Assembly (NCBI GenBank): GCA_947496375.1
Contig: CANMCY010000013.1
Span: 1-64,000, forward strand
DNA from: Flavobacteriales bacterium
GTDB lineage: Bacteria > Bacteroidota > Bacteroidia > NS11-12g > UBA955
Length of the DNA stretch: 64,000 nucleotides
Reading direction: 5' to 3'
In this document: one piece after another, positions 1-64,000 of the stretch
How positions within the stretch are numbered: position 1 is the stretch's first letter
Layout: each line of letters opens with the position of its first letter
Made by a program: the position numbers and the translations under genes
The notes under the pieces: model-generated
What the model saw: only the letters and a program-made list of their open reading frames with translations
What the model was told of the DNA's origin: nothing
Database searches by the model: none

Positions 1-1093
1 CATTGACCTTCAGATTCTTTCTTAATTCGTAAGACGCACCCAGCAATATTTCTGTACTCAACGTGCTGCGGAATGCCCTGCGCACCGTGTCCAATCCAAA
101 CATTCCGACAACCGAATCAGCGAGTCTTGCAAAATATCCTTCTGCATCCAATGATGAATCAGCGGATGATATGGGGAATCCTTCATACACATAGGTTGCG
201 TTGGGATTGGATGAACGGATTCCTACACTATTTTGAGTCCAGTTAATATAACCCAGATCGATTATGCTGCCCGAAAGGTTCAGTTTCTTGGACAGGGCAT
301 ATTCAAGGCCAAGATCCAGCCCCCATCCCCTGTTTTTAATGCCCTTAATCGCACCCATCTCATTGAAGGCGGGAGACCCGCCATTAGCAGGTAAAATTTC
401 ACCGAGCGAACTGGCCATATTTAACTCTACATTGCTGTTAACTTCAAATGCATAATCTTCAGGACGGGTGCGCACTTTTAGACTTGCCTGTTTCAATTCT
501 GCCCTGCTTATGCCTTGCAGGTATTTAACTTTTGTTCCTAGCGTGAGTTTATCTGAAAGTCTGTAGGCATAACCCAGTCCAAATTCTCTGTAATGGTACA
601 AATCCGCACTGAATCTAAAATCAAACGTTTCACCCAGGTTGGGACCGCCATTTCCATCAATAATGAACCTAAACAAATCTTTGGGATAGCCCATTTTGAA
701 GCCCACCTTATCGGTCAAATTGGCTGAAAAGAAATGCTTTTTGGCCTGAAATCCAAAATTTATCCAGGTTTGATCCAGCTTCAGACTAATATAGTTTTGA
801 TTTGACAATACATTCAGTAATTTATTCAAATTCAGTAACGTATCTCCGTTTCCTACATCAATAGAACTGGAAATCTCATTGATATTAAATCCGGTATTGG
901 CTATCTGCATACCCAGACTATTGAATCCCGGCAATCCGATAAACCACTTTGCATCAGGAACCAGGGCCGGGTTCAAGGACATGCGCTGTGGCAGACTCTC
1001 GGTGTGATAGAGACTGAAATTTTGTTGCGCTGAAAGCCCCGAAAAGACCGACAACAAAAGCGCTAAAATGATAGGTTGTTTATAGTTCTGCAT
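1..1093 (-). CDS. DUF5723-like outer-membrane protein (partial, C-terminus off the window)
   Basis: The frame is open from ATG at 1093 to the window edge (about 364 codons), so the C-terminus is missing. The N-terminus is a signal peptide (MQNYKQPIILALLLSVFSG, cleavage near LSAQ). It is followed by SLPQRMSLNPALVPDAKWFIGLPG, the start pattern of Bacteroidota DUF5723 proteins, which are predicted outer-membrane beta-barrels of unknown role. Alternating aromatic and polar residues, for example around the FGLGYAYRLSDKLTLG stretch, fit barrel strands. The first 14 bp overlap the end of the upstream lipoprotein gene, so the two are probably translated together. The family assignment rests on the N-terminal pattern; the function is unknown. 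Confidence 0.8.
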   Translation of the reverse strand, partial: MQNYKQPIILALLLSVFSGLSAQQNFSLYHTESLPQRMSLNPALVPDAKWFIGLPGFNSLGMQIANTGFNINEISSSIDVGNGDTLLNLNKLLNVLSNQNYISLKLDQTWINFGFQAKKHFFSANLTDKVGFKMGYPKDLFRFIIDGNGGPNLGETFDFRFSADLYHYREFGLGYAYRLSDKLTLGTKVKYLQGISRAELKQASLKVRTRPEDYAFEVNSNVELNMASSLGEILPANGGSPAFNEMGAIKGIKNRGWGLDLGLEYALSKKLNLSGSIIDLGYINWTQNSVGIRSSNPNATYVYEGFPISSADSSLDAEGYFARLADSVVGMFGLDTVRRAFRSTLSTEILLGASYELRKNLKVN

Positions 1094-2738
1094 CGGCTGA
1101 TAATTTAACTTCGACTCCCATTTTAAACTTCAGTTTATCATCAGCAGTAATCAGAACAGGAACTGAATTCCCACTGTAGGTTGAGGTAGGTATCCATGCC
1201 CTGATTCTGACATGCTTAGCATGAATAATATTCATGATTTTTGGTTTGTTTAAAACCAGTTCCCACTGCTCAATTGAGGGAGATATAACGGCACCAGCCG
1301 CATCTACATTGGCCTGTTTCAGCAAATACCGAAAAGGCTGAAAAAGAGAGTCCAAAGTATTGAATTTATCATCCATGAAATAGGCCTGCAGACCTACACC
1401 TAAAGGCAATCCATTTTCTGTGTAGAACTTAAATTTTATCATTTCCACAAATTCAGCTTCACTGCCCAGCCCAAGGTCCATTTTAGATGTATCTTCCAGC
1501 ACCAAATCTTTGGTGCTAACAGTCATCGGCAGTTCAACAGTAACTGTCAAGCCCAATTGACTGTTGTCCCAAATAAAGCCCTTCGAAGCGGAAGTTGTAG
1601 CGTTTACTGAATATGATAAATAATATGGTTCTGATTTCATTACTGTGGCCACATTGCTGCCACCTGCCTTAGTAAGGTAAATAGAATCTCTGATACTGGT
1701 TTCGGAAGCACTTGAAGGTGCAGAAGCTATATTGCCCGTGGCGTTGTAGCCATTTAAAGCAGTAGGAATCCCGGATTTATCAATCAGTGCCAGTTGCGAA
1801 ATCTGATACTGTGATGCCAATCCCATCGAATTATCAAAACGCAGTTTCACCCTTGCATCTTCAAAAACAATGTTGCCTTTCAGGATTTCATTTGAGAATA
1901 TTGTCAAATCTATGGAATCCTGAACTGCAAATAGGTTTGGCTGATTCAAATAGCCATGCAGCTTCCTAAACTTAAGACCTTCAGTGGAAATATTAAATTC
2001 CAGCTGATCATTATTGCCTACAATGCCACTTTTGGTTATTTCCCAAACTATTTTTACCCTGAACCGATTATACCCGGGACTAGCTTTTGACAAATCCAAA
2101 CTTTCCAACCCATTAATATTATGGGTACGACTTCTGTAAATGAATCCGGGAGTAGTCCAATTGTGTGTAAATGAAATCTCATTATTGCCATTATTCAAAT
2201 CCAACAGCTGAATAGAAACCTTTCCCTGATGAGAAGTATTCACTGATAAATTAGCTCCAAATACACCTGCCTTTAACCAAATAGAATCTAATTGATTGCC
2301 TGAGCCCGGATTTAAATCAAACACCAAATTTCTTTCAACCGAAACAAATCCGGAATTGTTCAATGTATTCAACTCGTTTGAAGTAGGAACTATTACACTA
2401 TTAAACAAGCGATTATCTATTGTATACATTTCATCTCCCCTCATAGAAAAGTGCATGGCATCATAATGAATCACCATGGCTTTATTCGGCAATTGATTAA
2501 CCAAATCGTTGTTTACCAAGCCCACAGCGTCCTGCAAATTCAAATCCACATTCACAATGGGAGCAGCATAATTCCCTTTCCATCGAATGCCATTCAAATG
2601 CTCAAATTTTTCAAGCCGGTCTTTTAAACAGGCGGAAAACAACAGAGCCACCATAAGTCCGGCAAAGGCCTTCTTAGCCCCTGTATCCAAGTAAAATAAG
2701 TTTCTCAAAGGAATCGCAATTAATAACGCAATATACAT
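1080..2738 (-). CDS. Unrecognised lipoprotein, operon partner of the DUF5723 gene
   Basis: Unrecognised protein of about 550 residues. The clearest feature is a lipoprotein signal: basic AKK, a hydrophobic run FAGLMVALLFSA, then Cys, so the mature protein should be lipid-anchored. The start is uncertain. ATG at 2738 places the Cys about 37 residues in, which is long. TTG at 2690 gives MDTGAKKAFAGLMVALLFSAC, a much more typical signal peptide, and a TTCCTTTG -7-like box lies 15 bp before it. TTG at 2750 is also in frame. The mature part is rich in Asn, Ser and Leu without motifs I can name, and looks beta-rich. It overlaps the DUF5723 gene by 14 bp, suggesting a lipoprotein and barrel working at the outer membrane (inference). 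Confidence 0.75.
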   Translation of the reverse strand: MYIALLIAIPLRNLFYLDTGAKKAFAGLMVALLFSACLKDRLEKFEHLNGIRWKGNYAAPIVNVDLNLQDAVGLVNNDLVNQLPNKAMVIHYDAMHFSMRGDEMYTIDNRLFNSVIVPTSNELNTLNNSGFVSVERNLVFDLNPGSGNQLDSIWLKAGVFGANLSVNTSHQGKVSIQLLDLNNGNNEISFTHNWTTPGFIYRSRTHNINGLESLDLSKASPGYNRFRVKIVWEITKSGIVGNNDQLEFNISTEGLKFRKLHGYLNQPNLFAVQDSIDLTIFSNEILKGNIVFEDARVKLRFDNSMGLASQYQISQLALIDKSGIPTALNGYNATGNIASAPSSASETSIRDSIYLTKAGGSNVATVMKSEPYYLSYSVNATTSASKGFIWDNSQLGLTVTVELPMTVSTKDLVLEDTSKMDLGLGSEAEFVEMIKFKFYTENGLPLGVGLQAYFMDDKFNTLDSLFQPFRYLLKQANVDAAGAVISPSIEQWELVLNKPKIMNIIHAKHVRIRAWIPTSTYSGNSVPVLITADDKLKFKMGVEVKLSADAEL

Positions 2739-2865
2739 CCGTTGTACCAAAATCGGGTATTTAATACGGTTAAATGAATGATATAGCTTGTTTTTTAGAA
2801 AGTTTTTTATTTATTTCGCACCCCCGGATTTAGGAGACCCGGGTATAAACTAAAAAAGAAGAAAA

Positions 2866-3528
2866 ATGGCAACTAAAATCAGATTGCAAAGACATGGCCG
2901 GAAGAAACGTGCTTTCTTCCACATTGTGGTGGCGGATTCGCGTGCTCCTAGGGATGGCCGTTTTATCGATAAAATCGGTACTTACAACCCTATCACCAAT
3001 CCTGCAACCATCGACATTAACCTAGAAAAGGCCGTTCAATGGATGGCCAATGGCGCTCAACCCTCAGACACGGCCCGTGCCATTCTGAGCTATAAAGGCG
3101 TTCTCTACAAACATCACTTGCAGGTGGGAGTGCGCAAAGGCGCTATCACACAGGAACAGGCAGATGCAAAATTTGCTGAATGGATGACCTCCAAAGAAAC
3201 CAGAATTGCAGACAAACGCAGTAACCTGGAAAAAGCGAGCAACACCCGCAAATCAGACGCCCTTAAAGCAGAAGCACAGAAGCGCGAAGCGATTGCAGCC
3301 CGCGTACTGGCCAAGCAAAACAGCATTAGCGAAGAAGCAGTAGAAGAAACTACTGACAGCGAAGCAACCGAAGAAATGGCTACTGAAGAAAGTGCAACTG
3401 CTGAGGTAACCACCACCGAGGAAACTGCTGCTGAAACAGCTGCTGAAGAGCCTGCTGCAGAAGAACCCGCTACAGAGGAACCCGCCGCTGAAGAATCTGC
3501 ACCGGCTGAAGGTGAAAACGCCGAGTAA
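2866..3528 (+). CDS. rpsP: 30S ribosomal protein S16 with a long acidic C-terminal tail
   Basis: Component of the 30S subunit body. Residues 1-80 carry the S16 fold ([20 protein letters not shown], then [19 protein letters not shown]). The protein is 220 residues, against about 80-90 in most bacteria. After residue 125 there is a basic coiled stretch and then a low-complexity tail of Glu, Ala, Thr and Pro with repeated EEPA/EEPAT units. Extended S16 tails occur in Bacteroidota, but this one is long. The leader before ATG is A-rich (AAAAAAGAAGAAAA) with no Shine-Dalgarno sequence. It heads the rpsP-rimM-trmD cluster; the usual rplS is absent after trmD. Confidence 0.96.
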
Positions 3529-3534
3529 TTGCTT

Positions 3535-4038
3535 ATGATACCTCCCCTGACCCGCATTGGTCGGATTGCCGGAAAACACGGATTTAGGGGGGAAATGAAT
3601 ATTGCCCTGGATGATGAATCTACGGCAAAAATCCTAAAAAAAGGGAATTTCCTTTTCATCGAAATTGATGGCAAGGGGGTTCCCTTTCTCATTGAAGGGG
3701 TATCCGGTAATACTGCCGTTGTTAAGCTTGCCGATATTGATACTGAGGAGGATGTAAAATCACTGGCCGGCAATGTAATTTTGATCGAAAGCTCCAAGGT
3801 AAAACAACAAGTAACATTCAGTTGGGATAACCTTAAAGGTTTCACCATCAAGGATACCCGGACCGATTTTGAAGGCGCAATTGAACAGGTGGAAATATAT
3901 CCCCAAGGGCCGATAATGCTGGTAAAAAAGAACAACAAAAGTCACCTTATCCCGATAGTAGAAGAGTGGATTATCCGCATAGAAGAAGATAAAAACCAAA
4001 TTTTCATGGAACTTCCGGAAGGACTTACCGAACTTTGA
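3535..4038 (+). CDS. rimM: 16S rRNA processing protein RimM
   Basis: RimM binds S19 and helps mature the 30S head domain. The N-terminal barrel begins MIPPLTRIGRIAGKHGFRGE, the family signature; the C-terminal PRC-barrel holds GAIEQVEIYPQGPIMLV and HLIPIVEEWI. About 167 residues, normal for the family. ATG at 3535 is chosen over the in-frame TTG at 3529, because the homologous N-terminus starts there. It lies 6 bp after the rpsP stop and 6 bp before trmD, so the three genes are translationally linked. Confidence 0.95.
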   Translation: MIPPLTRIGRIAGKHGFRGEMNIALDDESTAKILKKGNFLFIEIDGKGVPFLIEGVSGNTAVVKLADIDTEEDVKSLAGNVILIESSKVKQQVTFSWDNLKGFTIKDTRTDFEGAIEQVEIYPQGPIMLVKKNNKSHLIPIVEEWIIRIEEDKNQIFMELPEGLTEL

Positions 4039-4044
4039 AAAACA

Positions 4045-4737
4045 TTGCTGCGAATCGACATCATATCAGCCGTGCCCGGTTTACTAGAAAGTCCGCTGGG
4101 TCAAAGCATCCCGAAAAGAGCTACTGACAAGAAGCTTGCTGAAATTCACATTCACAACCTGCATGAATATGGTTTGGGAAAATACCGTCAAATCGATGAT
4201 TATCCCTTTGGGGGTGGTGCAGGCATGGTGCTGATGCCGGAGCCCTTATCCAATCTTATTGAAAAGTTAAAAGCAGAACGGCAGTACGATGAAATTATTT
4301 ACACCAGCCCGGATGGTGACAGATTTGAGCAGGGTATTGCCAATGCCTTGTCGCTTAAGCAAAATATCATCATAATTTGCGGCCATTACAAAGGGATAGA
4401 CCAACGAATTCGAGACATGTACGTAACCCGGGAAATATCATTGGGAGATTTTGTTCTGAGCGGCGGTGAAATTGCAGCTGCAGCCATTGCGGATGCTGTA
4501 ATACGACTGCTACCCGGTGTACTGGGCAATGAAGAAAGTGCACTGTCTGACAGTTTCCAGGACGGCCTGCTTGCTCCCCCTCTGTTCACTAGGCCCGAGA
4601 TATTCAAAGACCGCAAAGTACCTGCGATATTGATGAGCGGCGATCACAAAAAAATAGAAACATGGAGACTGGAGCAATCCCTGGAAAGAACCCAAAAACT
4701 AAGACCCGATTTATACAAAAAACTTGATAACGATTAA
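4045..4737 (+). CDS. trmD: tRNA (guanine-37-N1)-methyltransferase TrmD
   Basis: Methylates G37 of tRNAs using SAM, preventing +1 frameshifts. Family landmarks are [19 protein letters not shown] at the start, the GGGAGMVL loop, [16 protein letters not shown] and the SAM trefoil-knot segment [13 protein letters not shown], then LLPGVLG. About 230 residues, typical. No ATG is available: the conserved N-terminus MRID requires TTG at 4045 or CTG at 4048, so this essential gene uses a weak start codon 6 bp after rimM. That could keep its level below that of S16 (inference). Confidence 0.95.
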
Positions 4738-4758
4738 ACAAGGTATCCTTCAACATAC

Positions 4759-5526
4759 ATGAAACTTACACTCAAACGCCCCCTGGTTATTTTTGATCTT
4801 GAAACAACAGGTATTAATACCTCAGCAGACCGCATTGTGGAAATATGCATGATAAAGGTTTTTCCCGAAGGACATGAAGAGCTTCGCACCTACCGCATAA
4901 ACCCGGGTATTCCCATACCTCCCCAAGCCACGGCAGTACACGGCATTTCAGATGAAGATGTGGCAGATAAACCCACATTTAAAATGATGGCAGCAGAACT
5001 GAATCAGTTTATGCAGGAATGTGATTTTGGTGGATTCAACAGCAATAAATTTGATTTCCCTATGCTGGTGGAAGAATTCTACCGAGCCGGCGTGGAGTTT
5101 GAGGTAGATAAACGCAAATTCATTGATGCACAGCGCATTTTTCATGTGAAAGAACCCAGAAACCTCACTGCAGCGTATAAGTTTTACTGTAATCGGGAAC
5201 TGGAAAATGCACACAGTGCCGAAGCAGACACCCTGGCTACCTGGGCCATTCTCAAAGCACAAATTGAACGTTATGAGGATTTACCCGGCGATATAGATGC
5301 ATTGCACAAAATGAGTGGGCAAAGCAACCTGGCAGACCTTGCTGGCAGATTTGTTTACAACGACAAGGGAGAAATCATATTCAACTTTGGCAAACATAAA
5401 AATAAAGCGGTTAAAGATGTTTTGCGCGATGAGCCCGGCTACTACAACTGGATGATGGACGGGGACTTCCCCATGCAAACCAAAAATGTACTTACCCGCA
5501 TTCGTCAAAGCATGCGCAACGAATGA
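4759..5526 (+). CDS. DEDDh 3'-5' exonuclease (DnaQ/ExoX type)
   Basis: Predicted DNA 3'-5' exonuclease. The Exo I motif is FDLETTG (residues 12-18), Exo II lies around GFNSNKFDFPML and Exo III is HSAEADTLATW, giving the DEDDh set. The C-terminal part (FNFGKHKNKAVKDVLRDEPG, then YYNWMM) resembles the small domain at the end of ExoX-like nucleases. It has no polymerase domain, so it is a free-standing nuclease that could act in repair or proofreading; which of these cannot be told. It follows trmD by 21 bp and overlaps the next gene by 4 bp (ATGA). Confidence 0.9.
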   Translation: MKLTLKRPLVIFDLETTGINTSADRIVEICMIKVFPEGHEELRTYRINPGIPIPPQATAVHGISDEDVADKPTFKMMAAELNQFMQECDFGGFNSNKFDFPMLVEEFYRAGVEFEVDKRKFIDAQRIFHVKEPRNLTAAYKFYCNRELENAHSAEADTLATWAILKAQIERYEDLPGDIDALHKMSGQSNLADLAGRFVYNDKGEIIFNFGKHKNKAVKDVLRDEPGYYNWMMDGDFPMQTKNVLTRIRQSMRNE

Positions 5527-6239
5527 AAAATTCAATCAGGGAGTTTGAAAGCTGGATTCTGTATCGCGACGATGATTTTATCGTTGTAAACAAACCTCCT
5601 TTTGTCCCTTCCCTGCACGAGCGCGGAAAATTCACCCATATATCGCTGCTGGAAATGGCCCGAGAATTCAACCCGGACGCCACACTCTGCCATCGGCTTG
5701 ACCGGGAAACCAGCGGCGCTGTGGTTATTGCACTCAATGCAGATGCCTACCGGCACATGAGTATTCAGTTTGAAGACCGCAAGGTGGAGAAAATATACCA
5801 TGCTGTGGTGGAAGGTCAGATCCATTTTAATGACCATCTGGTGGATTTACCCATACAAACAGAAATTCCCGGTAGGGTGCGAATTGACCGATCCGGCAAA
5901 CCTTCTGCAACCTTTTTTAAAGCGCTGGAGGTTTTCAGACATTTTACCCTCATGGAATGTCAGCCGGTTACCGGCAGGATGCACCAAATACGCGTGCACC
6001 TTGAATCGCAAAACACCCATATACTCGGAGATGAACTGTACGGAGGTAAAATGTTTTTACTTTCTCAGCTAAAACGCAAACATAAAGGTGAGGACAGCCC
6101 ACTGATAAAACGGTTTGCCTTGCATGCGGCGTTAATAGCATTCAGAAAATTAAATGATGAGGTAGTTGGCGTAGAAGCACCCTATCCTAAGGACATGGAA
6201 GTACTGCTCAAAATTCTGCGAAAATACGATGCCGTTTAA
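5523..6239 (+). CDS. RluA-family RNA pseudouridine synthase
   Basis: Converts uridine to pseudouridine in rRNA or tRNA. The catalytic motif HRLDRETSG (residues 57-65, Asp60) is intact. The flanking segments VVNKPPFVPSLHERG, EKIYHAVVEGQ, GRMHQIRVHLES and HILGDELYGG are typical of RluA/RluC/RluD enzymes. There is no N-terminal S4 domain, so it is closer to short RluA/TruC-like forms; the target site cannot be assigned. It is coupled to the exonuclease by a 4-bp overlap and to the next gene by 1 bp. Confidence 0.93.
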   Translation: MKNSIREFESWILYRDDDFIVVNKPPFVPSLHERGKFTHISLLEMAREFNPDATLCHRLDRETSGAVVIALNADAYRHMSIQFEDRKVEKIYHAVVEGQIHFNDHLVDLPIQTEIPGRVRIDRSGKPSATFFKALEVFRHFTLMECQPVTGRMHQIRVHLESQNTHILGDELYGGKMFLLSQLKRKHKGEDSPLIKRFALHAALIAFRKLNDEVVGVEAPYPKDMEVLLKILRKYDAV

Positions 6240-7186
6240 TGCGACTGCTTTGTAAAATATGGCCACTTTTTGTAGGTATTGCACTGTGGCTTGCATTTGC
6301 ACTGCCTCCTGATTTCAGGGATATGAGTGAGGCTGAAATGGGCCGAAAATTATTTTTCGATAAGCGCTTTTCACTCAATAACAGCATCAGTTGCGCCGAT
6401 TGCCACCTCCCCACTTTTGCCTTCTCTGATACAACCGCTTTATCCAGAGGATTTGATCGCGGAACCACAACACGCAACGCCCCGCCACTTACCAACCTGG
6501 GCGGAAGGCCCTATTTTTTCTGGGATGGTCGAGCTACTTCATTGGAAGAACAGGTGTTACAACCCATACAACATCCGATTGAAATGGGCATGACTCTAAA
6601 AGAATTGAATCGAAGATTACGGGCGGATAAATTTTATGTGAATTGGTTCCGAAAGCATTACGGGCAAATGCCGGACGCCTATCTGGCTGCCCGCGCCATT
6701 GCGGCCTTTGAACGCACGCTGGAAACAGGCAATGCACCCTTAGACCGTTTTATGGAAGGAGATTCTTCAGCCATCAGCATCTCAGCCATGCGAGGCAGGG
6801 ATATTTTTATCGAAAAAGCAAAGTGTTTTGAATGCCATTTCACCCCGGATTTTACTGCAGATGAATTCAAAAATATTGGATTGTTTAATGGAAAACACCT
6901 CAATGACAGCGGCCGTTATGTTGTAACGAACAATAAAAGTGATATTGGCAAATTCCGGGTTCCGGGTTTACGAAATGTGGCTTTAACAGCACCCTACATG
7001 CACAACGGCATGTTTAAAACCCTTGAAGAAGTAATAGATTATTACAATGACCCTGCTGCCATAGTTCCAGATGCCATCAATCGCGATACCTTACTCAATG
7101 GCAAACTGGGTCTCACACAACAGGAAAAAGCAGATCTCCTGGCGTTTTTACATACACTAACATCTGCTTCGGCATCGCGTAAATAA
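6239..7186 (+). CDS. Di-haem cytochrome c peroxidase (CcpA/MauG family)
   Basis: Periplasmic protein expected to reduce hydrogen peroxide or, in MauG-like forms, oxidise other substrates. It begins with a signal/anchor helix (residues 1-22). Two c-type haem sites are visible: CADCH at 52-56 and CFECH at 196-200. Family segments include GRKLFFDKRFS, NAPPLTNL, FFWDGRATSLEEQ and RVPGLRNVALTAPYMHNGMF, the last with a candidate distal Met/His. 315 residues is normal. It is coupled to the pseudouridine synthase upstream (1-bp overlap) and sits 7 bp before the cysteine-cluster gene. Peroxidase versus MauG activity cannot be separated here. Confidence 0.93.
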   Translation: MRLLCKIWPLFVGIALWLAFALPPDFRDMSEAEMGRKLFFDKRFSLNNSISCADCHLPTFAFSDTTALSRGFDRGTTTRNAPPLTNLGGRPYFFWDGRATSLEEQVLQPIQHPIEMGMTLKELNRRLRADKFYVNWFRKHYGQMPDAYLAARAIAAFERTLETGNAPLDRFMEGDSSAISISAMRGRDIFIEKAKCFECHFTPDFTADEFKNIGLFNGKHLNDSGRYVVTNNKSDIGKFRVPGLRNVALTAPYMHNGMFKTLEEVIDYYNDPAAIVPDAINRDTLLNGKLGLTQQEKADLLAFLHTLTSASASRK

Positions 7187-7193
7187 GATAGAA

Positions 7194-7649
7194 ATGGCAG
7201 AAAAGGAGCTGGAAGCAATAAAAACCAAACTCAAGCAATTAAAAAAGAAGCCGCCCGCCAATCTGGATGCACAGTTTTCAGAGGCCAATGATGCCGTTTT
7301 CAGTAAGTTTGATTGTTTAACCTGTGCCAATTGCTGCAAAACCACCTCCCCCATGTTGTTTGAAAAAGATATTGAAAGATTGTCTAAACACCTAAAAATG
7401 AGACCGGGTGCCTTCATTGAACAATATCTTTTTCTGGATACGGATGGCATCTATGCTTTCAGGCAAACCCCTTGCCCATTTTTGGGCGGTGATAATTACT
7501 GCAGCGTTTATGAACATAGGCCCAAGGCCTGTAGGGAATACCCGCACACCAACATGCGCAAAATGCATACACTGCTTTCACTGGCAGAAAAAAACCTGGC
7601 TATATGTCCTGCAATTGCTAAAATTATTCAGCGCATTGAAAATGCCTAA
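7194..7649 (+). CDS. YkgJ-family cysteine-cluster protein
   Basis: Small protein predicted to bind zinc or iron-sulfur. The cysteines follow the family pattern: CLTCANCC in the first third, then [22 protein letters not shown]. An N-terminal helical, Lys-rich segment (residues 1-30) precedes the core. 151 residues. It follows the cytochrome c peroxidase by 7 bp, so a redox or metal-handling link is plausible, but the biochemical role of the family is not settled. No signal peptide, so cytoplasmic. Confidence 0.9.
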
Positions 7650-7678
7650 AACCCTGCCAATTAGGGCAATCTGTACCT

Positions 7679-7686
7679 TATATTTG
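7679..7686 (+). promoter_or_regulatory. -7 promoter element of lepA
   Basis: TATATTTG matches the Bacteroidota -7 consensus TAnnTTTG exactly and lies 10 bp before the lepA ATG. No clear -33 TTG is present. Confidence 0.6.
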
Positions 7687-7696
7687 CAGTGCATTT

Positions 7697-9487
7697 ATGA
7701 AAAATATCCGCAACTTCTGCATCATTGCCCACATTGACCATGGAAAAAGCACGCTGGCAGACCGGTTGCTGGAATACACCGGAACAATAGACAAAAGACA
7801 ACTTCAGGCCCAGACACTGGATGATATGGACCTGGAAAGAGAACGGGGTATTACCATTAAAAGCCATGCCATTCAGATGAATTATAAACTGGACGGCGAA
7901 GATTATGTATTAAACCTGATTGACACACCCGGTCACGTAGATTTTAGCTATGAGGTGAGCCGCAGTATTGCCGCCTGTGAAGGGGCTCTACTAATTGTAG
8001 ATGCAAGCCAGGGCATTGAGGCACAGACCATTAGTAACCTATTTATGGCGCTGGAACATGGACTCGAAATCATTCCGGTATTAAATAAAATTGACCTACC
8101 GGGTGCAATGCCGGAAGAGGTAAAAGATGAAATTGTGGATTTGCTGGGCTGCAACCGCGAAGAAATCATTGCTGCCAGCGGCAAAACCGGACAGGGCGTG
8201 CATGATATTCTTAGGGCCATTGTAGAACGTGTTCCTGCTCCCAAAGGCAATCCCGACGCACCTTTAAAGGCCTTGATTTTTGATTCGGTATTCAACTCCT
8301 TTCGCGGTATCATTGCCTATTACAGGGTAATTGATGGCAGCATCAAAACCGGTCAGCATGTAAAATTTATGAACACCGGGCACGATTATCATGCGGATGA
8401 AATTGGCGTGCTAAAACTGGACTTACTGCCCAAAAAAGAAATTAAAGCAGGTGATGTAGGGTATATTATTTCCGGAATCAAAGATGCCAAGGAGGTAAAA
8501 GTGGGGGATACCATTTCTGATTTCGTGAACCCAACCACAGAAACCATCAAAGGGTTTGAAGATGTTAAGCCCATGGTATTTGCCGGTATTTATCCTGTGG
8601 ATACAGAGGATTATGAGGAGCTGCGGGAAAGTATGCAGAAATTGCAACTCAATGATGCCAGTATCGTGTTTGAACCTGAAAGTTCTGCTGCGCTGGGTTT
8701 CGGCTTCCGCTGCGGATTCTTGGGCATGTTGCACCTGGAAATTATTCAGGAAAGACTGGAGAGAGAATTTGGGATGACAGTAATTACCACGGTACCCAAC
8801 GTAAGCTATGTGGCTTATGACATGAAAGGTGAAGTAATTCCGGTGAACAATCCAAGTGATTTACCCCCACCCGAAAAAATAGATTATGTGGAAGAACCCT
8901 ACATTACGGCTTCTGTAATCACGAAATCTGAATATGTGGGCTCGGTAATGAGTCTTTGCCTTGATAAACGTGGAATTTTAAAAAATCAGGTTTACATAAC
9001 ATCCGACCGGGTGGAAATGACCTTTGAAATGCCATTGGCAGAAATTGTGTTTGATTTTTATGACCGCCTGAAAACCATCAGTAAGGGTTATGCCAGCTTT
9101 GATTATCAACCCCTGGGTTACAAAGAGAGCAAACTGGTAAAAATGGATATTATGCTCAATGGCAAGCAGGTAGACGCGCTTAGTGCGATTATCCACCGAG
9201 ATAATGCCTTTGATCTGGGTAAGAAAATCTGTAAAAAATTAAAGGATCTCATCCCCCGCCAACAATTTGAAATTGCGATACAGGCGGCCATTGGTGCCAA
9301 AATTATTTCAAGGGAAAATATATCTGCGATACGCAAGGATGTGACAGCCAAATGTTATGGTGGCGACATTAGCCGAAAACGCAAACTGCTTGAAAAACAA
9401 AAAGCAGGTAAAAAGCGCATGCGCCAGGTGGGTAACGTTGAAATTCCCCAAAGTGCCTTCATGGCAGTTTTAAAGCTGAACGATTAA
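7697..9487 (+). CDS. lepA: Elongation factor 4 (LepA)
   Basis: Ribosome-bound GTPase affecting translocation and 30S biogenesis. G motifs: [13 protein letters not shown] (G1), [10 protein letters not shown] (G2), DTPGHVDF (G3), NKIDLPGA (G4). The LepA-specific C-terminus includes [20 protein letters not shown]. 596 residues, full length. The start at ATG 7697 gives [16 protein letters not shown], the family's normal N-terminus, and the gene has its own -7 element just upstream. A weak AT-rich hairpin follows at 9500-9519. Confidence 0.97.
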
Positions 9488-9499
9488 TTAAATCGATAT

Positions 9500-9519
9500 T
9501 TTTCAAATTATTTTGAAAA
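9500..9519 (+). terminator. AT-rich hairpin after lepA (weak terminator candidate)
   Basis: TTTTCAAA (9500-9507), a 4-nt loop, TTTGAAAA (9512-9519) form a perfect 8-bp stem. No T-tract follows and there is little GC, so termination is uncertain. Confidence 0.3.
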
Positions 9520-9548
9520 GTGGCAGAAATTACCTATATTAGTGGGTA

Positions 9549-9556
9549 TAGGTTTG
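9549..9556 (+). promoter_or_regulatory. -7 promoter element of dprA
   Basis: TAGGTTTG matches TAnnTTTG. Transcription would begin near 9563, after the GTG at 9520, so this element decides the dprA start (TTG 9574 or 9580). No good -33 element is visible. Confidence 0.45.
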
Positions 9557-9573
9557 TTAATTTTTTTGTCATT

Positions 9574-10677
9574 TTGGAATTGTTTTATTTATTATCGTTA
9601 TCTCAAATTCCGGGCATTGGTCCCATATCAGGTAAAACGCTCATCAGCCATTGCGGTTCGGCAGAAGCGGTATTCAGAGAAAAGAAACGGGTACTGGAAA
9701 AAATACCCGGGATAGGCAGTATGGGAGCCGCAGCCATCCGCCATGAATCTGGGGCACAAGCCGCGGAAAATGAGCTGAAATTTATAGAAAAAGCGCAAAT
9801 CCGGGTTCTTCCCTATACTTCACCTGAATACCCTGTAAGACTCAAGCAAATTCTGGATAGTCCTTTGGTGCTGTTTGTAAAGGGACGGACAGAATTAAAT
9901 CCCCTCAGAACCTGCGGTATTGTTGGCACCCGAAAGAATACGCCGGAAGGAGCGCTAATTGCGCGCAATATGGTATCCGGGCTAAAACCTCACGCCTGTC
10001 ACATCATAAGCGGACTGGCCTTTGGAATAGACATCGTGGCACATAAAACTGCGGTTGAAGAGCAAATACCTACCCTTGCTGTGGTAGCTCACGGACTGGA
10101 CATGGTTTATCCCTTGCGCCATAAATCAGTGGCGGATAAAATGCTGGAAGCAGGCGGGGCTATGGTCAGTGAATTGTTTAGCGGCACTCCGCTTCATCCC
10201 GATTTATTTCCGCGCCGAAACCGCATTGTTGCAGGTATGTGTGATGCTGTTGTTGTTATCGAAAGCATGATCAGGGGCGGAAGTATGATTACCGCGCAAA
10301 TTGCCCACAGCTATGACAGGGATGTTTTTGCCGTACCGGGTAAACCCGGAGATAAGATGAGCGAGGGCTGCAATTTTTTAATAAAAAACCTAAAGGCGGG
10401 ATTATGCGAAAACGCAGGAGATATTGCACGCGGCATGAACTGGGATTTGGGAATACCGAAAACCAAGCAACCTCAGACTACCTTATTATTTGATTTGACA
10501 CCCGAAGAAAAACTGATAATGGATTGCCTGAAAGGGAAAAGCCGACATTTTGACGAGTTGCTGCTCTCTACGGGGCTTCCGATGAGCAGACTCACGCTTT
10601 TATTGCTGGAAATGGAAATGAAACAAATGGTAAACAGCTTACCTGGGAAAATCTACAAGAATCTGGCCTTTGGCTGA
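9574..10677 (+). CDS. dprA: DNA-processing protein DprA
   Basis: DprA loads RecA on incoming single-stranded DNA during transformation. Rossmann-like core motifs: CGIVGTRKNTPEGA, ISGLAFGIDIVAHK, LAVVAHGLDMVYP, SELFSGTPLHPDLFPRRNRI and GGSMITAQIAHSYDRDVFAV. An N-terminal helix-hairpin-helix (SQIPGIGPISGKTLI) and a C-terminal winged helix (residues 290 on) flank it. The frame opens at GTG 9520, but a TAGGTTTG -7 box at 9549-9556 lies inside that extension; TTG 9574 gives MELFYLLSLSQIPGIG, which fits the family start. The stop touches the convergent yidC stop. Confidence 0.92.
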   Translation: MELFYLLSLSQIPGIGPISGKTLISHCGSAEAVFREKKRVLEKIPGIGSMGAAAIRHESGAQAAENELKFIEKAQIRVLPYTSPEYPVRLKQILDSPLVLFVKGRTELNPLRTCGIVGTRKNTPEGALIARNMVSGLKPHACHIISGLAFGIDIVAHKTAVEEQIPTLAVVAHGLDMVYPLRHKSVADKMLEAGGAMVSELFSGTPLHPDLFPRRNRIVAGMCDAVVVIESMIRGGSMITAQIAHSYDRDVFAVPGKPGDKMSEGCNFLIKNLKAGLCENAGDIARGMNWDLGIPKTKQPQTTLLFDLTPEEKLIMDCLKGKSRHFDELLLSTGLPMSRLTLLLLEMEMKQMVNSLPGKIYKNLAFG

Positions 10678-12519
10678 TTACTTCTTTCCGCCGGGCTTCC
10701 GGGGTTTGGCGGCAGATTTTTGCTGCTGGGTCTTCATCACCTCTTCCAGTTTTCGGGAAAAATTACTTTTCTTCACCGGTTTTTTTCTGGCATCGGCAAT
10801 TTGTTGGTGTAGCTTCTGATCGTCTACCAAACGACGTATGGCAAACTGCTGACCAAAAGTAACCATGTTGCTTACGAAGTAATACCAGGTTAGTCCGCTG
10901 GGGTAATCATTCAGAACACCCAGGAAGATAACAGGCATAATGTACCCTATCCATTTCATTTGGCCTGTAACCCCGGAAATCTGGTTATTCAGGTGAGTAT
11001 AAATAAGGGTTGAAATGGTCATCAGCAAGGTAAATAAACTGATATGATCGCCATAGCCAGGAATATGAAAGCCCAGATCCAGAATGCTGTCATATGCACT
11101 TAAATCATGGCTCCATAGGAAGGTTTTTTGTCTGAGCTCAAATAAAACAGGGAAAAACTGAAATAAAGCAAACAGAATGGGCATTTGCAGCAGCATTGGC
11201 ACACAGCCACTCATGGGATTAACGCCGGCTTTCTTATATAGTGCCAGGTTTTCCATCTGAATTTTTTGCATGTCACTACCATGTTTTTCCTTTATTTCTT
11301 CAATTTCCGGCTTCAGAATTCTCATTTTAGCCGTTGAGATGTAACTTTTGTAAACCAGCGGCAGCAATACAAACTTGATAATCAGGGTAAGCAATAGGAT
11401 CAGAATACCCATGCTGCCAATCTTACCATCTAGAAAATTAAAAATGGGCAGTACCATCCAGCGGTTAACCCAGCCAAAAATGCCCCAGCCCAGCGGTATC
11501 ATCCGGTGTAATTCATGGTCTTTAAATCCGGGATCGATGGATTGAAGCGTTTTGTAACTATTAGGGCCAAAGTAAAATGCGAGATTCCACGTCTTTTCTT
11601 TCTCCCTGCTGTAAGGCAAAAAGAGCTCAGATTGCATCGCTTTTATATATCCGGGTTCACGCGTTTCTTTCCATTCCAGGTTGCTGCCCTGAGCAAATCC
11701 CTCTTTATTAATAAGGGTTGCATTAAAATACTGCTGTTTGAAGGCAACCCACTGCAGATTACCGGGGATTTTTTCCAGTCTTTCAGGACTGCTTGCAGAG
11801 AGCGATTCGGGATGCTCGCCGGGTATCCTGTAAGTAATTGTACTGTGTTGATTTTCAAACTGCATTCCCTTTTCCTGCTTGTGTAAAGCTGCCTTCCACA
11901 CAAACTTCAGATCGTTGTTCCGCTGAAGTTCATTTTCCAGACCGGAAACCTTAACCGTATAATTCAACAGAAAATCCTGAGAAGACAACTTGTATTGCTG
12001 TTCAATGTAACCGCCATTTTTGTGTTCAAGTCTGTACACAATTACCTCGGGTGATGATTGCATCACCTTCCAGTTCAGACTGTTGGTGCGGAACATATCA
12101 TCTTTGGTCATCAGCTCAAAATATGCTTCGGTGTGCTTGGCATCCAACAGCACCAAATCAGTGGAATCGGCCCTTTTGTAGCGGTTAAGTTTCACCTGAA
12201 CGGGCCTTCCGCCCAGACTGCTGAATTTGATAGATACAGCAGAATTTGCCAAAGTTATTTCATGCGGTTTCTGATATTTGCAATCCAAAAAACCATTGAT
12301 TACAGAGTCCTGGGAATTTGCACTTTTCTCATTGAGGGCCGCAGTATCTGCAGCATTCTGTGTGGGCTGGGTTGTATCTGATTTGGCGTCAACCCGGGCA
12401 ATGCTGTCGGCAGCTTTGCGCTGAATGTCCATTTCTGCCTGTGAAGGAGCTGCCCACCAGTAGTAGCCAACCAAAATGAGAAAAATAAGTGAGAAACCGA
12501 TGATTGTATTGCGATCCAT
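10678..12519 (-). CDS. yidC: Membrane protein insertase YidC
   Basis: Inserts and folds inner-membrane proteins, alone or with SecYEG. The N-terminal anchor is residues 6-24 (IGFSLIFLILVGYYWWA). A large periplasmic beta-domain spans about 60-340, and a five-helix insertase core runs from about 355 to 570 (MGILILLLTLIIKFVLLPL, MLLQMPILFALFQFF). The tail is Lys-rich (KKPVKKSNFSRK ... KPRKPGGKK), which helps ribosome binding in other species. 613 residues, normal for Gram-negatives. A TAATTTCG box at 12530-12537 is the likely -7 element. Its stop directly abuts the dprA stop. Confidence 0.96.
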   Translation of the reverse strand: MDRNTIIGFSLIFLILVGYYWWAAPSQAEMDIQRKAADSIARVDAKSDTTQPTQNAADTAALNEKSANSQDSVINGFLDCKYQKPHEITLANSAVSIKFSSLGGRPVQVKLNRYKRADSTDLVLLDAKHTEAYFELMTKDDMFRTNSLNWKVMQSSPEVIVYRLEHKNGGYIEQQYKLSSQDFLLNYTVKVSGLENELQRNNDLKFVWKAALHKQEKGMQFENQHSTITYRIPGEHPESLSASSPERLEKIPGNLQWVAFKQQYFNATLINKEGFAQGSNLEWKETREPGYIKAMQSELFLPYSREKEKTWNLAFYFGPNSYKTLQSIDPGFKDHELHRMIPLGWGIFGWVNRWMVLPIFNFLDGKIGSMGILILLLTLIIKFVLLPLVYKSYISTAKMRILKPEIEEIKEKHGSDMQKIQMENLALYKKAGVNPMSGCVPMLLQMPILFALFQFFPVLFELRQKTFLWSHDLSAYDSILDLGFHIPGYGDHISLFTLLMTISTLIYTHLNNQISGVTGQMKWIGYIMPVIFLGVLNDYPSGLTWYYFVSNMVTFGQQFAIRRLVDDQKLHQQIADARKKPVKKSNFSRKLEEVMKTQQQKSAAKPRKPGGKK

Positions 12520-12529
12520 TTTGAAAGGG

Positions 12530-12537
12530 CGAAATTA
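12530..12537 (-). promoter_or_regulatory. -7-like element of yidC (TTCG variant)
   Basis: On the minus strand TAATTTCG, one base off TAnnTTTG, lies 10 bp before the yidC ATG. The same octamer lies in front of tamB. Confidence 0.4.
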
Positions 12538-12553
12538 GGAATATTCCACTTAA

Positions 12554-14184
<1,631 letters not shown>

Positions 14185-14185
<1 letters not shown>

Positions 14186-14415
14186 TGAAAGTTGAAATCT
14201 TAACCCCGGATAAAACGCTATTCAGCGGTGATGCTGATGTGGTAACTGTTCCCGGAATAAACGGCAGTTTACAAATACTTGAAAATCACGCCCCAATGAT
14301 TGCCAACCTGAAGAAAGGAAGTCTTAGCATCAAAAGCAAAGACGGCAAGCAACAGTTCGACGTAACCGGAGGACTGGTTGAGGTTTTGAAAAACAATGTA
14401 ATCGTTTTGGTTTAA
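14185..14415 (+). CDS. atpC: F1 ATP synthase subunit epsilon, short form
   Basis: Central-stalk subunit. Only the N-terminal beta-sandwich is present (MKVEILTPDKTLFSGDADVV, then LQILENHAPMIANLKKG). 76 residues, against about 130 in E. coli: the C-terminal two-helix domain that inhibits ATP hydrolysis is missing. Short epsilon subunits are common in Bacteroidota, so this is not a truncation. The sequence ends cleanly before an intrinsic terminator. Confidence 0.95.
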
Positions 14416-14437
14416 GACTTATTTGAACTACACACCA

Positions 14438-14463
14438 AAAGGCCGGCACGACCGGCCTTTTTT
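14438..14463 (+). terminator. Intrinsic terminator of atpDC
   Basis: GGCCGG, CACGA loop, CCGGCC, preceded by AAA and followed by TTTTTT. A strong GC stem with T-tract. Confidence 0.92.
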
Positions 14464-14694
14464 GTTGACCGTTTTGTCATGCCTTTATCATTTATAATGT
14501 ATAACTTTTCAACAACTAAGCCCAACAAAACAAACCACTCCAATTAGTCAAAACCAGCACCAATAAGGTTTTCAAGCATTAAACAGCGTTTACAAGAATA
14601 TGCATTGTTTATTTTGTATAACTTATACAGCGCATAATTTACACAAATTACTTGAACAAAAGGTGTGTTTTGTTCAACTTTGCTAAACAATACT
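14464..14694 (+). promoter_or_regulatory. Long regulatory leader of the ECF sigma gene
   Basis: AT-rich spacer with no gene. It holds a direct repeat TGTATAACTT at 14498-14507 and 14615-14624; the second copy is part of a perfect 15-bp palindrome TGTATAACTTATACA (14615-14629). A larger inverted repeat covers the sigma promoter and is listed separately. This much structure is unusual in a window where most spacers are under 100 bp. Confidence 0.55.
14652..14677 (+). promoter_or_regulatory. Inverted repeat over the sigma-factor promoter
   Basis: TTGAACAAAA (14652-14661), 6-bp spacer, TTTTGTTCAA (14668-14677): a perfect 10-bp inverted repeat. The left arm supplies a -33-like TTG (14652-14654); the right arm ends inside a -7-like CAACTTTG (14675-14682), with a 20-bp spacer between. 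A dimeric regulator bound here would cover the promoter core. The ATG is 12 bp after the -7 element. Confidence 0.6.
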
Positions 14695-15234
14695 ATGACA
14701 AAACTAACCACAGACTTCAACAATCTCATGGTGCATGAGCTGCAACCCCTGAGAAATTATGCATTGTCGTTGACCCACAATATGGATGATACGAAAGACC
14801 TGGTGCAGGAAACTTTGTTGAAAGCCCTGCGCTACAAAGACAAATTTGCGGAGGGCACCAATCTTCGTGGCTGGTTGTATACGATTATGAAGAATAACTT
14901 CATAAACAATTACCGCAGGGATGCCAAGCGGAACACATTTCTTGACAGTACAGACAATACCTACTTTATTGACCTCCCCAGCCATAGGGTAGATAATGAC
15001 GCAGAGTTGAAGTTTATTCGAAAAGACCTGGAAGAAGCCATCGACAGTCTGCCACTTGAACTTAAAATCACCTTCACCATGAATGCCGAAGGTTATAAAT
15101 ACCATGAAATAGCCGAAGAGTTAAACATTCCTATTGGAACTGTAAAAACCCGAATCTTCGTTGCAAGACGTATACTGCGGGAGCAACTGGCATCCTATGG
15201 TACTGAATTTGGTATGAATGCCATGAATGCTTAA
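14695..15234 (+). CDS. ECF-type RNA polymerase sigma factor
   Basis: Alternative sigma factor of 179 residues. Region 2 (about residues 10-80) contains LRNYALSLTHNMDDTKDLVQ and LVQETLLKALRYKDKF; region 4 (about 110-165) contains LPLELKITFTMNAEGYKYHE and IPIGTVKTRIFVARRILREQ, the helix-turn-helix for the -33 element. ATG 14695 is chosen over the frame's GTG at 14665, which lies inside the promoter palindrome. There is no anti-sigma gene beside it. In Bacteroidota such sigma factors often head carotenoid clusters, and a lycopene cyclase follows here. Confidence 0.93.
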   Translation: MTKLTTDFNNLMVHELQPLRNYALSLTHNMDDTKDLVQETLLKALRYKDKFAEGTNLRGWLYTIMKNNFINNYRRDAKRNTFLDSTDNTYFIDLPSHRVDNDAELKFIRKDLEEAIDSLPLELKITFTMNAEGYKYHEIAEELNIPIGTVKTRIFVARRILREQLASYGTEFGMNAMNA

Positions 15235-15245
15235 CATTAATTAAC

Positions 15246-15253
15246 GAACTTTG
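15246..15253 (+). promoter_or_regulatory. Possible -7 element of the lycopene cyclase gene
   Basis: GAACTTTG, one base off TAnnTTTG and sharing AACTTTGC with the sigma-gene promoter. A transcript from here would begin inside the terminator stem and so escape it. No -33 TTG is seen. Confidence 0.3.
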
Positions 15254-15255
15254 CA

Positions 15256-15281
15256 GGCATCCCGATTGGGATGCCTTTTTT
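15256..15281 (+). terminator. Intrinsic terminator after the sigma factor, touching the cyclase start
   Basis: GGCATCCC, GATT loop, GGGATGCC, then TTTTTT. It ends 6 bp before the ATG of the lycopene cyclase, leaving no room for a separate promoter after it. Confidence 0.88.
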
Positions 15282-15287
15282 ATATAT

Positions 15288-16025
15288 ATGAATAAAAGCC
15301 TGTATCTCTGGATTAACATAGTCACCTTAATCGGGCCACTGGCATTATCTTTCGATAAACGCGTGGCATTTCACAAAGTATGGAAGCACTTTCTCACGGC
15401 CATGTTAATCACCTCAGCCATCTACCTGATATGGGATGTCATTTTCACAGCACTGGGTATCTGGCACTTTAACCCGGAATATGTGACCGGTTTTTATATC
15501 ATCAATCTGCCATGGGAAGAAATTTTCTTTTTTGTGGCTGTGCCATACGCCTGCCTCTTTATTTATGCATGCTTAAGACATTACCTCCCAAAAATCGAGC
15601 ATAGGAATGTGGGACGTCTAATTTCATTATTGCTACTCTCATTCAGTATTGGCATGGTGGTATTGCATTACAACAAGCTCTACACAGCCGTCACATTCAG
15701 CTTACTGGCATTTACCATCCTAAACCAGTTACTGGTAACCCGAGGCAGTTACATTACCCATCTGTATGTTGCATGGCTAATCAGTGTGATACCCATGTTT
15801 GTGGTCAATGGCCTGCTAACCGGACTTCCGATCCTGATTTATGAAAATACTGAAAATATGGGCATCCGAATTCCCTCATTCTTACCGGGGATGCAGTACG
15901 GAATTCCCCTTGAGGATTTTTTCTACAACTTACTCTATATGATGTGGATGATATGGATATTTGAGGCAAGAAAAAATAAACAAGCCATACATCTTTTCAC
16001 ACCCGAAATCGAGCAGCAACGCTAA
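15288..16025 (+). CDS. Lycopene cyclase, fused CrtYcd type
   Basis: Integral-membrane enzyme that closes beta-ionone rings on lycopene. 245 residues, about seven hydrophobic helices. The two catalytic motifs of the heterodimeric/fused family are present, one per half: PWEE at 75-78 (INLPWEEIFFF) and PLED at 207-210 (GIPLEDFFYN). The domain order matches crtYc-crtYd fusions of Bacteroidota. The usual crtI, crtB and crtZ partners are not in this window, so it acts with genes elsewhere or is a remnant. Its stop directly abuts the stop of the convergent MCE gene. Confidence 0.88.
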   Translation: MNKSLYLWINIVTLIGPLALSFDKRVAFHKVWKHFLTAMLITSAIYLIWDVIFTALGIWHFNPEYVTGFYIINLPWEEIFFFVAVPYACLFIYACLRHYLPKIEHRNVGRLISLLLLSFSIGMVVLHYNKLYTAVTFSLLAFTILNQLLVTRGSYITHLYVAWLISVIPMFVVNGLLTGLPILIYENTENMGIRIPSFLPGMQYGIPLEDFFYNLLYMMWMIWIFEARKNKQAIHLFTPEIEQQR

Positions 16026-17018
16026 TTAGCGGGAGGTATCGCTTTGGGTATGTTTTTTCTCACTGGCTCTTTTGGCTTTTTTACGCTGTGATTTACCCCA
16101 GGGCAACGGCAAAAACTTCTCAGGGTAGTGATTGATGTCATAGGCAAGCGTTTCGAGATTGCGGGTCGTTTTTACCAAATTATCGTATAGCACAGGATCT
16201 TTAGCCAATTTGCCCAATGAACCCTTCCCTTGTTCAATATTGCGGGTAATAACAGCTAACGCGGCAGCGGTTTCCTCCAAATCTTTACCAATTTTGTGTA
16301 ATTCAATACTATCCAGGCGAGCAGTGGTGCGGTGAATATTGCTTAGACTGCCCTCAATGCTTTTATTGTACTGATCCAGATTAGAAGAGAATTTTGCTGC
16401 ATTGTTTAAGGTAGCGGTCAATCCGGGTTTAGATGCCGCCAGGGTACTTTGAATTTCGGCAATGGTATTGTTCAGCGATGCAAGAACAACGGGCAGTTGA
16501 TCTACGGCTGCCGTCAGACTTTGTCTGGCAATAATGGCATTTAGATGGGTTAACAGAGAATCTGCACCTGCTGCAATGGGAGCAATTTTTTCGTTCACCA
16601 TGCTCATCACATCTTGGGTGTACATAGGCAATAGCGTATCTCCATCTTCCGCCATCAATTTGGAATTTCCCGGAATGAGTTTGAGGGTAGTTGATCCCAA
16701 TAAAGCAGATTCAATTTTAATCTTTGAATTTTTAGGAATCTTAACTTCGCTGTAAATTTCAATGGATGTAACAATCTTGCCGGACTGTGGGTCCATTTCC
16801 ATATTGCGAAGCTGCCCAACCCTAAAGCCATTATACATCACCGCAGTATTGTCCGCCAGTCCCTGCGCACTGTCATACAACACCACAAAATCCCTGGCAC
16901 CTCCCAGCGGATTATCCTTCCCCACCATATAATTATAGCCCAGGATAAGAACTGTTATTGAAACAGCTGCCAGTGTACCAACTTTGGTTTCTTTGGAAAT
17001 TCCTTTAAATAATGCCAC
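16026..17018 (-). CDS. MlaD-family (MCE) lipid-transport protein
   Basis: Inner-membrane-anchored, periplasmic MCE protein of a phospholipid transport system. One N-terminal helix (residues 13-29, VGTLAAVSITVLILGYN) is followed by the MCE domain (about 38-115: VVLYDSAQGLADNTAVMYNG, FRVGQLRNMEMD, IKIESALLGSTTLKLIPG). A long helical, coiled-coil region and a basic tail follow. 330 residues. The start is GTG 17018, giving MALFKGISKETKVG. A TATCTTTG -7 box at 17032-17039 gives it its own promoter besides cotranscription with the amidase. The matching ATPase and permease genes are not adjacent. Confidence 0.9.
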   Translation of the reverse strand: MALFKGISKETKVGTLAAVSITVLILGYNYMVGKDNPLGGARDFVVLYDSAQGLADNTAVMYNGFRVGQLRNMEMDPQSGKIVTSIEIYSEVKIPKNSKIKIESALLGSTTLKLIPGNSKLMAEDGDTLLPMYTQDVMSMVNEKIAPIAAGADSLLTHLNAIIARQSLTAAVDQLPVVLASLNNTIAEIQSTLAASKPGLTATLNNAAKFSSNLDQYNKSIEGSLSNIHRTTARLDSIELHKIGKDLEETAAALAVITRNIEQGKGSLGKLAKDPVLYDNLVKTTRNLETLAYDINHYPEKFLPLPWGKSQRKKAKRASEKKHTQSDTSR

Positions 17019-17031
17019 AATAAAAGATATT

Positions 17032-17039
17032 CAAAGATA
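17032..17039 (-). promoter_or_regulatory. -7 promoter element of the MCE gene
   Basis: Minus-strand TATCTTTG is an exact TAnnTTTG match, 13 bp before the GTG start, lying in the 28-bp gap after the amidase stop. Confidence 0.5.
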
Positions 17040-17046
17040 ATACTAA

Positions 17047-17922
17047 TTAACGACGTAAATTACTGCTATCAGCATTAACCGGCTTGGAATCATCCTGATT
17101 TTTAGGGGTAGCCATTTTCTCTACCTCTTTTTTATACTGCCTGATGGCCCTAAAAATACCCTTGGCAATGGTTCGCTGACCATCATCTGTTTTCAGAACT
17201 CCCCTATCTGAAGTATTGGTTAAAAAACCAATTTCTACCAAAACTGAGGGCATGGCTGTTTGCCACAGAACTAAAAATCCCGCCTGCTTTACCCCACGAC
17301 TTTTTATTCTGGAGATTCTTTGGGTGTGGGCTTCTACCAGGGTACTAAATTTCAAACTTTGCTGCAAAAACGCATTCTGAACCAGGGAAAAAATGATATG
17401 CCCTTCAGGAGAATTTGGGTCAAAACCACCGTATCTCTCATTGGTTTTATAGTTTGACTCAAACTTAATGGCGGCATTCTCTCTTTTGGCTACATCCAAG
17501 TTGCCCTGACTTTTATGCAAACCCATAAAATACGTCTCTGAACCGGCTGCAGTGGTATTCACATTGCTGTTGCAATGTATGGAAATAAACAAATCTGCCT
17601 TAATTTTATTGGCCATGTTCGGGCGTTCCCATAATTCAACAAACTTGTCCGTCTTGCGGGTATAAATCACCTGAACATCCTGCATACTATCCTCAATCAT
17701 TTTGCCCAGTTTCATGGATACCGCCAGGGTTACAGCCTTCTCCCAAATCTCATTGGCTCCGTTGCAGCCGGGGTCTAATCCCCCGTGTCCGGGATCTATT
17801 ACAATGGTTTTTACCTGTTTGCCCGGCATGCGATTAAACGGCTTTCCGGAAGGCAAAGTAAAAATCATTAACATCAACAAAAGGCCGACAACAAAGCGTC
17901 TCATAGCGTTTCTTTTTTTCAT
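17047..17922 (-). CDS. N-acetylmuramoyl-L-alanine amidase (Amidase_3)
   Basis: Zinc hydrolase cutting the MurNAc-L-Ala bond of peptidoglycan. Signal peptide at residues 5-26 (NAMRRFVVGLLLMLMIFTL). The catalytic domain shows IDPGHGGLDPG (zinc His), WEKAVTLAVS (zinc Glu), FISIHCNSN (zinc His) and SVLVEIGFLTN (catalytic Glu). 291 residues with a short polar tail and no LysM or AMIN domain. It precedes the MCE gene by 28 bp and is divergent from lptD (90 bp), an envelope grouping common in Bacteroidota. Confidence 0.94.
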   Translation of the reverse strand: MKKRNAMRRFVVGLLLMLMIFTLPSGKPFNRMPGKQVKTIVIDPGHGGLDPGCNGANEIWEKAVTLAVSMKLGKMIEDSMQDVQVIYTRKTDKFVELWERPNMANKIKADLFISIHCNSNVNTTAAGSETYFMGLHKSQGNLDVAKRENAAIKFESNYKTNERYGGFDPNSPEGHIIFSLVQNAFLQQSLKFSTLVEAHTQRISRIKSRGVKQAGFLVLWQTAMPSVLVEIGFLTNTSDRGVLKTDDGQRTIAKGIFRAIRQYKKEVEKMATPKNQDDSKPVNADSSNLRR

Positions 17923-18012
17923 AACTTCATAAACCTTGCCAAAATTTTATCACATTCATTGAAAATATCGAGGAATGGCAAAGTTTTTGACGAATTTCGC
18001 GGTAACTATCCA

Positions 18013-20604
18013 ATGCTTCAACAAGGCCCTGTAAATCTTTATAAACTCTCTCTGTGGAAGTTTTGCCTTGTTTTGATTTTAACAGCCCTAATAACCCGTG
18101 CAGAAAAGACTTTCGGACAAGTGTCAAATCCTGCCGACACTTCCCGAATTAGCATAAGCCGACCCAAAAGTGAACTCGACAAGCCCATTATTTACAAGGC
18201 CGCGGATTCCATTTGGTTTAACCTGAAAAAAAATAGGGTTTATCTGTATAAAAATGCATCCATTGAATATGGAGATATGAACCTTACAGCCCATTTCATT
18301 GAGATAGACCTAAACAAAAAAGAGATATTTGCTACCGGCGGACCAGACAGTACAGGCAAATACAGCAATTTACCCGTATTAAAAGACGGCAACGACAACT
18401 ACAAGGCAGACAGTATACGATACAACAGCCAGTCTAAAAAAGGGCGCGTATACGGGGTGAGACTTACTCAGGATGAAGCGGTTATCCACCTGAATAAAGT
18501 GCTAAAACAGGAAGACGGCAGTTTTGTGGGACAAAACGGTAAAATCACCACCTGTAATGAAGACCATCCCCATTTTTATTTTAATGCAAGCCGTGTGAAA
18601 GTAATTCCCAACAATAAAGCTCTGTTTGGAGCTGCCAATCTTGTTGTGGAGGATGTCCCAACCCCACTGGCGGTACCCTTTGGAATTGCGCCATTGAAAA
18701 AAGGGCAACGAAACGGGATTTTATTTCCCGGCTACGGATATAACCAATTTAATAAAAGTTTCTACCTGCAAAACTTTGGATACTATATGGGGCTGGGCGA
18801 ATTTGCTGATTTATCGGTCAATACAGACGCCTATTTAAATGGCGACTTACGACTGGGTATTACCACCAACCTGATCAAGCGTTACAAATACCGCAGCAAT
18901 TTCGGGCTAGGGGCCAGCTGGTTCGGAAATGGGATTGAACGAAGCAGCCCGGCGTTCAAAAAAAATCTGGATTTAAGCATCAGGGGCAATTTTGCCTTTG
19001 ATCCGAAGTATTTGCCGGGTATTTCATTAAATGGAGATATCAATATACAGACTGGCAATTTTAACCGATTAAACTCCAGGGATATCAATTCGATAAGCAA
19101 CCAGCAATTTCAAAGCTCCATCAACTTTGGTAAAACCTTTTTACAAAACAAAGTAAACTTTACGGCAGCAGCCAGACACTCGCAAAACACGGCCAACAGA
19201 GACTTCCGGCTGGAATTGCCCAGCATGAATCTGGGTGTTTCATCGCTCACTCCATTTGCCGGAAAAAACAGCAGTAGAAATAAATGGTATGAGCAGCTGC
19301 GTCTGAGCTACAACATGCAATTCAGTAATGTAATCAACACCAAGGACAGCATACTCTTTAGCAGGGATTACAAGCAGGCACTGCAAAAAACGCAAAGCGG
19401 AATTAACCACAGCATTCCTATCAATACGAATATAAAATTGCTCAATGGAATCGTGAATATGTCACCCTCATTTAACTACCGTGAAACCTGGTACCTAAAA
19501 GCCACGGAAAAATTCATGGATACTGCGGGGGTGGTTCAGTCACGAGAAGAAAACGGATTTTATCGTTTGAATAACTGGGATTTCAACACGGGTTTCACCA
19601 CCAATATTTACGGTACTTTCCAGCGCAACCATGCCAAAAAAATCAAAGCACTGCGACATACGATTACCCCAACCATCAGTCTGGGATATCAGCCCAAAAT
19701 CAATGCAGCTTTGAGGGGTTGGGAGCAAAGCTATACCGATACCGGGGGAAAATCCATTCGGTATAACCGTTTTGAAAGGGGTATTTATGGAGGTGGCCAA
19801 AGTCAGTCTGAAAGCGGATATGTAGGCATTGGCATCAATAACAACCTGCAGGGTAAAAAAGTGGTGAGCACAGACAGCAGCGGTGAAGAGAAACTTGAAA
19901 AATTCAATTTAATTGATCAGTTGAGTTTTAATACCCGATACAATATGGTGGCAGAAAAGTTTAAATGGAGTGACGTACAGGCCAATTTCAACACCACCCT
20001 GATGAAAAACTTCAACATTACCGCCCGATCTGCTTTCAGTCTGTATCAAAGAGATTCTTTATTAAAAAATGTGCAGCGGTTTTTGTACGAAGACAGGCAA
20101 GCCCCTCTGCGCATGAGGAATGCCGGCGTTAGTATCAGTACGCGCCTGAGCCCGGAAATGTTCAAAAAGAAAGTGCAGGCCGAAAACACCAAAACCCTCA
20201 AACCCGAGGATGACCCTGAGAAAAAAGACATTCAAACCAAACCTGACGAATATTATCATTTCGACATTCCCTGGAGTCTGGCCTTTACCTACGTATTTGA
20301 TTACAATGCGGAAGCCAAAACCCGCTCACAACAAATTGGGAGTAACAGAATCAACATCAGCGGCGATATTAGTCTGACCCCCGAATGGAAAATCGGCTAC
20401 ACCACCGGCTACGATTTGCACAACAAAGAGATTGCATCCAGCCAGTTTACGGTTTCGAGAAATTTACACTGCTGGCAAATCGATTTTAACTGGGTCCCAT
20501 CCGGGTTTGCCAAACAATGGACCTTCAGTATCAGGCCCAAATCAGGGATGTTGCAGGACCTTAAACTTAACAAACGAGCGTTCTTTAATCCCGTTATGTT
20601 CTAA
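18013..20604 (+). CDS. LptD-like LPS assembly outer-membrane protein
   Basis: Large outer-membrane beta-barrel expected to insert LPS in the outer leaflet. After a signal peptide (LWKFCLVLILTALITRAEKT, cleavage near FGQ) comes an OstA/jellyroll-like part (about 45-220: IWFNLKKNRVYLYKNASIEY, MNLTAHFIEIDLNKKEIFA), then a long barrel (NGILFPGYGYNQFNKSFYLQ through FNPVMF). The final residue is Phe, typical of Bam substrates. About 863 residues. ATG 18013 is preferred to TTG 17959, since the signal peptide starts there. Divergent from the amidase. Confidence 0.88.
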   Translation: MLQQGPVNLYKLSLWKFCLVLILTALITRAEKTFGQVSNPADTSRISISRPKSELDKPIIYKAADSIWFNLKKNRVYLYKNASIEYGDMNLTAHFIEIDLNKKEIFATGGPDSTGKYSNLPVLKDGNDNYKADSIRYNSQSKKGRVYGVRLTQDEAVIHLNKVLKQEDGSFVGQNGKITTCNEDHPHFYFNASRVKVIPNNKALFGAANLVVEDVPTPLAVPFGIAPLKKGQRNGILFPGYGYNQFNKSFYLQNFGYYMGLGEFADLSVNTDAYLNGDLRLGITTNLIKRYKYRSNFGLGASWFGNGIERSSPAFKKNLDLSIRGNFAFDPKYLPGISLNGDINIQTGNFNRLNSRDINSISNQQFQSSINFGKTFLQNKVNFTAAARHSQNTANRDFRLELPSMNLGVSSLTPFAGKNSSRNKWYEQLRLSYNMQFSNVINTKDSILFSRDYKQALQKTQSGINHSIPINTNIKLLNGIVNMSPSFNYRETWYLKATEKFMDTAGVVQSREENGFYRLNNWDFNTGFTTNIYGTFQRNHAKKIKALRHTITPTISLGYQPKINAALRGWEQSYTDTGGKSIRYNRFERGIYGGGQSQSESGYVGIGINNNLQGKKVVSTDSSGEEKLEKFNLIDQLSFNTRYNMVAEKFKWSDVQANFNTTLMKNFNITARSAFSLYQRDSLLKNVQRFLYEDRQAPLRMRNAGVSISTRLSPEMFKKKVQAENTKTLKPEDDPEKKDIQTKPDEYYHFDIPWSLAFTYVFDYNAEAKTRSQQIGSNRINISGDISLTPEWKIGYTTGYDLHNKEIASSQFTVSRNLHCWQIDFNWVPSGFAKQWTFSIRPKSGMLQDLKLNKRAFFNPVMF

Positions 20605-20634
20605 ACATTTGTCAAACTTAATTGTTACAAATAT

Positions 20635-21102
20635 ATGACTCTCTCCATCGGACAAGCAGCCCCAAACTTTACCCTATTCAATGACCAGAAAAAAGAAGTA
20701 ACGCTCAGCGACTTCTTAGGCAAAAACGTGGTGCTCCTCTTCGTGCCACAGGCGTTCACCGGTGTTTGCACCGCAGAATTGTGCCAGATGCGCGATAGCT
20801 ACCATGATTACGCTAATTTAAATGCCGAAATTCTGTCGGTTTCTGTAGATTCTGTTTTCACCCTTGAAAAATGGAAAAAAGACGAAGGTTACAACTTCAA
20901 CCTCCTTTCCGACTTCAACAAAGAGGTGAGCCGCGCCTATGGTTCTCTTTATGAAGAATGGATTTTTGGCATGAAAGGGGTTTCAAAGCGCAGTGCGTTC
21001 GTCATTGACAAAGAAGGAATAATCCGCTACGCCGAAGTACTGGAAAACCCCGGAGAAATGCCCAACTTACAGGCAGTAAAAGATACTGTAGCATCCCTCT
21101 GA
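20635..21102 (+). CDS. Peroxiredoxin (AhpE/BCP-like)
   Basis: Thiol peroxidase reducing hydrogen peroxide and organic peroxides. The catalytic loop is PQAFTGVCTAELCQMRD: Cys45 is peroxidatic, with a second Cys at 50. The CX4C spacing resembles PrxQ/BCP, while the FTGVC context resembles AhpE-like enzymes. 155 residues, cytoplasmic, whole thioredoxin fold. ATG 20635 lies 30 bp after lptD. A 13-bp hairpin follows the stop. Confidence 0.93.
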   Translation: MTLSIGQAAPNFTLFNDQKKEVTLSDFLGKNVVLLFVPQAFTGVCTAELCQMRDSYHDYANLNAEILSVSVDSVFTLEKWKKDEGYNFNLLSDFNKEVSRAYGSLYEEWIFGMKGVSKRSAFVIDKEGIIRYAEVLENPGEMPNLQAVKDTVASL

Positions 21103-21117
21103 CCATTGAAATGAGCA

Positions 21118-21155
21118 TAAAATAATCTCCGCAAAATATGAGGAGATTATTTTAT
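21118..21155 (+). terminator. Hairpin after the peroxiredoxin gene
   Basis: TAAAATAATCTCC (21118-21130) pairs perfectly with GGAGATTATTTTA (21142-21154) across an 11-nt loop. The right arm contains the T-run, as in many Bacteroidota terminators. Confidence 0.7.
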
Positions 21156-21204
21156 TTAAAGCCATTTTATTGCCATTAAGGTGGTGATTTATTAAATTGC
21201 GGAT

Positions 21205-22290
21205 ATGCGCCTCGTATTAATGAGCTTGTTGTTGTGGGTCGTTCTTTCGGCGCCGGCACAATCTACCCCCGCTCCAGAACATTTACGAATTAAATATTAT
21301 TATCAACCGGGCGACAGCATAATACCTTCCATAAAACCGGATGCCTATCTGTTCAAGCTACTCAAAGACTGGAAATTCCTAAATCCCGACAGCACCCGGG
21401 TAGAACCATGCGATGGCTTTGACACCATTCTTCCCTTATACCACTACGATTTTATGGCCAGGCATGGCGGTTTTTTCTTTCTGCCTACAGAAATTAGCAA
21501 CCTTGCATACCGCAAGTTTCTGGTTTCTACCCGCAACCCTGCATACACCCCTGACACCAACTGCTGGCTAGGACCTAAGCAATTCAGCGAACCCCTTTCA
21601 CATTACTATTTTCAACATCCGGCCTATAATGATTATCCCGTATGCGGCATTTCATTCAATCAGGCAAAGGCCTACTGTTTATGGCTACAAGACAGTTTAA
21701 ACAATATGCTGACAACTAGAAAAACACCTCAGCGCATTCAGGTAGATATACCCAGTTCAGACGAATGGGTTCATATTTATTACTATGCTATCCGTCAGCA
21801 TGAAATCAAATACAAACTTAAGCTACCCAAACCCACCTACCTACAATTTGCCTCTCCCGGCAATCATAACAGGGTTATTTCCGGGACATGGTATAGTTCA
21901 AGAATGGCCCCCATCAAGCCCAATTCAACAGATTTTTTTGTTTATACAGCTCCCATAAATGGGATGGCTGCAGTGGGCGGGGTTTATCACGTCATGGGCA
22001 ACGTAGCAGAGTGGACAAGGAGTTCTGCACAAAGCCATCTTTTTAACCATAAAGAATACATATACACGGTTACCGGACGGATAACTCCTAATGTGTATGA
22101 AAACCACAGTGCAGCCACCTTAGAAAAATTCATTCGGGGAGATGCGATGAATAACCTGATGGTTATTAAAGGCGGTTCCTGGATGGACGATCCTTATTAT
22201 CTTCAACCCGGGGCTCTATTTTTTCAGGATAAAAACAAGGGGCAGGCCAATATTGGATTCAGACCAATTATTAGGGTTGTCAAGCCTTAA
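21205..22290 (+). CDS. Exported SUMF1/FGE-domain protein, GldJ/GldK-like
   Basis: 361 residues with a signal peptide (MRLVLMSLLLWVVLSAPAQS) but no lipobox Cys. The C-type-lectin-like SUMF1 fold spans about 90-361: FFFLPTEISNLAYRKFLV, YFQHPAYNDYPVCGISFNQAKAYCLWLQ, YHVMGNVAEWTRSS, VIKGGSWMDDPYY, NIGFRPIIRVV. The active-site cysteines of true formylglycine-generating enzymes are missing after GGSW, so it is probably structural. GldJ/GldK of the T9SS and gliding motor share this fold, but no gld genes are adjacent, so a link is inference. It overlaps lysA tail-to-tail by 4 bp. Confidence 0.85.
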   Translation: MRLVLMSLLLWVVLSAPAQSTPAPEHLRIKYYYQPGDSIIPSIKPDAYLFKLLKDWKFLNPDSTRVEPCDGFDTILPLYHYDFMARHGGFFFLPTEISNLAYRKFLVSTRNPAYTPDTNCWLGPKQFSEPLSHYYFQHPAYNDYPVCGISFNQAKAYCLWLQDSLNNMLTTRKTPQRIQVDIPSSDEWVHIYYYAIRQHEIKYKLKLPKPTYLQFASPGNHNRVISGTWYSSRMAPIKPNSTDFFVYTAPINGMAAVGGVYHVMGNVAEWTRSSAQSHLFNHKEYIYTVTGRITPNVYENHSAATLEKFIRGDAMNNLMVIKGGSWMDDPYYLQPGALFFQDKNKGQANIGFRPIIRVVKP

Positions 22291-23495
22291 AGCACCTCAA
22301 TTTCGTTGCGTATAAGGTCTTCGAAAGTTTCCCTGCGTCTAATAAGCTTCGCCTCACCGTTAATCACCAGTACTTCAGCAGGTCTGAATCGCGCATTATA
22401 ATTGTTGCTCATGGTAAAACCATAAGCACCTGCATTGTAAATAGCCAAAATATCGCCTTCGCGTACTTCTGCTATTTTGCGGTCATAGCCCAGCGTATCG
22501 GTTTCGCAGATGTAGCCTACCACAGAATATAAACGGGGCAGACCCTCAGCGTTACTTACATTTTCAATGCGGTGATAGGCGTCATAAAACATAGGTCTGA
22601 TGAGGTGATTCTGACCGCTGTCTACACCAATAAATACCGTACTGGTAGTTTGCTTAATAACATTTGCCTTCACCAGTAAATAACCGGCCTCGCTCACAAT
22701 AAACTTACCCGGCTCAAACCAAAGTTCCAGTTCCCTGCCATAGTGGGCACAGAAACGCTGAAATGCCTCTGCGATGCGGCTTCCGGTATCTGAAATATCG
22801 GTTACTATATCTCCCTCCTTATAGGGAACTTTAAATCCGCTGCCAAAATCCATAAACTCCAGATCCGGGAAGTCTGAGGCGGCTTCAAACAGCAGTTCAG
22901 CTCCGCGTAAAAATACATCTGCATCCAGAATATCGCTGCCTGTATGCATGTGCAGTCCATTAATCTTCATTTGATGGCTTTGAACTACGCGCAGCACATG
23001 TCGCAACTGATAAATGCTAATACCAAATTTAGAATCGATATGACCCACTGAAATGTGGCTATGACCTCCGGCCATGATGTGAGGATTGAGCCGCAAACAG
23101 CACTTAACACTACCGCCATAGTAATGTCCGAATTCCTCCAGAATACTGATATTGTCAATATTGATATGAACACCCAGTTTTACGGCTTCCTGAATCTCCT
23201 CAAAATCAACACAGTTAGGAGTATACATGATTTGTTCGGGTGAAAAACCCGCCCTGAGGCCAAGCTGCACCTCCTGAATACTGACTGCATCCAGACCGGC
23301 ACCTTCATTCTTCAATACACGCAGTATATTTACATTGTTAAGAGCTTTCAATGCATAATGCAGGCTGACTTTCACCCCCGGAAAAGCATTCTTCAAACGG
23401 TGATACTGCGTCTTAACTTTTTCTGCATCGTACACATACACAGGTGTACCAAACTGCGCTGCGATTTCGGTGGCGTCTATAGAACCAATTTTCAT
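22287..23495 (-). CDS. lysA: Diaminopimelate decarboxylase
   Basis: PLP enzyme making L-lysine from meso-diaminopimelate. The PLP lysine is Lys50 in SLHYALKALNN. Other landmarks are GSGFKVPYKEGD (phosphate-binding), ELWFEPGKFIVSEAGYLLV (substrate Arg loop region), CETDTLG (catalytic Cys) and NAGAYGFTMSNNYNARFRP. 402 residues, full length. Fold III decarboxylases also include carboxynorspermidine decarboxylase, but the CETDT and EAGYLL segments favour LysA. It is separated from secDF by a strong terminator, so it has its own promoter. Confidence 0.93.
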   Translation of the reverse strand: MKIGSIDATEIAAQFGTPVYVYDAEKVKTQYHRLKNAFPGVKVSLHYALKALNNVNILRVLKNEGAGLDAVSIQEVQLGLRAGFSPEQIMYTPNCVDFEEIQEAVKLGVHINIDNISILEEFGHYYGGSVKCCLRLNPHIMAGGHSHISVGHIDSKFGISIYQLRHVLRVVQSHQMKINGLHMHTGSDILDADVFLRGAELLFEAASDFPDLEFMDFGSGFKVPYKEGDIVTDISDTGSRIAEAFQRFCAHYGRELELWFEPGKFIVSEAGYLLVKANVIKQTTSTVFIGVDSGQNHLIRPMFYDAYHRIENVSNAEGLPRLYSVVGYICETDTLGYDRKIAEVREGDILAIYNAGAYGFTMSNNYNARFRPAEVLVINGEAKLIRRRETFEDLIRNEIEVL

Positions 23496-23514
23496 TTTTT
23501 ACTCTTTATTTCAT

Positions 23515-23546
23515 AAAAAAAGCGGAGAATAAATCCCCGCTTTTTT
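23515..23546 (-). terminator. Bidirectional-type terminator between secDF and lysA
   Basis: AAAAAAAGCGG (23515-23525), an 11-nt loop, CCGCTTTTTT (23537-23546). It ends secDF transcription on the minus strand and has a T-tract on both strands. Confidence 0.88.
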
Positions 23547-23562
23547 GCGAAGACTTATTGTA

Positions 23563-26500
23563 TTAAGCTTTCTTTATGCTTTTATTTTTTTTCAGTCCAA
23601 AATCCACTACCACAGGAGTAGCAATGAATATGGATGAATAAGTACCTACAATGATACCCAGCACCAGTGCCAGTGAGAAACCTTTTAATGCATCGCCTCC
23701 AAACAGGAAGAGGATAATACATACGAAGAAAACGGTAGCGGAGGTAATCAGGGTACGGCTTAGTGTTTGGTTAATAGCCATGTTGATGAGCTTGTGATCA
23801 TCTTTTTCCACGCGGCTGTTACCTGAAAGGAATTCACGTATACGGTCGAATACAATTACCGTATCATTCATAGAATAACCGATAACTGTAAGCAATGCAG
23901 CAATCAGGTGCTGATCAAATTCCACAGGGAAGGGAACCCAGCCATCCATAATACTGTAGCAAGCCAGAATGAACACAATATCGTGAATCAGGGCAATGGT
24001 GGCACCCAGACCATAGGCAGCACTGCGGAAACGCAGTAAGATGTAGGCAAACATTAAGAATACGGCTACGATCAGCAATACGGTAGACTTGTTGCGCGTG
24101 CTGGCTGCGACAGAAGAACCCACCTTAGAGGTTCCCTTGATCGAATCTGAAGACACACCCAATTCTTTCAGTGCATTGACTACCTCAGTAGTGGTTTTGT
24201 CTCTGGCCTCCTTGCTATTCTCATTCAGTCTGTGGGTGGTAATTACACGGAACTGACCTTCTTTACCAAAAGTCTTGGCTTCGTTGCTGCTTCCGGGGAA
24301 TGCTTTATCCAGGGTTTCCTTAATCTTACCCACAGAAACATCTTTGGCCTTATCAAACTGAATGATGAATGAATTACCCCCTTTAAAGTCGATACCGGTT
24401 GTTAAGCCCCCCTTGTAAATAAAGCTGCCTATACCAAAAAGAATGATAGGCAGAGAGAGAACGTAGGCACGCTTACGGTATTTAACAAAATCAAAATTGG
24501 TGTTGTTCAATACGTTCTCGCTGTAAGGGAAAGAGAATTTGAGGTCTTTTTTCTTATTAACCCGATTTTCGAGCATCCAGCGGGTAACCAATAAAGAGGT
24601 ATAAACGGAGGTAAATACACCGATTACAAAAATCACGGCAAAACCATAAGCAGGTCCGGAACCGGCCATCAACAGCGCTATACCTGCCAACAGGGTTGTT
24701 AAATTGGAGTCAATAATGGCGGACAATGCGTATTTGAAACCGTTTTTAACGGCTTGTGCCAAACTGATTTTATTTCTAAGCTCTTCTTTAATACGTTCAT
24801 AAATAAGAACGTTGGCATCCACCGCCATACCAATGGTCAATACGATACCGGCCATACCTGGAAGGGTAAGTGAGGCACCTAGACTGGCCAAAATGCCAAA
24901 AATCAGGAACATGTTGGCAAACACGGCTATGATTGAGTACACCCCTGCCCTGTTGTAGTAAAGAACCATGAAAATAAGGATACCCACAAAGCCCATGAGC
25001 AGTGAATTGGTACCTCTGCTAATCGATTCTTCACCCAGTGAAGGTCCCACCACATCGCTGGCCACAATTCTTGCTGGCGCAGGCAATTTACCTGCTTTCA
25101 ACACGTTGGCCAAATCATCTGCTTCTTTGATATCGAAGTTTCCGGTAATCTGGCTTTGGCCTCCGCTAATTTTTTGGTTTACAACGGGAGCAGAGTATAC
25201 ACGGTCATCCAGTACAATGGCGATGTGCTTATTAATATTGGCACCTGTAATCTGGGCCCAGCGGCTGGCGGCCTGCGGCGACATTTCCATGCTCACTTCC
25301 ACTTCACCTGTCTGGCTGGTTTGCGAACGTGCATCTGAAATGATATTTTCTTCTTCACTGGCAAGGGCGGCCTTACCATCACGATCCAGTTTCAGGAAAT
25401 ATACCAGGTGCTGGTCACTATATTCTTCAATGAGTTTGTTGGCAGCACTCTCTGATTTTTTATCATTTTTCATGAGTGCACTTTTCAGTTCGCCCAGATC
25501 AATGGGTTTGGAACTGAAGGCAACCTTGAGGGTTCCTTCCATCACGGAAGCATACTGTGGTTTCTGAAGTTCGGCAATCAGCGCATCCCTGTCGGAACCG
25601 CGCACAGATGCAACAGAGCTTCCCATAGATACGAAGTAGCTGTACCCTTTCAGTCTTAACAACAACTTTCCAAGCGGGCCGTCATCTTTTGATTTTGAAG
25701 CTATTGCTGTATCTTTTTTGGCAACTACACCTGGGGTATCTGTCTTGGTTATACTTGTATCTGTTTTTGCAGCCAGTGCGGATTGTTTACCGGCTTTGTA
25801 CAGCACATCAAGCATTTTACTGGCCTCTGCTCCTTTTTGTGTATTTCCATACACCTCATAGAATTCCAGATTGGCACTTTTTTCCAACAGGTCTTCCAGA
25901 CGGCGGGGATTATCAACACCGGGCAATTCCACGCTGATGCGGCCACCGTCAATTTTCTGTATGGTGGGCTGTGTTACGTTGGCCTGGTTGATACGTTTTT
26001 CAACAACATCATATACCCTGTCTATGGCCGTTCCGGTTTCGTCGCTTAATATTTTACGAACCTGTGCTTCTGTACTGGAAGACTGTATTCCATTGGGGTT
26101 ATTGCTTTTGGCAAATACGTTAACAATTTTACGATTGGGAGCTACCTTGGTGAAAGCAGACATGAAATTGTCTACGTAATTACCACCTTTGTTTTTCTCG
26201 TCTTCATCGGCCTGCGCAATGGCTTTCTGAAGGTCTGAATCGGAAGGATCATTTGCCATCCCTTTGATGATGGCGCCTTTATCTACTTCCAGAATAACGT
26301 TCATCCCCCCACGCAAATCGAGCCCGAGGTTAATTTCACGCTGTTTACATTCAAAGTAGTTGTAACTGGCTATCCACAGGTCGTAGATGGTTTCACGCGA
26401 ACCCAGACTATCGATGTAGCCACGGTAAGCTTTGCCATAGTTGAGGCCTTTTTTCTGTTGTTTTTCGGCAAATTGCTGGGCCTTGGTTTCGAAACTTTGT

Positions 26501-26583
26501 GCTTTCCAGGTGAATGACAGCTGAAATAAACAAGCGATGGCCAAAACGACCGAGAATACAATAACGGAACGATTATTCTTCAT
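23563..26583 (-). CDS. secDF: Fused protein translocase subunit SecDF
   Basis: Proton-driven subunit that pulls preproteins from SecYEG. One polypeptide of 1006 residues holds SecD then SecF. The SecD half begins with a helix (residues 8-26) and has NLGLDLRGGMNVILEVDKG, the periplasmic P1 domain and the block IVLTIGMAVDANVLIYERIKEEL. The SecF half starts about residue 690 with TGIDFKGGNSFIIQF and VIGYSMNDTVIVFDRIREFL. Around 12 helices in total. A region near residues 260-300 is rich in Lys, Thr and Asp and looks unstructured. The fusion is usual in Bacteroidota. Confidence 0.96.
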   Translation of the reverse strand: MKNNRSVIVFSVVLAIACLFQLSFTWKAQSFETKAQQFAEKQQKKGLNYGKAYRGYIDSLGSRETIYDLWIASYNYFECKQREINLGLDLRGGMNVILEVDKGAIIKGMANDPSDSDLQKAIAQADEDEKNKGGNYVDNFMSAFTKVAPNRKIVNVFAKSNNPNGIQSSSTEAQVRKILSDETGTAIDRVYDVVEKRINQANVTQPTIQKIDGGRISVELPGVDNPRRLEDLLEKSANLEFYEVYGNTQKGAEASKMLDVLYKAGKQSALAAKTDTSITKTDTPGVVAKKDTAIASKSKDDGPLGKLLLRLKGYSYFVSMGSSVASVRGSDRDALIAELQKPQYASVMEGTLKVAFSSKPIDLGELKSALMKNDKKSESAANKLIEEYSDQHLVYFLKLDRDGKAALASEEENIISDARSQTSQTGEVEVSMEMSPQAASRWAQITGANINKHIAIVLDDRVYSAPVVNQKISGGQSQITGNFDIKEADDLANVLKAGKLPAPARIVASDVVGPSLGEESISRGTNSLLMGFVGILIFMVLYYNRAGVYSIIAVFANMFLIFGILASLGASLTLPGMAGIVLTIGMAVDANVLIYERIKEELRNKISLAQAVKNGFKYALSAIIDSNLTTLLAGIALLMAGSGPAYGFAVIFVIGVFTSVYTSLLVTRWMLENRVNKKKDLKFSFPYSENVLNNTNFDFVKYRKRAYVLSLPIILFGIGSFIYKGGLTTGIDFKGGNSFIIQFDKAKDVSVGKIKETLDKAFPGSSNEAKTFGKEGQFRVITTHRLNENSKEARDKTTTEVVNALKELGVSSDSIKGTSKVGSSVAASTRNKSTVLLIVAVFLMFAYILLRFRSAAYGLGATIALIHDIVFILACYSIMDGWVPFPVEFDQHLIAALLTVIGYSMNDTVIVFDRIREFLSGNSRVEKDDHKLINMAINQTLSRTLITSATVFFVCIILFLFGGDALKGFSLALVLGIIVGTYSSIFIATPVVVDFGLKKNKSIKKA

Positions 26584-26673
26584 GTGATTGAGTCAATGCG
26601 GTTTTTAGGAAGTCGCGAAAATACGGAAAAAATTACGAACTGCAAGGAAAAAAAGCAGTTCCAACAAGCAATT

Positions 26674-27639
26674 TCACATTTGATGTAAAAGCTTGCTAAT
26701 TTCGACCATAGATTGTTTTTGCATACAATCAAAATGGCCTTTGGGACAGGCATTGAAACCAATTTTACTGCAAGGGCGGCATGCTACGCCTGCTACTTCT
26801 GCGAGGATTGGCTTTGAATTCATTGTTTCCGGCAAAAATGGTCCCATGCCAAAATCGGGTATGGTATTGCCCCAGATAGATACAATCGGCTTTCGCAATG
26901 CCGCAGCTATATGCATCAAACCTGTGTCATGGGTGACCACTTTTGTGGCACTTGCCAGCACCTGCGCACTTTGATCCAACGTGAGTTTACCGCACATATT
27001 GGTTACGCGGTCGGGAAACTGCGATGCCAATATTTCTCCCACTTGCGAATCATTTCCATCCCCCAGTAAAACCCAGTATTCATTTGAGGTTTTTATTAAT
27101 TCTTCAATTTTGTTTAGGGGCATACGCTTGGTTGCCCAAGTTCCGCCAATGGCATAAGCAGTGTAACGCATGCCTTGCAAACCATTCACCTCCGATTCCG
27201 TGTAAAAAAAATCCAGGCCTTTACCGTCGTATTTCACGCCCCATTTTTTTATCGTATCCATATATCTGTATACGACGTGCTCACAGGGTTTGGTGGAAAG
27301 TTTTTTCACCAGAAGCCATTTGCGTAGATTTTGCTTGCGAAAAACATGAAATGACACACCGGGAAGCAAAGTTCGAAGAAGCCGGGTTCGAAGATTGGCG
27401 TGCAAATCCAACACTGCGGTGTATTTTTCATTTCTAAGCGATTTTGCCAGCGATGAAACACTGCCTTGCAGGGTTATTACCTTATCTATATGGGGATTGG
27501 CTTCCAGAATGCCCGCATACTGGGGCTTAGTGGCATAATGAATTTCTACCTCCGGCAACTGTTCTTTCAAACAGCGCACCACCGGTGTTGTGAGCACAAT
27601 ATCACCAATGGAACTGAAGCGAAGAATCAGAATTTTCAT
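26674..27639 (-). CDS. Glycosyltransferase family 9 (heptosyltransferase-like)
   Basis: Predicted to add a sugar, possibly a heptose, to the LPS core from a nucleotide donor. It begins MKILILRFSSIGDIVLTTPV, the family N-terminus, and the donor-binding half has HDTGLMHIAAALRKPIVSIW and TIPDFGMGPFLP. A Cys-rich end (CRPCSKIGFNACPKGHFDC) is common in Bacteroidota members. 321 residues. It lies 15 bp after the PolX-like gene, so the two probably share a transcript. Confidence 0.92.
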   Translation of the reverse strand: MKILILRFSSIGDIVLTTPVVRCLKEQLPEVEIHYATKPQYAGILEANPHIDKVITLQGSVSSLAKSLRNEKYTAVLDLHANLRTRLLRTLLPGVSFHVFRKQNLRKWLLVKKLSTKPCEHVVYRYMDTIKKWGVKYDGKGLDFFYTESEVNGLQGMRYTAYAIGGTWATKRMPLNKIEELIKTSNEYWVLLGDGNDSQVGEILASQFPDRVTNMCGKLTLDQSAQVLASATKVVTHDTGLMHIAAALRKPIVSIWGNTIPDFGMGPFLPETMNSKPILAEVAGVACRPCSKIGFNACPKGHFDCMQKQSMVEISKLLHQM

Positions 27640-27654
27640 AAACCCGGCACGAAG

Positions 27655-29301
27655 TTACGGTCTTTTCAAAGACAGCCATGCTTCAAATTCCACAAGGGTT
27701 TTGGCGTTGAGCGTCATTTCTTTGGTGAGTCCGCCCTTACGCGCCGCCAGGGTACCAAAGTACATATCATGGTAACCTTCCTTTTCATGCGCATCGGGGT
27801 TGATGGAGATGAGTACCCCTTTTTCAAGTGCATACGGAATGTGTGTCCAGTCTAAATCTAAACGAAACGGATGGGCATTCAGCTCAATGGCAACCCCGTT
27901 GGCAGCACAGGCATCAATCAAATAGCGGTGGTTTACGGGATAACCTTTTCGCACCAGCAACAAACGACCGGTGGGATGCCCCAGAATGCGGGTGTAGGGA
28001 TTTTCAATGGCTTTGATGAGACGCTGCATGGCGCGATCTTCGGTCATATTTAATGGAGAATGAATGCTGGCCACAATCAAATCAAATTTTGCAAGCAAAT
28101 CAGGTTCGTAATCCAAGGAACCATCATTGAGAATATCGCTCTCAATGCCTTTGATTATGCGAAAGGGAGCCAATTCGGCATTCAACGCATCAATTTCTTC
28201 CATTTGCCTCAAAACCTTTTCGTTGCTCAGGCCCTGTGCATAGCCGGCTGTGCGGCTGTGATCGCAAATACCCAGGTATTCGTAGCCCAGCTTTTTGGCA
28301 TGTTCGGCCATTTCCCGCAGACTATGAAGTCCGTCGCTGTAGGTGGTATGATTGTGTAAAATTCCTTTCAGATCCTTGAATTCAATCAGGGCTTCCTTTC
28401 CGGCGGATTGTAATTCTCCGATACCCTCTCTCCTTTCCGGCAAAATGTAAGGGAAACCCAATTGCTGATAAATTTCAACTTCTGTTCGCCCTTGAATGGT
28501 AGAGCTTTCATCCATACCCAATGCCTGAAAATGGGCAGCAGAGCCGGTTCCTAAAAACCACTGCTTTTCAAAATCGCTTGCAGGTGTGGTTTCGAAGGCA
28601 AACAAAAATCCGTTAGCGTCCCGGAATTTGAGTTCGTTATCGGTGCTGCGTTCCAGTTGATTTGTGGTGGCAAACTCCAACAATTCCGTTTCTTTCAGGG
28701 TGGTTAATATGGCTATGGATTCAAGCACAATGGCGTTTCGGCGAAAATCACCGGTAAATTCTGTGCGTGAGGATAGAAACTGCGTTCTGATTTTTTGCAA
28801 CATTTCCACGGCCGGTGCCTCCGCCCTGGCGTAGTGAAACCAGCCACGGGCGTTCAGCGCAAACTGAATGGACTGCTGTATTTCATGCTGTGTTTTAAGG
28901 CCAAAACCGGGAAATTCCACCAGCCGGTTTTCGCGGCAGGCATCGAGCAAATCTTCTATGGTTTCAATGCCCATCTTACGCCAAATCACGCCCACTTTTT
29001 TGGGACCAAGTCCTTTCACCTTCAGCATTTCCAGTACACCGGGCGGGGTTTTGGCGATGAGTTGTTCCAGTTCGGGAAACGTGCCGGTTTGCAACAGGTT
29101 TTTGATGGCAGACAACACACTTTTCCCAATACCGGGAAGCGCTGCGAGGGTTTCATCACTCATGTTCTGCAACGGATCCTTGAACTTTTTGATATTGAAA
29201 GCCGCCGCCGAAAGCGCCTTTACCTTAAAAGGATTTTCCTCATGTAGTTCAGCCAGTTTGGCGTAGGTACCCAGCAGGGCAGATATGTCGTAGTTGTCCA
29301 T
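27655..29301 (-). CDS. PolX-like protein: HhH domain, degenerate polymerase, intact PHP domain
   Basis: 548 residues in the layout of bacterial family X DNA polymerases. N-terminal helical lyase and helix-hairpin-helix part (1-140): LAALPGIGKSVLSAIKNLL, KVKGLGPKKVGVIWR. The polymerase palm (about 170-290) keeps FRR but lacks the catalytic DxD: the motif reads TGDFRRNAIVLESIAIL. The third Asp is also missing (LFAFETTP). The PHP phosphoesterase domain (about 330-548) keeps its metal ligands: HNHTTYSDG, CDHSRTAGYAQG, GIESDIL, ASIHSP, GHPTGR, ELNAHP, NPDAH. So it is likely a nuclease or phosphatase without polymerase activity. Confidence 0.88.
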   Translation of the reverse strand: MDNYDISALLGTYAKLAELHEENPFKVKALSAAAFNIKKFKDPLQNMSDETLAALPGIGKSVLSAIKNLLQTGTFPELEQLIAKTPPGVLEMLKVKGLGPKKVGVIWRKMGIETIEDLLDACRENRLVEFPGFGLKTQHEIQQSIQFALNARGWFHYARAEAPAVEMLQKIRTQFLSSRTEFTGDFRRNAIVLESIAILTTLKETELLEFATTNQLERSTDNELKFRDANGFLFAFETTPASDFEKQWFLGTGSAAHFQALGMDESSTIQGRTEVEIYQQLGFPYILPERREGIGELQSAGKEALIEFKDLKGILHNHTTYSDGLHSLREMAEHAKKLGYEYLGICDHSRTAGYAQGLSNEKVLRQMEEIDALNAELAPFRIIKGIESDILNDGSLDYEPDLLAKFDLIVASIHSPLNMTEDRAMQRLIKAIENPYTRILGHPTGRLLLVRKGYPVNHRYLIDACAANGVAIELNAHPFRLDLDWTHIPYALEKGVLISINPDAHEKEGYHDMYFGTLAARKGGLTKEMTLNAKTLVEFEAWLSLKRP

Positions 29302-29350
29302 GAAATATGAATATACGAAAAAAGGGGGAATTTTCCAAATAAAAAGGAAT

Positions 29351-29779
29351 TCAATCCTGTAATAACTTCAGCTCACCGCTTTCAAATGCCTTGTCAAAAT
29401 CCACCCAAATAATCATGTTGGGGTTTTCGCCCTTTAGATACATTATATTCATGGGCTGACCTGATTTTTTATTGCTGAGTACTTCCACACCCAGCACCAC
29501 AAATTTGCGGCCTGCATATTCTTTGGGAAGCTCTGCCACGTCAAAATCGCCGGTGGCAAAAAACGACTGAAAAAAACCATTGCCCGTGGCTGTATCATAA
29601 GCAGGTTCATTCCCGGCCCAACGGGTTTTGCGGTACATATCCAGATGTTTAAACTCTGAACCGCCTGTCTTTCCTATCTGCAGTGTATCACCGCGTTTGA
29701 GCTCTACCTCCACCTGCTCGTTTTTCTGAGCCAAAACTGCATTACAAGCAAACAATGAGATAAAAAACAAACTGCGCAT
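29351..29779 (-). CDS. Small exported protein of unknown function
   Basis: 142 residues, not recognised. A signal peptide ends near AVLAQ (MRSLFFISLFACNAVLAQ). The mature part is a mixed alpha/beta, soluble-looking domain with VEVELKRGDTLQIGKTGGSE, YAGRKFVVLGVEVLSNKKSG and NMIIWVDFDKAFESGELKLL. No Cys remains after cleavage. It sits between the FAD oxidoreductase (30 bp) and the PolX-like gene (49 bp) in the same direction; the neighbours do not suggest a role. Confidence 0.75.
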   Translation of the reverse strand: MRSLFFISLFACNAVLAQKNEQVEVELKRGDTLQIGKTGGSEFKHLDMYRKTRWAGNEPAYDTATGNGFFQSFFATGDFDVAELPKEYAGRKFVVLGVEVLSNKKSGQPMNIMYLKGENPNMIIWVDFDKAFESGELKLLQD

Positions 29780-29809
29780 ATTTCAAAGATATCAAAAAAA
29801 GTGCCGCAA

Positions 29810-30952
29810 TTATTGCGTTTCTTTCATCAATGCGGCCATTTCACGGCTCACCACGGCACTCAGGGCCACACCCATGCCACCCATGCGCACGCAGGCATAC
29901 AATCCCTCATCCATTCGCTGAACTATGGGTGTTCTGTTTTGATGCATGCCCATGGTTCCGGCCCATTGGTGTTCAATTTCAAAGGTTTCACCCGGCACCA
30001 CCACATCACGGAGGTAATTTTCCAGATACTGCGTAATATGTTGTGACGTTTCCAGTTCGGGGGTGGTTTCACCTTCAAAATCCAAGTTGCGGCCACCGCC
30101 AATGAGGATACGGGTTCCTAAACTGCGGAAATAAATGTAACCTTTATCGGCGTGCATCAATCCGCGCCAGGCAAGGCCGGGAATGGAAGATGTCACAAGC
30201 ACTTGTCCGCGGGCGGGTAATACCTCCAGCTCGGGCAACAGATGGGCAGCATAGCCATTTGTGCAGACCACCAAATTTCTGGCGTCGAAGCGATAACCTT
30301 CGTTGGTATTTACGCGCCACTTGCCGCTATCTAACTTCTCGGGTGGCAAAGCGGTGAGTCCGCCCATAATTCGCACGCCGGCAACAATCGCCGCTTCCTG
30401 CACTTTTTTATACAGCAGATGGGTTTGCACCATTCCCTCCAGCGGGGTATAAACACCATTTTCCAGCACCTTCATACCCAGCTTGGATGTGCTTTTCATC
30501 TGAAACGGTTTTTCGCCTGCCACAGAATCAAGGGCGCTGTTTACCTTATCGATATTGGCGGCTATGGTTTCGTATTCCGCAAGATCTTCGGGTGTAAAAA
30601 TCTCATAACCCCCGGTTTTTTCATATCCGATAGCAGTTTCGCCAAAATCTTCCAACAGCTGTTGAAGCCCCTTGTATCGTTTTTCATACAAAGCATAAGC
30701 CGTGTTTTCATCGGTACGACTGATATCATCTAAAATTTCGCCCATGCTGCCAAAACAGGCAAAACCGGCATTACGGGTACTCGCGCCCAGACTGATAGGT
30801 GCACGGTCTATCACCCATACCTCGCGATGAGGCCATTGGTTCTTAATATGACGGGCGGTTTGCAACCCCACCATTCCGGAACCAATGATAAGAATATCGG
30901 CATTTTTTAGCCATTGTTGTTCCCAGAATGAAAGGTTAGGCAGGGGTTTCAC
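29810..30952 (-). CDS. FAD-dependent oxidoreductase (DAO family)
   Basis: Predicted amine or amino-acid oxidase of the glycine oxidase/D-amino-acid dehydrogenase class. The FAD-binding motif is ADILIIGSGMVGLQTARHI (residues 18-36), followed by RNAGFACFGSMGEIL, and the C-terminal FAD loop is ACVRMGGMGVALSAVVSREM. 380 residues, cytosolic. The start is GTG 30952 (MKPLPNLSFWEQQW); there is no early ATG. This GTG is inside an inverted repeat, and a GACCTTTG box lies 4 bp upstream. The Fic gene ends 24 bp before it. The substrate is unknown. Confidence 0.9.
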   Translation of the reverse strand: MKPLPNLSFWEQQWLKNADILIIGSGMVGLQTARHIKNQWPHREVWVIDRAPISLGASTRNAGFACFGSMGEILDDISRTDENTAYALYEKRYKGLQQLLEDFGETAIGYEKTGGYEIFTPEDLAEYETIAANIDKVNSALDSVAGEKPFQMKSTSKLGMKVLENGVYTPLEGMVQTHLLYKKVQEAAIVAGVRIMGGLTALPPEKLDSGKWRVNTNEGYRFDARNLVVCTNGYAAHLLPELEVLPARGQVLVTSSIPGLAWRGLMHADKGYIYFRSLGTRILIGGGRNLDFEGETTPELETSQHITQYLENYLRDVVVPGETFEIEHQWAGTMGMHQNRTPIVQRMDEGLYACVRMGGMGVALSAVVSREMAALMKETQ

Positions 30953-30978
30953 GACACAAAGGTCGTGAAATTGCCCCT
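30943..30978 (-). promoter_or_regulatory. Hairpin enclosing the start codon of the FAD oxidoreductase
   Basis: TTTCACGAC (30947-30955) and GTCGTGAAA (30962-30970) are perfect 9-bp arms around a 6-bp spacer. AGGGG/CCCCT extend the stem beyond a 3-nt bulge. In the minus-strand RNA the GTG start (30952-30950) is paired. The spacer side also forms a GACCTTTG -7-like box (30964-30957), so it could instead be an operator. Confidence 0.55.
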
Positions 30979-31912
30979 ACCTTTCCATATATCGCTTAAC
31001 AGCTTTTGGGGTACTGTACCATACCCGCCCTTCTTTAAAGGCTTCGAGCTCACCACGCCTTGCCAACAGACTCAGGTATTCCTGACCGTAGGGCACGGCT
31101 GGATCATTGGCAATTTGTTCCAATGGAAGGTAATCGTCATAGCCATTGCCTAATGCGGAAAGATACAGTTCAAGGCTGCGCTCGGCTCCCTGAAAAAACA
31201 GCAATAGTAGCTTATCAAACTTACCCTGATTGGCTTCATTCAGCGCACGGTAGTATTTGTCTCTGTCTGCACGGAGGATAATTAGCGGCGGGTAACCCAT
31301 CCCCATTAGGATAAGGTTCATGGCAAGTCTTCCGGTGCGGCCATTTCCATCAAAAAAGGGATGAATCCAAACAAAGCGATGGTGAAATACTGCTGCAAGA
31401 CTTACCGGATCAAGCTTTTGGGGATTTTGATGCACCCATTCAATCAGCTCATCCAGCAAATCGGGCACCTTCAGCGGATTGGGTGGAATAAAATTGGCAC
31501 CGGTGATTTGCACCCGCCCGGTTCGAAATCTTCCGCAGAATTCATCATCTATGGAGGCCATGACCAAGCCATGCAGCGTGAGGATATCAGACGCAGTGAT
31601 ATTTTTACCCGGACAAACTACTTCTTCAAGCCAAGATATGGCTTTATGGTGGTTAATCGCTTCAAAATGCTCGCGCATAGTTTTACCGCCTATGGTGAGG
31701 CCATCCTGCAACACCACGCGGGTTTCGCGCAAGCTAAGGGTATTGCCTTCTATGCTGTTGGAATTGTAGGTCCATTCCACGGAAATATCTTGCCGCAAAC
31801 GCTGCAGTGCCGCGTTTGGAAAAGGGCGTAGCTTATCCAGCCTTGTTTTCTTTTCAAGGACGCGAGACTCCTGCTCCGAAGACAAACCATGTAGCGGACA
31901 CCAATCTTTCAT
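30977..31912 (-). CDS. Fic-family protein, class II
   Basis: Predicted to transfer AMP or another nucleotide group to target proteins. The active motif is complete: HPFFDGNGRTGR, giving HPFx(D/E)GNGRxxR. The N-terminal inhibitory motif of class II Fic proteins is also present (TYNSNSIEGN). A winged-helix-like C-terminus follows (YGQEYLSLLARRGELEAFKEGR). ATG 31912 is chosen over GTG 31918, because the GTG lies in an exact TATCTTTG -7 box; this gives 311 residues and an almost leaderless mRNA. No small antitoxin gene is adjacent. Target unknown. Confidence 0.92.
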   Translation of the reverse strand: MKDWCPLHGLSSEQESRVLEKKTRLDKLRPFPNAALQRLRQDISVEWTYNSNSIEGNTLSLRETRVVLQDGLTIGGKTMREHFEAINHHKAISWLEEVVCPGKNITASDILTLHGLVMASIDDEFCGRFRTGRVQITGANFIPPNPLKVPDLLDELIEWVHQNPQKLDPVSLAAVFHHRFVWIHPFFDGNGRTGRLAMNLILMGMGYPPLIILRADRDKYYRALNEANQGKFDKLLLLFFQGAERSLELYLSALGNGYDDYLPLEQIANDPAVPYGQEYLSLLARRGELEAFKEGRVWYSTPKAVKRYMER

Positions 31913-31917
31913 CCCCA

Positions 31918-31961
31918 CAAAGATAATATCGGGTAAACGTATTTTTCATATTCCCGATATT
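31918..31961 (-). promoter_or_regulatory. Promoter of the Fic gene with inverted repeat
   Basis: The minus-strand -7 box TATCTTTG (31925-31918) lies 5 bp before the ATG. AATATCGGG and CCCGATATT, 9-bp perfect arms with a 19-bp spacer (31925-31933 and 31953-31961), overlap its upstream edge. A 9-bp repeat can occur by chance, so the operator reading is tentative. Confidence 0.45.
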
Positions 31962-32017
31962 TTAACAGCAATTTTCTTACGCAGTAGTAAAATTCAAAAG
32001 AAAATATTTGTCTAAAA

Positions 32018-34234
32018 TCAGCCGATGGCTTCGGCTATAACAGTATTATAAGGCCTTGCAAAATCGCTTACCTCTCCCCAACTGTTGCCGTTCACCACCA
32101 CTCCGGCGGTTTGTACGGTGCCAATATGTGTTGCGCTAACGCCTGCCTGTTGCATAGCGGTTTCAAACGCTGCTTTCTTATCTGATGAAACACTCACCAG
32201 CACCCGGCTTTGGCCTTCGCCAAACAACCAGGCATCATTGCGCATACCGCTCAGGGTACAGATATCAAAGCCAAGTTTACCTGCCATGGCACTTTCCAGC
32301 GCTGCCACAAACAACCCGCCTTCGCTGATATCGTGGGTACTTTGCAATAAACCGCTGGTGATTGCACCATAAACCGCCATCTGCACTGCATATTCCTCAT
32401 CCAGTTCGAAATGGGGACAAGGACTGTATTCTACCCCTTTCAGCTTTGCCAGATACTGGCTGCTGCCTAAGTCATTGTGGGCTTTACCTACCAGATAAAT
32501 TAAATCACCGGCGGCTTTAAAATCCAGGCTCATTCTGTGTTCCGGTTTTTCAATGATTCCCACCATACCGATGGTTGGGGTTGGATACACCGCATTGCCA
32601 TTGGTGCTTTGGTTATAGAAACTCACATTGCCTCCGGTAACCGGCGTATCAAACTTGCGGCAGGCCTTACCCATGCCATCAATGGCATGTTTGAATTGGT
32701 AATATACCTCAGTATTGTAGGGATTACCAAAATTGAGACAATTGGTAACACCTGTTGGCACACCACCCGTAACGCGGATGTTTCTGGCGGCTTCAGCCAC
32801 AGCTATCTGCGTACCTTTATCGGGATCGGCGAAAATGTAGCGGCTGTTGCAATCCACGGTTAGTGCCAGACTCTTGTTGGTACCTTTCACCATCACCACT
32901 GCGGCATCGCTGGGTTTGTTGGTGCTTTGGTTTACGGTTCCCACCATGCTGTCGTATTGCTCATACACCCAGCGCTTGCTGGCAATGTTGGGTTCAGCGC
33001 AAAGTTTCAGGGCTGCTTCGCGGGCTTGTTCCAAGGAAATATCACTAATAGAATCCAAAGAAAATTTATTAATCTCCGCAAAATATGCGGGGATTGTCCA
33101 CTCTCTTTTATACACCGGTGCGCCACCGCCCAGCACAAGACTCTCAGCAGGAATATCGCCTTCCAACACTCCATTCATATAATAACGAACCCTGCCGGAA
33201 TCAGTAACTTCACCAATATGGGCATAGGAAATTTCCCATTTTTCAAAAACATCAATGGCCTTTTGCTCCATACCTTTCTGCACCACCACCAGCATACGTT
33301 CCTGGCTCTCGCTCAGCAGCAATTCCCAGGCCTTCATATCGGCCTGACGCATGGGGACTTTATCCAGCCATACGTCCATGCCCACGCCGCTTTTGGCACT
33401 CATTTCACTGGTTGAACAGGTAATACCCGCTGCACCCATGTCCTGCATGCCTACCACAGCCCCGGTTTCAATGAGTTCCATGGTGGCTTCCAGAATCAGC
33501 TTTTCCCAAAAGGGATCACCCACCTGCACGCTGGGCAAATCCTGAATACTATCTTCACTCATATCCTTGCTGGCGAATGCGGCACCGTGAATACCGTCTT
33601 TTCCGGTAGCCGAACCAAAAATATACACAGGATTACCCGGAGGGCCTGCCGCCGCAGAAATGCTTTTGCCTACGGGTACAATCCCCACACTCATGGCATT
33701 CACGAGGTTATTCTGCTCGTAGCAATCATCGAAATACACTTCACCGCCCACCGTAGGAATACCAAAGGCATTGCCGTAATCGCCAATGCCCTTCACCACG
33801 CCTTTCATCAGCCATTTGGTGCGATCGGTTTTAAGGTTTCCAAATCGCAAGCTGTTCAGTTGGGCTATAGGCCTTGCACCCATGGAAAAAATATCGCGGT
33901 TAATACCGCCCACACCGGTTGCTGCACCCTGATAGGGCTCAATGGCGCTTGGATGGTTATGGCTTTCTATTTTAAAACAACAGGCAAGACCATCTCCAAT
34001 ATCCACCAGACCGGCATTTTCTTCGCCGGCGGCGGCCAGCATCTTGCTGCCTTCACGGGGTAGCGTTTTCAGCCAGGTGATGGAATTTTTGTAACTGCAA
34101 TGTTCACTCCACATCACGGAATAAACGCTGATTTCAGTAAAATTGGGTTCACGCCCAAGGATCTGACATATTTTGTGAAATTCTTCTTCCAAAAGGCCTA
34201 GCTGTTTGGCCTGTTCAATGGTGGCGGCTTGCAT
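32018..34234 (-). CDS. purL: Phosphoribosylformylglycinamidine synthase subunit PurL
   Basis: Fourth step of purine synthesis: ATP-dependent amidation of FGAR, with PurQ and PurS supplying ammonia. Small-subunit form. Motifs: VYSVMWSEHCSYKNS (catalytic His), IESHNHPSAIEPYQGAATG (metal/ATP), GGEVYFDDCYEQNN and GGNVSFYNQS. 738 residues from ATG 34234 (MQAATIEQAKQLGL), the family start. The frame runs 14 codons further upstream, but a TAAATTTG -7 box at 34248-34241 lies in that stretch. purQ and purS are not adjacent. Confidence 0.96.
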   Translation of the reverse strand: MQAATIEQAKQLGLLEEEFHKICQILGREPNFTEISVYSVMWSEHCSYKNSITWLKTLPREGSKMLAAAGEENAGLVDIGDGLACCFKIESHNHPSAIEPYQGAATGVGGINRDIFSMGARPIAQLNSLRFGNLKTDRTKWLMKGVVKGIGDYGNAFGIPTVGGEVYFDDCYEQNNLVNAMSVGIVPVGKSISAAAGPPGNPVYIFGSATGKDGIHGAAFASKDMSEDSIQDLPSVQVGDPFWEKLILEATMELIETGAVVGMQDMGAAGITCSTSEMSAKSGVGMDVWLDKVPMRQADMKAWELLLSESQERMLVVVQKGMEQKAIDVFEKWEISYAHIGEVTDSGRVRYYMNGVLEGDIPAESLVLGGGAPVYKREWTIPAYFAEINKFSLDSISDISLEQAREAALKLCAEPNIASKRWVYEQYDSMVGTVNQSTNKPSDAAVVMVKGTNKSLALTVDCNSRYIFADPDKGTQIAVAEAARNIRVTGGVPTGVTNCLNFGNPYNTEVYYQFKHAIDGMGKACRKFDTPVTGGNVSFYNQSTNGNAVYPTPTIGMVGIIEKPEHRMSLDFKAAGDLIYLVGKAHNDLGSSQYLAKLKGVEYSPCPHFELDEEYAVQMAVYGAITSGLLQSTHDISEGGLFVAALESAMAGKLGFDICTLSGMRNDAWLFGEGQSRVLVSVSSDKKAAFETAMQQAGVSATHIGTVQTAGVVVNGNSWGEVSDFARPYNTVIAEAIG

Positions 34235-34240
34235 TGGGTA

Positions 34241-34248
34241 CAAATTTA
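34241..34248 (-). promoter_or_regulatory. -7 promoter element of purL
   Basis: Minus-strand TAAATTTG is an exact TAnnTTTG match, 6 bp before the ATG, so the mRNA would be leaderless or nearly so. It rules out the upstream start. Confidence 0.55.
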
Positions 34249-34303
34249 GTGCAGATTTAAGCCACACTATCCTCAATTTACTGACACTTTTTGCCCGAAA
34301 AAA

Positions 34304-36424
34304 TCAACGCAAAAGCACAACACTGCCTTTTATGGCATTGCGCCTAACGCGGCTGCCAACAGGCATCTCATACTGAAATACGTAATGATAAACCCCTTCT
34401 ATGCAATCCTGTTCGGCAGATTTACCATTCCATTGATAAATTCCTTTATCCCTGCTATCAAATACTTTTCCGCCCCAACGATCATAAATCAACATGAGCA
34501 ATGGTTTTCCGCCCCTGACAAAGATCTGAAAGTCATTATTCTTATCATCATTATTGGGGGTAAAAGCGGTAGGAATGAATAAGTCGCACAACTCTTCCTG
34601 ATAACGAACGGTTACCGCATCCGAAGCTACACCACAAGGATTGGTTACAGTGACGCTGTAATTCCCTCCCTTGGTTACATAAATCACCGAATCCGTTTGA
34701 CCGTTGCTCCATTGATAGCGGCTTTGGGGCCACGTAGCTGTTAGTTTGAGCATACCACCTTTACATAGTAACGTATCTGAGGGAAGCTGAACTAGAGGTG
34801 CGTCTCCCAGAAAAATTCTCAGTGAATCAGACCAAATACAACCAAGGTCATCCACACTGGCCCGAAATATTCCTCCGGAATTAACCAAAATGGAATTACC
34901 CGCCTGACCCGTATTCCATGTAACCGTGCCGGGAGCGGTAACCGTAAGATTAAGACTACTTCCGTTGCAAAGACTGGTATCCCTTCCAAGATTAAAGCGG
35001 GGCAAAGGGTGCACAGTGATAGGTGCTGTTGCAGAATCAGGGCAATCCGCATCGGGAATGGTATATTTTACCGTATAATTTCCAGGAGGAGAACAAGAGA
35101 AGGAGTTGCCTGAAATGGGGCCACCCGAGAAAACTCCACCGGGTGTAACTGGCGATAATGAGATGGATGGGGAATTTTCACATACAAAAGCGGGAAGACC
35201 GGTGAATGCCGCTGAAACATTGGCCCTCACACGCACAAAAACGGTATCTGTACTAGAACATCCCTCTTTGCTTCTGGCACTGTGAATCACCCTAAAAGTC
35301 CCCGTATCCTTGTAGGAATGAGTGGCGTTTTGCAACACAGAAGAATCGCCATCCCCAAAATACCAACGGTAAAAGACCAGGCCTGAAGTGGAATTCTGGA
35401 AGGCAAAACTGTTGTTTTTAAGACACTGAATTGAATCGTTGATTTTGAGTCCGCTGCTGGGATCAGCAATTACGCGCACAAAAATGGCTGCAGTGTCCGT
35501 GCAACCCGTATTGAACACATTTCCATTCAAACCATAGGTAGTTTCGCTTCTAAAAAATATCCTGTATTTTCCAGGTGAAGTGTAGAAACGGTCCGGATTA
35601 GGAAAAGTGGTACTGTCTGCTCCGCCTAGATACCACATAACCCGCTTTCCGCAACGTGGGATTGCAGGAATGGTTGTTTTATCCTCAAAGTAAAAATGGT
35701 TCCCATTCAGGCACTGAGCGGTATCCCAGTTTCTTACAGTCGGGCTGCTTTTGGGTCGGGGAACGATGAATACACTGGTCGGACTGGTGAAATTATTGTT
35801 ACATCCCAGCGAGGGTGAAGCAATGAGCTGAACGGCATAATTACCTCCTGCATTGTAAGTGTAAGAGGCGTTTACACCTGTGTCTTTGTTACCATCTCGG
35901 TAAAGCCAGGTATAAGTTATCCATCCAAAACTGGCCTGAGATTTATTGGTAAAGGTGACTTTATTGGTTTTTTCACAACTATCTGTGCGACTAAAACTAA
36001 AGTCTAACTTCAGTGAATGGGTAGTAAACGATAAACTGGATGACTTCGATGTCAGGTAATCAGGGGCAATTCCATCGTGTTCAAAAACAGTAAAATGATA
36101 AGTGGTGCCCGGCTGTAACCCGGTAATGGTAACGCTATTTCCGATATTGTCATAGACCACATAGTTACCCGAACCCAGGTGCGATCCTGCTCCGAAAGCT
36201 GAAAAAGCCGTGTATTTTGTGCCATCCGAAGGCATCACATCAACCGGACTGCCCTCTTTCATCACCACAGTCCTCCAGGCACCGTCTCCTTTGGCAAACG
36301 TTAAATTTACCGCTATACATGTAAGGCCTCCAAACTGAAGATTGCTCGCCGGTACAGTAGGTTCAGCAGCTTTTACACTCCAAAAAAAGGAAAGGAATAT
36401 GGAGGTAAAAAGAAGAGGGCGCAT
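34304..36424 (-). CDS. PKD-repeat surface protein with gliding-motility-type C-terminal domain
   Basis: Predicted T9SS cargo, exported and attached to or released from the cell surface. Signal peptide MRPLLFTSIFLSFFWSVKAA. A fibronectin-III-like domain (about 25-140) is followed by PKD-like modules (FYRWYFGDGDSSVLQNATHSY) and Ig-like repeats (GRDTSLCNGSSLNLTVTAPG). The end is the type B sorting domain: DLFIPTAFTPNNDDKNNDFQ, LMLIYDRWGGKVFDSRDKGI, DCIEGVYHYVF. 706 residues. The TATATTTG box at 36445-36438 is its -7 element. Adhesive function is likely; the ligand is unknown. Confidence 0.9.
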   Translation of the reverse strand: MRPLLFTSIFLSFFWSVKAAEPTVPASNLQFGGLTCIAVNLTFAKGDGAWRTVVMKEGSPVDVMPSDGTKYTAFSAFGAGSHLGSGNYVVYDNIGNSVTITGLQPGTTYHFTVFEHDGIAPDYLTSKSSSLSFTTHSLKLDFSFSRTDSCEKTNKVTFTNKSQASFGWITYTWLYRDGNKDTGVNASYTYNAGGNYAVQLIASPSLGCNNNFTSPTSVFIVPRPKSSPTVRNWDTAQCLNGNHFYFEDKTTIPAIPRCGKRVMWYLGGADSTTFPNPDRFYTSPGKYRIFFRSETTYGLNGNVFNTGCTDTAAIFVRVIADPSSGLKINDSIQCLKNNSFAFQNSTSGLVFYRWYFGDGDSSVLQNATHSYKDTGTFRVIHSARSKEGCSSTDTVFVRVRANVSAAFTGLPAFVCENSPSISLSPVTPGGVFSGGPISGNSFSCSPPGNYTVKYTIPDADCPDSATAPITVHPLPRFNLGRDTSLCNGSSLNLTVTAPGTVTWNTGQAGNSILVNSGGIFRASVDDLGCIWSDSLRIFLGDAPLVQLPSDTLLCKGGMLKLTATWPQSRYQWSNGQTDSVIYVTKGGNYSVTVTNPCGVASDAVTVRYQEELCDLFIPTAFTPNNDDKNNDFQIFVRGGKPLLMLIYDRWGGKVFDSRDKGIYQWNGKSAEQDCIEGVYHYVFQYEMPVGSRVRRNAIKGSVVLLR

Positions 36425-36437
36425 GGGTAAGTTTTGG

Positions 36438-36445
36438 CAAATATA
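36438..36445 (-). promoter_or_regulatory. -7 promoter element of the PKD-repeat gene
   Basis: Minus-strand TATATTTG, exact TAnnTTTG, 13 bp before the ATG at 36424. The remainder of the 124-bp spacer holds a 10-bp palindrome ACCTATAGGT (36469-36478). Confidence 0.5.
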
Positions 36446-36548
36446 ACCCTACGGACTGCCTTATTCAGACCTATAGGTTAAATCTATGACAGCTTTCAAC
36501 TCCCCATGGTTGCCTCAATAGAGAAATAGTTTATTAAATCGTTGATTT

Positions 36549-37277
36549 TCAGGCATAAATCACATCCTCATCGGATATATTTTTTTCGCCCCTGAATTTC
36601 AGAAAAACCCTTGCCAACGTTAATACATCCTTGCAACAATAGCGTGCGATGCGATCTAAGTCATGGTCTTGCCAGTAAACAGAACCCACCATTGAGCCAT
36701 CTATGTCATCTTTTGGGGTAGGAATTTCAAATAAATGTGCCAGTAAATTTAATGAGGTAAAACTTTTCCTGTCGCCAAATTTCCAAAGTTCCAACGTATC
36801 TAAATGGGGAACTTCCCATGGTTTTTTACCTTGAATATCCAACAGTTTGGGCAGCGCTATTCCTTGCACCATCATTCTTCTGGCCAGATAGGGGAAATCG
36901 AATTCTTTGCCATTGTGAGCGCACAGCAAATAAGTAGCGCCGTTAAAACTTTTATTGAGCAAATTGGCAAATTCCTGGAGAACGGTACGTTCATCATCCC
37001 CATAGTAGGATTTAACCCGAAACTGCGTGCCATCTTTACCTCTTCGAATCAATCCTACCCCTATACATATCACCTTACCAAATTCGGCATAGATACTGGC
37101 CTGATCATAAATATCGGCCTCCGTTTGTTGTTCCTTTAGCAGATTTCTGGCCTTCCGCTTCCACAAATCCTGCCAATCTGAATTTAAATCTTCAAAGCTC
37201 CTGTGTGCCGATACCGTCTCAATGTCCAGAAAAACGATGTTTTCCAGCTGAACCTGTTTGAGGTTTATACCATCCAT
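36549..37277 (-). CDS. PolB-type DEDDy 3'-5' exonuclease
   Basis: Stand-alone nuclease related to the proofreading domain of family B polymerases. Exo I is FLDIETVS (residues 16-23); Exo II is LLCAHNGKEFDFPYLARRM; Exo III is YCCKDVLTLAR with the Tyr of the DEDDy type. Segments SIYAEFGKVICIGVG and HLDTLELWKFGDRKSFTSLN are usual in this Bacteroidota family. 242 residues, cytoplasmic. A TATATTCG -7-like box at 37294-37287 precedes it. Confidence 0.9.
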   Translation of the reverse strand: MDGINLKQVQLENIVFLDIETVSAHRSFEDLNSDWQDLWKRKARNLLKEQQTEADIYDQASIYAEFGKVICIGVGLIRRGKDGTQFRVKSYYGDDERTVLQEFANLLNKSFNGATYLLCAHNGKEFDFPYLARRMMVQGIALPKLLDIQGKKPWEVPHLDTLELWKFGDRKSFTSLNLLAHLFEIPTPKDDIDGSMVGSVYWQDHDLDRIARYCCKDVLTLARVFLKFRGEKNISDEDVIYA

Positions 37278-37318
37278 AAGAAATTACGAATATACGAATT
37301 TTTTCTTATTTTTACAAG

Positions 37319-37618
37319 TCACCTCCTCAATACCGATTTCTCAAGGAAAAAAGTTCCGAATGGCAAAAAAGAGAGCAATAAAGACCAGACGGCCTGCGAA
37401 AAAGTAAGCTGCTTTTTGATAAGCATAAACAATATCAGAAGCGAAAAAGCAACAAACAGCACACCATGAATACCACCGATATAAGTTACGGCCGGAGGCC
37501 AGTGAAATAAGTACTTCAGTGGCATGGCAACACCCAAAAGCAACAAATAACTCACACCCTCCAGGTGCCCAACCTGAATCAATCTTTTTTCAATCTTTTG
37601 TGCAGATCTATTTTGCAT
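37319..37618 (-). CDS. DUF3817 small membrane protein
   Basis: 99 residues with three hydrophobic helices. The DUF3817 pattern is clear: LIQVGHLEGVSYLLLLGVAM, PLKYLFHWPPAVTYIGGIHG, SLLLSFLPFGTFFLEKSVLRR. Function unknown. ATG 37618 is chosen although the frame is open to 37750, because the family begins there and a TATTTTTG -7 box lies only 4 bp upstream, making the mRNA leaderless or nearly so. Divergent from ftsX. Confidence 0.88.
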   Translation of the reverse strand: MQNRSAQKIEKRLIQVGHLEGVSYLLLLGVAMPLKYLFHWPPAVTYIGGIHGVLFVAFSLLILFMLIKKQLTFSQAVWSLLLSFLPFGTFFLEKSVLRR

Positions 37619-37622
37619 ACGA

Positions 37623-37630
37623 CAAAAATA
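37623..37630 (-). promoter_or_regulatory. -7 promoter element of the DUF3817 gene
   Basis: Minus-strand TATTTTTG, exact match, 4 bp before the ATG at 37618. It excludes the longer reading of the frame. Confidence 0.5.
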
Positions 37631-37659
37631 GCAGTTTATGGAGCTATGCACAATTGCGG

Positions 37660-37681
37660 ATAACTTAATCAATTGAGTTAT
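37660..37681. promoter_or_regulatory. Near-perfect palindrome in the DUF3817/ftsX divergent region
   Basis: ATAACTTAAT, CA, ATTGAGTTAT: 9 of 10 positions pair. It lies between the divergent genes, 27 bp before the ftsX ATG, and may be an operator. Confidence 0.4.
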
Positions 37682-37707
37682 TGGGATTATGGTGAAATTC
37701 GCACTGC

Positions 37708-38598
37708 ATGTCGCATGAAATTGAGAATAAAACCAAAAGGCGCAGGCCAAGTGCCCTGCCCGGCATTACAAGCCTGGCTTTGGTTATGTTCATGTTGGGG
37801 TTACTCTCAGTCAGCTACCTTGGCTTTCAGGGACTGAGTAAAAGTCTGGTCGAAAGCAGCAGCCTGGATATTTACTTCAAGGATTCCTGCACAGAGCCGG
37901 CTGTGAATGCGCTGGACCAGAAATTAAAGCAGGAAAAATGGTTTAAATCATCGCGTTTTGTAAGTCGTGAGGCCGGCATGAAAGAGATGGCGGAGACACA
38001 GGATCCCGCATTTATGCAATATGTAGAACTGAATGCACTGCCCCTGAGTCTTGAACTTTATTTCAAGGCAGAATTTGCCACGGCAAATCAATTGGAGCGG
38101 GTTGCTGCAGAACTGCGATCCCTGGATATCGTTGAAAGTGTAATTTACCAAAAAAACCTATTGGAATCCGTTAACGATAATGTGACTAAAATTCAGCTCT
38201 CTATTTTGGGTTTAACCCTAGTATTCGTAATCATTGCCATTGGCCTCATTCACAATTCCACACGTTTGAACATCTTCTCCAATCGATTTATCATCAAGAG
38301 TATGCAGCTGGTTGGCGCCACGCACGGTTTCATCATCAGGCCCATCATGGGAAAATTTATCCTCTATGCAATCATTGCATTTCCCATTTCACTGATTTTG
38401 TTGGCCGCAACACTCAAGGGCATTCAGTATATATGGAGTGGCTTTGGTTCTATTGCCGAATTCACAGCATTCATAGACCCGGTAAAGGCCGCAATTTGCA
38501 TGGCTAGCACAGCAGTATGCGGAATTTTAATTGCGGCAGGTAGTGCATGGTTCAGTACACGTAAGTATCTTCGTAGCAAAATTGAAAACCTATACTAA
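37708..38598 (+). CDS. ftsX: Cell-division permease-like protein FtsX
   Basis: With FtsE, activates septal peptidoglycan hydrolases. One N-terminal helix (residues 17-38), a periplasmic domain (about 45-150, with the FtsX feature SSLDIYFKDSCTEPAVNALD), and three C-terminal helices around LTLVFVIIAIGLIHNSTRLN and AIIAFPISLILLAATLKGI. 296 residues. ftsE is not adjacent, as often in Bacteroidota. It opens a six-gene operon running to 42609, with joins of -1, -4, +10, -1 and -16 bp. Confidence 0.92.
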   Translation: MSHEIENKTKRRRPSALPGITSLALVMFMLGLLSVSYLGFQGLSKSLVESSSLDIYFKDSCTEPAVNALDQKLKQEKWFKSSRFVSREAGMKEMAETQDPAFMQYVELNALPLSLELYFKAEFATANQLERVAAELRSLDIVESVIYQKNLLESVNDNVTKIQLSILGLTLVFVIIAIGLIHNSTRLNIFSNRFIIKSMQLVGATHGFIIRPIMGKFILYAIIAFPISLILLAATLKGIQYIWSGFGSIAEFTAFIDPVKAAICMASTAVCGILIAAGSAWFSTRKYLRSKIENLY

Positions 38599-38858
38599 TG
38601 AGTACGAAAAAAAATATCCCTCAGGAAATTGAAAAAAACACTCAATCCAAGCAGAATCCCATGGTTTTTGGATCGCTAAACTACCTGCTTTTAGGTGGTT
38701 CATTGGTGGTGTTGGTGATTGGGTTCGCACTGATGAGCGGCACCACCGACATATATAACAGCACAAAAATCACCATTGCTCCTATCGTTGTTATGCTTGG
38801 ATTTGCACTGGGTATTGTTTCCATTTTTTACAAAGGCAAATCAAATTCCGGTGAATGA
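38598..38858 (+). CDS. DUF3098 small membrane protein
   Basis: 86 residues: a polar N-terminus, then two hydrophobic helices (NYLLLGGSLVVLVIGFALMS; IAPIVVMLGFALGIVSIFYK). This is the DUF3098 family, almost always found between ftsX and uppP in Bacteroidota. Function unknown; the fixed position suggests a role in envelope growth or division. It overlaps ftsX by 1 bp and uppP by 4 bp. Confidence 0.9.
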   Translation: MSTKKNIPQEIEKNTQSKQNPMVFGSLNYLLLGGSLVVLVIGFALMSGTTDIYNSTKITIAPIVVMLGFALGIVSIFYKGKSNSGE

Positions 38859-39619
38859 CCTGGGTTGAAAACCTCATTCTATCCGTTATAGAAGGGATTT
38901 CTGAGTACTTACCCATCAGCAGCACAGGCCATTTGATGATGGCAGGTGAGGTAATGAAACTCGACCCCACCAAAATAGATACGTACATTATCAGTATACA
39001 GTTTGGTGCCATTCTTGCCGTTGTCGCTGCATATCCGGGCAGATTTTTTTCGTTTAAGGATACATCATTTTATCTCAAACTTTTTGCAGGTTTCCTGCCT
39101 GCAGCGCTACTGGGACTGATGTTTGACGAATTCCTGGAGAAATTACTTCAAACCCCTTACATCGTTGGCTTCACGCTCATCATCATTGGTTTCTTTCTAC
39201 TGTTTATGGAAAAACTTTTACCCGAAGGGAAAAAAACGGTGGATGAAGTTACCTACAAAGACGCATTGAAAATAGGACTGGTACAAAGCTTTGCCATGAT
39301 ACCCGGAGTAAGCCGAAGTGCTGCCTCCATTGCAGGTGCACTGGGCTGTAAACTCAGCAGGGTCGCAGCTACCGAATTCAGTTTTTTTCTGGCCGTGCCA
39401 ACCCTGTCTGCAGCAGGTTTGTACAAACTCATGAAGAACTGGGATAAGTTGACTACAACACAACTGGAAGACATCGCGCTGGGTAATATCTTCAGCTTTG
39501 TTACTGCATTAATTGCCATCCGCTTTTTTATACAACTCGTCAAAAACAAAGGATTTGCATGGTTTGGCTACTATCGTATTGCGGTAGGTCTGGCATTTCT
39601 GTTGTATCTTTACCTTTAA
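38855..39619 (+). CDS. uppP: Undecaprenyl-diphosphatase UppP
   Basis: Recycles the undecaprenyl-pyrophosphate carrier for peptidoglycan and surface glycans, and can give bacitracin resistance. Eight or so helices. Catalytic segments: EGISEYLPISSTGHLM near the N-terminus and PGVSRSAASIAGALGCKLSR. 254 residues. In many Bacteroidota truB follows; here a DUF4159 gene does. Confidence 0.96.
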   Translation: MTWVENLILSVIEGISEYLPISSTGHLMMAGEVMKLDPTKIDTYIISIQFGAILAVVAAYPGRFFSFKDTSFYLKLFAGFLPAALLGLMFDEFLEKLLQTPYIVGFTLIIIGFFLLFMEKLLPEGKKTVDEVTYKDALKIGLVQSFAMIPGVSRSAASIAGALGCKLSRVAATEFSFFLAVPTLSAAGLYKLMKNWDKLTTTQLEDIALGNIFSFVTALIAIRFFIQLVKNKGFAWFGYYRIAVGLAFLLYLYL

Positions 39620-39629
39620 ATTTTTTATA

Positions 39630-40310
39630 ATGTGGGCAATTCAAAGAATCTCACGGGCGTTGGCATTTTCAGCCATAATGATTGGCATGAGTGCATTCAC
39701 CGGGCATCCAACCGGATATTCTGTAAAACTGGGCCGACTCAAATATAGCGGTGGCGGAGATTGGTACAGCTCAAAAACAGCCCTTGGAAACCTTGCTAAA
39801 TTCTGCAATACCAGACTGGCTATGAGTATTGATCCCGTAGAAAACATTGTAGACATAGGCGGTCCTGATCTTTTTAACTACCCCTATGTTTTTATGACCG
39901 GCCATGGCAATGTGGTTTTTAGCGATGCTGATGCCGGTAACCTCAGAAAATATTTAGAGAGTGGTGGATTTTTGCACATTTGTGATAACTACGGCATGGA
40001 CAAATTTGTGCGGACCCAAATGAAAAAAGTATTCCCTGAACTTGAATTCAAGGAACTCCCCCACCGACATCCAATCTATTCAGCTCCATTTTTATTTAAC
40101 ACAGGCCTTCCCAAAATACATCAGCATGATGGAAAATCTCCGCAGGGATTTGGTTTGATACATAAAGGCCGACTGGTTTGTTTTTATGATTATGAATGCG
40201 ACCTTGGAAATGGCTGGGAAGACCCGGAAGTTCACAATGATCCCGAACCTACCAGGCAAAAAGCATTGCAAATGGGTGCCAATATTTTACATTACGTATT
40301 CAGAAACTGA
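39630..40310 (+). CDS. DUF4159 exported protein
   Basis: 226 residues with a signal peptide (about 1-22, ending near MSAFTGHP) and the DUF4159 domain: LGRLKYSGGGDWYSSKTALG, PYVFMTGHGNVVFSDADAGN, LESGGFLHICDNYGMDKFVR and HPIYSAPFLF. The fold resembles class I glutamine amidotransferase-like proteins in the family's description, but catalytic activity is unknown. It overlaps the next gene by 1 bp. Confidence 0.88.
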   Translation: MWAIQRISRALAFSAIMIGMSAFTGHPTGYSVKLGRLKYSGGGDWYSSKTALGNLAKFCNTRLAMSIDPVENIVDIGGPDLFNYPYVFMTGHGNVVFSDADAGNLRKYLESGGFLHICDNYGMDKFVRTQMKKVFPELEFKELPHRHPIYSAPFLFNTGLPKIHQHDGKSPQGFGLIHKGRLVCFYDYECDLGNGWEDPEVHNDPEPTRQKALQMGANILHYVFRN

Positions 40311-41194
40311 TGCCCGACGATAGTAAAAAAATTGCATTTCTTATCAATCCTGTATCAGGAAGTGCTGCAGTTCGCAAAAAGGGAGTTGCAATGGTGGAAG
40401 CATTGAAATCAATGAGCGGTTATTCTGTTTTCGAAACTCAATCAGCTGCAGAACTGCTGGAAATTACAAAACACCTGGCTCAGAAAAATTATCGTGCCGT
40501 ATTTGCCTGCGGCGGAGACGGTACATTGAATCTCGTGAGCAGCCAGTTGGTGGCAACTGAAACCGGTATGGGCATCATTCCAATGGGTTCGGGCAATGGC
40601 TATGCCAGACATCACCATATATCACTAAAATGGCAGGAAGCGCTGCAGGCAGCAGAAAACCCTAAAATATCGGTACGGGATACCGCACTTTTTAATGGTT
40701 ACCACTTTCTCAATATCGCAGGGATTGGTTATGCCGCTAAAATCAGCCATGAATTTAAAAGAGAAGAGCACAGAGGTCTAAAAGGTTACGTAAAAACCGT
40801 GTTCAAAAACCTAAAAATGGATGCTTTCAATGTCAGAATCAACAATGAACACAGCTCATGGGAAGGGAAAGTATGGATGGTTGATTTTTGCAATGGCAGC
40901 CAGTGGGGTAATAATTTCAGGGTTGATCCGGCCGCCAGGGATGATGACGGTGCTTTATCGGCAGTCATTTTTCGTAAAGCCAACCCCTTAAAAATCCCGG
41001 CCATCGGTTTCCGACTGGCTACCGGCAGTGTCAGCACAAGTCCTGATGTCTATAGAATTTCAGGGAGCCGATTCATTATACAGTTTGAAGGGAAAAGACC
41101 ATTGCACCTTGATGGGGAAGCTGCCGACATTATTGTAAATAGCGCTGTTATTGAGGTTGTTCCCAAAAGTTTGATTGTATGGACCCCGGGATAA
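40310..41194 (+). CDS. Diacylglycerol kinase family lipid kinase (YegS/DgkB type)
   Basis: ATP-dependent lipid kinase. Motifs: FLINPVSGSAAVRKKG at the start, FACGGDGTLNLVSSQL (GGDGT nucleotide loop), MGIIPMGSGNGYARHH and a C-terminal LHLDGEAADI acidic segment. 294 residues, full length. The exact lipid (diacylglycerol, phosphatidylglycerol or other) cannot be told. Within the ftsX operon; its end overlaps nnr by 16 bp. Confidence 0.93.
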   Translation: MPDDSKKIAFLINPVSGSAAVRKKGVAMVEALKSMSGYSVFETQSAAELLEITKHLAQKNYRAVFACGGDGTLNLVSSQLVATETGMGIIPMGSGNGYARHHHISLKWQEALQAAENPKISVRDTALFNGYHFLNIAGIGYAAKISHEFKREEHRGLKGYVKTVFKNLKMDAFNVRINNEHSSWEGKVWMVDFCNGSQWGNNFRVDPAARDDDGALSAVIFRKANPLKIPAIGFRLATGSVSTSPDVYRISGSRFIIQFEGKRPLHLDGEAADIIVNSAVIEVVPKSLIVWTPG

Positions 41195-42609
41195 AAATCC
41201 TGTCCTCTGCCCAAAACAAACAGTGTGACGCCCTTACCACTGCCGAAGAAGGGATGAGTAATCACGACCTGATGGACAGGGCCACAGCCCGCATTTTTCA
41301 GTACCTCCAACATCAATTATCCGGTAACATTCCGGTCACATTTATATGCGGCCCCGGCAATAATGGTGCCGATGGACTTTGCCTTGCCTTGATGTCTGCA
41401 ACCAAAGGGTATTCGGTAGAAACCAAAATCTGCTTGCTGGGGAAGCCCCCATCCGCCGAGCTTGATTTTCGCATGAAACTATATGCATCACAACGGCAAT
41501 TAAACTTGCAGGTGATTCAACATGTGGATGAACTTACCCTACAAGAGAATTCGGTCATCATTGATGCCCTTTTTGGGACAGGGCTCTCCACACCGCTACA
41601 ACACCAATGGGCATCGCTTATTCATTCCATCAATAATCAAAACAGACATATCATTTCCATAGATATGCCCAGCGGTTTAACAGATGAGTCCAACGAAGTA
41701 AATTCTCCGTGTATAAGTTCCAAAAAGGTAATTGCGATTCAGACGGCAAAACCATCGCTATTGTATGCTGAAAACCAGGTTGATTTTGACATTGTGGATT
41801 GTGGCATTCACACAGATCACTTAGTGTCAAACCGCTTTTTTCTTGATCCTAAAAACCCAATGGTGGCCACGCAAATGCAGGAATTATTGCCTCAAAGGCC
41901 CAGACACAGCCACAAAGGCACTTATGGCCACACCTTGCTGATTGGGGGCAATTACGGGATGCATGGAGCCATTGCAATGGCTGCAAAATCTTGCTATGAA
42001 GCCGGCAGCGGATTAACAACCGTGCTTACAACAGAACTTTCAATCCCGTACTTTTCCGGCATCCCGGAGATTATGTTGTATGCGCAGGAACTCAATGCTG
42101 AAGCCGTTTTACGGCTTCCAATGGCTAAATTTCAATCTTTGGCTATTGGTCCCGGCTTGGGTGTTACGGCTGAAACTGTCGATTGGCTTAAAACTGTTCT
42201 GACCAATCACAAGTCACCCATGATTCTGGATGCGGATGCATTGAATATTCTGGCTCAAAACAAAGACCTGATGAAGCTTATCCCTGCAGGATCGCTGCTT
42301 ACGCCGCATCCCGGAGAATTTGATCGGCTGTTTGGTGCAACTTCCAATGGACAGGATAAGGAAAATATAGCACTGAAAACATCCACTGAACTGGGCTTAT
42401 TTATTCTCGCCAAGAATACCTACAGTTTTTTGAGCTGCCCGGATGGCAAGGTCTTTTATAATGGCACGGGCAGTTCTGGTTTGGCCAGAGGAGGTAGCGG
42501 CGATAAATTGACCGGTATGATTGCCGGACTTTATGCCCAAAACCAACGAATGAGAGATGCAGCCCTTGCGGGCATGTATTATTCGGGAATCGGAAAACCG
42601 ATTATTTAA
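41179..42609 (+). CDS. nnr: Bifunctional NAD(P)H-hydrate repair enzyme Nnr
   Basis: Repairs hydrated NAD(P)H. The N-terminal epimerase half (1-215) starts ILSSAQNKQCDALTTAEEGM with the loop ICGPGNNGADGLCLA. The C-terminal ADP-dependent dehydratase half (about 225-476) has HKGTYGHTLLIGGNYG, AIGPGLGV, LTPHPGEFDRLFG and GLARGGSGDKLTGMIAGLYA. 476 residues, slightly short but with both active sites. It overlaps the kinase gene by 16 bp and the convergent PorP gene by 8 bp. Confidence 0.95.
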   Translation: MDPGIKILSSAQNKQCDALTTAEEGMSNHDLMDRATARIFQYLQHQLSGNIPVTFICGPGNNGADGLCLALMSATKGYSVETKICLLGKPPSAELDFRMKLYASQRQLNLQVIQHVDELTLQENSVIIDALFGTGLSTPLQHQWASLIHSINNQNRHIISIDMPSGLTDESNEVNSPCISSKKVIAIQTAKPSLLYAENQVDFDIVDCGIHTDHLVSNRFFLDPKNPMVATQMQELLPQRPRHSHKGTYGHTLLIGGNYGMHGAIAMAAKSCYEAGSGLTTVLTTELSIPYFSGIPEIMLYAQELNAEAVLRLPMAKFQSLAIGPGLGVTAETVDWLKTVLTNHKSPMILDADALNILAQNKDLMKLIPAGSLLTPHPGEFDRLFGATSNGQDKENIALKTSTELGLFILAKNTYSFLSCPDGKVFYNGTGSSGLARGGSGDKLTGMIAGLYAQNQRMRDAALAGMYYSGIGKPII

Positions 42610-43894
42610 CTTCCCTTACCCAGGACTGTGTGAGGCCAACCTCAGAACTTAGCAGAAATCTGTCAGCTTCGTTACGCGTTTTGAAATACTTCACATACAC
42701 GTAGAAGCTGTTATTCTTGCGATCAAAATACTTGTATGAAAACTGATCGTTCATATACAAATTCTTGATCATTTTATTGGCCTTAGATTCATCTGAACTC
42801 ACGCCGGTTACGATATAAAAACCGGGAGCTGCCTTGGCATTACTATCGAGCTTGGCTATGGTTATACCTGCTGTATCTATGCCCTGTCCTGCCTCAATAA
42901 ATCCTGGCAAACTTGAAACCGTAATTTGAACTTTGCGCCTTTCATCGGATTTAGTCTCGGATGGAGCAGTCGGCTCGACTGGAGCAGCTGCAGCTCCCCT
43001 GCCCAAACCAATGGTAAAGAAAAATTCATGTCCGTTGCCCAGTACCTCCCGCGATTTGCCTGTAGGGTACATGAAGGCATATCCAAAACGAGTTCCTCCG
43101 CCCAAATTCACACCCACATTGCCCCCAAACTGAGCGGCATCGTTGCCCGAAAATCCAAACCAGAATTTATCCTTATAGCTCATGTTCAGGTTCATCTGAC
43201 CTCTGTAATTTTCAAAATCCCACAGGGTCACATTGGCCATGGGTTGAATCTTTACGTTTTCGCCTACCTCAAATGAATAACCTAAAATCACATTTGATAC
43301 ACTCTGAAGATTGTATTTGGCAGCATAATTAAAATAAGAGTAATCAAAACGAGGTTTGGGAAGACGGCTGGTAGAAACTCCAAACATCAAACCTTTGTTG
43401 GTATACAATGCTGATGCTCTGAGGTCTGCGCGGGTTACTGCCGGACTGAATATCAAAGAATTGATAACAGGATCATTGGCATGGATGTAAACCGCCTTGC
43501 CGGCATCAAAACTCTGGTTCATGAAACCCAAAGATACGCCTAAACTGAGTTTACTGTTTTCATTGAAAGGAATGGCATACGCATAAGAGAGGTATGCATT
43601 CTGAAGATTTGAAAAACCTGCGCTCTCTTTCAGATAGAAGACACCAAATGAAGTCCGTTCATTGGGCAATGGCAGCACTACATTAGCCAATACATTCTGG
43701 GGTGTTCCCTGCACTGCCGAATAAACCCGATTAAAGAAAAGGGACGCTGTGGCTGTCTTTTGCAAAGACATGGCAGCGGGGTTAATGATGGAAGGATCCA
43801 GAAAAAACTGATCTATGCGTGAACTCATCTGAGCACCGGACTTGCCGGAAAAACCCAGGAACGCAAGAATGAAGATATATTTTGTAATTTTCAC
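42602..43894 (-). CDS. T9SS PorP/SprF-family outer-membrane protein with C-terminal SPOR-like extension
   Basis: PorP/SprF proteins are outer-membrane barrels paired with specific T9SS cargo. Signal peptide MKITKYIFILAFLGFSGKSG, then the family's SRIDQFFLDPSIINPAAMSL and the barrel to about residue 300. Residues 310-430 are extra: a Pro/Glu linker, then APGFYIVTGVSSDESKANKM and SFYVYVKYFKTRNEADRFLL, which resemble a SPOR-type repeat. The start is GTG 43894. It lies 4 bp after the giant PKD protein, the usual cargo-then-SprF order. Confidence 0.88.
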   Translation of the reverse strand: MKITKYIFILAFLGFSGKSGAQMSSRIDQFFLDPSIINPAAMSLQKTATASLFFNRVYSAVQGTPQNVLANVVLPLPNERTSFGVFYLKESAGFSNLQNAYLSYAYAIPFNENSKLSLGVSLGFMNQSFDAGKAVYIHANDPVINSLIFSPAVTRADLRASALYTNKGLMFGVSTSRLPKPRFDYSYFNYAAKYNLQSVSNVILGYSFEVGENVKIQPMANVTLWDFENYRGQMNLNMSYKDKFWFGFSGNDAAQFGGNVGVNLGGGTRFGYAFMYPTGKSREVLGNGHEFFFTIGLGRGAAAAPVEPTAPSETKSDERRKVQITVSSLPGFIEAGQGIDTAGITIAKLDSNAKAAPGFYIVTGVSSDESKANKMIKNLYMNDQFSYKYFDRKNNSFYVYVKYFKTRNEADRFLLSSEVGLTQSWVREVK

Positions 43895-43898
43895 AGGA

Positions 43899-46800
43899 TT
43901 AGCGGATTACGTGAATGAAACCTTTTAATTCAGAATGATTGCCACGATGGTGCAGTAGGTAGTAATAAATACCGTCCGGCAATTCCTTGTTATTTTTATC
44001 AACGGCATTCCAGTCATTCAGATAGTTGTTACTCTCATAAATAACTTTGCCGGAATAATCTACAATGGTGAGATCATACTGATCCAGCTCATTGAGTTCA
44101 CCTATATCCCATACATCATTATCTCCATCTGCATTGGGGGTGATGATATTGGGAATGCGGGTGAAGGGAGGATCAATAACGGTTACGGTAACTGTGTCAT
44201 CATCTATACAACCGTTTGCATTGGTTCCCGTTACAATGTAACTGCGTGTCTGTACTGTGGTAGATTTTACAGTAGCACCGGTAGTAGCATTAAGACCGGC
44301 AGCAGGACTCCAGCTGTAGGTTGTGGCGCCTGTCGCAAACAAGGTAGCGGTGCCACCTCGGTAAATGGTGGTATCAGAGAATGCTGTAACAGTTGCATTG
44401 GGGTAAACCAGCACCGTATCATCATCTTCTACAAAGCACAATGGCCCGTTGAAAGCACGCACTCTGTAACGGATGGCAGAATAGAACACTTTCGTTCTGT
44501 TGGTATCATTGTCATTCAACCAAACCACATTGGTACCTCCATTTGCTCGTACCGTTAGACTGTCACCCGAACAGAACGGTGAAGTACCGGTGAGATTGAA
44601 AGTAAGGTTGGGATAGGTAGTAAATGTGTAGTTCTTGGTGATGGAATCTGTGCAACCCTCGGCTGTTGTTACTAAATAGGTAATAGTGTAGGGTCCTGCA
44701 CTATTGAGGAACAGTTTTGCCGGGCTCACAGCAGATACATTGGCGCCATTCGCTTTCCACATTCTGCTGGCAATGGCTGAACTGGCAGTGAGGGCAGAAT
44801 CAGAGAAGACAATACTGTCAGGTACACAATTGCCTGCTTTTGAAAAATTTACATTGAGTGTACCTCTTACCGAATAAAGCTGACTAACACTGTCGGCACA
44901 CCCTTTATCTGTAATCGCCACCAATGTAGCGTTGTAGTTGCCTACTGCAGCGTATGTGTGTGTGCTGTCTGCCAACAAATCTGTAGTTCCATCATCCCAT
45001 TTCCAAAAGGCAGTAACAATGGACTGAGACTGTGTAGTTGACAATGTAGGAGAGGAAGTGAATTTATTACCCTTCAGACACTGTGTTTGTGTGTTTCCGG
45101 TAATTGACGGATCCAGAACGAACCCTAACAGCGGCAGACCATACACGGTAAACGTTTTGGTTATGCTATCTCTGCAGCCATTAACTGTTGTTCCATACAA
45201 TGAAGCAGTATGCGAACCGATAGAAGCGTACTTAGCTTTGGCCATTGTATCACCGGAAATACTGTTCCCGTCTGCCTTCCATGACCATGTTATCTGATTT
45301 TCAGGCGGATTGGTATTGGCAATTCTGTTGAATACGGCGGTATCAGAAATACAGATATCTTTCACGGTGAAATTCGGTACTGGCAATGGATAAACGGTAA
45401 CTGATTTGCTGATACTGTCTTTACAACCCTGCAAAGAAGTGCCCTTAAGCTGCACCACATGCGGACCGTCGGTACTGAACTTGTATTTGAATGAGGTGTC
45501 TGAACTTACCAGCACTCCATCCACTTTCCAGCGCCATGATAATTGTGCATCAGGGGGTGTTGTGTTTCTTACGCGAAGAAAATAAGCACTATCCGAGATA
45601 CAAAGAGACGGTGCAGTAAAGTTGGGCACAGGAAGACTTTGAATATTGAACGTTTTTAGGGTACTGTCCGCACATCCGTTAATGGACACAGCCACCATGT
45701 TGGCACTGTGGGAGCCAGGCGTGGTAAATTTATATTTTACCATGGTATCCGTATTCTGGAAAACCCCATCAATAGACCATGAATAGCTTACCTGATTATC
45801 AGGCGGATTGGTATTTCTGAAACGTACAAATACTGCAGTATCATTTACACATCCGGAAGGCGTAGGAAAATCTACATAAGGTTTGGCAAAAACACGAACG
45901 GTTTTGTCAGTAGAATCGGTGCAACCAGCATTGGATGAAACGATTAACCTTACATTGTAATTGCCGGATGCAGCATACAAATGATTTACATTAGAACCGG
46001 AACCAGATCCGCCATCACCAAAGAACCAGGTTCTCGCTACGATGGTTGCGGGGGCTGTGATAACCGAAGAGTCTGAAAAATCTGTCGATAAGCTTTCGCA
46101 AACCTCTGTGAAACCAAAGTTAACATCAGGCAGACCCAGCACCCTAACGGTGGTAAATGCGGAATCTTCATAACCTGCACTGTTCATTACCTTTAATTTC
46201 ACGGTGAATAAACCTGTATCACCATAGGTATAGCTGGGATACTGAGATGAAGATGTATCGGTAGTTAGAAGTGCATCACCAAAGTCCCAGAAATAGGTTG
46301 TGATTGGGAAACGCAGACTAAGTGAGGCCTCATTAAAATTGGTTGATGTTCCCAGGCAGTTTACGTAAGTATCAGGCAACACGGCAAAAACTTCATCAGA
46401 TCCTAAAACATTATGGCCCAGACTGTCATTTGCGTAGGTGAAATAAGCCAGGGTATCAGCAGCAGACACATTGTATAAAGTGCCGGAATTATTGGCAGAA
46501 CCATTGCCCCCAAGGGAAACCCAGTTGCCTGTACCCCTGTGCATGACCAAACGCAAACGGGCTGAATCTTTTACTTCATCATCTATATTTTGGTAATCAT
46601 AACCCGGCTCAAGATAAAAGTTGCTGATGGTATTGAAGCTATCGGCAAACAATTGAAAATACCTCACTGTACTAACGTTGCGAATGCCTGCGGGCAAAGC
46701 ACCGGAAACAGGCGCTGCTCCATAAAGCATCTGGCTTCGAACATAGGTTGTATCCGATGCGGACTTGGTAAAGGTTAAGCGGATTTTTCGGTAATCATAA

Positions 46801-47360
46801 GAAGCATATTCTCCCAAGTGATATGAAACATCTGCTGTTCCTGCAATAGCCGACCCAATTAGATAAGGACCATCCACAAAAGAGTTTGAACTTCCTCCCA
46901 ACTGTACGGCTCCGGGAGCCAGTTTAAATGCAGCACCATTGATATCCGTTTTGAGGTAACCGGCGCTCATGTCAAACGTATCGGTTACGGTCAGGGACTT
47001 TCCAGTTGTTCCGATGATATTGGCAACAATACCTGAGCCATTCAGGGTGAATGCCTTGAGTGCAGTGTTCCCCACATGGATCGAAATATCTTTCGTTGTC
47101 AGGGGGAAATGCTCTGCAAAAAATCCATCGCCCATGTAGATTGTATCCCCTGCAGCGGCCGAATCATAGGCGGCCGACAGGGTTTTCAGGGGGCCGTTAT
47201 TCCCGGAAACAAACACGGGGGATTTACCATCGTACGTATTGTCACCGGCCGTATCCACATACCAAATGGCTGAAAAGGCAAACTGACAAATAAAGAATGA
47301 GAATCCTAACAAGGTTAATTTTTTCACTGCGAGGAGAGGTTTTATGAAAGCTATTTTCAT
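43899..47360 (-). CDS. Giant PKD-repeat T9SS cargo protein with type B C-terminal domain
   Basis: 1153-residue surface protein. Signal peptide to about residue 31 (FFICQFAFSA). The N-terminal region begins IWYVDTAGDNTYDGKSPV, like beta-helix/DUF1565 starts. Several PKD modules follow (YFWDFGDALLTTDTSSSQYP, TWFFGDGGSGSG), including three near-identical modules of about 84 residues in tandem (about 45880-45125). The C-terminus is the gliding-motility-associated sorting domain: IPNIITPNADGDNDVWDIGE, YDLTIVDYSGKVIYESNNYL, LPDGIYYYLLHH. Transcribed with PorP/SprF. A TATTTTTG -7 box is at 47381-47374. Confidence 0.92.
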   Translation of the reverse strand: MKIAFIKPLLAVKKLTLLGFSFFICQFAFSAIWYVDTAGDNTYDGKSPVFVSGNNGPLKTLSAAYDSAAAGDTIYMGDGFFAEHFPLTTKDISIHVGNTALKAFTLNGSGIVANIIGTTGKSLTVTDTFDMSAGYLKTDINGAAFKLAPGAVQLGGSSNSFVDGPYLIGSAIAGTADVSYHLGEYASYDYRKIRLTFTKSASDTTYVRSQMLYGAAPVSGALPAGIRNVSTVRYFQLFADSFNTISNFYLEPGYDYQNIDDEVKDSARLRLVMHRGTGNWVSLGGNGSANNSGTLYNVSAADTLAYFTYANDSLGHNVLGSDEVFAVLPDTYVNCLGTSTNFNEASLSLRFPITTYFWDFGDALLTTDTSSSQYPSYTYGDTGLFTVKLKVMNSAGYEDSAFTTVRVLGLPDVNFGFTEVCESLSTDFSDSSVITAPATIVARTWFFGDGGSGSGSNVNHLYAASGNYNVRLIVSSNAGCTDSTDKTVRVFAKPYVDFPTPSGCVNDTAVFVRFRNTNPPDNQVSYSWSIDGVFQNTDTMVKYKFTTPGSHSANMVAVSINGCADSTLKTFNIQSLPVPNFTAPSLCISDSAYFLRVRNTTPPDAQLSWRWKVDGVLVSSDTSFKYKFSTDGPHVVQLKGTSLQGCKDSISKSVTVYPLPVPNFTVKDICISDTAVFNRIANTNPPENQITWSWKADGNSISGDTMAKAKYASIGSHTASLYGTTVNGCRDSITKTFTVYGLPLLGFVLDPSITGNTQTQCLKGNKFTSSPTLSTTQSQSIVTAFWKWDDGTTDLLADSTHTYAAVGNYNATLVAITDKGCADSVSQLYSVRGTLNVNFSKAGNCVPDSIVFSDSALTASSAIASRMWKANGANVSAVSPAKLFLNSAGPYTITYLVTTAEGCTDSITKNYTFTTYPNLTFNLTGTSPFCSGDSLTVRANGGTNVVWLNDNDTNRTKVFYSAIRYRVRAFNGPLCFVEDDDTVLVYPNATVTAFSDTTIYRGGTATLFATGATTYSWSPAAGLNATTGATVKSTTVQTRSYIVTGTNANGCIDDDTVTVTVIDPPFTRIPNIITPNADGDNDVWDIGELNELDQYDLTIVDYSGKVIYESNNYLNDWNAVDKNNKELPDGIYYYLLHHRGNHSELKGFIHVIR
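45125..45880 (-). repeat. Three tandem coding repeats of about 252 bp in the PKD protein
   Basis: Modules starting at KPYVDF, LPVPNFTAP and LPVPNFTVK share CxxDxAxFxRxxNTxPPxxQ, WxxDG, a GxHxxxL strand and NGCxDSxxKxF. Each is about 84 residues. Edges are approximate. Confidence 0.75.
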
Positions 47361-47373
47361 AATAAATATAGGG

Positions 47374-47381
47374 CAAAAATA
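47374..47381 (-). promoter_or_regulatory. -7 promoter element of the giant PKD gene
   Basis: Minus-strand TATTTTTG, exact match, 13 bp before the ATG at 47360. Confidence 0.5.
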
Positions 47382-47452
47382 GTGAAAAAAAATGACATTT
47401 CCTTATTGAGGAAAATACCGATTTTTAGTTTTGATAAATTAATATTTAAAAA

Positions 47453-47731
47453 TCAGCCAAAGCGATTGGGCTTGACCTTGAAAGGCAGGAGCATACCCTC
47501 CACCTTATCAATAATTTCTTTGGCCTGTAACACAATCTTTTCTCCTTCAGGAGTCAACTTTACCGGTAGACTTTTTCTATCGAAAATTAGCACCCCCAGT
47601 CGGTCTTCCAATACCCTAATTTGCTGACTTACGGTACTTTGCTCAGCAGACACCACATCTGCGGCTTTGCTAAAGCTGCCGGTCTCTGATACTGCGACAA
47701 TGTATTGCAATTGCCTGAGCGTTACAAGCAT
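47453..47731 (-). CDS. LysR-type DNA-binding domain as a stand-alone protein
   Basis: 92 residues that make only the winged helix-turn-helix of a LysR regulator: VTLRQLQYIVAVSETGSFSK, AEQSTVSQQIRVLEDRLGVL, and the wing and start of the linker helix (LTPEGEKIVLQAKEIIDKVE). The stop follows PNRFG. The effector-binding domain (about 200 residues) is absent and no trace of it lies after the stop, where the sequence is AT-rich. It resembles the OxyR N-terminus. It may be a true HTH-only regulator or a truncated gene. It follows the DUF3127 gene by 13 bp. Confidence 0.8.
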   Translation of the reverse strand: MLVTLRQLQYIVAVSETGSFSKAADVVSAEQSTVSQQIRVLEDRLGVLIFDRKSLPVKLTPEGEKIVLQAKEIIDKVEGMLLPFKVKPNRFG

Positions 47732-47744
47732 CAGTATTCAGTAA

Positions 47745-48146
47745 TTAAAAGGGCAGATCCTCACCACCGGCAGAAGGGTCAGTGGCAATATCCGGGTTAA
47801 GTAACATGCTATCCACATCCGCGGGGGTTTCAGTCATCGACATTGAGGCGGGCGAACTTCCTGTGGCAGGGGCATTTCCCTTGCGCTGCACGTTCCATGC
47901 TTTTATATCATTGTACCAGCGACCGTTATACTCACGACAGTCAATATCAAAACTAACCGTTACGTCTTCTCCCTTTTGAACCTGAAACTGATCCACTTTA
48001 TCTCCCCATATGGCCATGAGTGCACGTTTGGGGTATTGGCCGCCCTGAACTTCAAGAATAAACTCCTGTTTCTGCCAGGGATTACCGCTTTTGTTGGTGC
48101 CCGTCACTTTGGGCAATACTTCGAAAACTTTTCCTGTGATTTCCAT
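47745..48146 (-). CDS. DUF3127 protein with SSB-like C-terminal tip
   Basis: 133 residues. The N-terminal 85 residues form an OB-like domain (MEITGKVFEVLPKVTGTNKS, QEFILEVQGGQYPKRALMAI, YNGRWYNDIKAWNV) assigned to DUF3127. A Ser/Pro/Asp-rich tail follows and ends GGEDLPF, closely like the acidic tip of single-stranded DNA-binding protein (DDIPF) that recruits repair partners. So ssDNA binding is a reasonable inference. The -7 box TATTTTTG is at 48164-48157. Confidence 0.88.
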   Translation of the reverse strand: MEITGKVFEVLPKVTGTNKSGNPWQKQEFILEVQGGQYPKRALMAIWGDKVDQFQVQKGEDVTVSFDIDCREYNGRWYNDIKAWNVQRKGNAPATGSSPASMSMTETPADVDSMLLNPDIATDPSAGGEDLPF

Positions 48147-48156
48147 AAATATAAGG

Positions 48157-48164
48157 CAAAAATA
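48157..48164 (-). promoter_or_regulatory. -7 promoter element of the DUF3127 gene
   Basis: Minus-strand TATTTTTG, exact TAnnTTTG, 10 bp before the ATG at 48146. Confidence 0.5.
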
Positions 48165-48211
48165 TCAGATTTCCAAATGGGGTAATACACGCTCTATCCA
48201 CGAAGTAAAAA

Positions 48212-49483
48212 TCACTTGGATCGGATTGCGTCTACGGGATTGAGTCTTGCACCGGATGAAGCGGGCAAGAGACCGGCCAGCAAGCCTACAAGCACGGAAA
48301 CACCCATACCCAGCAGTACATCGTAAGGCATCAGATAAAGGGTGAATGTACTATCCAATTGTTTTTCAAGCAAAAAATTTAGCAGCTGAAGGGTTGCCCA
48401 AACCATGCCCAGCCCAATCAATCCGCCCAACATACAAAGGATAACAGACTCGGTAAGAAACTGGGCTAGAATAAAACTCTTTTTAGCTCCCAGGGCTTTT
48501 TGTATCCCGATTTCCTGTGTTCTCTCCTTTACGGAAACAAACATGATGTTGGCCACACCAAAGCACCCTACCAACATAGAGAAACCACCAATAATTACCC
48601 CTATAACTTTAATGGTTCCAAACAGTTCGCTTACGGCATTGGTAATCATGCTCATCCGGTTGACTGAAAATGTAGGTTCCTGATAGGGACCTATTCTTCG
48701 GTAACGCTTCATTAGCTGCGCTGTTTCAAAAGATAAATCGTCCAACAACACACCCGGTGCCGCCTTTAGTAAAATTTGGGTTCCTTCAGAATTTTCTTTA
48801 TAATTCATGATGGACATGCCTAATTTCAGTGGAATCATCACACGTTCATCCGCACTGGCATTGATAATACTCTGACCTTCCTTGCGGAAAACACCGATGA
48901 TCCTGCAAACCTGATTTTTAACCCGAATTTCTTTACCCAAAGGGTCAGCCCCCTGAAACAGATTTTCAGCGACATTGGCCCCTATAATACACACAGATCT
49001 GCCTGCTGCACTCTCATCTTCGGTAAAATAGCGTCCCATTTCCACATCGGCTTTCTGCACCTCATTATATCGATGAGACACACAATTGATTGGCGCCTGG
49101 GTCAATGAAATACCCTTATATTCGATTTTACCGGTTGAACTAAACGCAAAGGCAACTGCACTGGCCCACCTGGCATCTATATTATCTTCCAGGAATCTTG
49201 CCTCATCTAAACTTGTTTCAGGCCTCTTCAGATACTTCCACCATGGGTAATTGCCTCCAAACTCATCCCAGGGCCATTTCTGAACAAACAACACATCCGT
49301 GCCAAATGAAGAAAAGTTATCATTGATATTTTTTTCCATGGAATGCACAAGGGCATACACTACAATAATGCAATAAATACCAATGGTGATACCCAATACA
49401 GAAAGCACTGACCTGAGCTTGTTTTTTCGCAGCGCGTCCATGGCCATACTCAGACTTTCCCATAGAAATGCACCGGCTTTCAT
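48212..49483 (-). CDS. ABC transporter permease (MacB/FtsX type)
   Basis: 423 residues. N-terminal helix (about 22-44, SVLSVLGITIGIYCIIVVYA), a periplasmic MacB core domain (about 45-250), and three C-terminal helices with the FtsX block (NIMFVSVKERTQEIGIQKALGAKKSFI; AGLLPASSGARLNPVDAIRSK). No ATPase gene is adjacent, so it pairs with one elsewhere. MacB-like systems export peptides, lipoproteins or drugs; the substrate is unknown. It lies 32 bp after tamB. Confidence 0.93.
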   Translation of the reverse strand: MKAGAFLWESLSMAMDALRKNKLRSVLSVLGITIGIYCIIVVYALVHSMEKNINDNFSSFGTDVLFVQKWPWDEFGGNYPWWKYLKRPETSLDEARFLEDNIDARWASAVAFAFSSTGKIEYKGISLTQAPINCVSHRYNEVQKADVEMGRYFTEDESAAGRSVCIIGANVAENLFQGADPLGKEIRVKNQVCRIIGVFRKEGQSIINASADERVMIPLKLGMSIMNYKENSEGTQILLKAAPGVLLDDLSFETAQLMKRYRRIGPYQEPTFSVNRMSMITNAVSELFGTIKVIGVIIGGFSMLVGCFGVANIMFVSVKERTQEIGIQKALGAKKSFILAQFLTESVILCMLGGLIGLGMVWATLQLLNFLLEKQLDSTFTLYLMPYDVLLGMGVSVLVGLLAGLLPASSGARLNPVDAIRSK

Positions 49484-49515
49484 TATGGCAAATTTAGGTT
49501 TTTATTCCCATTAAA

Positions 49516-52500
49516 TCAGGGCTTTTTGCGGAGTCGGAGGGAATTAAACTCCCTGCGATAAATCAATCCCCCACCCAGTGTATTGCCGCTCACTCCATTG
49601 GTAATGGTACTGTTATTTTGCTGCAACAATAAATTATTACTTCTGCTAAAAGCTTTCACACGCCAGTTTTCATTCCTGGTCATATATTCCAGGTTAAAAT
49701 TCAGCGGCAGCGCCACATTGCTAACCAGCATTGCTACAGTAGGATCATAATTCACATCGAGTCTCAGACGCTCGGTTAAAAACCATTCACTGTTAATAAA
49801 TACCTTCGTGTTGGTGCCGGTGGCACTTCTCACATCGTCTATATTTACCTGAATACGGGTAGGGATGCCCAGTCTTGAAAAAATATCATTGACCACGGTA
49901 CTTGCCACTCCTGAAAGACTGCTGCCTGCCACACCACTGCCACTCACCCCTCCGGTACCACTGCCTGTGGCAAAGGAAGGAGGAATGAAATTGCCAAAAA
50001 GTAACAGTGCAACTGCCTGCCTCATGGTTTCATCTTTATCTGATCGAATACGCTGAATTACAGAATACACATCGCCGGAAGCACCGCCAGCTGCCTGTAA
50101 ATCGGGTGCCTGTAAATCAAATGCTATCTCCGGTGCAAACAGATTGCCTTTCATCTGCAACTGACTGATGATGCGGGTGGCCGGATAATCCTTATTGGTC
50201 GAAGATACAGCAGACATGAGTGCCGAAGGAGACAGCTTCTTTTCAAAACTGCCCGTCATGCTAATATTAACATTGTACGGATCGCCATCCCAGGAAATTA
50301 CCCCTCCTTTATCCAGTGCAATTTTCCGGGTAATAACATTAATTCCGGGAAGGGAGAATACGTAATCCCCCTCTGATACTATATAATTTCCGTAAAGTGA
50401 GAAACGCTCATTTTCATCATACAACATTCTTAATGTTCCGGTACCCCTTCCCCGTATTACATCTCCCAATTTTTTATCGATTACAAACTGTGCTTCCGCA
50501 TCCGGAGTTGCTTCCAGAAATAAATTAATTCTGTGTATGGCATCACCTCCATCCGGCTTTACCCTGTTTAACGCCGTCCTTGAACCCTTTACCCTGAATT
50601 TAACATGACCACCACCAAAAGATGTTTCCTCTACGGATGAATACATTAGGTTTATCAACGTGTTTTTTCTCGTTTTAAGGTTGATATCCATTGAAATCTG
50701 ATCCAGAGGCCCGAAAATCCTGCAATTTCCATCTGCATAACCTAACCCATAATACAGACTGTTATCCTTTTCAGTCGTATTGAGGACTTTCAAATTCCTT
50801 GCACTATCTATTTTCAGATCCAAAAACCAGTTCTTAAAGTAATCATGTTTTACAGCGACTTTCGCCCAGGCGAAATTCTTTCCGGTTTCATCTACCAGCT
50901 TTGCGGGCTTGAAGGTATAAAAGCCGGTTTCGTCAGCCATAATTGAAGCATTCAGTTTGTAATAGGTATTGAGATAATCAATTTTAAAATACGCTCCGGC
51001 AATATTAGCGCTGCCTGTAAGTTCCGGCTTGTCTGCATTGCCTCCCAAATGAAAATTGCCGGAAATTTTACCTTCCTGCAGTGTAACCACATCCCTCAAG
51101 AAAGGCTGCATGCATTTCAATGAAACATTGGCAGGAATATTCAGCTTTACATCAAACTGTTCCCCTATTTTTCTTTTTTCGTAGGCAATACTACCCTTGG
51201 CCGAGACACCGTCAAGCGGTCCGTTTACAAAACCGGCTATAAGCCCCAAGCGACCGGGCTCCCCATTGTCATTTAAACCCACATCTAGATCGCCATATTC
51301 AACCCCCATATATTCAAGGTTTCGGGCAGAAAAATCGCCCCATATCCTGGGTTTTTTAAATGCAGACGAAATGTGTATTCCGGCGTTTATTCGGCCGTTG
51401 AGACTATCCAGTCCTCCCCCCGGAAATAAAGGATTTAAATTTTGCAGTGAAAAATTGCCCGCATCAATATTGAGGGTATCGGAATGGAGGTCAGACATCA
51501 CCCCATTTACCTCAAAGAATGCATCCCTGCTTTCGAAATACATATTATTTACTTTGATTCTGCCTTTGGGTAAAAAAGTTATGCCGGCATTTCCCGATAC
51601 CTGCCACTCATTATGCATAAGCTCCAGCCGACTATTGGCCAGATGCATGGCCACTGAATCTTTGAAAACTTCACTGTGGGTGATAAAATCTATTTCCTCG
51701 TTCCAGCGGGAATCTTTCATTTTCAGCTCCATATTCACATCTGAAAGACAGGCGGTTCCGGTAATGTCGATGTTGTTAAACCAGCTCGAATCGTGATGAC
51801 TAAGACTGGCTGCCGATATATTAAAATCAAGATGATTGCTGTCTGCTTTTCTGGCGTTACAGCTTAACTGCTTCGCGGAAATCTGGCCAAAGCAAACATC
51901 CATGGGATCGACTTTCAATGACATAGTTTCCGATTTCCCATTGAACATACCTGAAGCAGCAAAGGCAGTGGTATTGAAAGAAGGGTGAAGAAATCCAGTC
52001 AGCAAACCTGTTTGTGGAATTTGAACTGAAAATGAAAATGAGTCCGCATATTTGGCATCGGTATGTCTAAATCGCCTGGAAAGTATGGTTGCTACCTCAT
52101 TCTGCAACACTGGAACAATATTCGCGATGTTAAAATTGCCCTTAACCTCGGCTGTAATGGCTTCCCCGTATGCTAACAAGACACTTTGTCCTGCCTGATT
52201 CCGCTTTTCGACTATCTGATTGGCATAACTATAAACCCTTCCGGTTCTGTGTACAGAAACATCATTCAGTGATATCCGACCCTGAAGATCCCGGGAATTG
52301 AAACCTTCAGCATTGACCGTTGCTACACCAAAAAATAGGGTTTGTGCCGTATCTAAACCCAGGGATGACAAATCGGTGCCCCGTGCATTTACCGTAAAAT
52401 TCCAGTGTGGATCTTTTGGGGTGAAATTGGCTATTCCTTTAAAATCAATGTTTAGCGCCGGATCGTCAAAATTGGCCTCCCCTTCAAACTTGTCTGAATT

Positions 52501-53958
52501 TAAAACACCATTAATGCGTGCCCGTGTGAACGTTTTACCCATGATCTGGTACAATGGAATGTCGCCATTTAAACGCATATTAAATCTTTCAGTCGTGAGG
52601 CCTTCCCCTTCCAAATCCAGCTGAAAAGCAAAATCACCGAGTTCCTTTTCCAACGATAACAACTGGCCTAAAGCAAGACTTTCAGAAGAGAAACGCCCGG
52701 CAAACTGGGCATTTTCCATCCCTTCTTCAAAGTTCATAAATCCGTTGGCCTGAATATTCCCAATATCTGCCTGTAAGTTTCCGTTTAAGTTAAAATCCAG
52801 CAGCTGCCCATTAAAGTCGCCTACGTAACTAATTGCACCTGCTTTAAAGACAACTTCGGGCAGTGCTATACCGGGCATCAGTCGCTCCAAATCTGCAGCA
52901 TCTGTTTTCAGGGATTCAATATCAAATTCGCAGTACATGGTTCGCCATTCAGGTAAACCATCAAAAAACAAGTCACCTTCAAAAGCAGTTTGACCGGCAG
53001 TGGTCAGCCTTGTGTTTTTCAATGTCAATCGGTCAAAAGTGCCTGAAATATCAGTGGTCACTTTTAGCAATTCCTGATGCCCTTTGAGGGTTTCATCAAA
53101 AATGGATAACTCATCTAAACAAATACGGCTTTGGCTTACATGGGCTTTCCATTGCGTGTTGCTAATGAATTTGTCCAGATACTTATAACCGGGATATTGG
53201 AAATGCAAATCGCCTTCTACCAATGAGCAAGGCATTTTCAGGGTCAACTTATCAAAATCCATCCCTTTGTTATGGATATTACAGACCGCATTAAAAGCAT
53301 CAATATGCAGACCGCTTCTCTCTTTGGTTTTTAGATCCACTGCCGTAAAGTGGAGGGAATCATCAATCAGCCAAAAATCCTTGCAGATTCCTGAAATATT
53401 GTTAAATTCAAGATGATACTCATCAATTTTACCCGGTATCGAGGGATTATGTCGTTCATCAAAATAATGAAACCGGGTGTCCTTGATACGTGCATTTGCC
53501 CAATAAACAGCCCAGGGTTTGGATCGGATTTTATTTTTTTTGGGTGGACCGTTAATGTAATCCACCAGAAAATCGATGTTTTGCCCTTTGACCCCTTTGT
53601 GGTGCCCAACCCTGATGTACCCCCCAACTATATCACCATCAATAAAATCAATCTTTTTACTCAACCGATCCCATTTTCTGAGATTAAGCTCTAATACCCT
53701 AATAAAAATCATGCTGTCCCCTTGCTGGTCGCTCATAAACAGACCCTCAGCGTGGAGGTTTTGCACAAGGTCGAATTCAATGGATTTGATAGAAACCGAG
53801 CAACCCAACTGCTTTTCCAAATGATTGGCCACACGGTTTGCCAGATAGGTTTGTACGGCCCTGCTACGCAACAAAATACCCAGCAAACCCGCAGATAAAA
53901 GCAGAAACAGCAAAAACCTGAGTATAAACTTTCGTAATTTTGTCCGCCGCTTTTTCAA
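49516..53958 (-). CDS. TamB-like translocation/assembly module (DUF490)
   Basis: 1480-residue envelope-spanning protein, believed to bridge the periplasm and carry phospholipids or help assemble outer-membrane proteins. N-terminal anchor at about residues 10-28 (ILRFLLFLLLSAGLLGILL), an AsmA-like start (SVSIKSIEFDLVQNLHAEGL), long beta-repeat region, then the DUF490 C-terminal domain from about residue 1080 (VIRGRGTGTLRMLYDENERF, NINVITRKIALDKGGVISWDG-like). The start is TTG 53958, 6 bp after a TAATTTCG box; no early ATG exists. Divergent from tsaD by 46 bp, a common Bacteroidota arrangement. Confidence 0.92.
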   Translation of the reverse strand: MKKRRTKLRKFILRFLLFLLLSAGLLGILLRSRAVQTYLANRVANHLEKQLGCSVSIKSIEFDLVQNLHAEGLFMSDQQGDSMIFIRVLELNLRKWDRLSKKIDFIDGDIVGGYIRVGHHKGVKGQNIDFLVDYINGPPKKNKIRSKPWAVYWANARIKDTRFHYFDERHNPSIPGKIDEYHLEFNNISGICKDFWLIDDSLHFTAVDLKTKERSGLHIDAFNAVCNIHNKGMDFDKLTLKMPCSLVEGDLHFQYPGYKYLDKFISNTQWKAHVSQSRICLDELSIFDETLKGHQELLKVTTDISGTFDRLTLKNTRLTTAGQTAFEGDLFFDGLPEWRTMYCEFDIESLKTDAADLERLMPGIALPEVVFKAGAISYVGDFNGQLLDFNLNGNLQADIGNIQANGFMNFEEGMENAQFAGRFSSESLALGQLLSLEKELGDFAFQLDLEGEGLTTERFNMRLNGDIPLYQIMGKTFTRARINGVLNSDKFEGEANFDDPALNIDFKGIANFTPKDPHWNFTVNARGTDLSSLGLDTAQTLFFGVATVNAEGFNSRDLQGRISLNDVSVHRTGRVYSYANQIVEKRNQAGQSVLLAYGEAITAEVKGNFNIANIVPVLQNEVATILSRRFRHTDAKYADSFSFSVQIPQTGLLTGFLHPSFNTTAFAASGMFNGKSETMSLKVDPMDVCFGQISAKQLSCNARKADSNHLDFNISAASLSHHDSSWFNNIDITGTACLSDVNMELKMKDSRWNEEIDFITHSEVFKDSVAMHLANSRLELMHNEWQVSGNAGITFLPKGRIKVNNMYFESRDAFFEVNGVMSDLHSDTLNIDAGNFSLQNLNPLFPGGGLDSLNGRINAGIHISSAFKKPRIWGDFSARNLEYMGVEYGDLDVGLNDNGEPGRLGLIAGFVNGPLDGVSAKGSIAYEKRKIGEQFDVKLNIPANVSLKCMQPFLRDVVTLQEGKISGNFHLGGNADKPELTGSANIAGAYFKIDYLNTYYKLNASIMADETGFYTFKPAKLVDETGKNFAWAKVAVKHDYFKNWFLDLKIDSARNLKVLNTTEKDNSLYYGLGYADGNCRIFGPLDQISMDINLKTRKNTLINLMYSSVEETSFGGGHVKFRVKGSRTALNRVKPDGGDAIHRINLFLEATPDAEAQFVIDKKLGDVIRGRGTGTLRMLYDENERFSLYGNYIVSEGDYVFSLPGINVITRKIALDKGGVISWDGDPYNVNISMTGSFEKKLSPSALMSAVSSTNKDYPATRIISQLQMKGNLFAPEIAFDLQAPDLQAAGGASGDVYSVIQRIRSDKDETMRQAVALLLFGNFIPPSFATGSGTGGVSGSGVAGSSLSGVASTVVNDIFSRLGIPTRIQVNIDDVRSATGTNTKVFINSEWFLTERLRLDVNYDPTVAMLVSNVALPLNFNLEYMTRNENWRVKAFSRSNNLLLQQNNSTITNGVSGNTLGGGLIYRREFNSLRLRKKP

Positions 53959-53964
53959 CCGTTT

Positions 53965-53972
53965 CGAAATTA
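53965..53972 (-). promoter_or_regulatory. -7-like element of tamB (TTCG variant)
   Basis: Minus-strand TAATTTCG, same octamer as at yidC, 6 bp before the TTG start. Confidence 0.4.
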
Positions 53973-54004
53973 GGGTAACTAAAGGGGCTCGCTATCCACC
54001 AACC

Positions 54005-55006
54005 ATGCTATATTCCACTATATTGGGCATAGAAAGCAGTTGCGACGACACCGCCGTAGCTATATGGCACAGAGGCAAAATCCTTGCCAATATCACCGCA
54101 AGCCAGGCCATTCACCGGGAATATGGTGGTGTTGTACCTGAACTGGCTTCCCGTGCCCATCAGAGCAATATCATCCCCACGCTTCAACATGCCTTAAAAA
54201 AAGCCCAAATGGAAGTTGCAGATATCGATGCCATCGCTGTAACCCAGGGACCGGGACTGATGGGGAGTTTACTGGTTGGTTTAAACACTGCGAAAGGGCT
54301 TTCCTTAGCCCTCAAAAAACCCTTGGTGGGCGTAAATCACCTGCAGGCCCATGTGGCAGCATTATACCTGGAAGAACCCCAACCTGCTTTCCCGATTTTG
54401 GTATTGCTGGTAAGCGGCGGACATACACAATTGATTTTGGTGAGTGATTACAGCGAAATGAAGATTGTGGGCACCACCCTGGATGATGCAGCCGGCGAGG
54501 CATTCGATAAGGCGGCCAAACTCATGGGGCTCCCCTATCCCGGAGGCCCTCAGATTGAAAAATGCGCATCGTTGGGTGATCCAAATGCATTTACATTTCC
54601 CAAAGCCAAAGTACCCGGCTTTGACATGAGCTTTTCAGGAATTAAAACCGCCCTTCTGTATTTTCTGCGCAACGAGACAGAAAAAAACCCGAATTTCCTG
54701 GAACATCACCTGTCGGATGTCTGCGCTTCTTTCCAGCAAAGTATTGCAGACTACGTAGCTGATAAAACCCGAAAAGCCATTGAGGCATACAAACCACGGT
54801 CCATCGCGATTGTTGGCGGTGTATCTGCCAACACATCACTGAGAATACGCTGGCAGGAACTGGCACGGGAATACTCCTTACAATGTCTGATTCCCTCCTT
54901 TGAATACTGCACCGACAATGCCGCTATGATTTGCATGGCAGGGCACTTTTTACTGGAAAAAGAACAGTTGCTTCCACTGGATGCACTCCCCTTCTCAAAA
55001 AGCTAA
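54005..55006 (+). CDS. tsaD: tRNA N6-adenosine threonylcarbamoyltransferase TsaD
   Basis: Transfers the threonylcarbamoyl group to A37 of ANN-decoding tRNAs, with TsaB and TsaE. Family marks: ILGIESSCDDTAVAI, YGGVVPELASRAHQ, LVGVNHLQAHVAALY (metal HxxxH), LVSGGHTQL, FSGIKTALLYFL, GGVSANTSLR and YCTDNAAMICMAG. 333 residues, full length. Confidence 0.97.
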   Translation: MLYSTILGIESSCDDTAVAIWHRGKILANITASQAIHREYGGVVPELASRAHQSNIIPTLQHALKKAQMEVADIDAIAVTQGPGLMGSLLVGLNTAKGLSLALKKPLVGVNHLQAHVAALYLEEPQPAFPILVLLVSGGHTQLILVSDYSEMKIVGTTLDDAAGEAFDKAAKLMGLPYPGGPQIEKCASLGDPNAFTFPKAKVPGFDMSFSGIKTALLYFLRNETEKNPNFLEHHLSDVCASFQQSIADYVADKTRKAIEAYKPRSIAIVGGVSANTSLRIRWQELAREYSLQCLIPSFEYCTDNAAMICMAGHFLLEKEQLLPLDALPFSKS

Positions 55007-55050
55007 AAGCTGTATAATTTTTGTTATATTCGCCGTAAATTCTGCGGAGA

Positions 55051-56127
55051 ATGGGATACATACATCAATTACCGGAATGGCCTTCCTTCCACTATCAATA
55101 TACCAAAATTTCCGGATTGCTGGAAAGGGTTAATTTTCTTCAGGGGCAGCTGCATGGCCGAATGGAAGGTTTTTCACCAGACCTCAGAAAACAGGCCATT
55201 ATACATGCTTTAACACTGGAAACACTGGCCAGCAATGCCATAGAAGATTCCATATTCGATTATGGTGAGGTAGAATCCGCCATTGCCAGATGCATGAAAA
55301 TCCGAATGCCGTCCATGGTCGCTTCCGGAGGCATGGCCAAAGGCGCTGCCGAAGCGCTGGTATCAGGCATGTCGCATCATGATAAAAAGCTCACCATTGA
55401 AAATTTATGCCAATGGCATACCCAACTTTATCCCGGAATTTCAGCCAATAAAATGGGGGCATGGCGAGATACAGGGCTGGAAATCAGGGACACTGCCAAG
55501 CAACGAATCCGTTTTGAGGCACCGGCTCCGAAAAAATTGGCTGAGGAAATGAAAAAATGGGTGTTGTGGATGAATCAGGATACACAGGAAAGCAGCGTAA
55601 TAAAAGCCGCCATTGCCCAGTTCTGGCTATTGACCCTTCACCCATTTGCGGATGGTAACGGCCCGGTTTCAAGGGTGGTTTCGCTTATGCTCATGGCCCG
55701 GTCAGAAAACGGATTACCCAGATATTATGCCCCCTCTGTGCAAATGCTGAAAGACAAAGACGTCTATTTCCAAATATTGGAAAACTCCCAAAAGGGCAAC
55801 CTAAATTTGACTGACTGGATTGAATGGTATCTGGGAATAATTGAAAAATCTATCCTTGAAGTGAAATCGACTCAGGCATTCGTCATCAGCCGTCAAAAAC
55901 TGGAAGACAAAATGTCAGCCCTGGGTCTTTCCGGCAGGCAAAAAAGAATATTGCAGAAGCTATCTACACTTGAAAAACCCAATTTCACTTGCCAAGAATG
56001 GTCCGAAATAGCAGGGTATTCGGCTGATACTGCACTAAGGGAAATAAGAATGTTACTGAACCAGCGAATGTTGCAAAAATTGCCCAAAGGTGGCAGAAGC
56101 ACGCGCTACAAAATAGTTTTTCAATAA
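55051..56127 (+). CDS. Fic-family protein with DUF4172 N-terminus and altered Fic motif
   Basis: 358 residues. The N-terminus (YIHQLPEWPSFHYQYTKISG) is DUF4172-like, and ASNAIEDSIFDYGEVESAIA is the usual inhibitory helix region, here SNAIED rather than SxxxE(G/N). The Fic motif reads HPFADGNGPVSR: the first Arg of GNGRxxR is Pro, the catalytic His and second Arg remain. A C-terminal winged helix follows (FTCQEWSEIAGYSADTALREI). A TATATTCG -7-like box is at 55025-55032. Activity may be reduced or changed. Unlike the Fic gene at 31 kb it has no partner gene. Confidence 0.9.
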   Translation: MGYIHQLPEWPSFHYQYTKISGLLERVNFLQGQLHGRMEGFSPDLRKQAIIHALTLETLASNAIEDSIFDYGEVESAIARCMKIRMPSMVASGGMAKGAAEALVSGMSHHDKKLTIENLCQWHTQLYPGISANKMGAWRDTGLEIRDTAKQRIRFEAPAPKKLAEEMKKWVLWMNQDTQESSVIKAAIAQFWLLTLHPFADGNGPVSRVVSLMLMARSENGLPRYYAPSVQMLKDKDVYFQILENSQKGNLNLTDWIEWYLGIIEKSILEVKSTQAFVISRQKLEDKMSALGLSGRQKRILQKLSTLEKPNFTCQEWSEIAGYSADTALREIRMLLNQRMLQKLPKGGRSTRYKIVFQ

Positions 56128-56290
56128 GGGTTTGGGATAATAGTGTAAAAATCAACGAAAACTATGCCTCGTTGATTATGAGATACAATCTTCAATATAC
56201 GAAAAAAACCCGAAAAAAGCAAGTTTTTTCCTGTGAGAATGATTGTATAATCTTGTTTAAAATCATTATTTTTGCCGTTCTTATAAAATT
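56128..56290 (+). other. Spacer with two hairpins before the ppiD-like gene
   Basis: Holds AATCAACGA/TCGTTGATT (56150-56158 and 56169-56177, 10-nt loop) and an A/T hairpin GAAAAAA/TTTTTTC further on, then the promoter of the next gene. The first may end the Fic transcript, but has no T-tract. Confidence 0.4.
56243..56274 (+). promoter_or_regulatory. Promoter of the PpiD-like gene
   Basis: TTG (56243-56245), 21-bp spacer, TATTTTTG (56267-56274), 16 bp before the ATG. The best complete -33/-7 pair in the window. Confidence 0.65.
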
Positions 56291-58489
56291 ATGGCTGTAA
56301 TACAAAAGCTCAGAAATTCAGGATTGGTGGTAGTGGTTATCATTGCCGCCTTGGTTTTGTTTGTAGTAGGTGATATACTGACCGGCAACCGATTAGGGTT
56401 AGGTGATGGACTGCAAGGTGTTGTTGGAACCATCAATGGTAATCAGGTTAAAACCAAAGAACTGGAGGAAAAAGCCCAGGATTTGTTCAATTCCTTTTTG
56501 GAAAGAGACCAATCCGGAGAACTCAATGATCCTGAAAAATTCAAAATGGCCATGGAACAGGCATGGTCTCAGGGTTGGAGCGAGATTTTGAGAAACCAGA
56601 CCATCGATAAAGAACTGAAACTTTCGGGTGTGGTTATTTCAGATGAAGACATCAATGACTTACTGGTAGGACCCAACCCGCTGGAATACGTGAAGGGGGA
56701 TCCCAATTTCCAGACAGATGGAAGGTATGACCGCAAAAAAGTGGAGGACCTTTTCCGTAAAAACCGCAAAGACAAAGCACGTGTGCAAGCGCTGAACCGC
56801 TATGTCAACAGCATTCGCCAGAGCGAGGGTATGAAACGCTATGGAAATTATATAGCCAAATGCCTGTACAAACCCAAATCTATCCGCAAATACGAATATC
56901 TTGCTGCAAACTCAAGCTTGTCAGGCAAGATTGTCAGTATCAACTACAGCACAATTTCCGACAACAGCATTAAAGTAACTGATGCAGATCTGGAAAAGTA
57001 CCTGAACAAACATAGAGAGCAGTACAAAAACAAAGAGGAACTCAGAGACATCCAATATCTGGTATGGAAAATCATTCCAAGCTCAGAAGACAGTGCGTAT
57101 GTTCAGAAACAAGCTATGGGTGCCGCTGCTTCCATGAAAGAAGAAACCAATCCTGATACTGTAGGTGAGGGTATCTCCATGTTTGTGTCTCGCGGCAATC
57201 TTCCTAAAAGCACACCCAAGGAGGTTTCAGAAATTGTATGGTCGATGCCTACCCTCTCCGTTGCGGGTCCATTCTACAAAGAAGGAACTTATGCTGTTTA
57301 TCGCAAAATTGCAGAGAAAAAGGATAGTACTCCTTCTGTGAATGTGGCACATATCCTCCTTAAGGTAGGTGAAGCACCCAATAAGCAACTGCTGGCTGAC
57401 AGCGCTGCTGTTCTGGCAAAAGCCAATGAACTGGCTGCACAAATCAGGGCTGGTGCTGATATGGCAAAACTTGCTTCTGAATGGAGTTCAGATCCCGGTT
57501 CTTCTTCCAACGGAGGATCTTATGGCTGGGTGGGTAAAGAGACTTACGACAACTATGTGGCTCCCTACAGAAACTTCGCACTCCGTGCCGCTCAGGGCCA
57601 GGTTGAGGTAGTAAAATCAGAACTGGGGCTGCATGTGATGAAAGCACTTGCCAGTCCTGATTACACACAAATCAAATACGAAGAGCAAAAATTTGAAATT
57701 GTTGCCGGCACCAAAACCGTGAAAGAAGTAGACCAGGTTAGCCGCAAATTCAGAAACATGATTGTGGAAGGTGATGCAAAGAGTTTTCAGGGTGCAGTAG
57801 ATAAAATGGGATTGAATGTTTTGGTTCAAAAAGATGTAAAATCAGACATCAGAAATTTACCCGGTATTGAAGAATATTCAGACATCAGAAGTATCCTTGA
57901 CTGGATGTTTGACGCCAACAGAAAAACCAATGACATTTCAGACAGATTTGCCTTTTCAAACAGGCATGTTGTAATTTTAATGAATGGAGTAAAGAATGCC
58001 GGCTATGCCGATCTGGAAGATGTGAGGGAAAAAATCGAACCATTGGTTAGGATTGAATTAAAAGCAGAGAAAATCGCTGAGAAATTCGAAAAAGCCATGA
58101 AAAACTCTAAGTCTTTGGAGGAACTGGCACAAAAGACAGGAAGCTCAATTATTCCGGTGGATGGTGTGAGAATCAATCAGACCATGCTTCCTCAGTTAAA
58201 CAATGAGCCCAAAATTGTAGGCGCCCTGTTTGGCATTGAATTGAAAAAAATCAGCAAACCGATTGCCGGTAATAATGGTGTTGCCGTTGCCTTAATTGAA
58301 AAGCGGGATAAAATTGAAGTACCCAATTCTGTGCTCACAAATGCCGGCTTCCAGTATACCGGTGAAATGTTGATGAATTTCCTTGGACAATATGCCTCAA
58401 GGTCTGCAGAAATTGCAGATTACCGATATAAATATTCTGAAAGTGCAGAAATAAACGATTTGGGGAATATTATCCTTAAACTTAAATAA
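56291..58489 (+). CDS. PpiD-like periplasmic foldase (SurA_N plus rotamase)
   Basis: Membrane-anchored chaperone and peptidyl-prolyl isomerase helping proteins that leave SecYEG. One N-terminal helix (about 10-28, NSGLVVVVIIAALVLFVVGD), a SurA-like chaperone domain (about 35-300), a parvulin domain (about 350-450: NVAHILLKVGEAPNKQLLAD, ASEWSSDPGSSSNGGSYGWV, ELGLHVMKALA) and a C-terminal chaperone part. 732 residues. Followed by an intrinsic terminator. Confidence 0.93.
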   Translation: MAVIQKLRNSGLVVVVIIAALVLFVVGDILTGNRLGLGDGLQGVVGTINGNQVKTKELEEKAQDLFNSFLERDQSGELNDPEKFKMAMEQAWSQGWSEILRNQTIDKELKLSGVVISDEDINDLLVGPNPLEYVKGDPNFQTDGRYDRKKVEDLFRKNRKDKARVQALNRYVNSIRQSEGMKRYGNYIAKCLYKPKSIRKYEYLAANSSLSGKIVSINYSTISDNSIKVTDADLEKYLNKHREQYKNKEELRDIQYLVWKIIPSSEDSAYVQKQAMGAAASMKEETNPDTVGEGISMFVSRGNLPKSTPKEVSEIVWSMPTLSVAGPFYKEGTYAVYRKIAEKKDSTPSVNVAHILLKVGEAPNKQLLADSAAVLAKANELAAQIRAGADMAKLASEWSSDPGSSSNGGSYGWVGKETYDNYVAPYRNFALRAAQGQVEVVKSELGLHVMKALASPDYTQIKYEEQKFEIVAGTKTVKEVDQVSRKFRNMIVEGDAKSFQGAVDKMGLNVLVQKDVKSDIRNLPGIEEYSDIRSILDWMFDANRKTNDISDRFAFSNRHVVILMNGVKNAGYADLEDVREKIEPLVRIELKAEKIAEKFEKAMKNSKSLEELAQKTGSSIIPVDGVRINQTMLPQLNNEPKIVGALFGIELKKISKPIAGNNGVAVALIEKRDKIEVPNSVLTNAGFQYTGEMLMNFLGQYASRSAEIADYRYKYSESAEINDLGNIILKLK

Positions 58490-58493
58490 TAGA

Positions 58494-58519
58494 AAGGCCC
58501 CTGAAAATGGGGCTTTTTT
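58494..58519 (+). terminator. Intrinsic terminator of the PpiD-like gene
   Basis: GCCCC (58497-58501), 7-nt loop, GGGGC (58509-58513), then TTTTTT; flanking AAAG adds pairs. Confidence 0.85.
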
Positions 58520-58586
58520 AATGACAACAATTCATCAAAAAGAAATAGCTGATTAGTATATTGCGAACAGAAAATTCATATTCAAT

Positions 58587-59573
58587 ATGTCTGAAATAAC
58601 ACACGAAATTTCCCTTGACAATTTTCATCATCAGATTACCTGGTCCATTCAGAATTACTGTTCTCATGGATTGAATTCATCTGCGTTTAACAACGTGGTA
58701 ATAGGCGGTTTAGGGGGGTCAGGAATTGGAGGCCGTATCGCAAGACTGGCCACGATAAACCAATTCCCGCTTCCAATTGAAGTTTTTTCTGCCTACAATT
58801 TACCCGCATATGCCAATGAAAAAACCCTGGTAATCCTTTGCTCCTACAGCGGCAATACAGAAGAAACCCTGGCCATGTACAGAGAAGCAAAAACCAAGGG
58901 TTGCACCATGATTTGCCTTGCCAGCGGTGGTAAAATCATGCAGCAGGCACAGGAAGACAACATCCCCTGCTACAAGATTGAAACGGGCTACCAGCCGCGC
59001 ATGACGCTGGGCTACAGTCTTAGCACCCTGCTACTCATACTTTCTGATTTAATTGGAATTGACGTTAAAAACAAACTCAGCAATACGGCAAACCTATTGA
59101 CCAAGAATGACGGGTTAAAAGACGAAGCCAACGATATTATCAATGTTTTCCGACAGACCATCAGCGATAAGTTTGTGGTTATTTGCGATCCGGATTTTGA
59201 AGCCATTGCTATTCGTTTTTGCCAGCAAATTCAGGAAAATGCCAAAGGTGAAGCATTCATTACCATGCTCCCGGAAGCCAATCATAATGTGATAGAAAGC
59301 TATCAGGATACACAGAATACCAATTTCATTTTATTAAATAGTGGTAATAACAGCCGCACCAATCTGCGATTTCAGTTCTTGAAATCATTGCTGGAAGAAC
59401 AGAACAACCGTATTTACACGTTTGCAGAATCCGGATCTGATATACAGCGACTATTTGAGGTTATCCATATTTTGGACTGGGTGAGCATTTATGCCTCTAA
59501 CCTGCGTAATGCCGACAACATGCATGTGCACATCATCATGCGCCTTAAGGGTTTTCTTGACTCCATAAAATAG
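58587..59573 (+). CDS. SIS-domain phosphosugar isomerase (PGI/PMI type)
   Basis: Predicted bifunctional phosphoglucose/phosphomannose isomerase, interconverting fructose-6-P with glucose-6-P or mannose-6-P. The SIS domain has VVIGGLGGSGIGGRIARLAT and VILCSYSGNTEETLAMYREA; the C-terminal domain has LPEANHNVIESY. 328 residues, the usual length for this archaeal/Bacteroidota type. It could supply mannose-6-P for surface glycans. The MBL hydrolase begins 9 bp after it. Confidence 0.9.
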   Translation: MSEITHEISLDNFHHQITWSIQNYCSHGLNSSAFNNVVIGGLGGSGIGGRIARLATINQFPLPIEVFSAYNLPAYANEKTLVILCSYSGNTEETLAMYREAKTKGCTMICLASGGKIMQQAQEDNIPCYKIETGYQPRMTLGYSLSTLLLILSDLIGIDVKNKLSNTANLLTKNDGLKDEANDIINVFRQTISDKFVVICDPDFEAIAIRFCQQIQENAKGEAFITMLPEANHNVIESYQDTQNTNFILLNSGNNSRTNLRFQFLKSLLEEQNNRIYTFAESGSDIQRLFEVIHILDWVSIYASNLRNADNMHVHIIMRLKGFLDSIK

Positions 59574-59582
59574 ACCCCAAAA

Positions 59583-60365
59583 GTGGTCGGAAGCAACATA
59601 AAGGTAACCTTTCTGGGAACAGGAACATCGCAAGGTGTTCCCCCTATCGGTTGTACTTCCGAAGTATGTCTGAGCCATAACCCCAAAGACAAAAGACTGA
59701 GAAGCAGTATTCATTTGGATATTGACGGCATCAGTATTGTAATAGATGCAGGGCCGGATTTTCGGTATCAGATGATCAGGGCCGGAATTAATCGCATTGA
59801 TGCTTTGCTATTCACCCATGAACACCGTGACCACACGGCAGGCCTTGATGACATCAGGCCCTACAATTATTTGCAGGAAGATCATCTTGACGTTTATTGC
59901 ACACAGCGGGTATTAAATACTTTTAAAAAGCAATACCATTATATTTTTGATAAAAACCCCTATCCGGGCATTCCGCTAATTCGTTTTCATCACATTGATA
60001 ACAAACCTTTTGAAGTACGTGGTATACCCATCATTCCCATTGAAGTTATGCATTATAAACTTCCCGTTCTGGGTTTTAGGGTTGGTAATTTCACCTATAT
60101 CACCGACGCAAATTACATTGCTGAAGAAGAACAGAATAAGGCCAAAGGAAGCAGGCACCTAGTGTTGAATGCACTCAGAAAAGAAAGTCACATCTCCCAT
60201 TTCACGCTGGATGAGGCGGTTGATCAGGCATCCAAAATTGGCGCAGAAAACACCTGGTTCACCCACATGAGCCATCAGATAGGATTACATGACGAAGTAA
60301 ATGCAGCACTTCCCTATAATATGCAACTGGCATTTGACGGTCAAGTGATTGAAATGCCTTTTTAA
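59583..60365 (+). CDS. MBL-fold metallo-hydrolase (PhnP-like)
   Basis: Metal-dependent phosphodiesterase-like hydrolase of unknown substrate. Start of the family: KVTFLGTGTSQGVPPIGCTS. Metal motif THEHRDHTAGLDDIRP (HxHxDH), a later TDANYIAEEE loop, and FTHMSHQIG near the end. 260 residues. The start is GTG 59583; no ATG precedes the conserved beginning. It overlaps the convergent porZ stop by 4 bp. Confidence 0.9.
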   Translation: MVGSNIKVTFLGTGTSQGVPPIGCTSEVCLSHNPKDKRLRSSIHLDIDGISIVIDAGPDFRYQMIRAGINRIDALLFTHEHRDHTAGLDDIRPYNYLQEDHLDVYCTQRVLNTFKKQYHYIFDKNPYPGIPLIRFHHIDNKPFEVRGIPIIPIEVMHYKLPVLGFRVGNFTYITDANYIAEEEQNKAKGSRHLVLNALRKESHISHFTLDEAVDQASKIGAENTWFTHMSHQIGLHDEVNAALPYNMQLAFDGQVIEMPF

Positions 60366-62626
60366 TGAATAAATATAAAACGGCCCATTTCAGTTTCAGA
60401 ACCATCCTTATTTACGGCAAAAACAAAATAGACGCCGCTGCTGGGGCGCGTGCCATTTAACCGCAGCCCATTCCATGTGGCAGTGCCGCCATTGGCCTGC
60501 GTAATGTACACCAGATTTCCGGTGGCATCCGTAATTCTGATTTCAGCATCCCTGGCCAGACCTTCTATGGTTACCAAACCGCTGTATCCCGGTTTTACAG
60601 GATTGGGATAAATCTTAATATTTCCAAATTGGTCAGAGGCCGCACTGGCATCGCTGCGATAAGATACAATGCCTTTGTCTGTTCCGAAAAACACTTCACC
60701 GGTTTTATCCTGTTGCCCTATGCAAATAACCCGGTTATCGGGCAGCGGACTGTTTTCTGACCTAAACTGCCACAAGACTTTCTGGCCATTCGGTTCTACA
60801 AGGAAAACTCCATTATTCGTGGCAAACCATTTTCGGTTGCCTCCATCTACACAGATATCATTAATACTTTCCTCGCCCAATAAATATCCATCCACCCCAT
60901 TCTGGCGTATAATTAACCGGTCGGCATTAACCCCTTCAAAAACCGATATAGGATTGGTAAATACATTCAGCCCTTGTGTTGTGCCAATCCAGACATACCC
61001 GTTGGAATCGCAGGACAGTGAAGTAACTTCAGCGGTGATTAAACCATCGCGGTTACCCAAGGTTCGGCTTCTGTCATCAAACACATTGCCCGGTGTATTA
61101 TTATCGTCGTAAACCAGTACCCCGCCTGAAATTAACACTATCCATTTATACCCATTTTTGTCCACCACCAGCTTTCCTATGTCGGAAGTCCCCACGGGAA
61201 TGGCAGTCCACTGACCTGATTTATTCATCATGTGAAGACCCGCACCCGGAGCACCAAAGTTGGTAACCCATAGGTTTCCTTTTTGATCAGATGCAATACC
61301 TGAAGCCCGAACCATATTTATAACCGGTGTTGGCTGCATTGTGCTGTTGCCGGCATCCCAACGGTTAATGGCATCTCTGCCCCTAAATTCAAGCAACCCA
61401 TTCACATGTGTGGCTACATAGTTTTTTCCGGTAACAGGATTGTGATGCACGAAAGTATAATCATATAAACCGGTATTGAAAGAACTAGATGGATTGCTGC
61501 TCCATGCATTGTCATCAAACAGGTAGAAACCTGTGGGATTATAGGCATTGCCAAAGGTATTGCTCACTCCGCCCGCAGTGGTAAACATGGTATTTCCCGA
61601 CTGTGTCATCGCAAATACGGAGGTTCCGGATGGACCGGAAGGCTCAAAAGCAATTTCATTCACATCGGTTTGTTTGATTACACCCGGTCCGATTCCTGTG
61701 CAAAACCAAAAGTAGCCTTCGGCATCCGTGGTGCCGTCGCTCAGCAGATTGACCGCTTTTCGGGATATACCTGCATTGGTCACCGTAAAAATCCCACCAC
61801 CTCTAAACACATTTAATTTACCCGCATACTGCTGTATTCTGCCGGTAACATTCTTTTGATTAACAATGACAACGGCTTTACCCCTGTGCAATCTGTATAC
61901 AAGACTATCGGCCGCAAAATATAAACTGTCATTGAAGGGTTGCAAATGAGAACAGAAATTACCATTAAAAACCCTTTTCCAGTTATTGAAATCGTTTAGA
62001 TTTACGGAAGCAGCGTATTTAGCACGTATAATACCATTGGCCGTGCCTGCATAGATGGAATCGCCCAATACAGCGGTGGCCAGAATTCCAATACTTTGCC
62101 CTCCCGGACCAATGGCAGTGTAGCTGTCACTGATTTCTTCTTTCAACAGATCAAGAACCAAAATTCCAAAATTGGTGCTAATAATGGCTTTCTCCCCGAC
62201 CACTTGCACGTGAATAATTCGCTTATCACCCTGAATGAGTTTGCTATACAGGCCTTTTACCTGGGTTAAAGTCCGGTCATTTTTCAGCAATTCTATCATT
62301 CCATTATTGTAGCCAATAATGAGAATTTTAAAATCAGGTGCATACCGCATGCAAGAAACTCCTGAAGCTTCAAAACCATCGAGCTTGATTAATGTCTTCA
62401 TCTCCCCATCCCGGATATCGGTACGGAATAGTCCACCTGCAGATGCTGCATACACATAGGTCCCGGAAGACTCGCATACCCTGGCAACTTTATAACTGGC
62501 ATGGATACGCCATTTACCGATGGGTGGCATTGTATCCTGGGCACTAACTGCAGTAAAAAAGCAGGTCAGCGCAATCCAGCAAAGGACTAAACCCTTAATT
62601 GAGTGTGTATCTGATTTCAAATCCAA
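60362..62626 (-). CDS. porZ: T9SS component PorZ
   Basis: PorZ is a surface beta-propeller protein of the T9SS that helps deliver anionic LPS to the sortase PorU. 754 residues. Signal peptide ends near FFTAVSAQ. Propeller features: PPIGKWRIHASYKVARVCES, LIIGYNNGMIELLKNDRTLT, STNFGILVLDLLKEEISDSY and TNFGAPGAGLHMM, with two-component-regulator-like propeller blades. The end is a type A sorting domain (IKIYPNPVKPGYSGLVTIEG ... SSGVYFVFAVNKDGSETEMG), consistent with export by its own system. The start overlaps sprA by 32 bp, so they are cotranscribed. Confidence 0.85.
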   Translation of the reverse strand: MDLKSDTHSIKGLVLCWIALTCFFTAVSAQDTMPPIGKWRIHASYKVARVCESSGTYVYAASAGGLFRTDIRDGEMKTLIKLDGFEASGVSCMRYAPDFKILIIGYNNGMIELLKNDRTLTQVKGLYSKLIQGDKRIIHVQVVGEKAIISTNFGILVLDLLKEEISDSYTAIGPGGQSIGILATAVLGDSIYAGTANGIIRAKYAASVNLNDFNNWKRVFNGNFCSHLQPFNDSLYFAADSLVYRLHRGKAVVIVNQKNVTGRIQQYAGKLNVFRGGGIFTVTNAGISRKAVNLLSDGTTDAEGYFWFCTGIGPGVIKQTDVNEIAFEPSGPSGTSVFAMTQSGNTMFTTAGGVSNTFGNAYNPTGFYLFDDNAWSSNPSSSFNTGLYDYTFVHHNPVTGKNYVATHVNGLLEFRGRDAINRWDAGNSTMQPTPVINMVRASGIASDQKGNLWVTNFGAPGAGLHMMNKSGQWTAIPVGTSDIGKLVVDKNGYKWIVLISGGVLVYDDNNTPGNVFDDRSRTLGNRDGLITAEVTSLSCDSNGYVWIGTTQGLNVFTNPISVFEGVNADRLIIRQNGVDGYLLGEESINDICVDGGNRKWFATNNGVFLVEPNGQKVLWQFRSENSPLPDNRVICIGQQDKTGEVFFGTDKGIVSYRSDASAASDQFGNIKIYPNPVKPGYSGLVTIEGLARDAEIRITDATGNLVYITQANGGTATWNGLRLNGTRPSSGVYFVFAVNKDGSETEMGRFIFIH

Positions 62627-64000
62627 AATCGGTTAAGGCGGTATAGAACTGGTTGGCGATGCGGGGCGACATGATGGTTTTATTGTAACGCAAAGCCATG
62701 TTAATTTTATTATTGACCTGATAAGTTGCAGCAGGTCCTATTCTCACCTGTTTGGTTCCGGCAGTGGCACGATTGTCGTTTTGGTCTATTTTACGTGTAA
62801 TGGTAATATTGTCGGCCACGTTCACGGTCATGTCAAACCTGAAATCATTGGGAAGATAAAGTTTTCTGCCGTTTCTACGGAAAGGTAGGGTAAGCCCGGT
62901 AACCCTATATCCCGCTTGAAACTGAACCTCATTATTTCGCATTTCAGTCACGTTAAATTGCGCTGCAAAAAGCTTGAGTATGCGCGACCTTTTGTAATCA
63001 AAAGAAAGCGTCCAGTTATTACGGGTTGCAATGTTGATTCCCAGCAGTGGATAGAATCCTTCTGAAATGGTCACATCCGAAATTTGGCGCTGAGGTGTAA
63101 AATCTTCACCGGGTTTCACCGCCTGACCGGCATCATAGCGCAGGTTTTGGGTGAAACTTCCTATCGAGTAGCGGCCATTGTAGCCATGCCGGATATTGAT
63201 ATTGGAGAATATTTTACTGATGGCCTTTATTCGGGTTAATCCATTGTAGTTGATGTTCCAGCCCGGTAAAGGAATCTTAGGAAAACCAGAAACAGCGGCC
63301 CTTCCTGGATCCATGCCGGAATAGGTTGCATAGAATGCACCAATCAGAACATCCTGCTGCTGTTTACTGTAGCCGATAGGGAACTTGGTGAGGGTATCCT
63401 CTCCCGGATTGAGTACCCGCTGGTCTGCAAACATAAGTTTCTGTGCAATGCTGTATCGATTGGCCTGAAACTGTGTAAATACCTCATTCACCCTATTGTC
63501 GCCCAACACATTATCTTTCACAAAATGGGTTCGAATAAAGTTGCCGGTGATGTTAAAATTACCCATTTGGGTTAACCCCTGATCTACCCATGAAGTCCCA
63601 TCCCAGCGGAAAACACTTTGAGTACCCTCCATATTATTTCGACTCAGATCCAGTTGAATCCTTAGGCTTTTTATGGGCTCTATGGTAATATTACCGTTAA
63701 ATGCCTCTGTGGTAGAAGTTCGGTAAAAATTACTTTGCCTTGAATCTTCATTCAGTGCGCCACTTCTGGCCAGGCGGTAACGAATATTTTCTTCCTGCCA
63801 TCCAAAAACAAACGGCAGACCCGGTTGAACATGCTTGAAGTTGTGTCCGAAATAATCCGGTTTGTATCGAAATCCCGGCATATCGGTCGTTTGTTTCACG
63901 CTGTAGCTGAAGCCGGCGTTTTTGAACATACTTACAAAATTCCCTACGGCTATTTTGATGGGATTTGCTTTTTTACCGCTCTCTTTACTTTTGTCTATGG
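62595..64000 (-). CDS. sprA: T9SS outer-membrane translocon SprA/Sov (partial, N-terminus off the window)
   Basis: SprA forms the giant outer-membrane pore of the T9SS. The visible 468 codons are the C-terminal end, and the frame stays open to the window edge, so the start lies beyond 64000. Recognisable pieces are FKNAGFSYSVKQTTDMPGFR, LPFVFGWQEENIRYRLARSG, GINIATRNNWTLSFDYKRSR and the terminal TALTDFGFEIRYTLN. Whole SprA proteins exceed 2000 residues. Followed by porZ with a 32-bp overlap. Confidence 0.9.
   Translation of the reverse strand, partial: IDKSKESGKKANPIKIAVGNFVSMFKNAGFSYSVKQTTDMPGFRYKPDYFGHNFKHVQPGLPFVFGWQEENIRYRLARSGALNEDSRQSNFYRTSTTEAFNGNITIEPIKSLRIQLDLSRNNMEGTQSVFRWDGTSWVDQGLTQMGNFNITGNFIRTHFVKDNVLGDNRVNEVFTQFQANRYSIAQKLMFADQRVLNPGEDTLTKFPIGYSKQQQDVLIGAFYATYSGMDPGRAAVSGFPKIPLPGWNINYNGLTRIKAISKIFSNINIRHGYNGRYSIGSFTQNLRYDAGQAVKPGEDFTPQRQISDVTISEGFYPLLGINIATRNNWTLSFDYKRSRILKLFAAQFNVTEMRNNEVQFQAGYRVTGLTLPFRRNGRKLYLPNDFRFDMTVNVADNITITRKIDQNDNRATAGTKQVRIGPAATYQVNNKINMALRYNKTIMSPRIANQFYTALTDFGFEIRYTLN

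Follow-up and report, generated by a model that had tools for sequence, protein, structure and literature searches.

Positions 14498-14701, upstream of an ECF sigma factor gene and the lycopene cyclase gene that follows it, are probably an operator at which a LitR/CarH-type regulator would repress the sigma-cyclase operon in the dark. The basis for this reading is a set of half-sites conserved in sequence and spacing, their placement on the promoter, a regulator gene with light-sensing residues, and a half-site upstream of crtZ. Coordinates are those of the window, the whole 64-kb stretch of DNA that was analyzed, from a genome of 2.49 Mb in total.

An intergenic stretch of about 280 bp separates an ATP-synthase-like gene pair (stop near 14414) from the start of the ECF sigma gene; the genes of this pair, like several on contig C1 mentioned below, were identified by eye. 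The common upstream element is an 8-base half-site, TTGTNNAA in forward (F) and TTNNACAA in reverse (R) orientation, and the palindromes described in the initial annotation are parts of a wider array of these. In the features below, ranks are those within the window for a position weight matrix (PWM) built from 82 half-sites of 23 promoters outside the source genus.

14498-14515, plus strand: upstream half-site pair TGTATAAC-TT-TTCAACAA, starts about 11 bp apart (genus alignment)
14614-14621, plus strand: half-site F1, TTGTATAA, also the left half of a 15-bp palindrome (PWM rank 2)
14639-14646, minus strand: half-site R1, TTACACAA on the plus strand, facing F1 with starts 25 bp apart (PWM rank 7)
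14652-14659, minus strand: half-site R2, TTGAACAA on the plus strand, left core of a 10-6-10 inverted repeat, over the -33 TTG (PWM rank 3)
14670-14677, plus strand: half-site F2, TTGTTCAA, right core of the 10-6-10 repeat, entering the -7 box (PWM rank 1; TTTTGTTNAAC in 7/7 genomes of the source genus)
14652-14682, plus strand: core promoter TTG-N20-CAACTTTG (from the sequence; CTTTG kept in 7/7 genomes of the source genus)
14694-14701, minus strand: weak fifth half-site TATGACAA, matching at 7 of 8 letters, 24 bp past the F2 start and over the start codon (from the sequence)
14695-15234, plus strand: ECF sigma factor gene, 179 aa, with Pfam Sigma70_r2 (region 2) and Sigma70_r4_2 (region 4), and TIGR02937 above its cut-off
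15255-15276, plus strand: terminator-like hairpin and T-run between sigma gene and cyclase, seen by eye in 6/7 genomes of the source genus (alignment)
15288-16025, plus strand: lycopene cyclase with two PF18916 domains (Pfam) and two stretches of TIGR03462, the sole PF18916 protein in the genome

TTG-N20-CAACTTTG is presumably a primary-sigma promoter of the Bacteroidota -33/-7 type. What had been called an ECF sigma promoter is the promoter of an ECF sigma gene, and by its boxes it looks like the primary-sigma type. A scan with the sigma-70 consensus gave three sites against 2.9 expected, none at the sigma-gene promoter. The cyclase has the two lycopene-cyclase domains of the CrtYcd type, with two stretches each for PF18916 and TIGR03462. 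An RNA element was also considered for this region and dropped, since no Rfam family matched at the gathering threshold within 14100-15400.

The repeats pointed out in the initial annotation are all present. The perfect 10-6-10 inverted repeat lies at 14652-14677 (arms 14652-14661 and 14668-14677) and runs from the -33-like TTG (14652-14654) into the -7-like box CAACTTTG (14675-14682), while the perfect 15-bp palindrome, TGTATAACTTATACA, occupies 14615-14629, 22 bases before the 10-6-10, and its half TGTATAAC is found again at 14498-14505. Among the window's perfect inverted repeats, just one other combines 10-bp arms with a loop no longer than 10 bases, a hairpin at 14437 just past the preceding gene. 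At least four half-sites fall within 72 bp in 3 of 200 shuffles of the window, the half-site being A+T rich, and the rarity of the repeats taken alone is suggestive only.

Neither palindrome recurs exactly in the genome. The 10-6-10 has no other exact copy in the 2.49 Mb and is unique at up to two mismatches; the closest match, with three, lies within a glycosyltransferase-like ORF (identified by eye), and it was dropped as a genome-wide repeat. The nearest match to the 15-mer has one mismatch, and at up to three mismatches it is no commoner than its reversed control (167 matches against 172). The one-mismatch copy, on contig C35, was set aside: the sole ORF of at least 100 aa there is a 145-aa frame that appears repetitive by eye. 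The initial annotation had named the lack of further copies as evidence against its proposal, and for the whole palindromes that is the outcome, though the half-sites recur.

The seven genomes of the source genus were compared at these positions. The left half of the 15-bp palindrome is mostly conserved, with exact TTGTNNAA at the F1 position in four, GTGTTTAAC in two, and a deletion in one. Its right half is not kept even among these seven, and the palindrome was dropped as a unit. In the 10-6-10, the right-arm core TTTTGTTNAAC is invariant and the left arm varies, with exact TTGAACAA at the R2 position in 4/7 and TTNNACAA in 5/7. With conserved cores inside varying arms, the perfect palindromes are partly fortuitous; judging from the alignments, what is conserved is the 8-base half-sites and their spacings, rather than perfect symmetry. 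The two palindromes accordingly do not stand as operator units, and the pair at 14614-14646 had gone unnamed.

Of 70 genomes of the family, 57 have the sigma gene at E of 1e-40 or below, and the upstream regions of the best 30 of these 57 matches were compared first. Counted over the 200 bp upstream of each, half-sites were over-represented 3.5- to 8-fold over shuffles, depending on the group: 32 against 7.3 in the source genus (7 promoters), 41 against 7.9 in g14 (11 promoters), 33 against 4.2 in g13 (7), 9 against 1.3 in g7 (2), and 6 against 1.7 in three others. Their spacings are also constrained. An F site is followed by an R site at 24 bp in 19/30 promoters and at 25 bp in 10/30, and an R by an F site at 18 bp in 14/30, where no spacing in shuffled promoters ever exceeded 3/30. 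The distance from F to F is 65-67 bp in g13, g14, and g7 and 56 bp in the source genus, apparently shorter there by about one helical turn. With the PWM from other genera, the four half-sites of the sigma-gene promoter take ranks 1, 2, 3, and 7 of the whole window.

The remaining 27 promoters were fetched after motif and spacing had been chosen. Among the 13 from g4, all in this later set, an F-R spacing of 25 has the highest mean of 62 spacings, well ahead of the rest (z 6.0). A promoter was counted as having the 24/25 pair if at most 1 of 100 shuffles reached it, and 56 of the 57 were counted, one 80-base upstream stretch (L161) being too short. By this measure the facing TTGTNNAA...TTNNACAA pair, whose starts lie 24 or 25 bp from each other, exceeds shuffles in 54/56 promoters: 23/23 of those used for the PWM, 7/7 in the source genus (outside the PWM, but already seen when the motif was chosen), and 24/26 of those fetched later. 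The two without it are from one g6 and one g12 genome. The R-18-F pair passes in 24/56, with 7/7 in the source genus, 10/12 in g13, 2/2 in g7, and five others. The most widely conserved spacing is therefore that of the 14614-14646 pair; the 10-6-10, which had been judged unlikely to be there by chance, is real but more lineage-specific.

Exact TTGTNNAA-N15-17-TTNNACAA occurs in the source genome only as F1-R1, and the reversed control likewise gives one. TTNNACAA-N10-TTGTNNAA is mildly enriched over the 70 genomes (121 against 72 in reversed controls), with one copy against one in the source genome, and the genome richest in it, G026 with nine copies, has neither the sigma gene nor LitR, so the R-18-F pattern alone defines no regulon. 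TTGTTYAACTT was also tried as a regulon finder and rejected; its two further copies are both in frames without a visible link to light or carotenoids (by eye).

R2 shares bases with the -33 TTG and F2 with the -7 box, and the motif is short and A+T rich, so the repeats might merely reflect the TTG and TTTG boxes of a core promoter in A+T-rich DNA, with no operator involved. F1-R1, however, lies clear of the promoter on its upstream side, and no spacing is conserved more widely than 24/25. The position of F2 relative to the -7 box differs between g1 and g13/g14 (by eye), while the R-18-F spacing is constant in g1 and g13. On balance a by-product origin appears very unlikely.

Half-sites are also found at both ends of the region. 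The pattern of the 14498-14515 pair, TGTWYAACTTWTCNACAA, is present in 5/7 promoters of the source genus, one of which has it displaced to -103, and in 3/50 other upstream stretches scanned, all three from genus g13. In two g13 promoters (L041 and L042) the upstream F-11-R element, about 198 bp before the sigma match, reads CTTATCCACA, a DnaA-box-like sequence. At the other end, an exact F-24-R pair with R over the first sigma codons is found in 11/11 g14, 2/2 g7, and 6/7 g13 promoters among the best 30. In g13 and g14 a half-site TTNNACAA lies within sigma codons 3-5 (L021, L030, L037, L041, and others), where by eye it persists despite amino-acid changes.

The initial annotation, which saw no regulator in the window, had suggested a light sensor of the LitR/CarH type, and one is encoded elsewhere in the genome. 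A MerR_1 search found two proteins. The smaller has 113 aa and no B12 or other sensor domain, leaving G000:C42:7386-8348 (321 aa) as the single MerR plus B12-binding protein of LitR/CarH architecture. It has the MerR helix-turn-helix (PF13411 MerR_1, 50.3 bits), B12-binding_2 (PF02607, 42.1 bits), and B12-binding (PF02310) domains, the last at 23.0 bits (E 7.4e-05), under its cut-off of 32.1. Its top PDB match is T. thermophilus CarH (5c8d, 6.9e-23). In the alignment to 5c8d, CarH residues W131, E141, H142, and H177 are kept. The His following the Trp of Wx9EH in many CarH proteins is a Leu here, and the Gly/Pro of D/ExHx2G/P is not kept, with a Ser at that position. The same alignment has Wx9EH, GxxW, EH, GxxH, and GxxxP, including the His lower ligand; GxxW, EH, GxxH, GxxxP, and CarH H177 are among the signatures described in the available part of PMC11796333. 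The start of the gene, here called litR, is 6 bp away from an epimerase-like gene that diverges from it, with a photolyase gene on the far side of the epimerase-like one.

The half-sites can be compared with two kinds of known operator. CarH operators of Thermus, Bacillus megaterium, and Myxococcales have, in the accessible part of PMC9304148, a half-site nnnnTnnACAn bound as tandem 11-bp repeats. As there, the sites here have a TnnACA core (TTnnACAA/TTGTnnAA at 14614, 14639, 14652, and 14670), with several per promoter, lying over the -35 or -10 and associated with carotenoid genes and a B12-type regulator. Unlike those tandem direct repeats, they face each other in pairs whose starts differ by 24/25 or 18 bp, and the target would be an ECF sigma-cyclase operon. 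The commonest same-orientation spacings in the 30 promoters are 66 (F-F) and 14 (R-R), 11 not being among the commonest; end to end, a facing pair at 24/25 covers 32 or 33 bp, roughly the length of three 11-bp CarH repeats, which may be coincidence. The PplR1/PmlR2 LitR sites of Pseudomonas, from what is available of PMC9758184, read T(G/A)TACA-N12-TGTA(C/T)A, and PmlR2 is a repressor working with a LOV protein; one of its sites covers the -35, and a second lies past the transcription start but ahead of the start codon. The 10-6-10 resembles these in holding a 6-N12-6 pair, TGAACA-N12-TGTTCA at 14653-14676, over the -33 and -7 boxes. The half-sites differ (TGTACA in Pseudomonas, TGAACA/TGTTCA here), and where PmlR2 acts with a LOV partner, the regulator here has B12 photosensor residues. 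The suggestion of a LitR/CarH operator thus gains a regulator one gene away from a photolyase gene, a CarH-like half-site, and a LitR-like spacing, and loses the palindromes as its units.

The same regulator may have other targets. The initial annotation had proposed a search in front of crt genes, and the half-site does recur upstream of crtZ-crtI-crtB on contig C1 (crtB identified by Pfam, crtZ and crtI by eye), as TTTTGTGTAA followed 35 bp on by TTACACAA. TTTTGTGTAA precedes crtZ in 5/7 genomes of the source genus, three of these with an exact R at 35 bp. Upstream regions were compared for 26 of 30 crtZ loci, 19 of them outside the genus (L127-L130 had no start match). Outside the genus an F site is found 16 bp before the estimated start in 7/19 and 17 bp before it in 1/19, all g14; in a single g13 region the distance from F to R is 34 bp, and 6/19 have no exact half-site. 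Support for crtZ as a predicted target is good in the genus and g14, and weak elsewhere.

For litR itself, 20 of 30 upstream regions were compared (10 others were missed by the start finder, two of which, L053 and L054, were viewed later), and 13/20 have no exact half-site. In the source genome (L011 7257-7276, G000:C42), two F half-sites 12 bp apart fall within the frame of the divergent epimerase, some 110-130 bp ahead of where litR starts; both are found in 4/5 loci listed for the genus. Being within a coding frame they may be there by chance, and they were not retained as an operator. Autoregulation and coding coincidence are both possible.

ECF genes are often autoregulated, and with the half-site also present before crtZ, the ECF sigma factor might itself recognize these elements. 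Unlike a -35/-10 pair, the sites are found either way round and with more than one spacing, and the sigma gene has a promoter of apparently primary type with -33/-7 boxes; recognition by the sigma factor is scarcely credible on these grounds. A separate block, TTATCAACG (L047 at about 6100-6112, L048 at about 9200-9215), is exact before crtZ in 5/7 genomes of the source genus and also precedes a photolyase-like gene pair on the same contig as crtZ. This block may be an element of promoters that the ECF factor recognizes.

With E of 1e-15 as the limit, 62 of the 70 genomes have a LitR relative. Both it and the sigma gene are found in 53, the sigma gene only in 4, LitR only in 9, and neither in 4, a weak association (Fisher p 0.03, ignoring relatedness of the genomes). 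Four genomes with sigma and without LitR compare with 5.3 expected from genome incompleteness alone. Two of them (G064 and G065, 96% complete) keep the sigma gene and half-sites with no LitR detected, which fits incompleteness and fits another regulator too. The half-sites might, then, be the operator of a different carotenoid regulator, another MerR or one of TetR/MarR or redox type, with the targets of LitR elsewhere. The 13 litR upstream regions without an exact half-site and the spacings unlike CarH repeats would also favor this. Against it are the match of the TnnACA core and N12 geometry to LitR/CarH sites, the absence of a B12 domain from the genome's sole other MerR_1 protein, the 113-aa one, and genus g9, which has neither sigma nor LitR, though crtZ and cyclase are retained in one genome of the two. 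A different regulator is a clearly less likely explanation than LitR.

The pairing of sigma gene and cyclase is constant. PF18916 is found in 61 of the 70 genomes, four of which have the cyclase without the sigma gene. In all 57 sigma-bearing genomes it shares the strand of the sigma gene and follows at a distance of 8-123 bases (from the end of the sigma match to the first cyclase domain), and none has PF18916 on any other contig; this is the only PF18916 lycopene cyclase of each. Its position resembles the place of an anti-sigma gene. In the CarQ-CarR-CarS system of Myxococcus xanthus, an ECF sigma gene likewise directly precedes a membrane-protein gene in carotenoid control, but that neighbor, CarR, is a DUF1109 anti-sigma as far as the consulted portion of PMC8156234 describes it, and the neighbor here matches only PF18916 in Pfam; homology to CarR was dropped for this reason. 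By eye the cyclase has no obvious cytoplasmic anti-sigma domain, and seems to start in a hydrophobic segment. It is conceivable, if rather unlikely, that the cyclase is bifunctional, both enzyme and membrane anchor (anti-sigma) of the ECF factor, the B12 light sensor setting the amount of sigma and the substrate/product state of the cyclase setting how much is free. If so, pigment synthesis would be under the control of both light and its own enzyme.

Under the LitR/CarH reading, the array would provide many half-sites for a MerR regulator that is an adenosyl-B12 photoreceptor, over and upstream of the primary-sigma promoter of the ECF sigma-lycopene cyclase operon. From the sequence we infer binding by G000:C42:7386-8348, repression, and relief by light. 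In the dark, regulator on F1-R1 (14614-14646) and R2-F2 (14652-14677) would cover the -33/-7 boxes and block RNA polymerase. Light would break a bond of the B12 cofactor, the regulator would be released, and the sigma factor expressed, with the cyclase turned on in the light by read-through or from a promoter of its own. The same half-site probably lets the regulator act on crtZ-crtI-crtB as well. What would be new is the arrangement: inverted pairs rather than 11-bp direct repeats, and an ECF sigma gene as target. Among the literature matches listed, from a search with subscription papers mostly outside it, there was no report of a light sensor wired to an ECF sigma factor in Bacteroidota.

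These results bear on how sigma-carotenoid gene pairs are regulated in Bacteroidota, a group in which pigment induction by light has been described with no regulator assigned to it. In Chryseobacterium lacus, also of the Bacteroidota, crt genes are light-induced, and in the available part of PMC7064467 the authors report no car/lit operon genes and no identified regulator. If the operator proposed here is correct, the B12 photoreceptor regulon would extend to a Bacteroidota family known here from metagenome assemblies, with an operator grammar of facing TTGTNNAA pairs that could be searched for in other genomes, and with a light sensor wired to an ECF sigma factor, so that light would switch on protective pigment genes.
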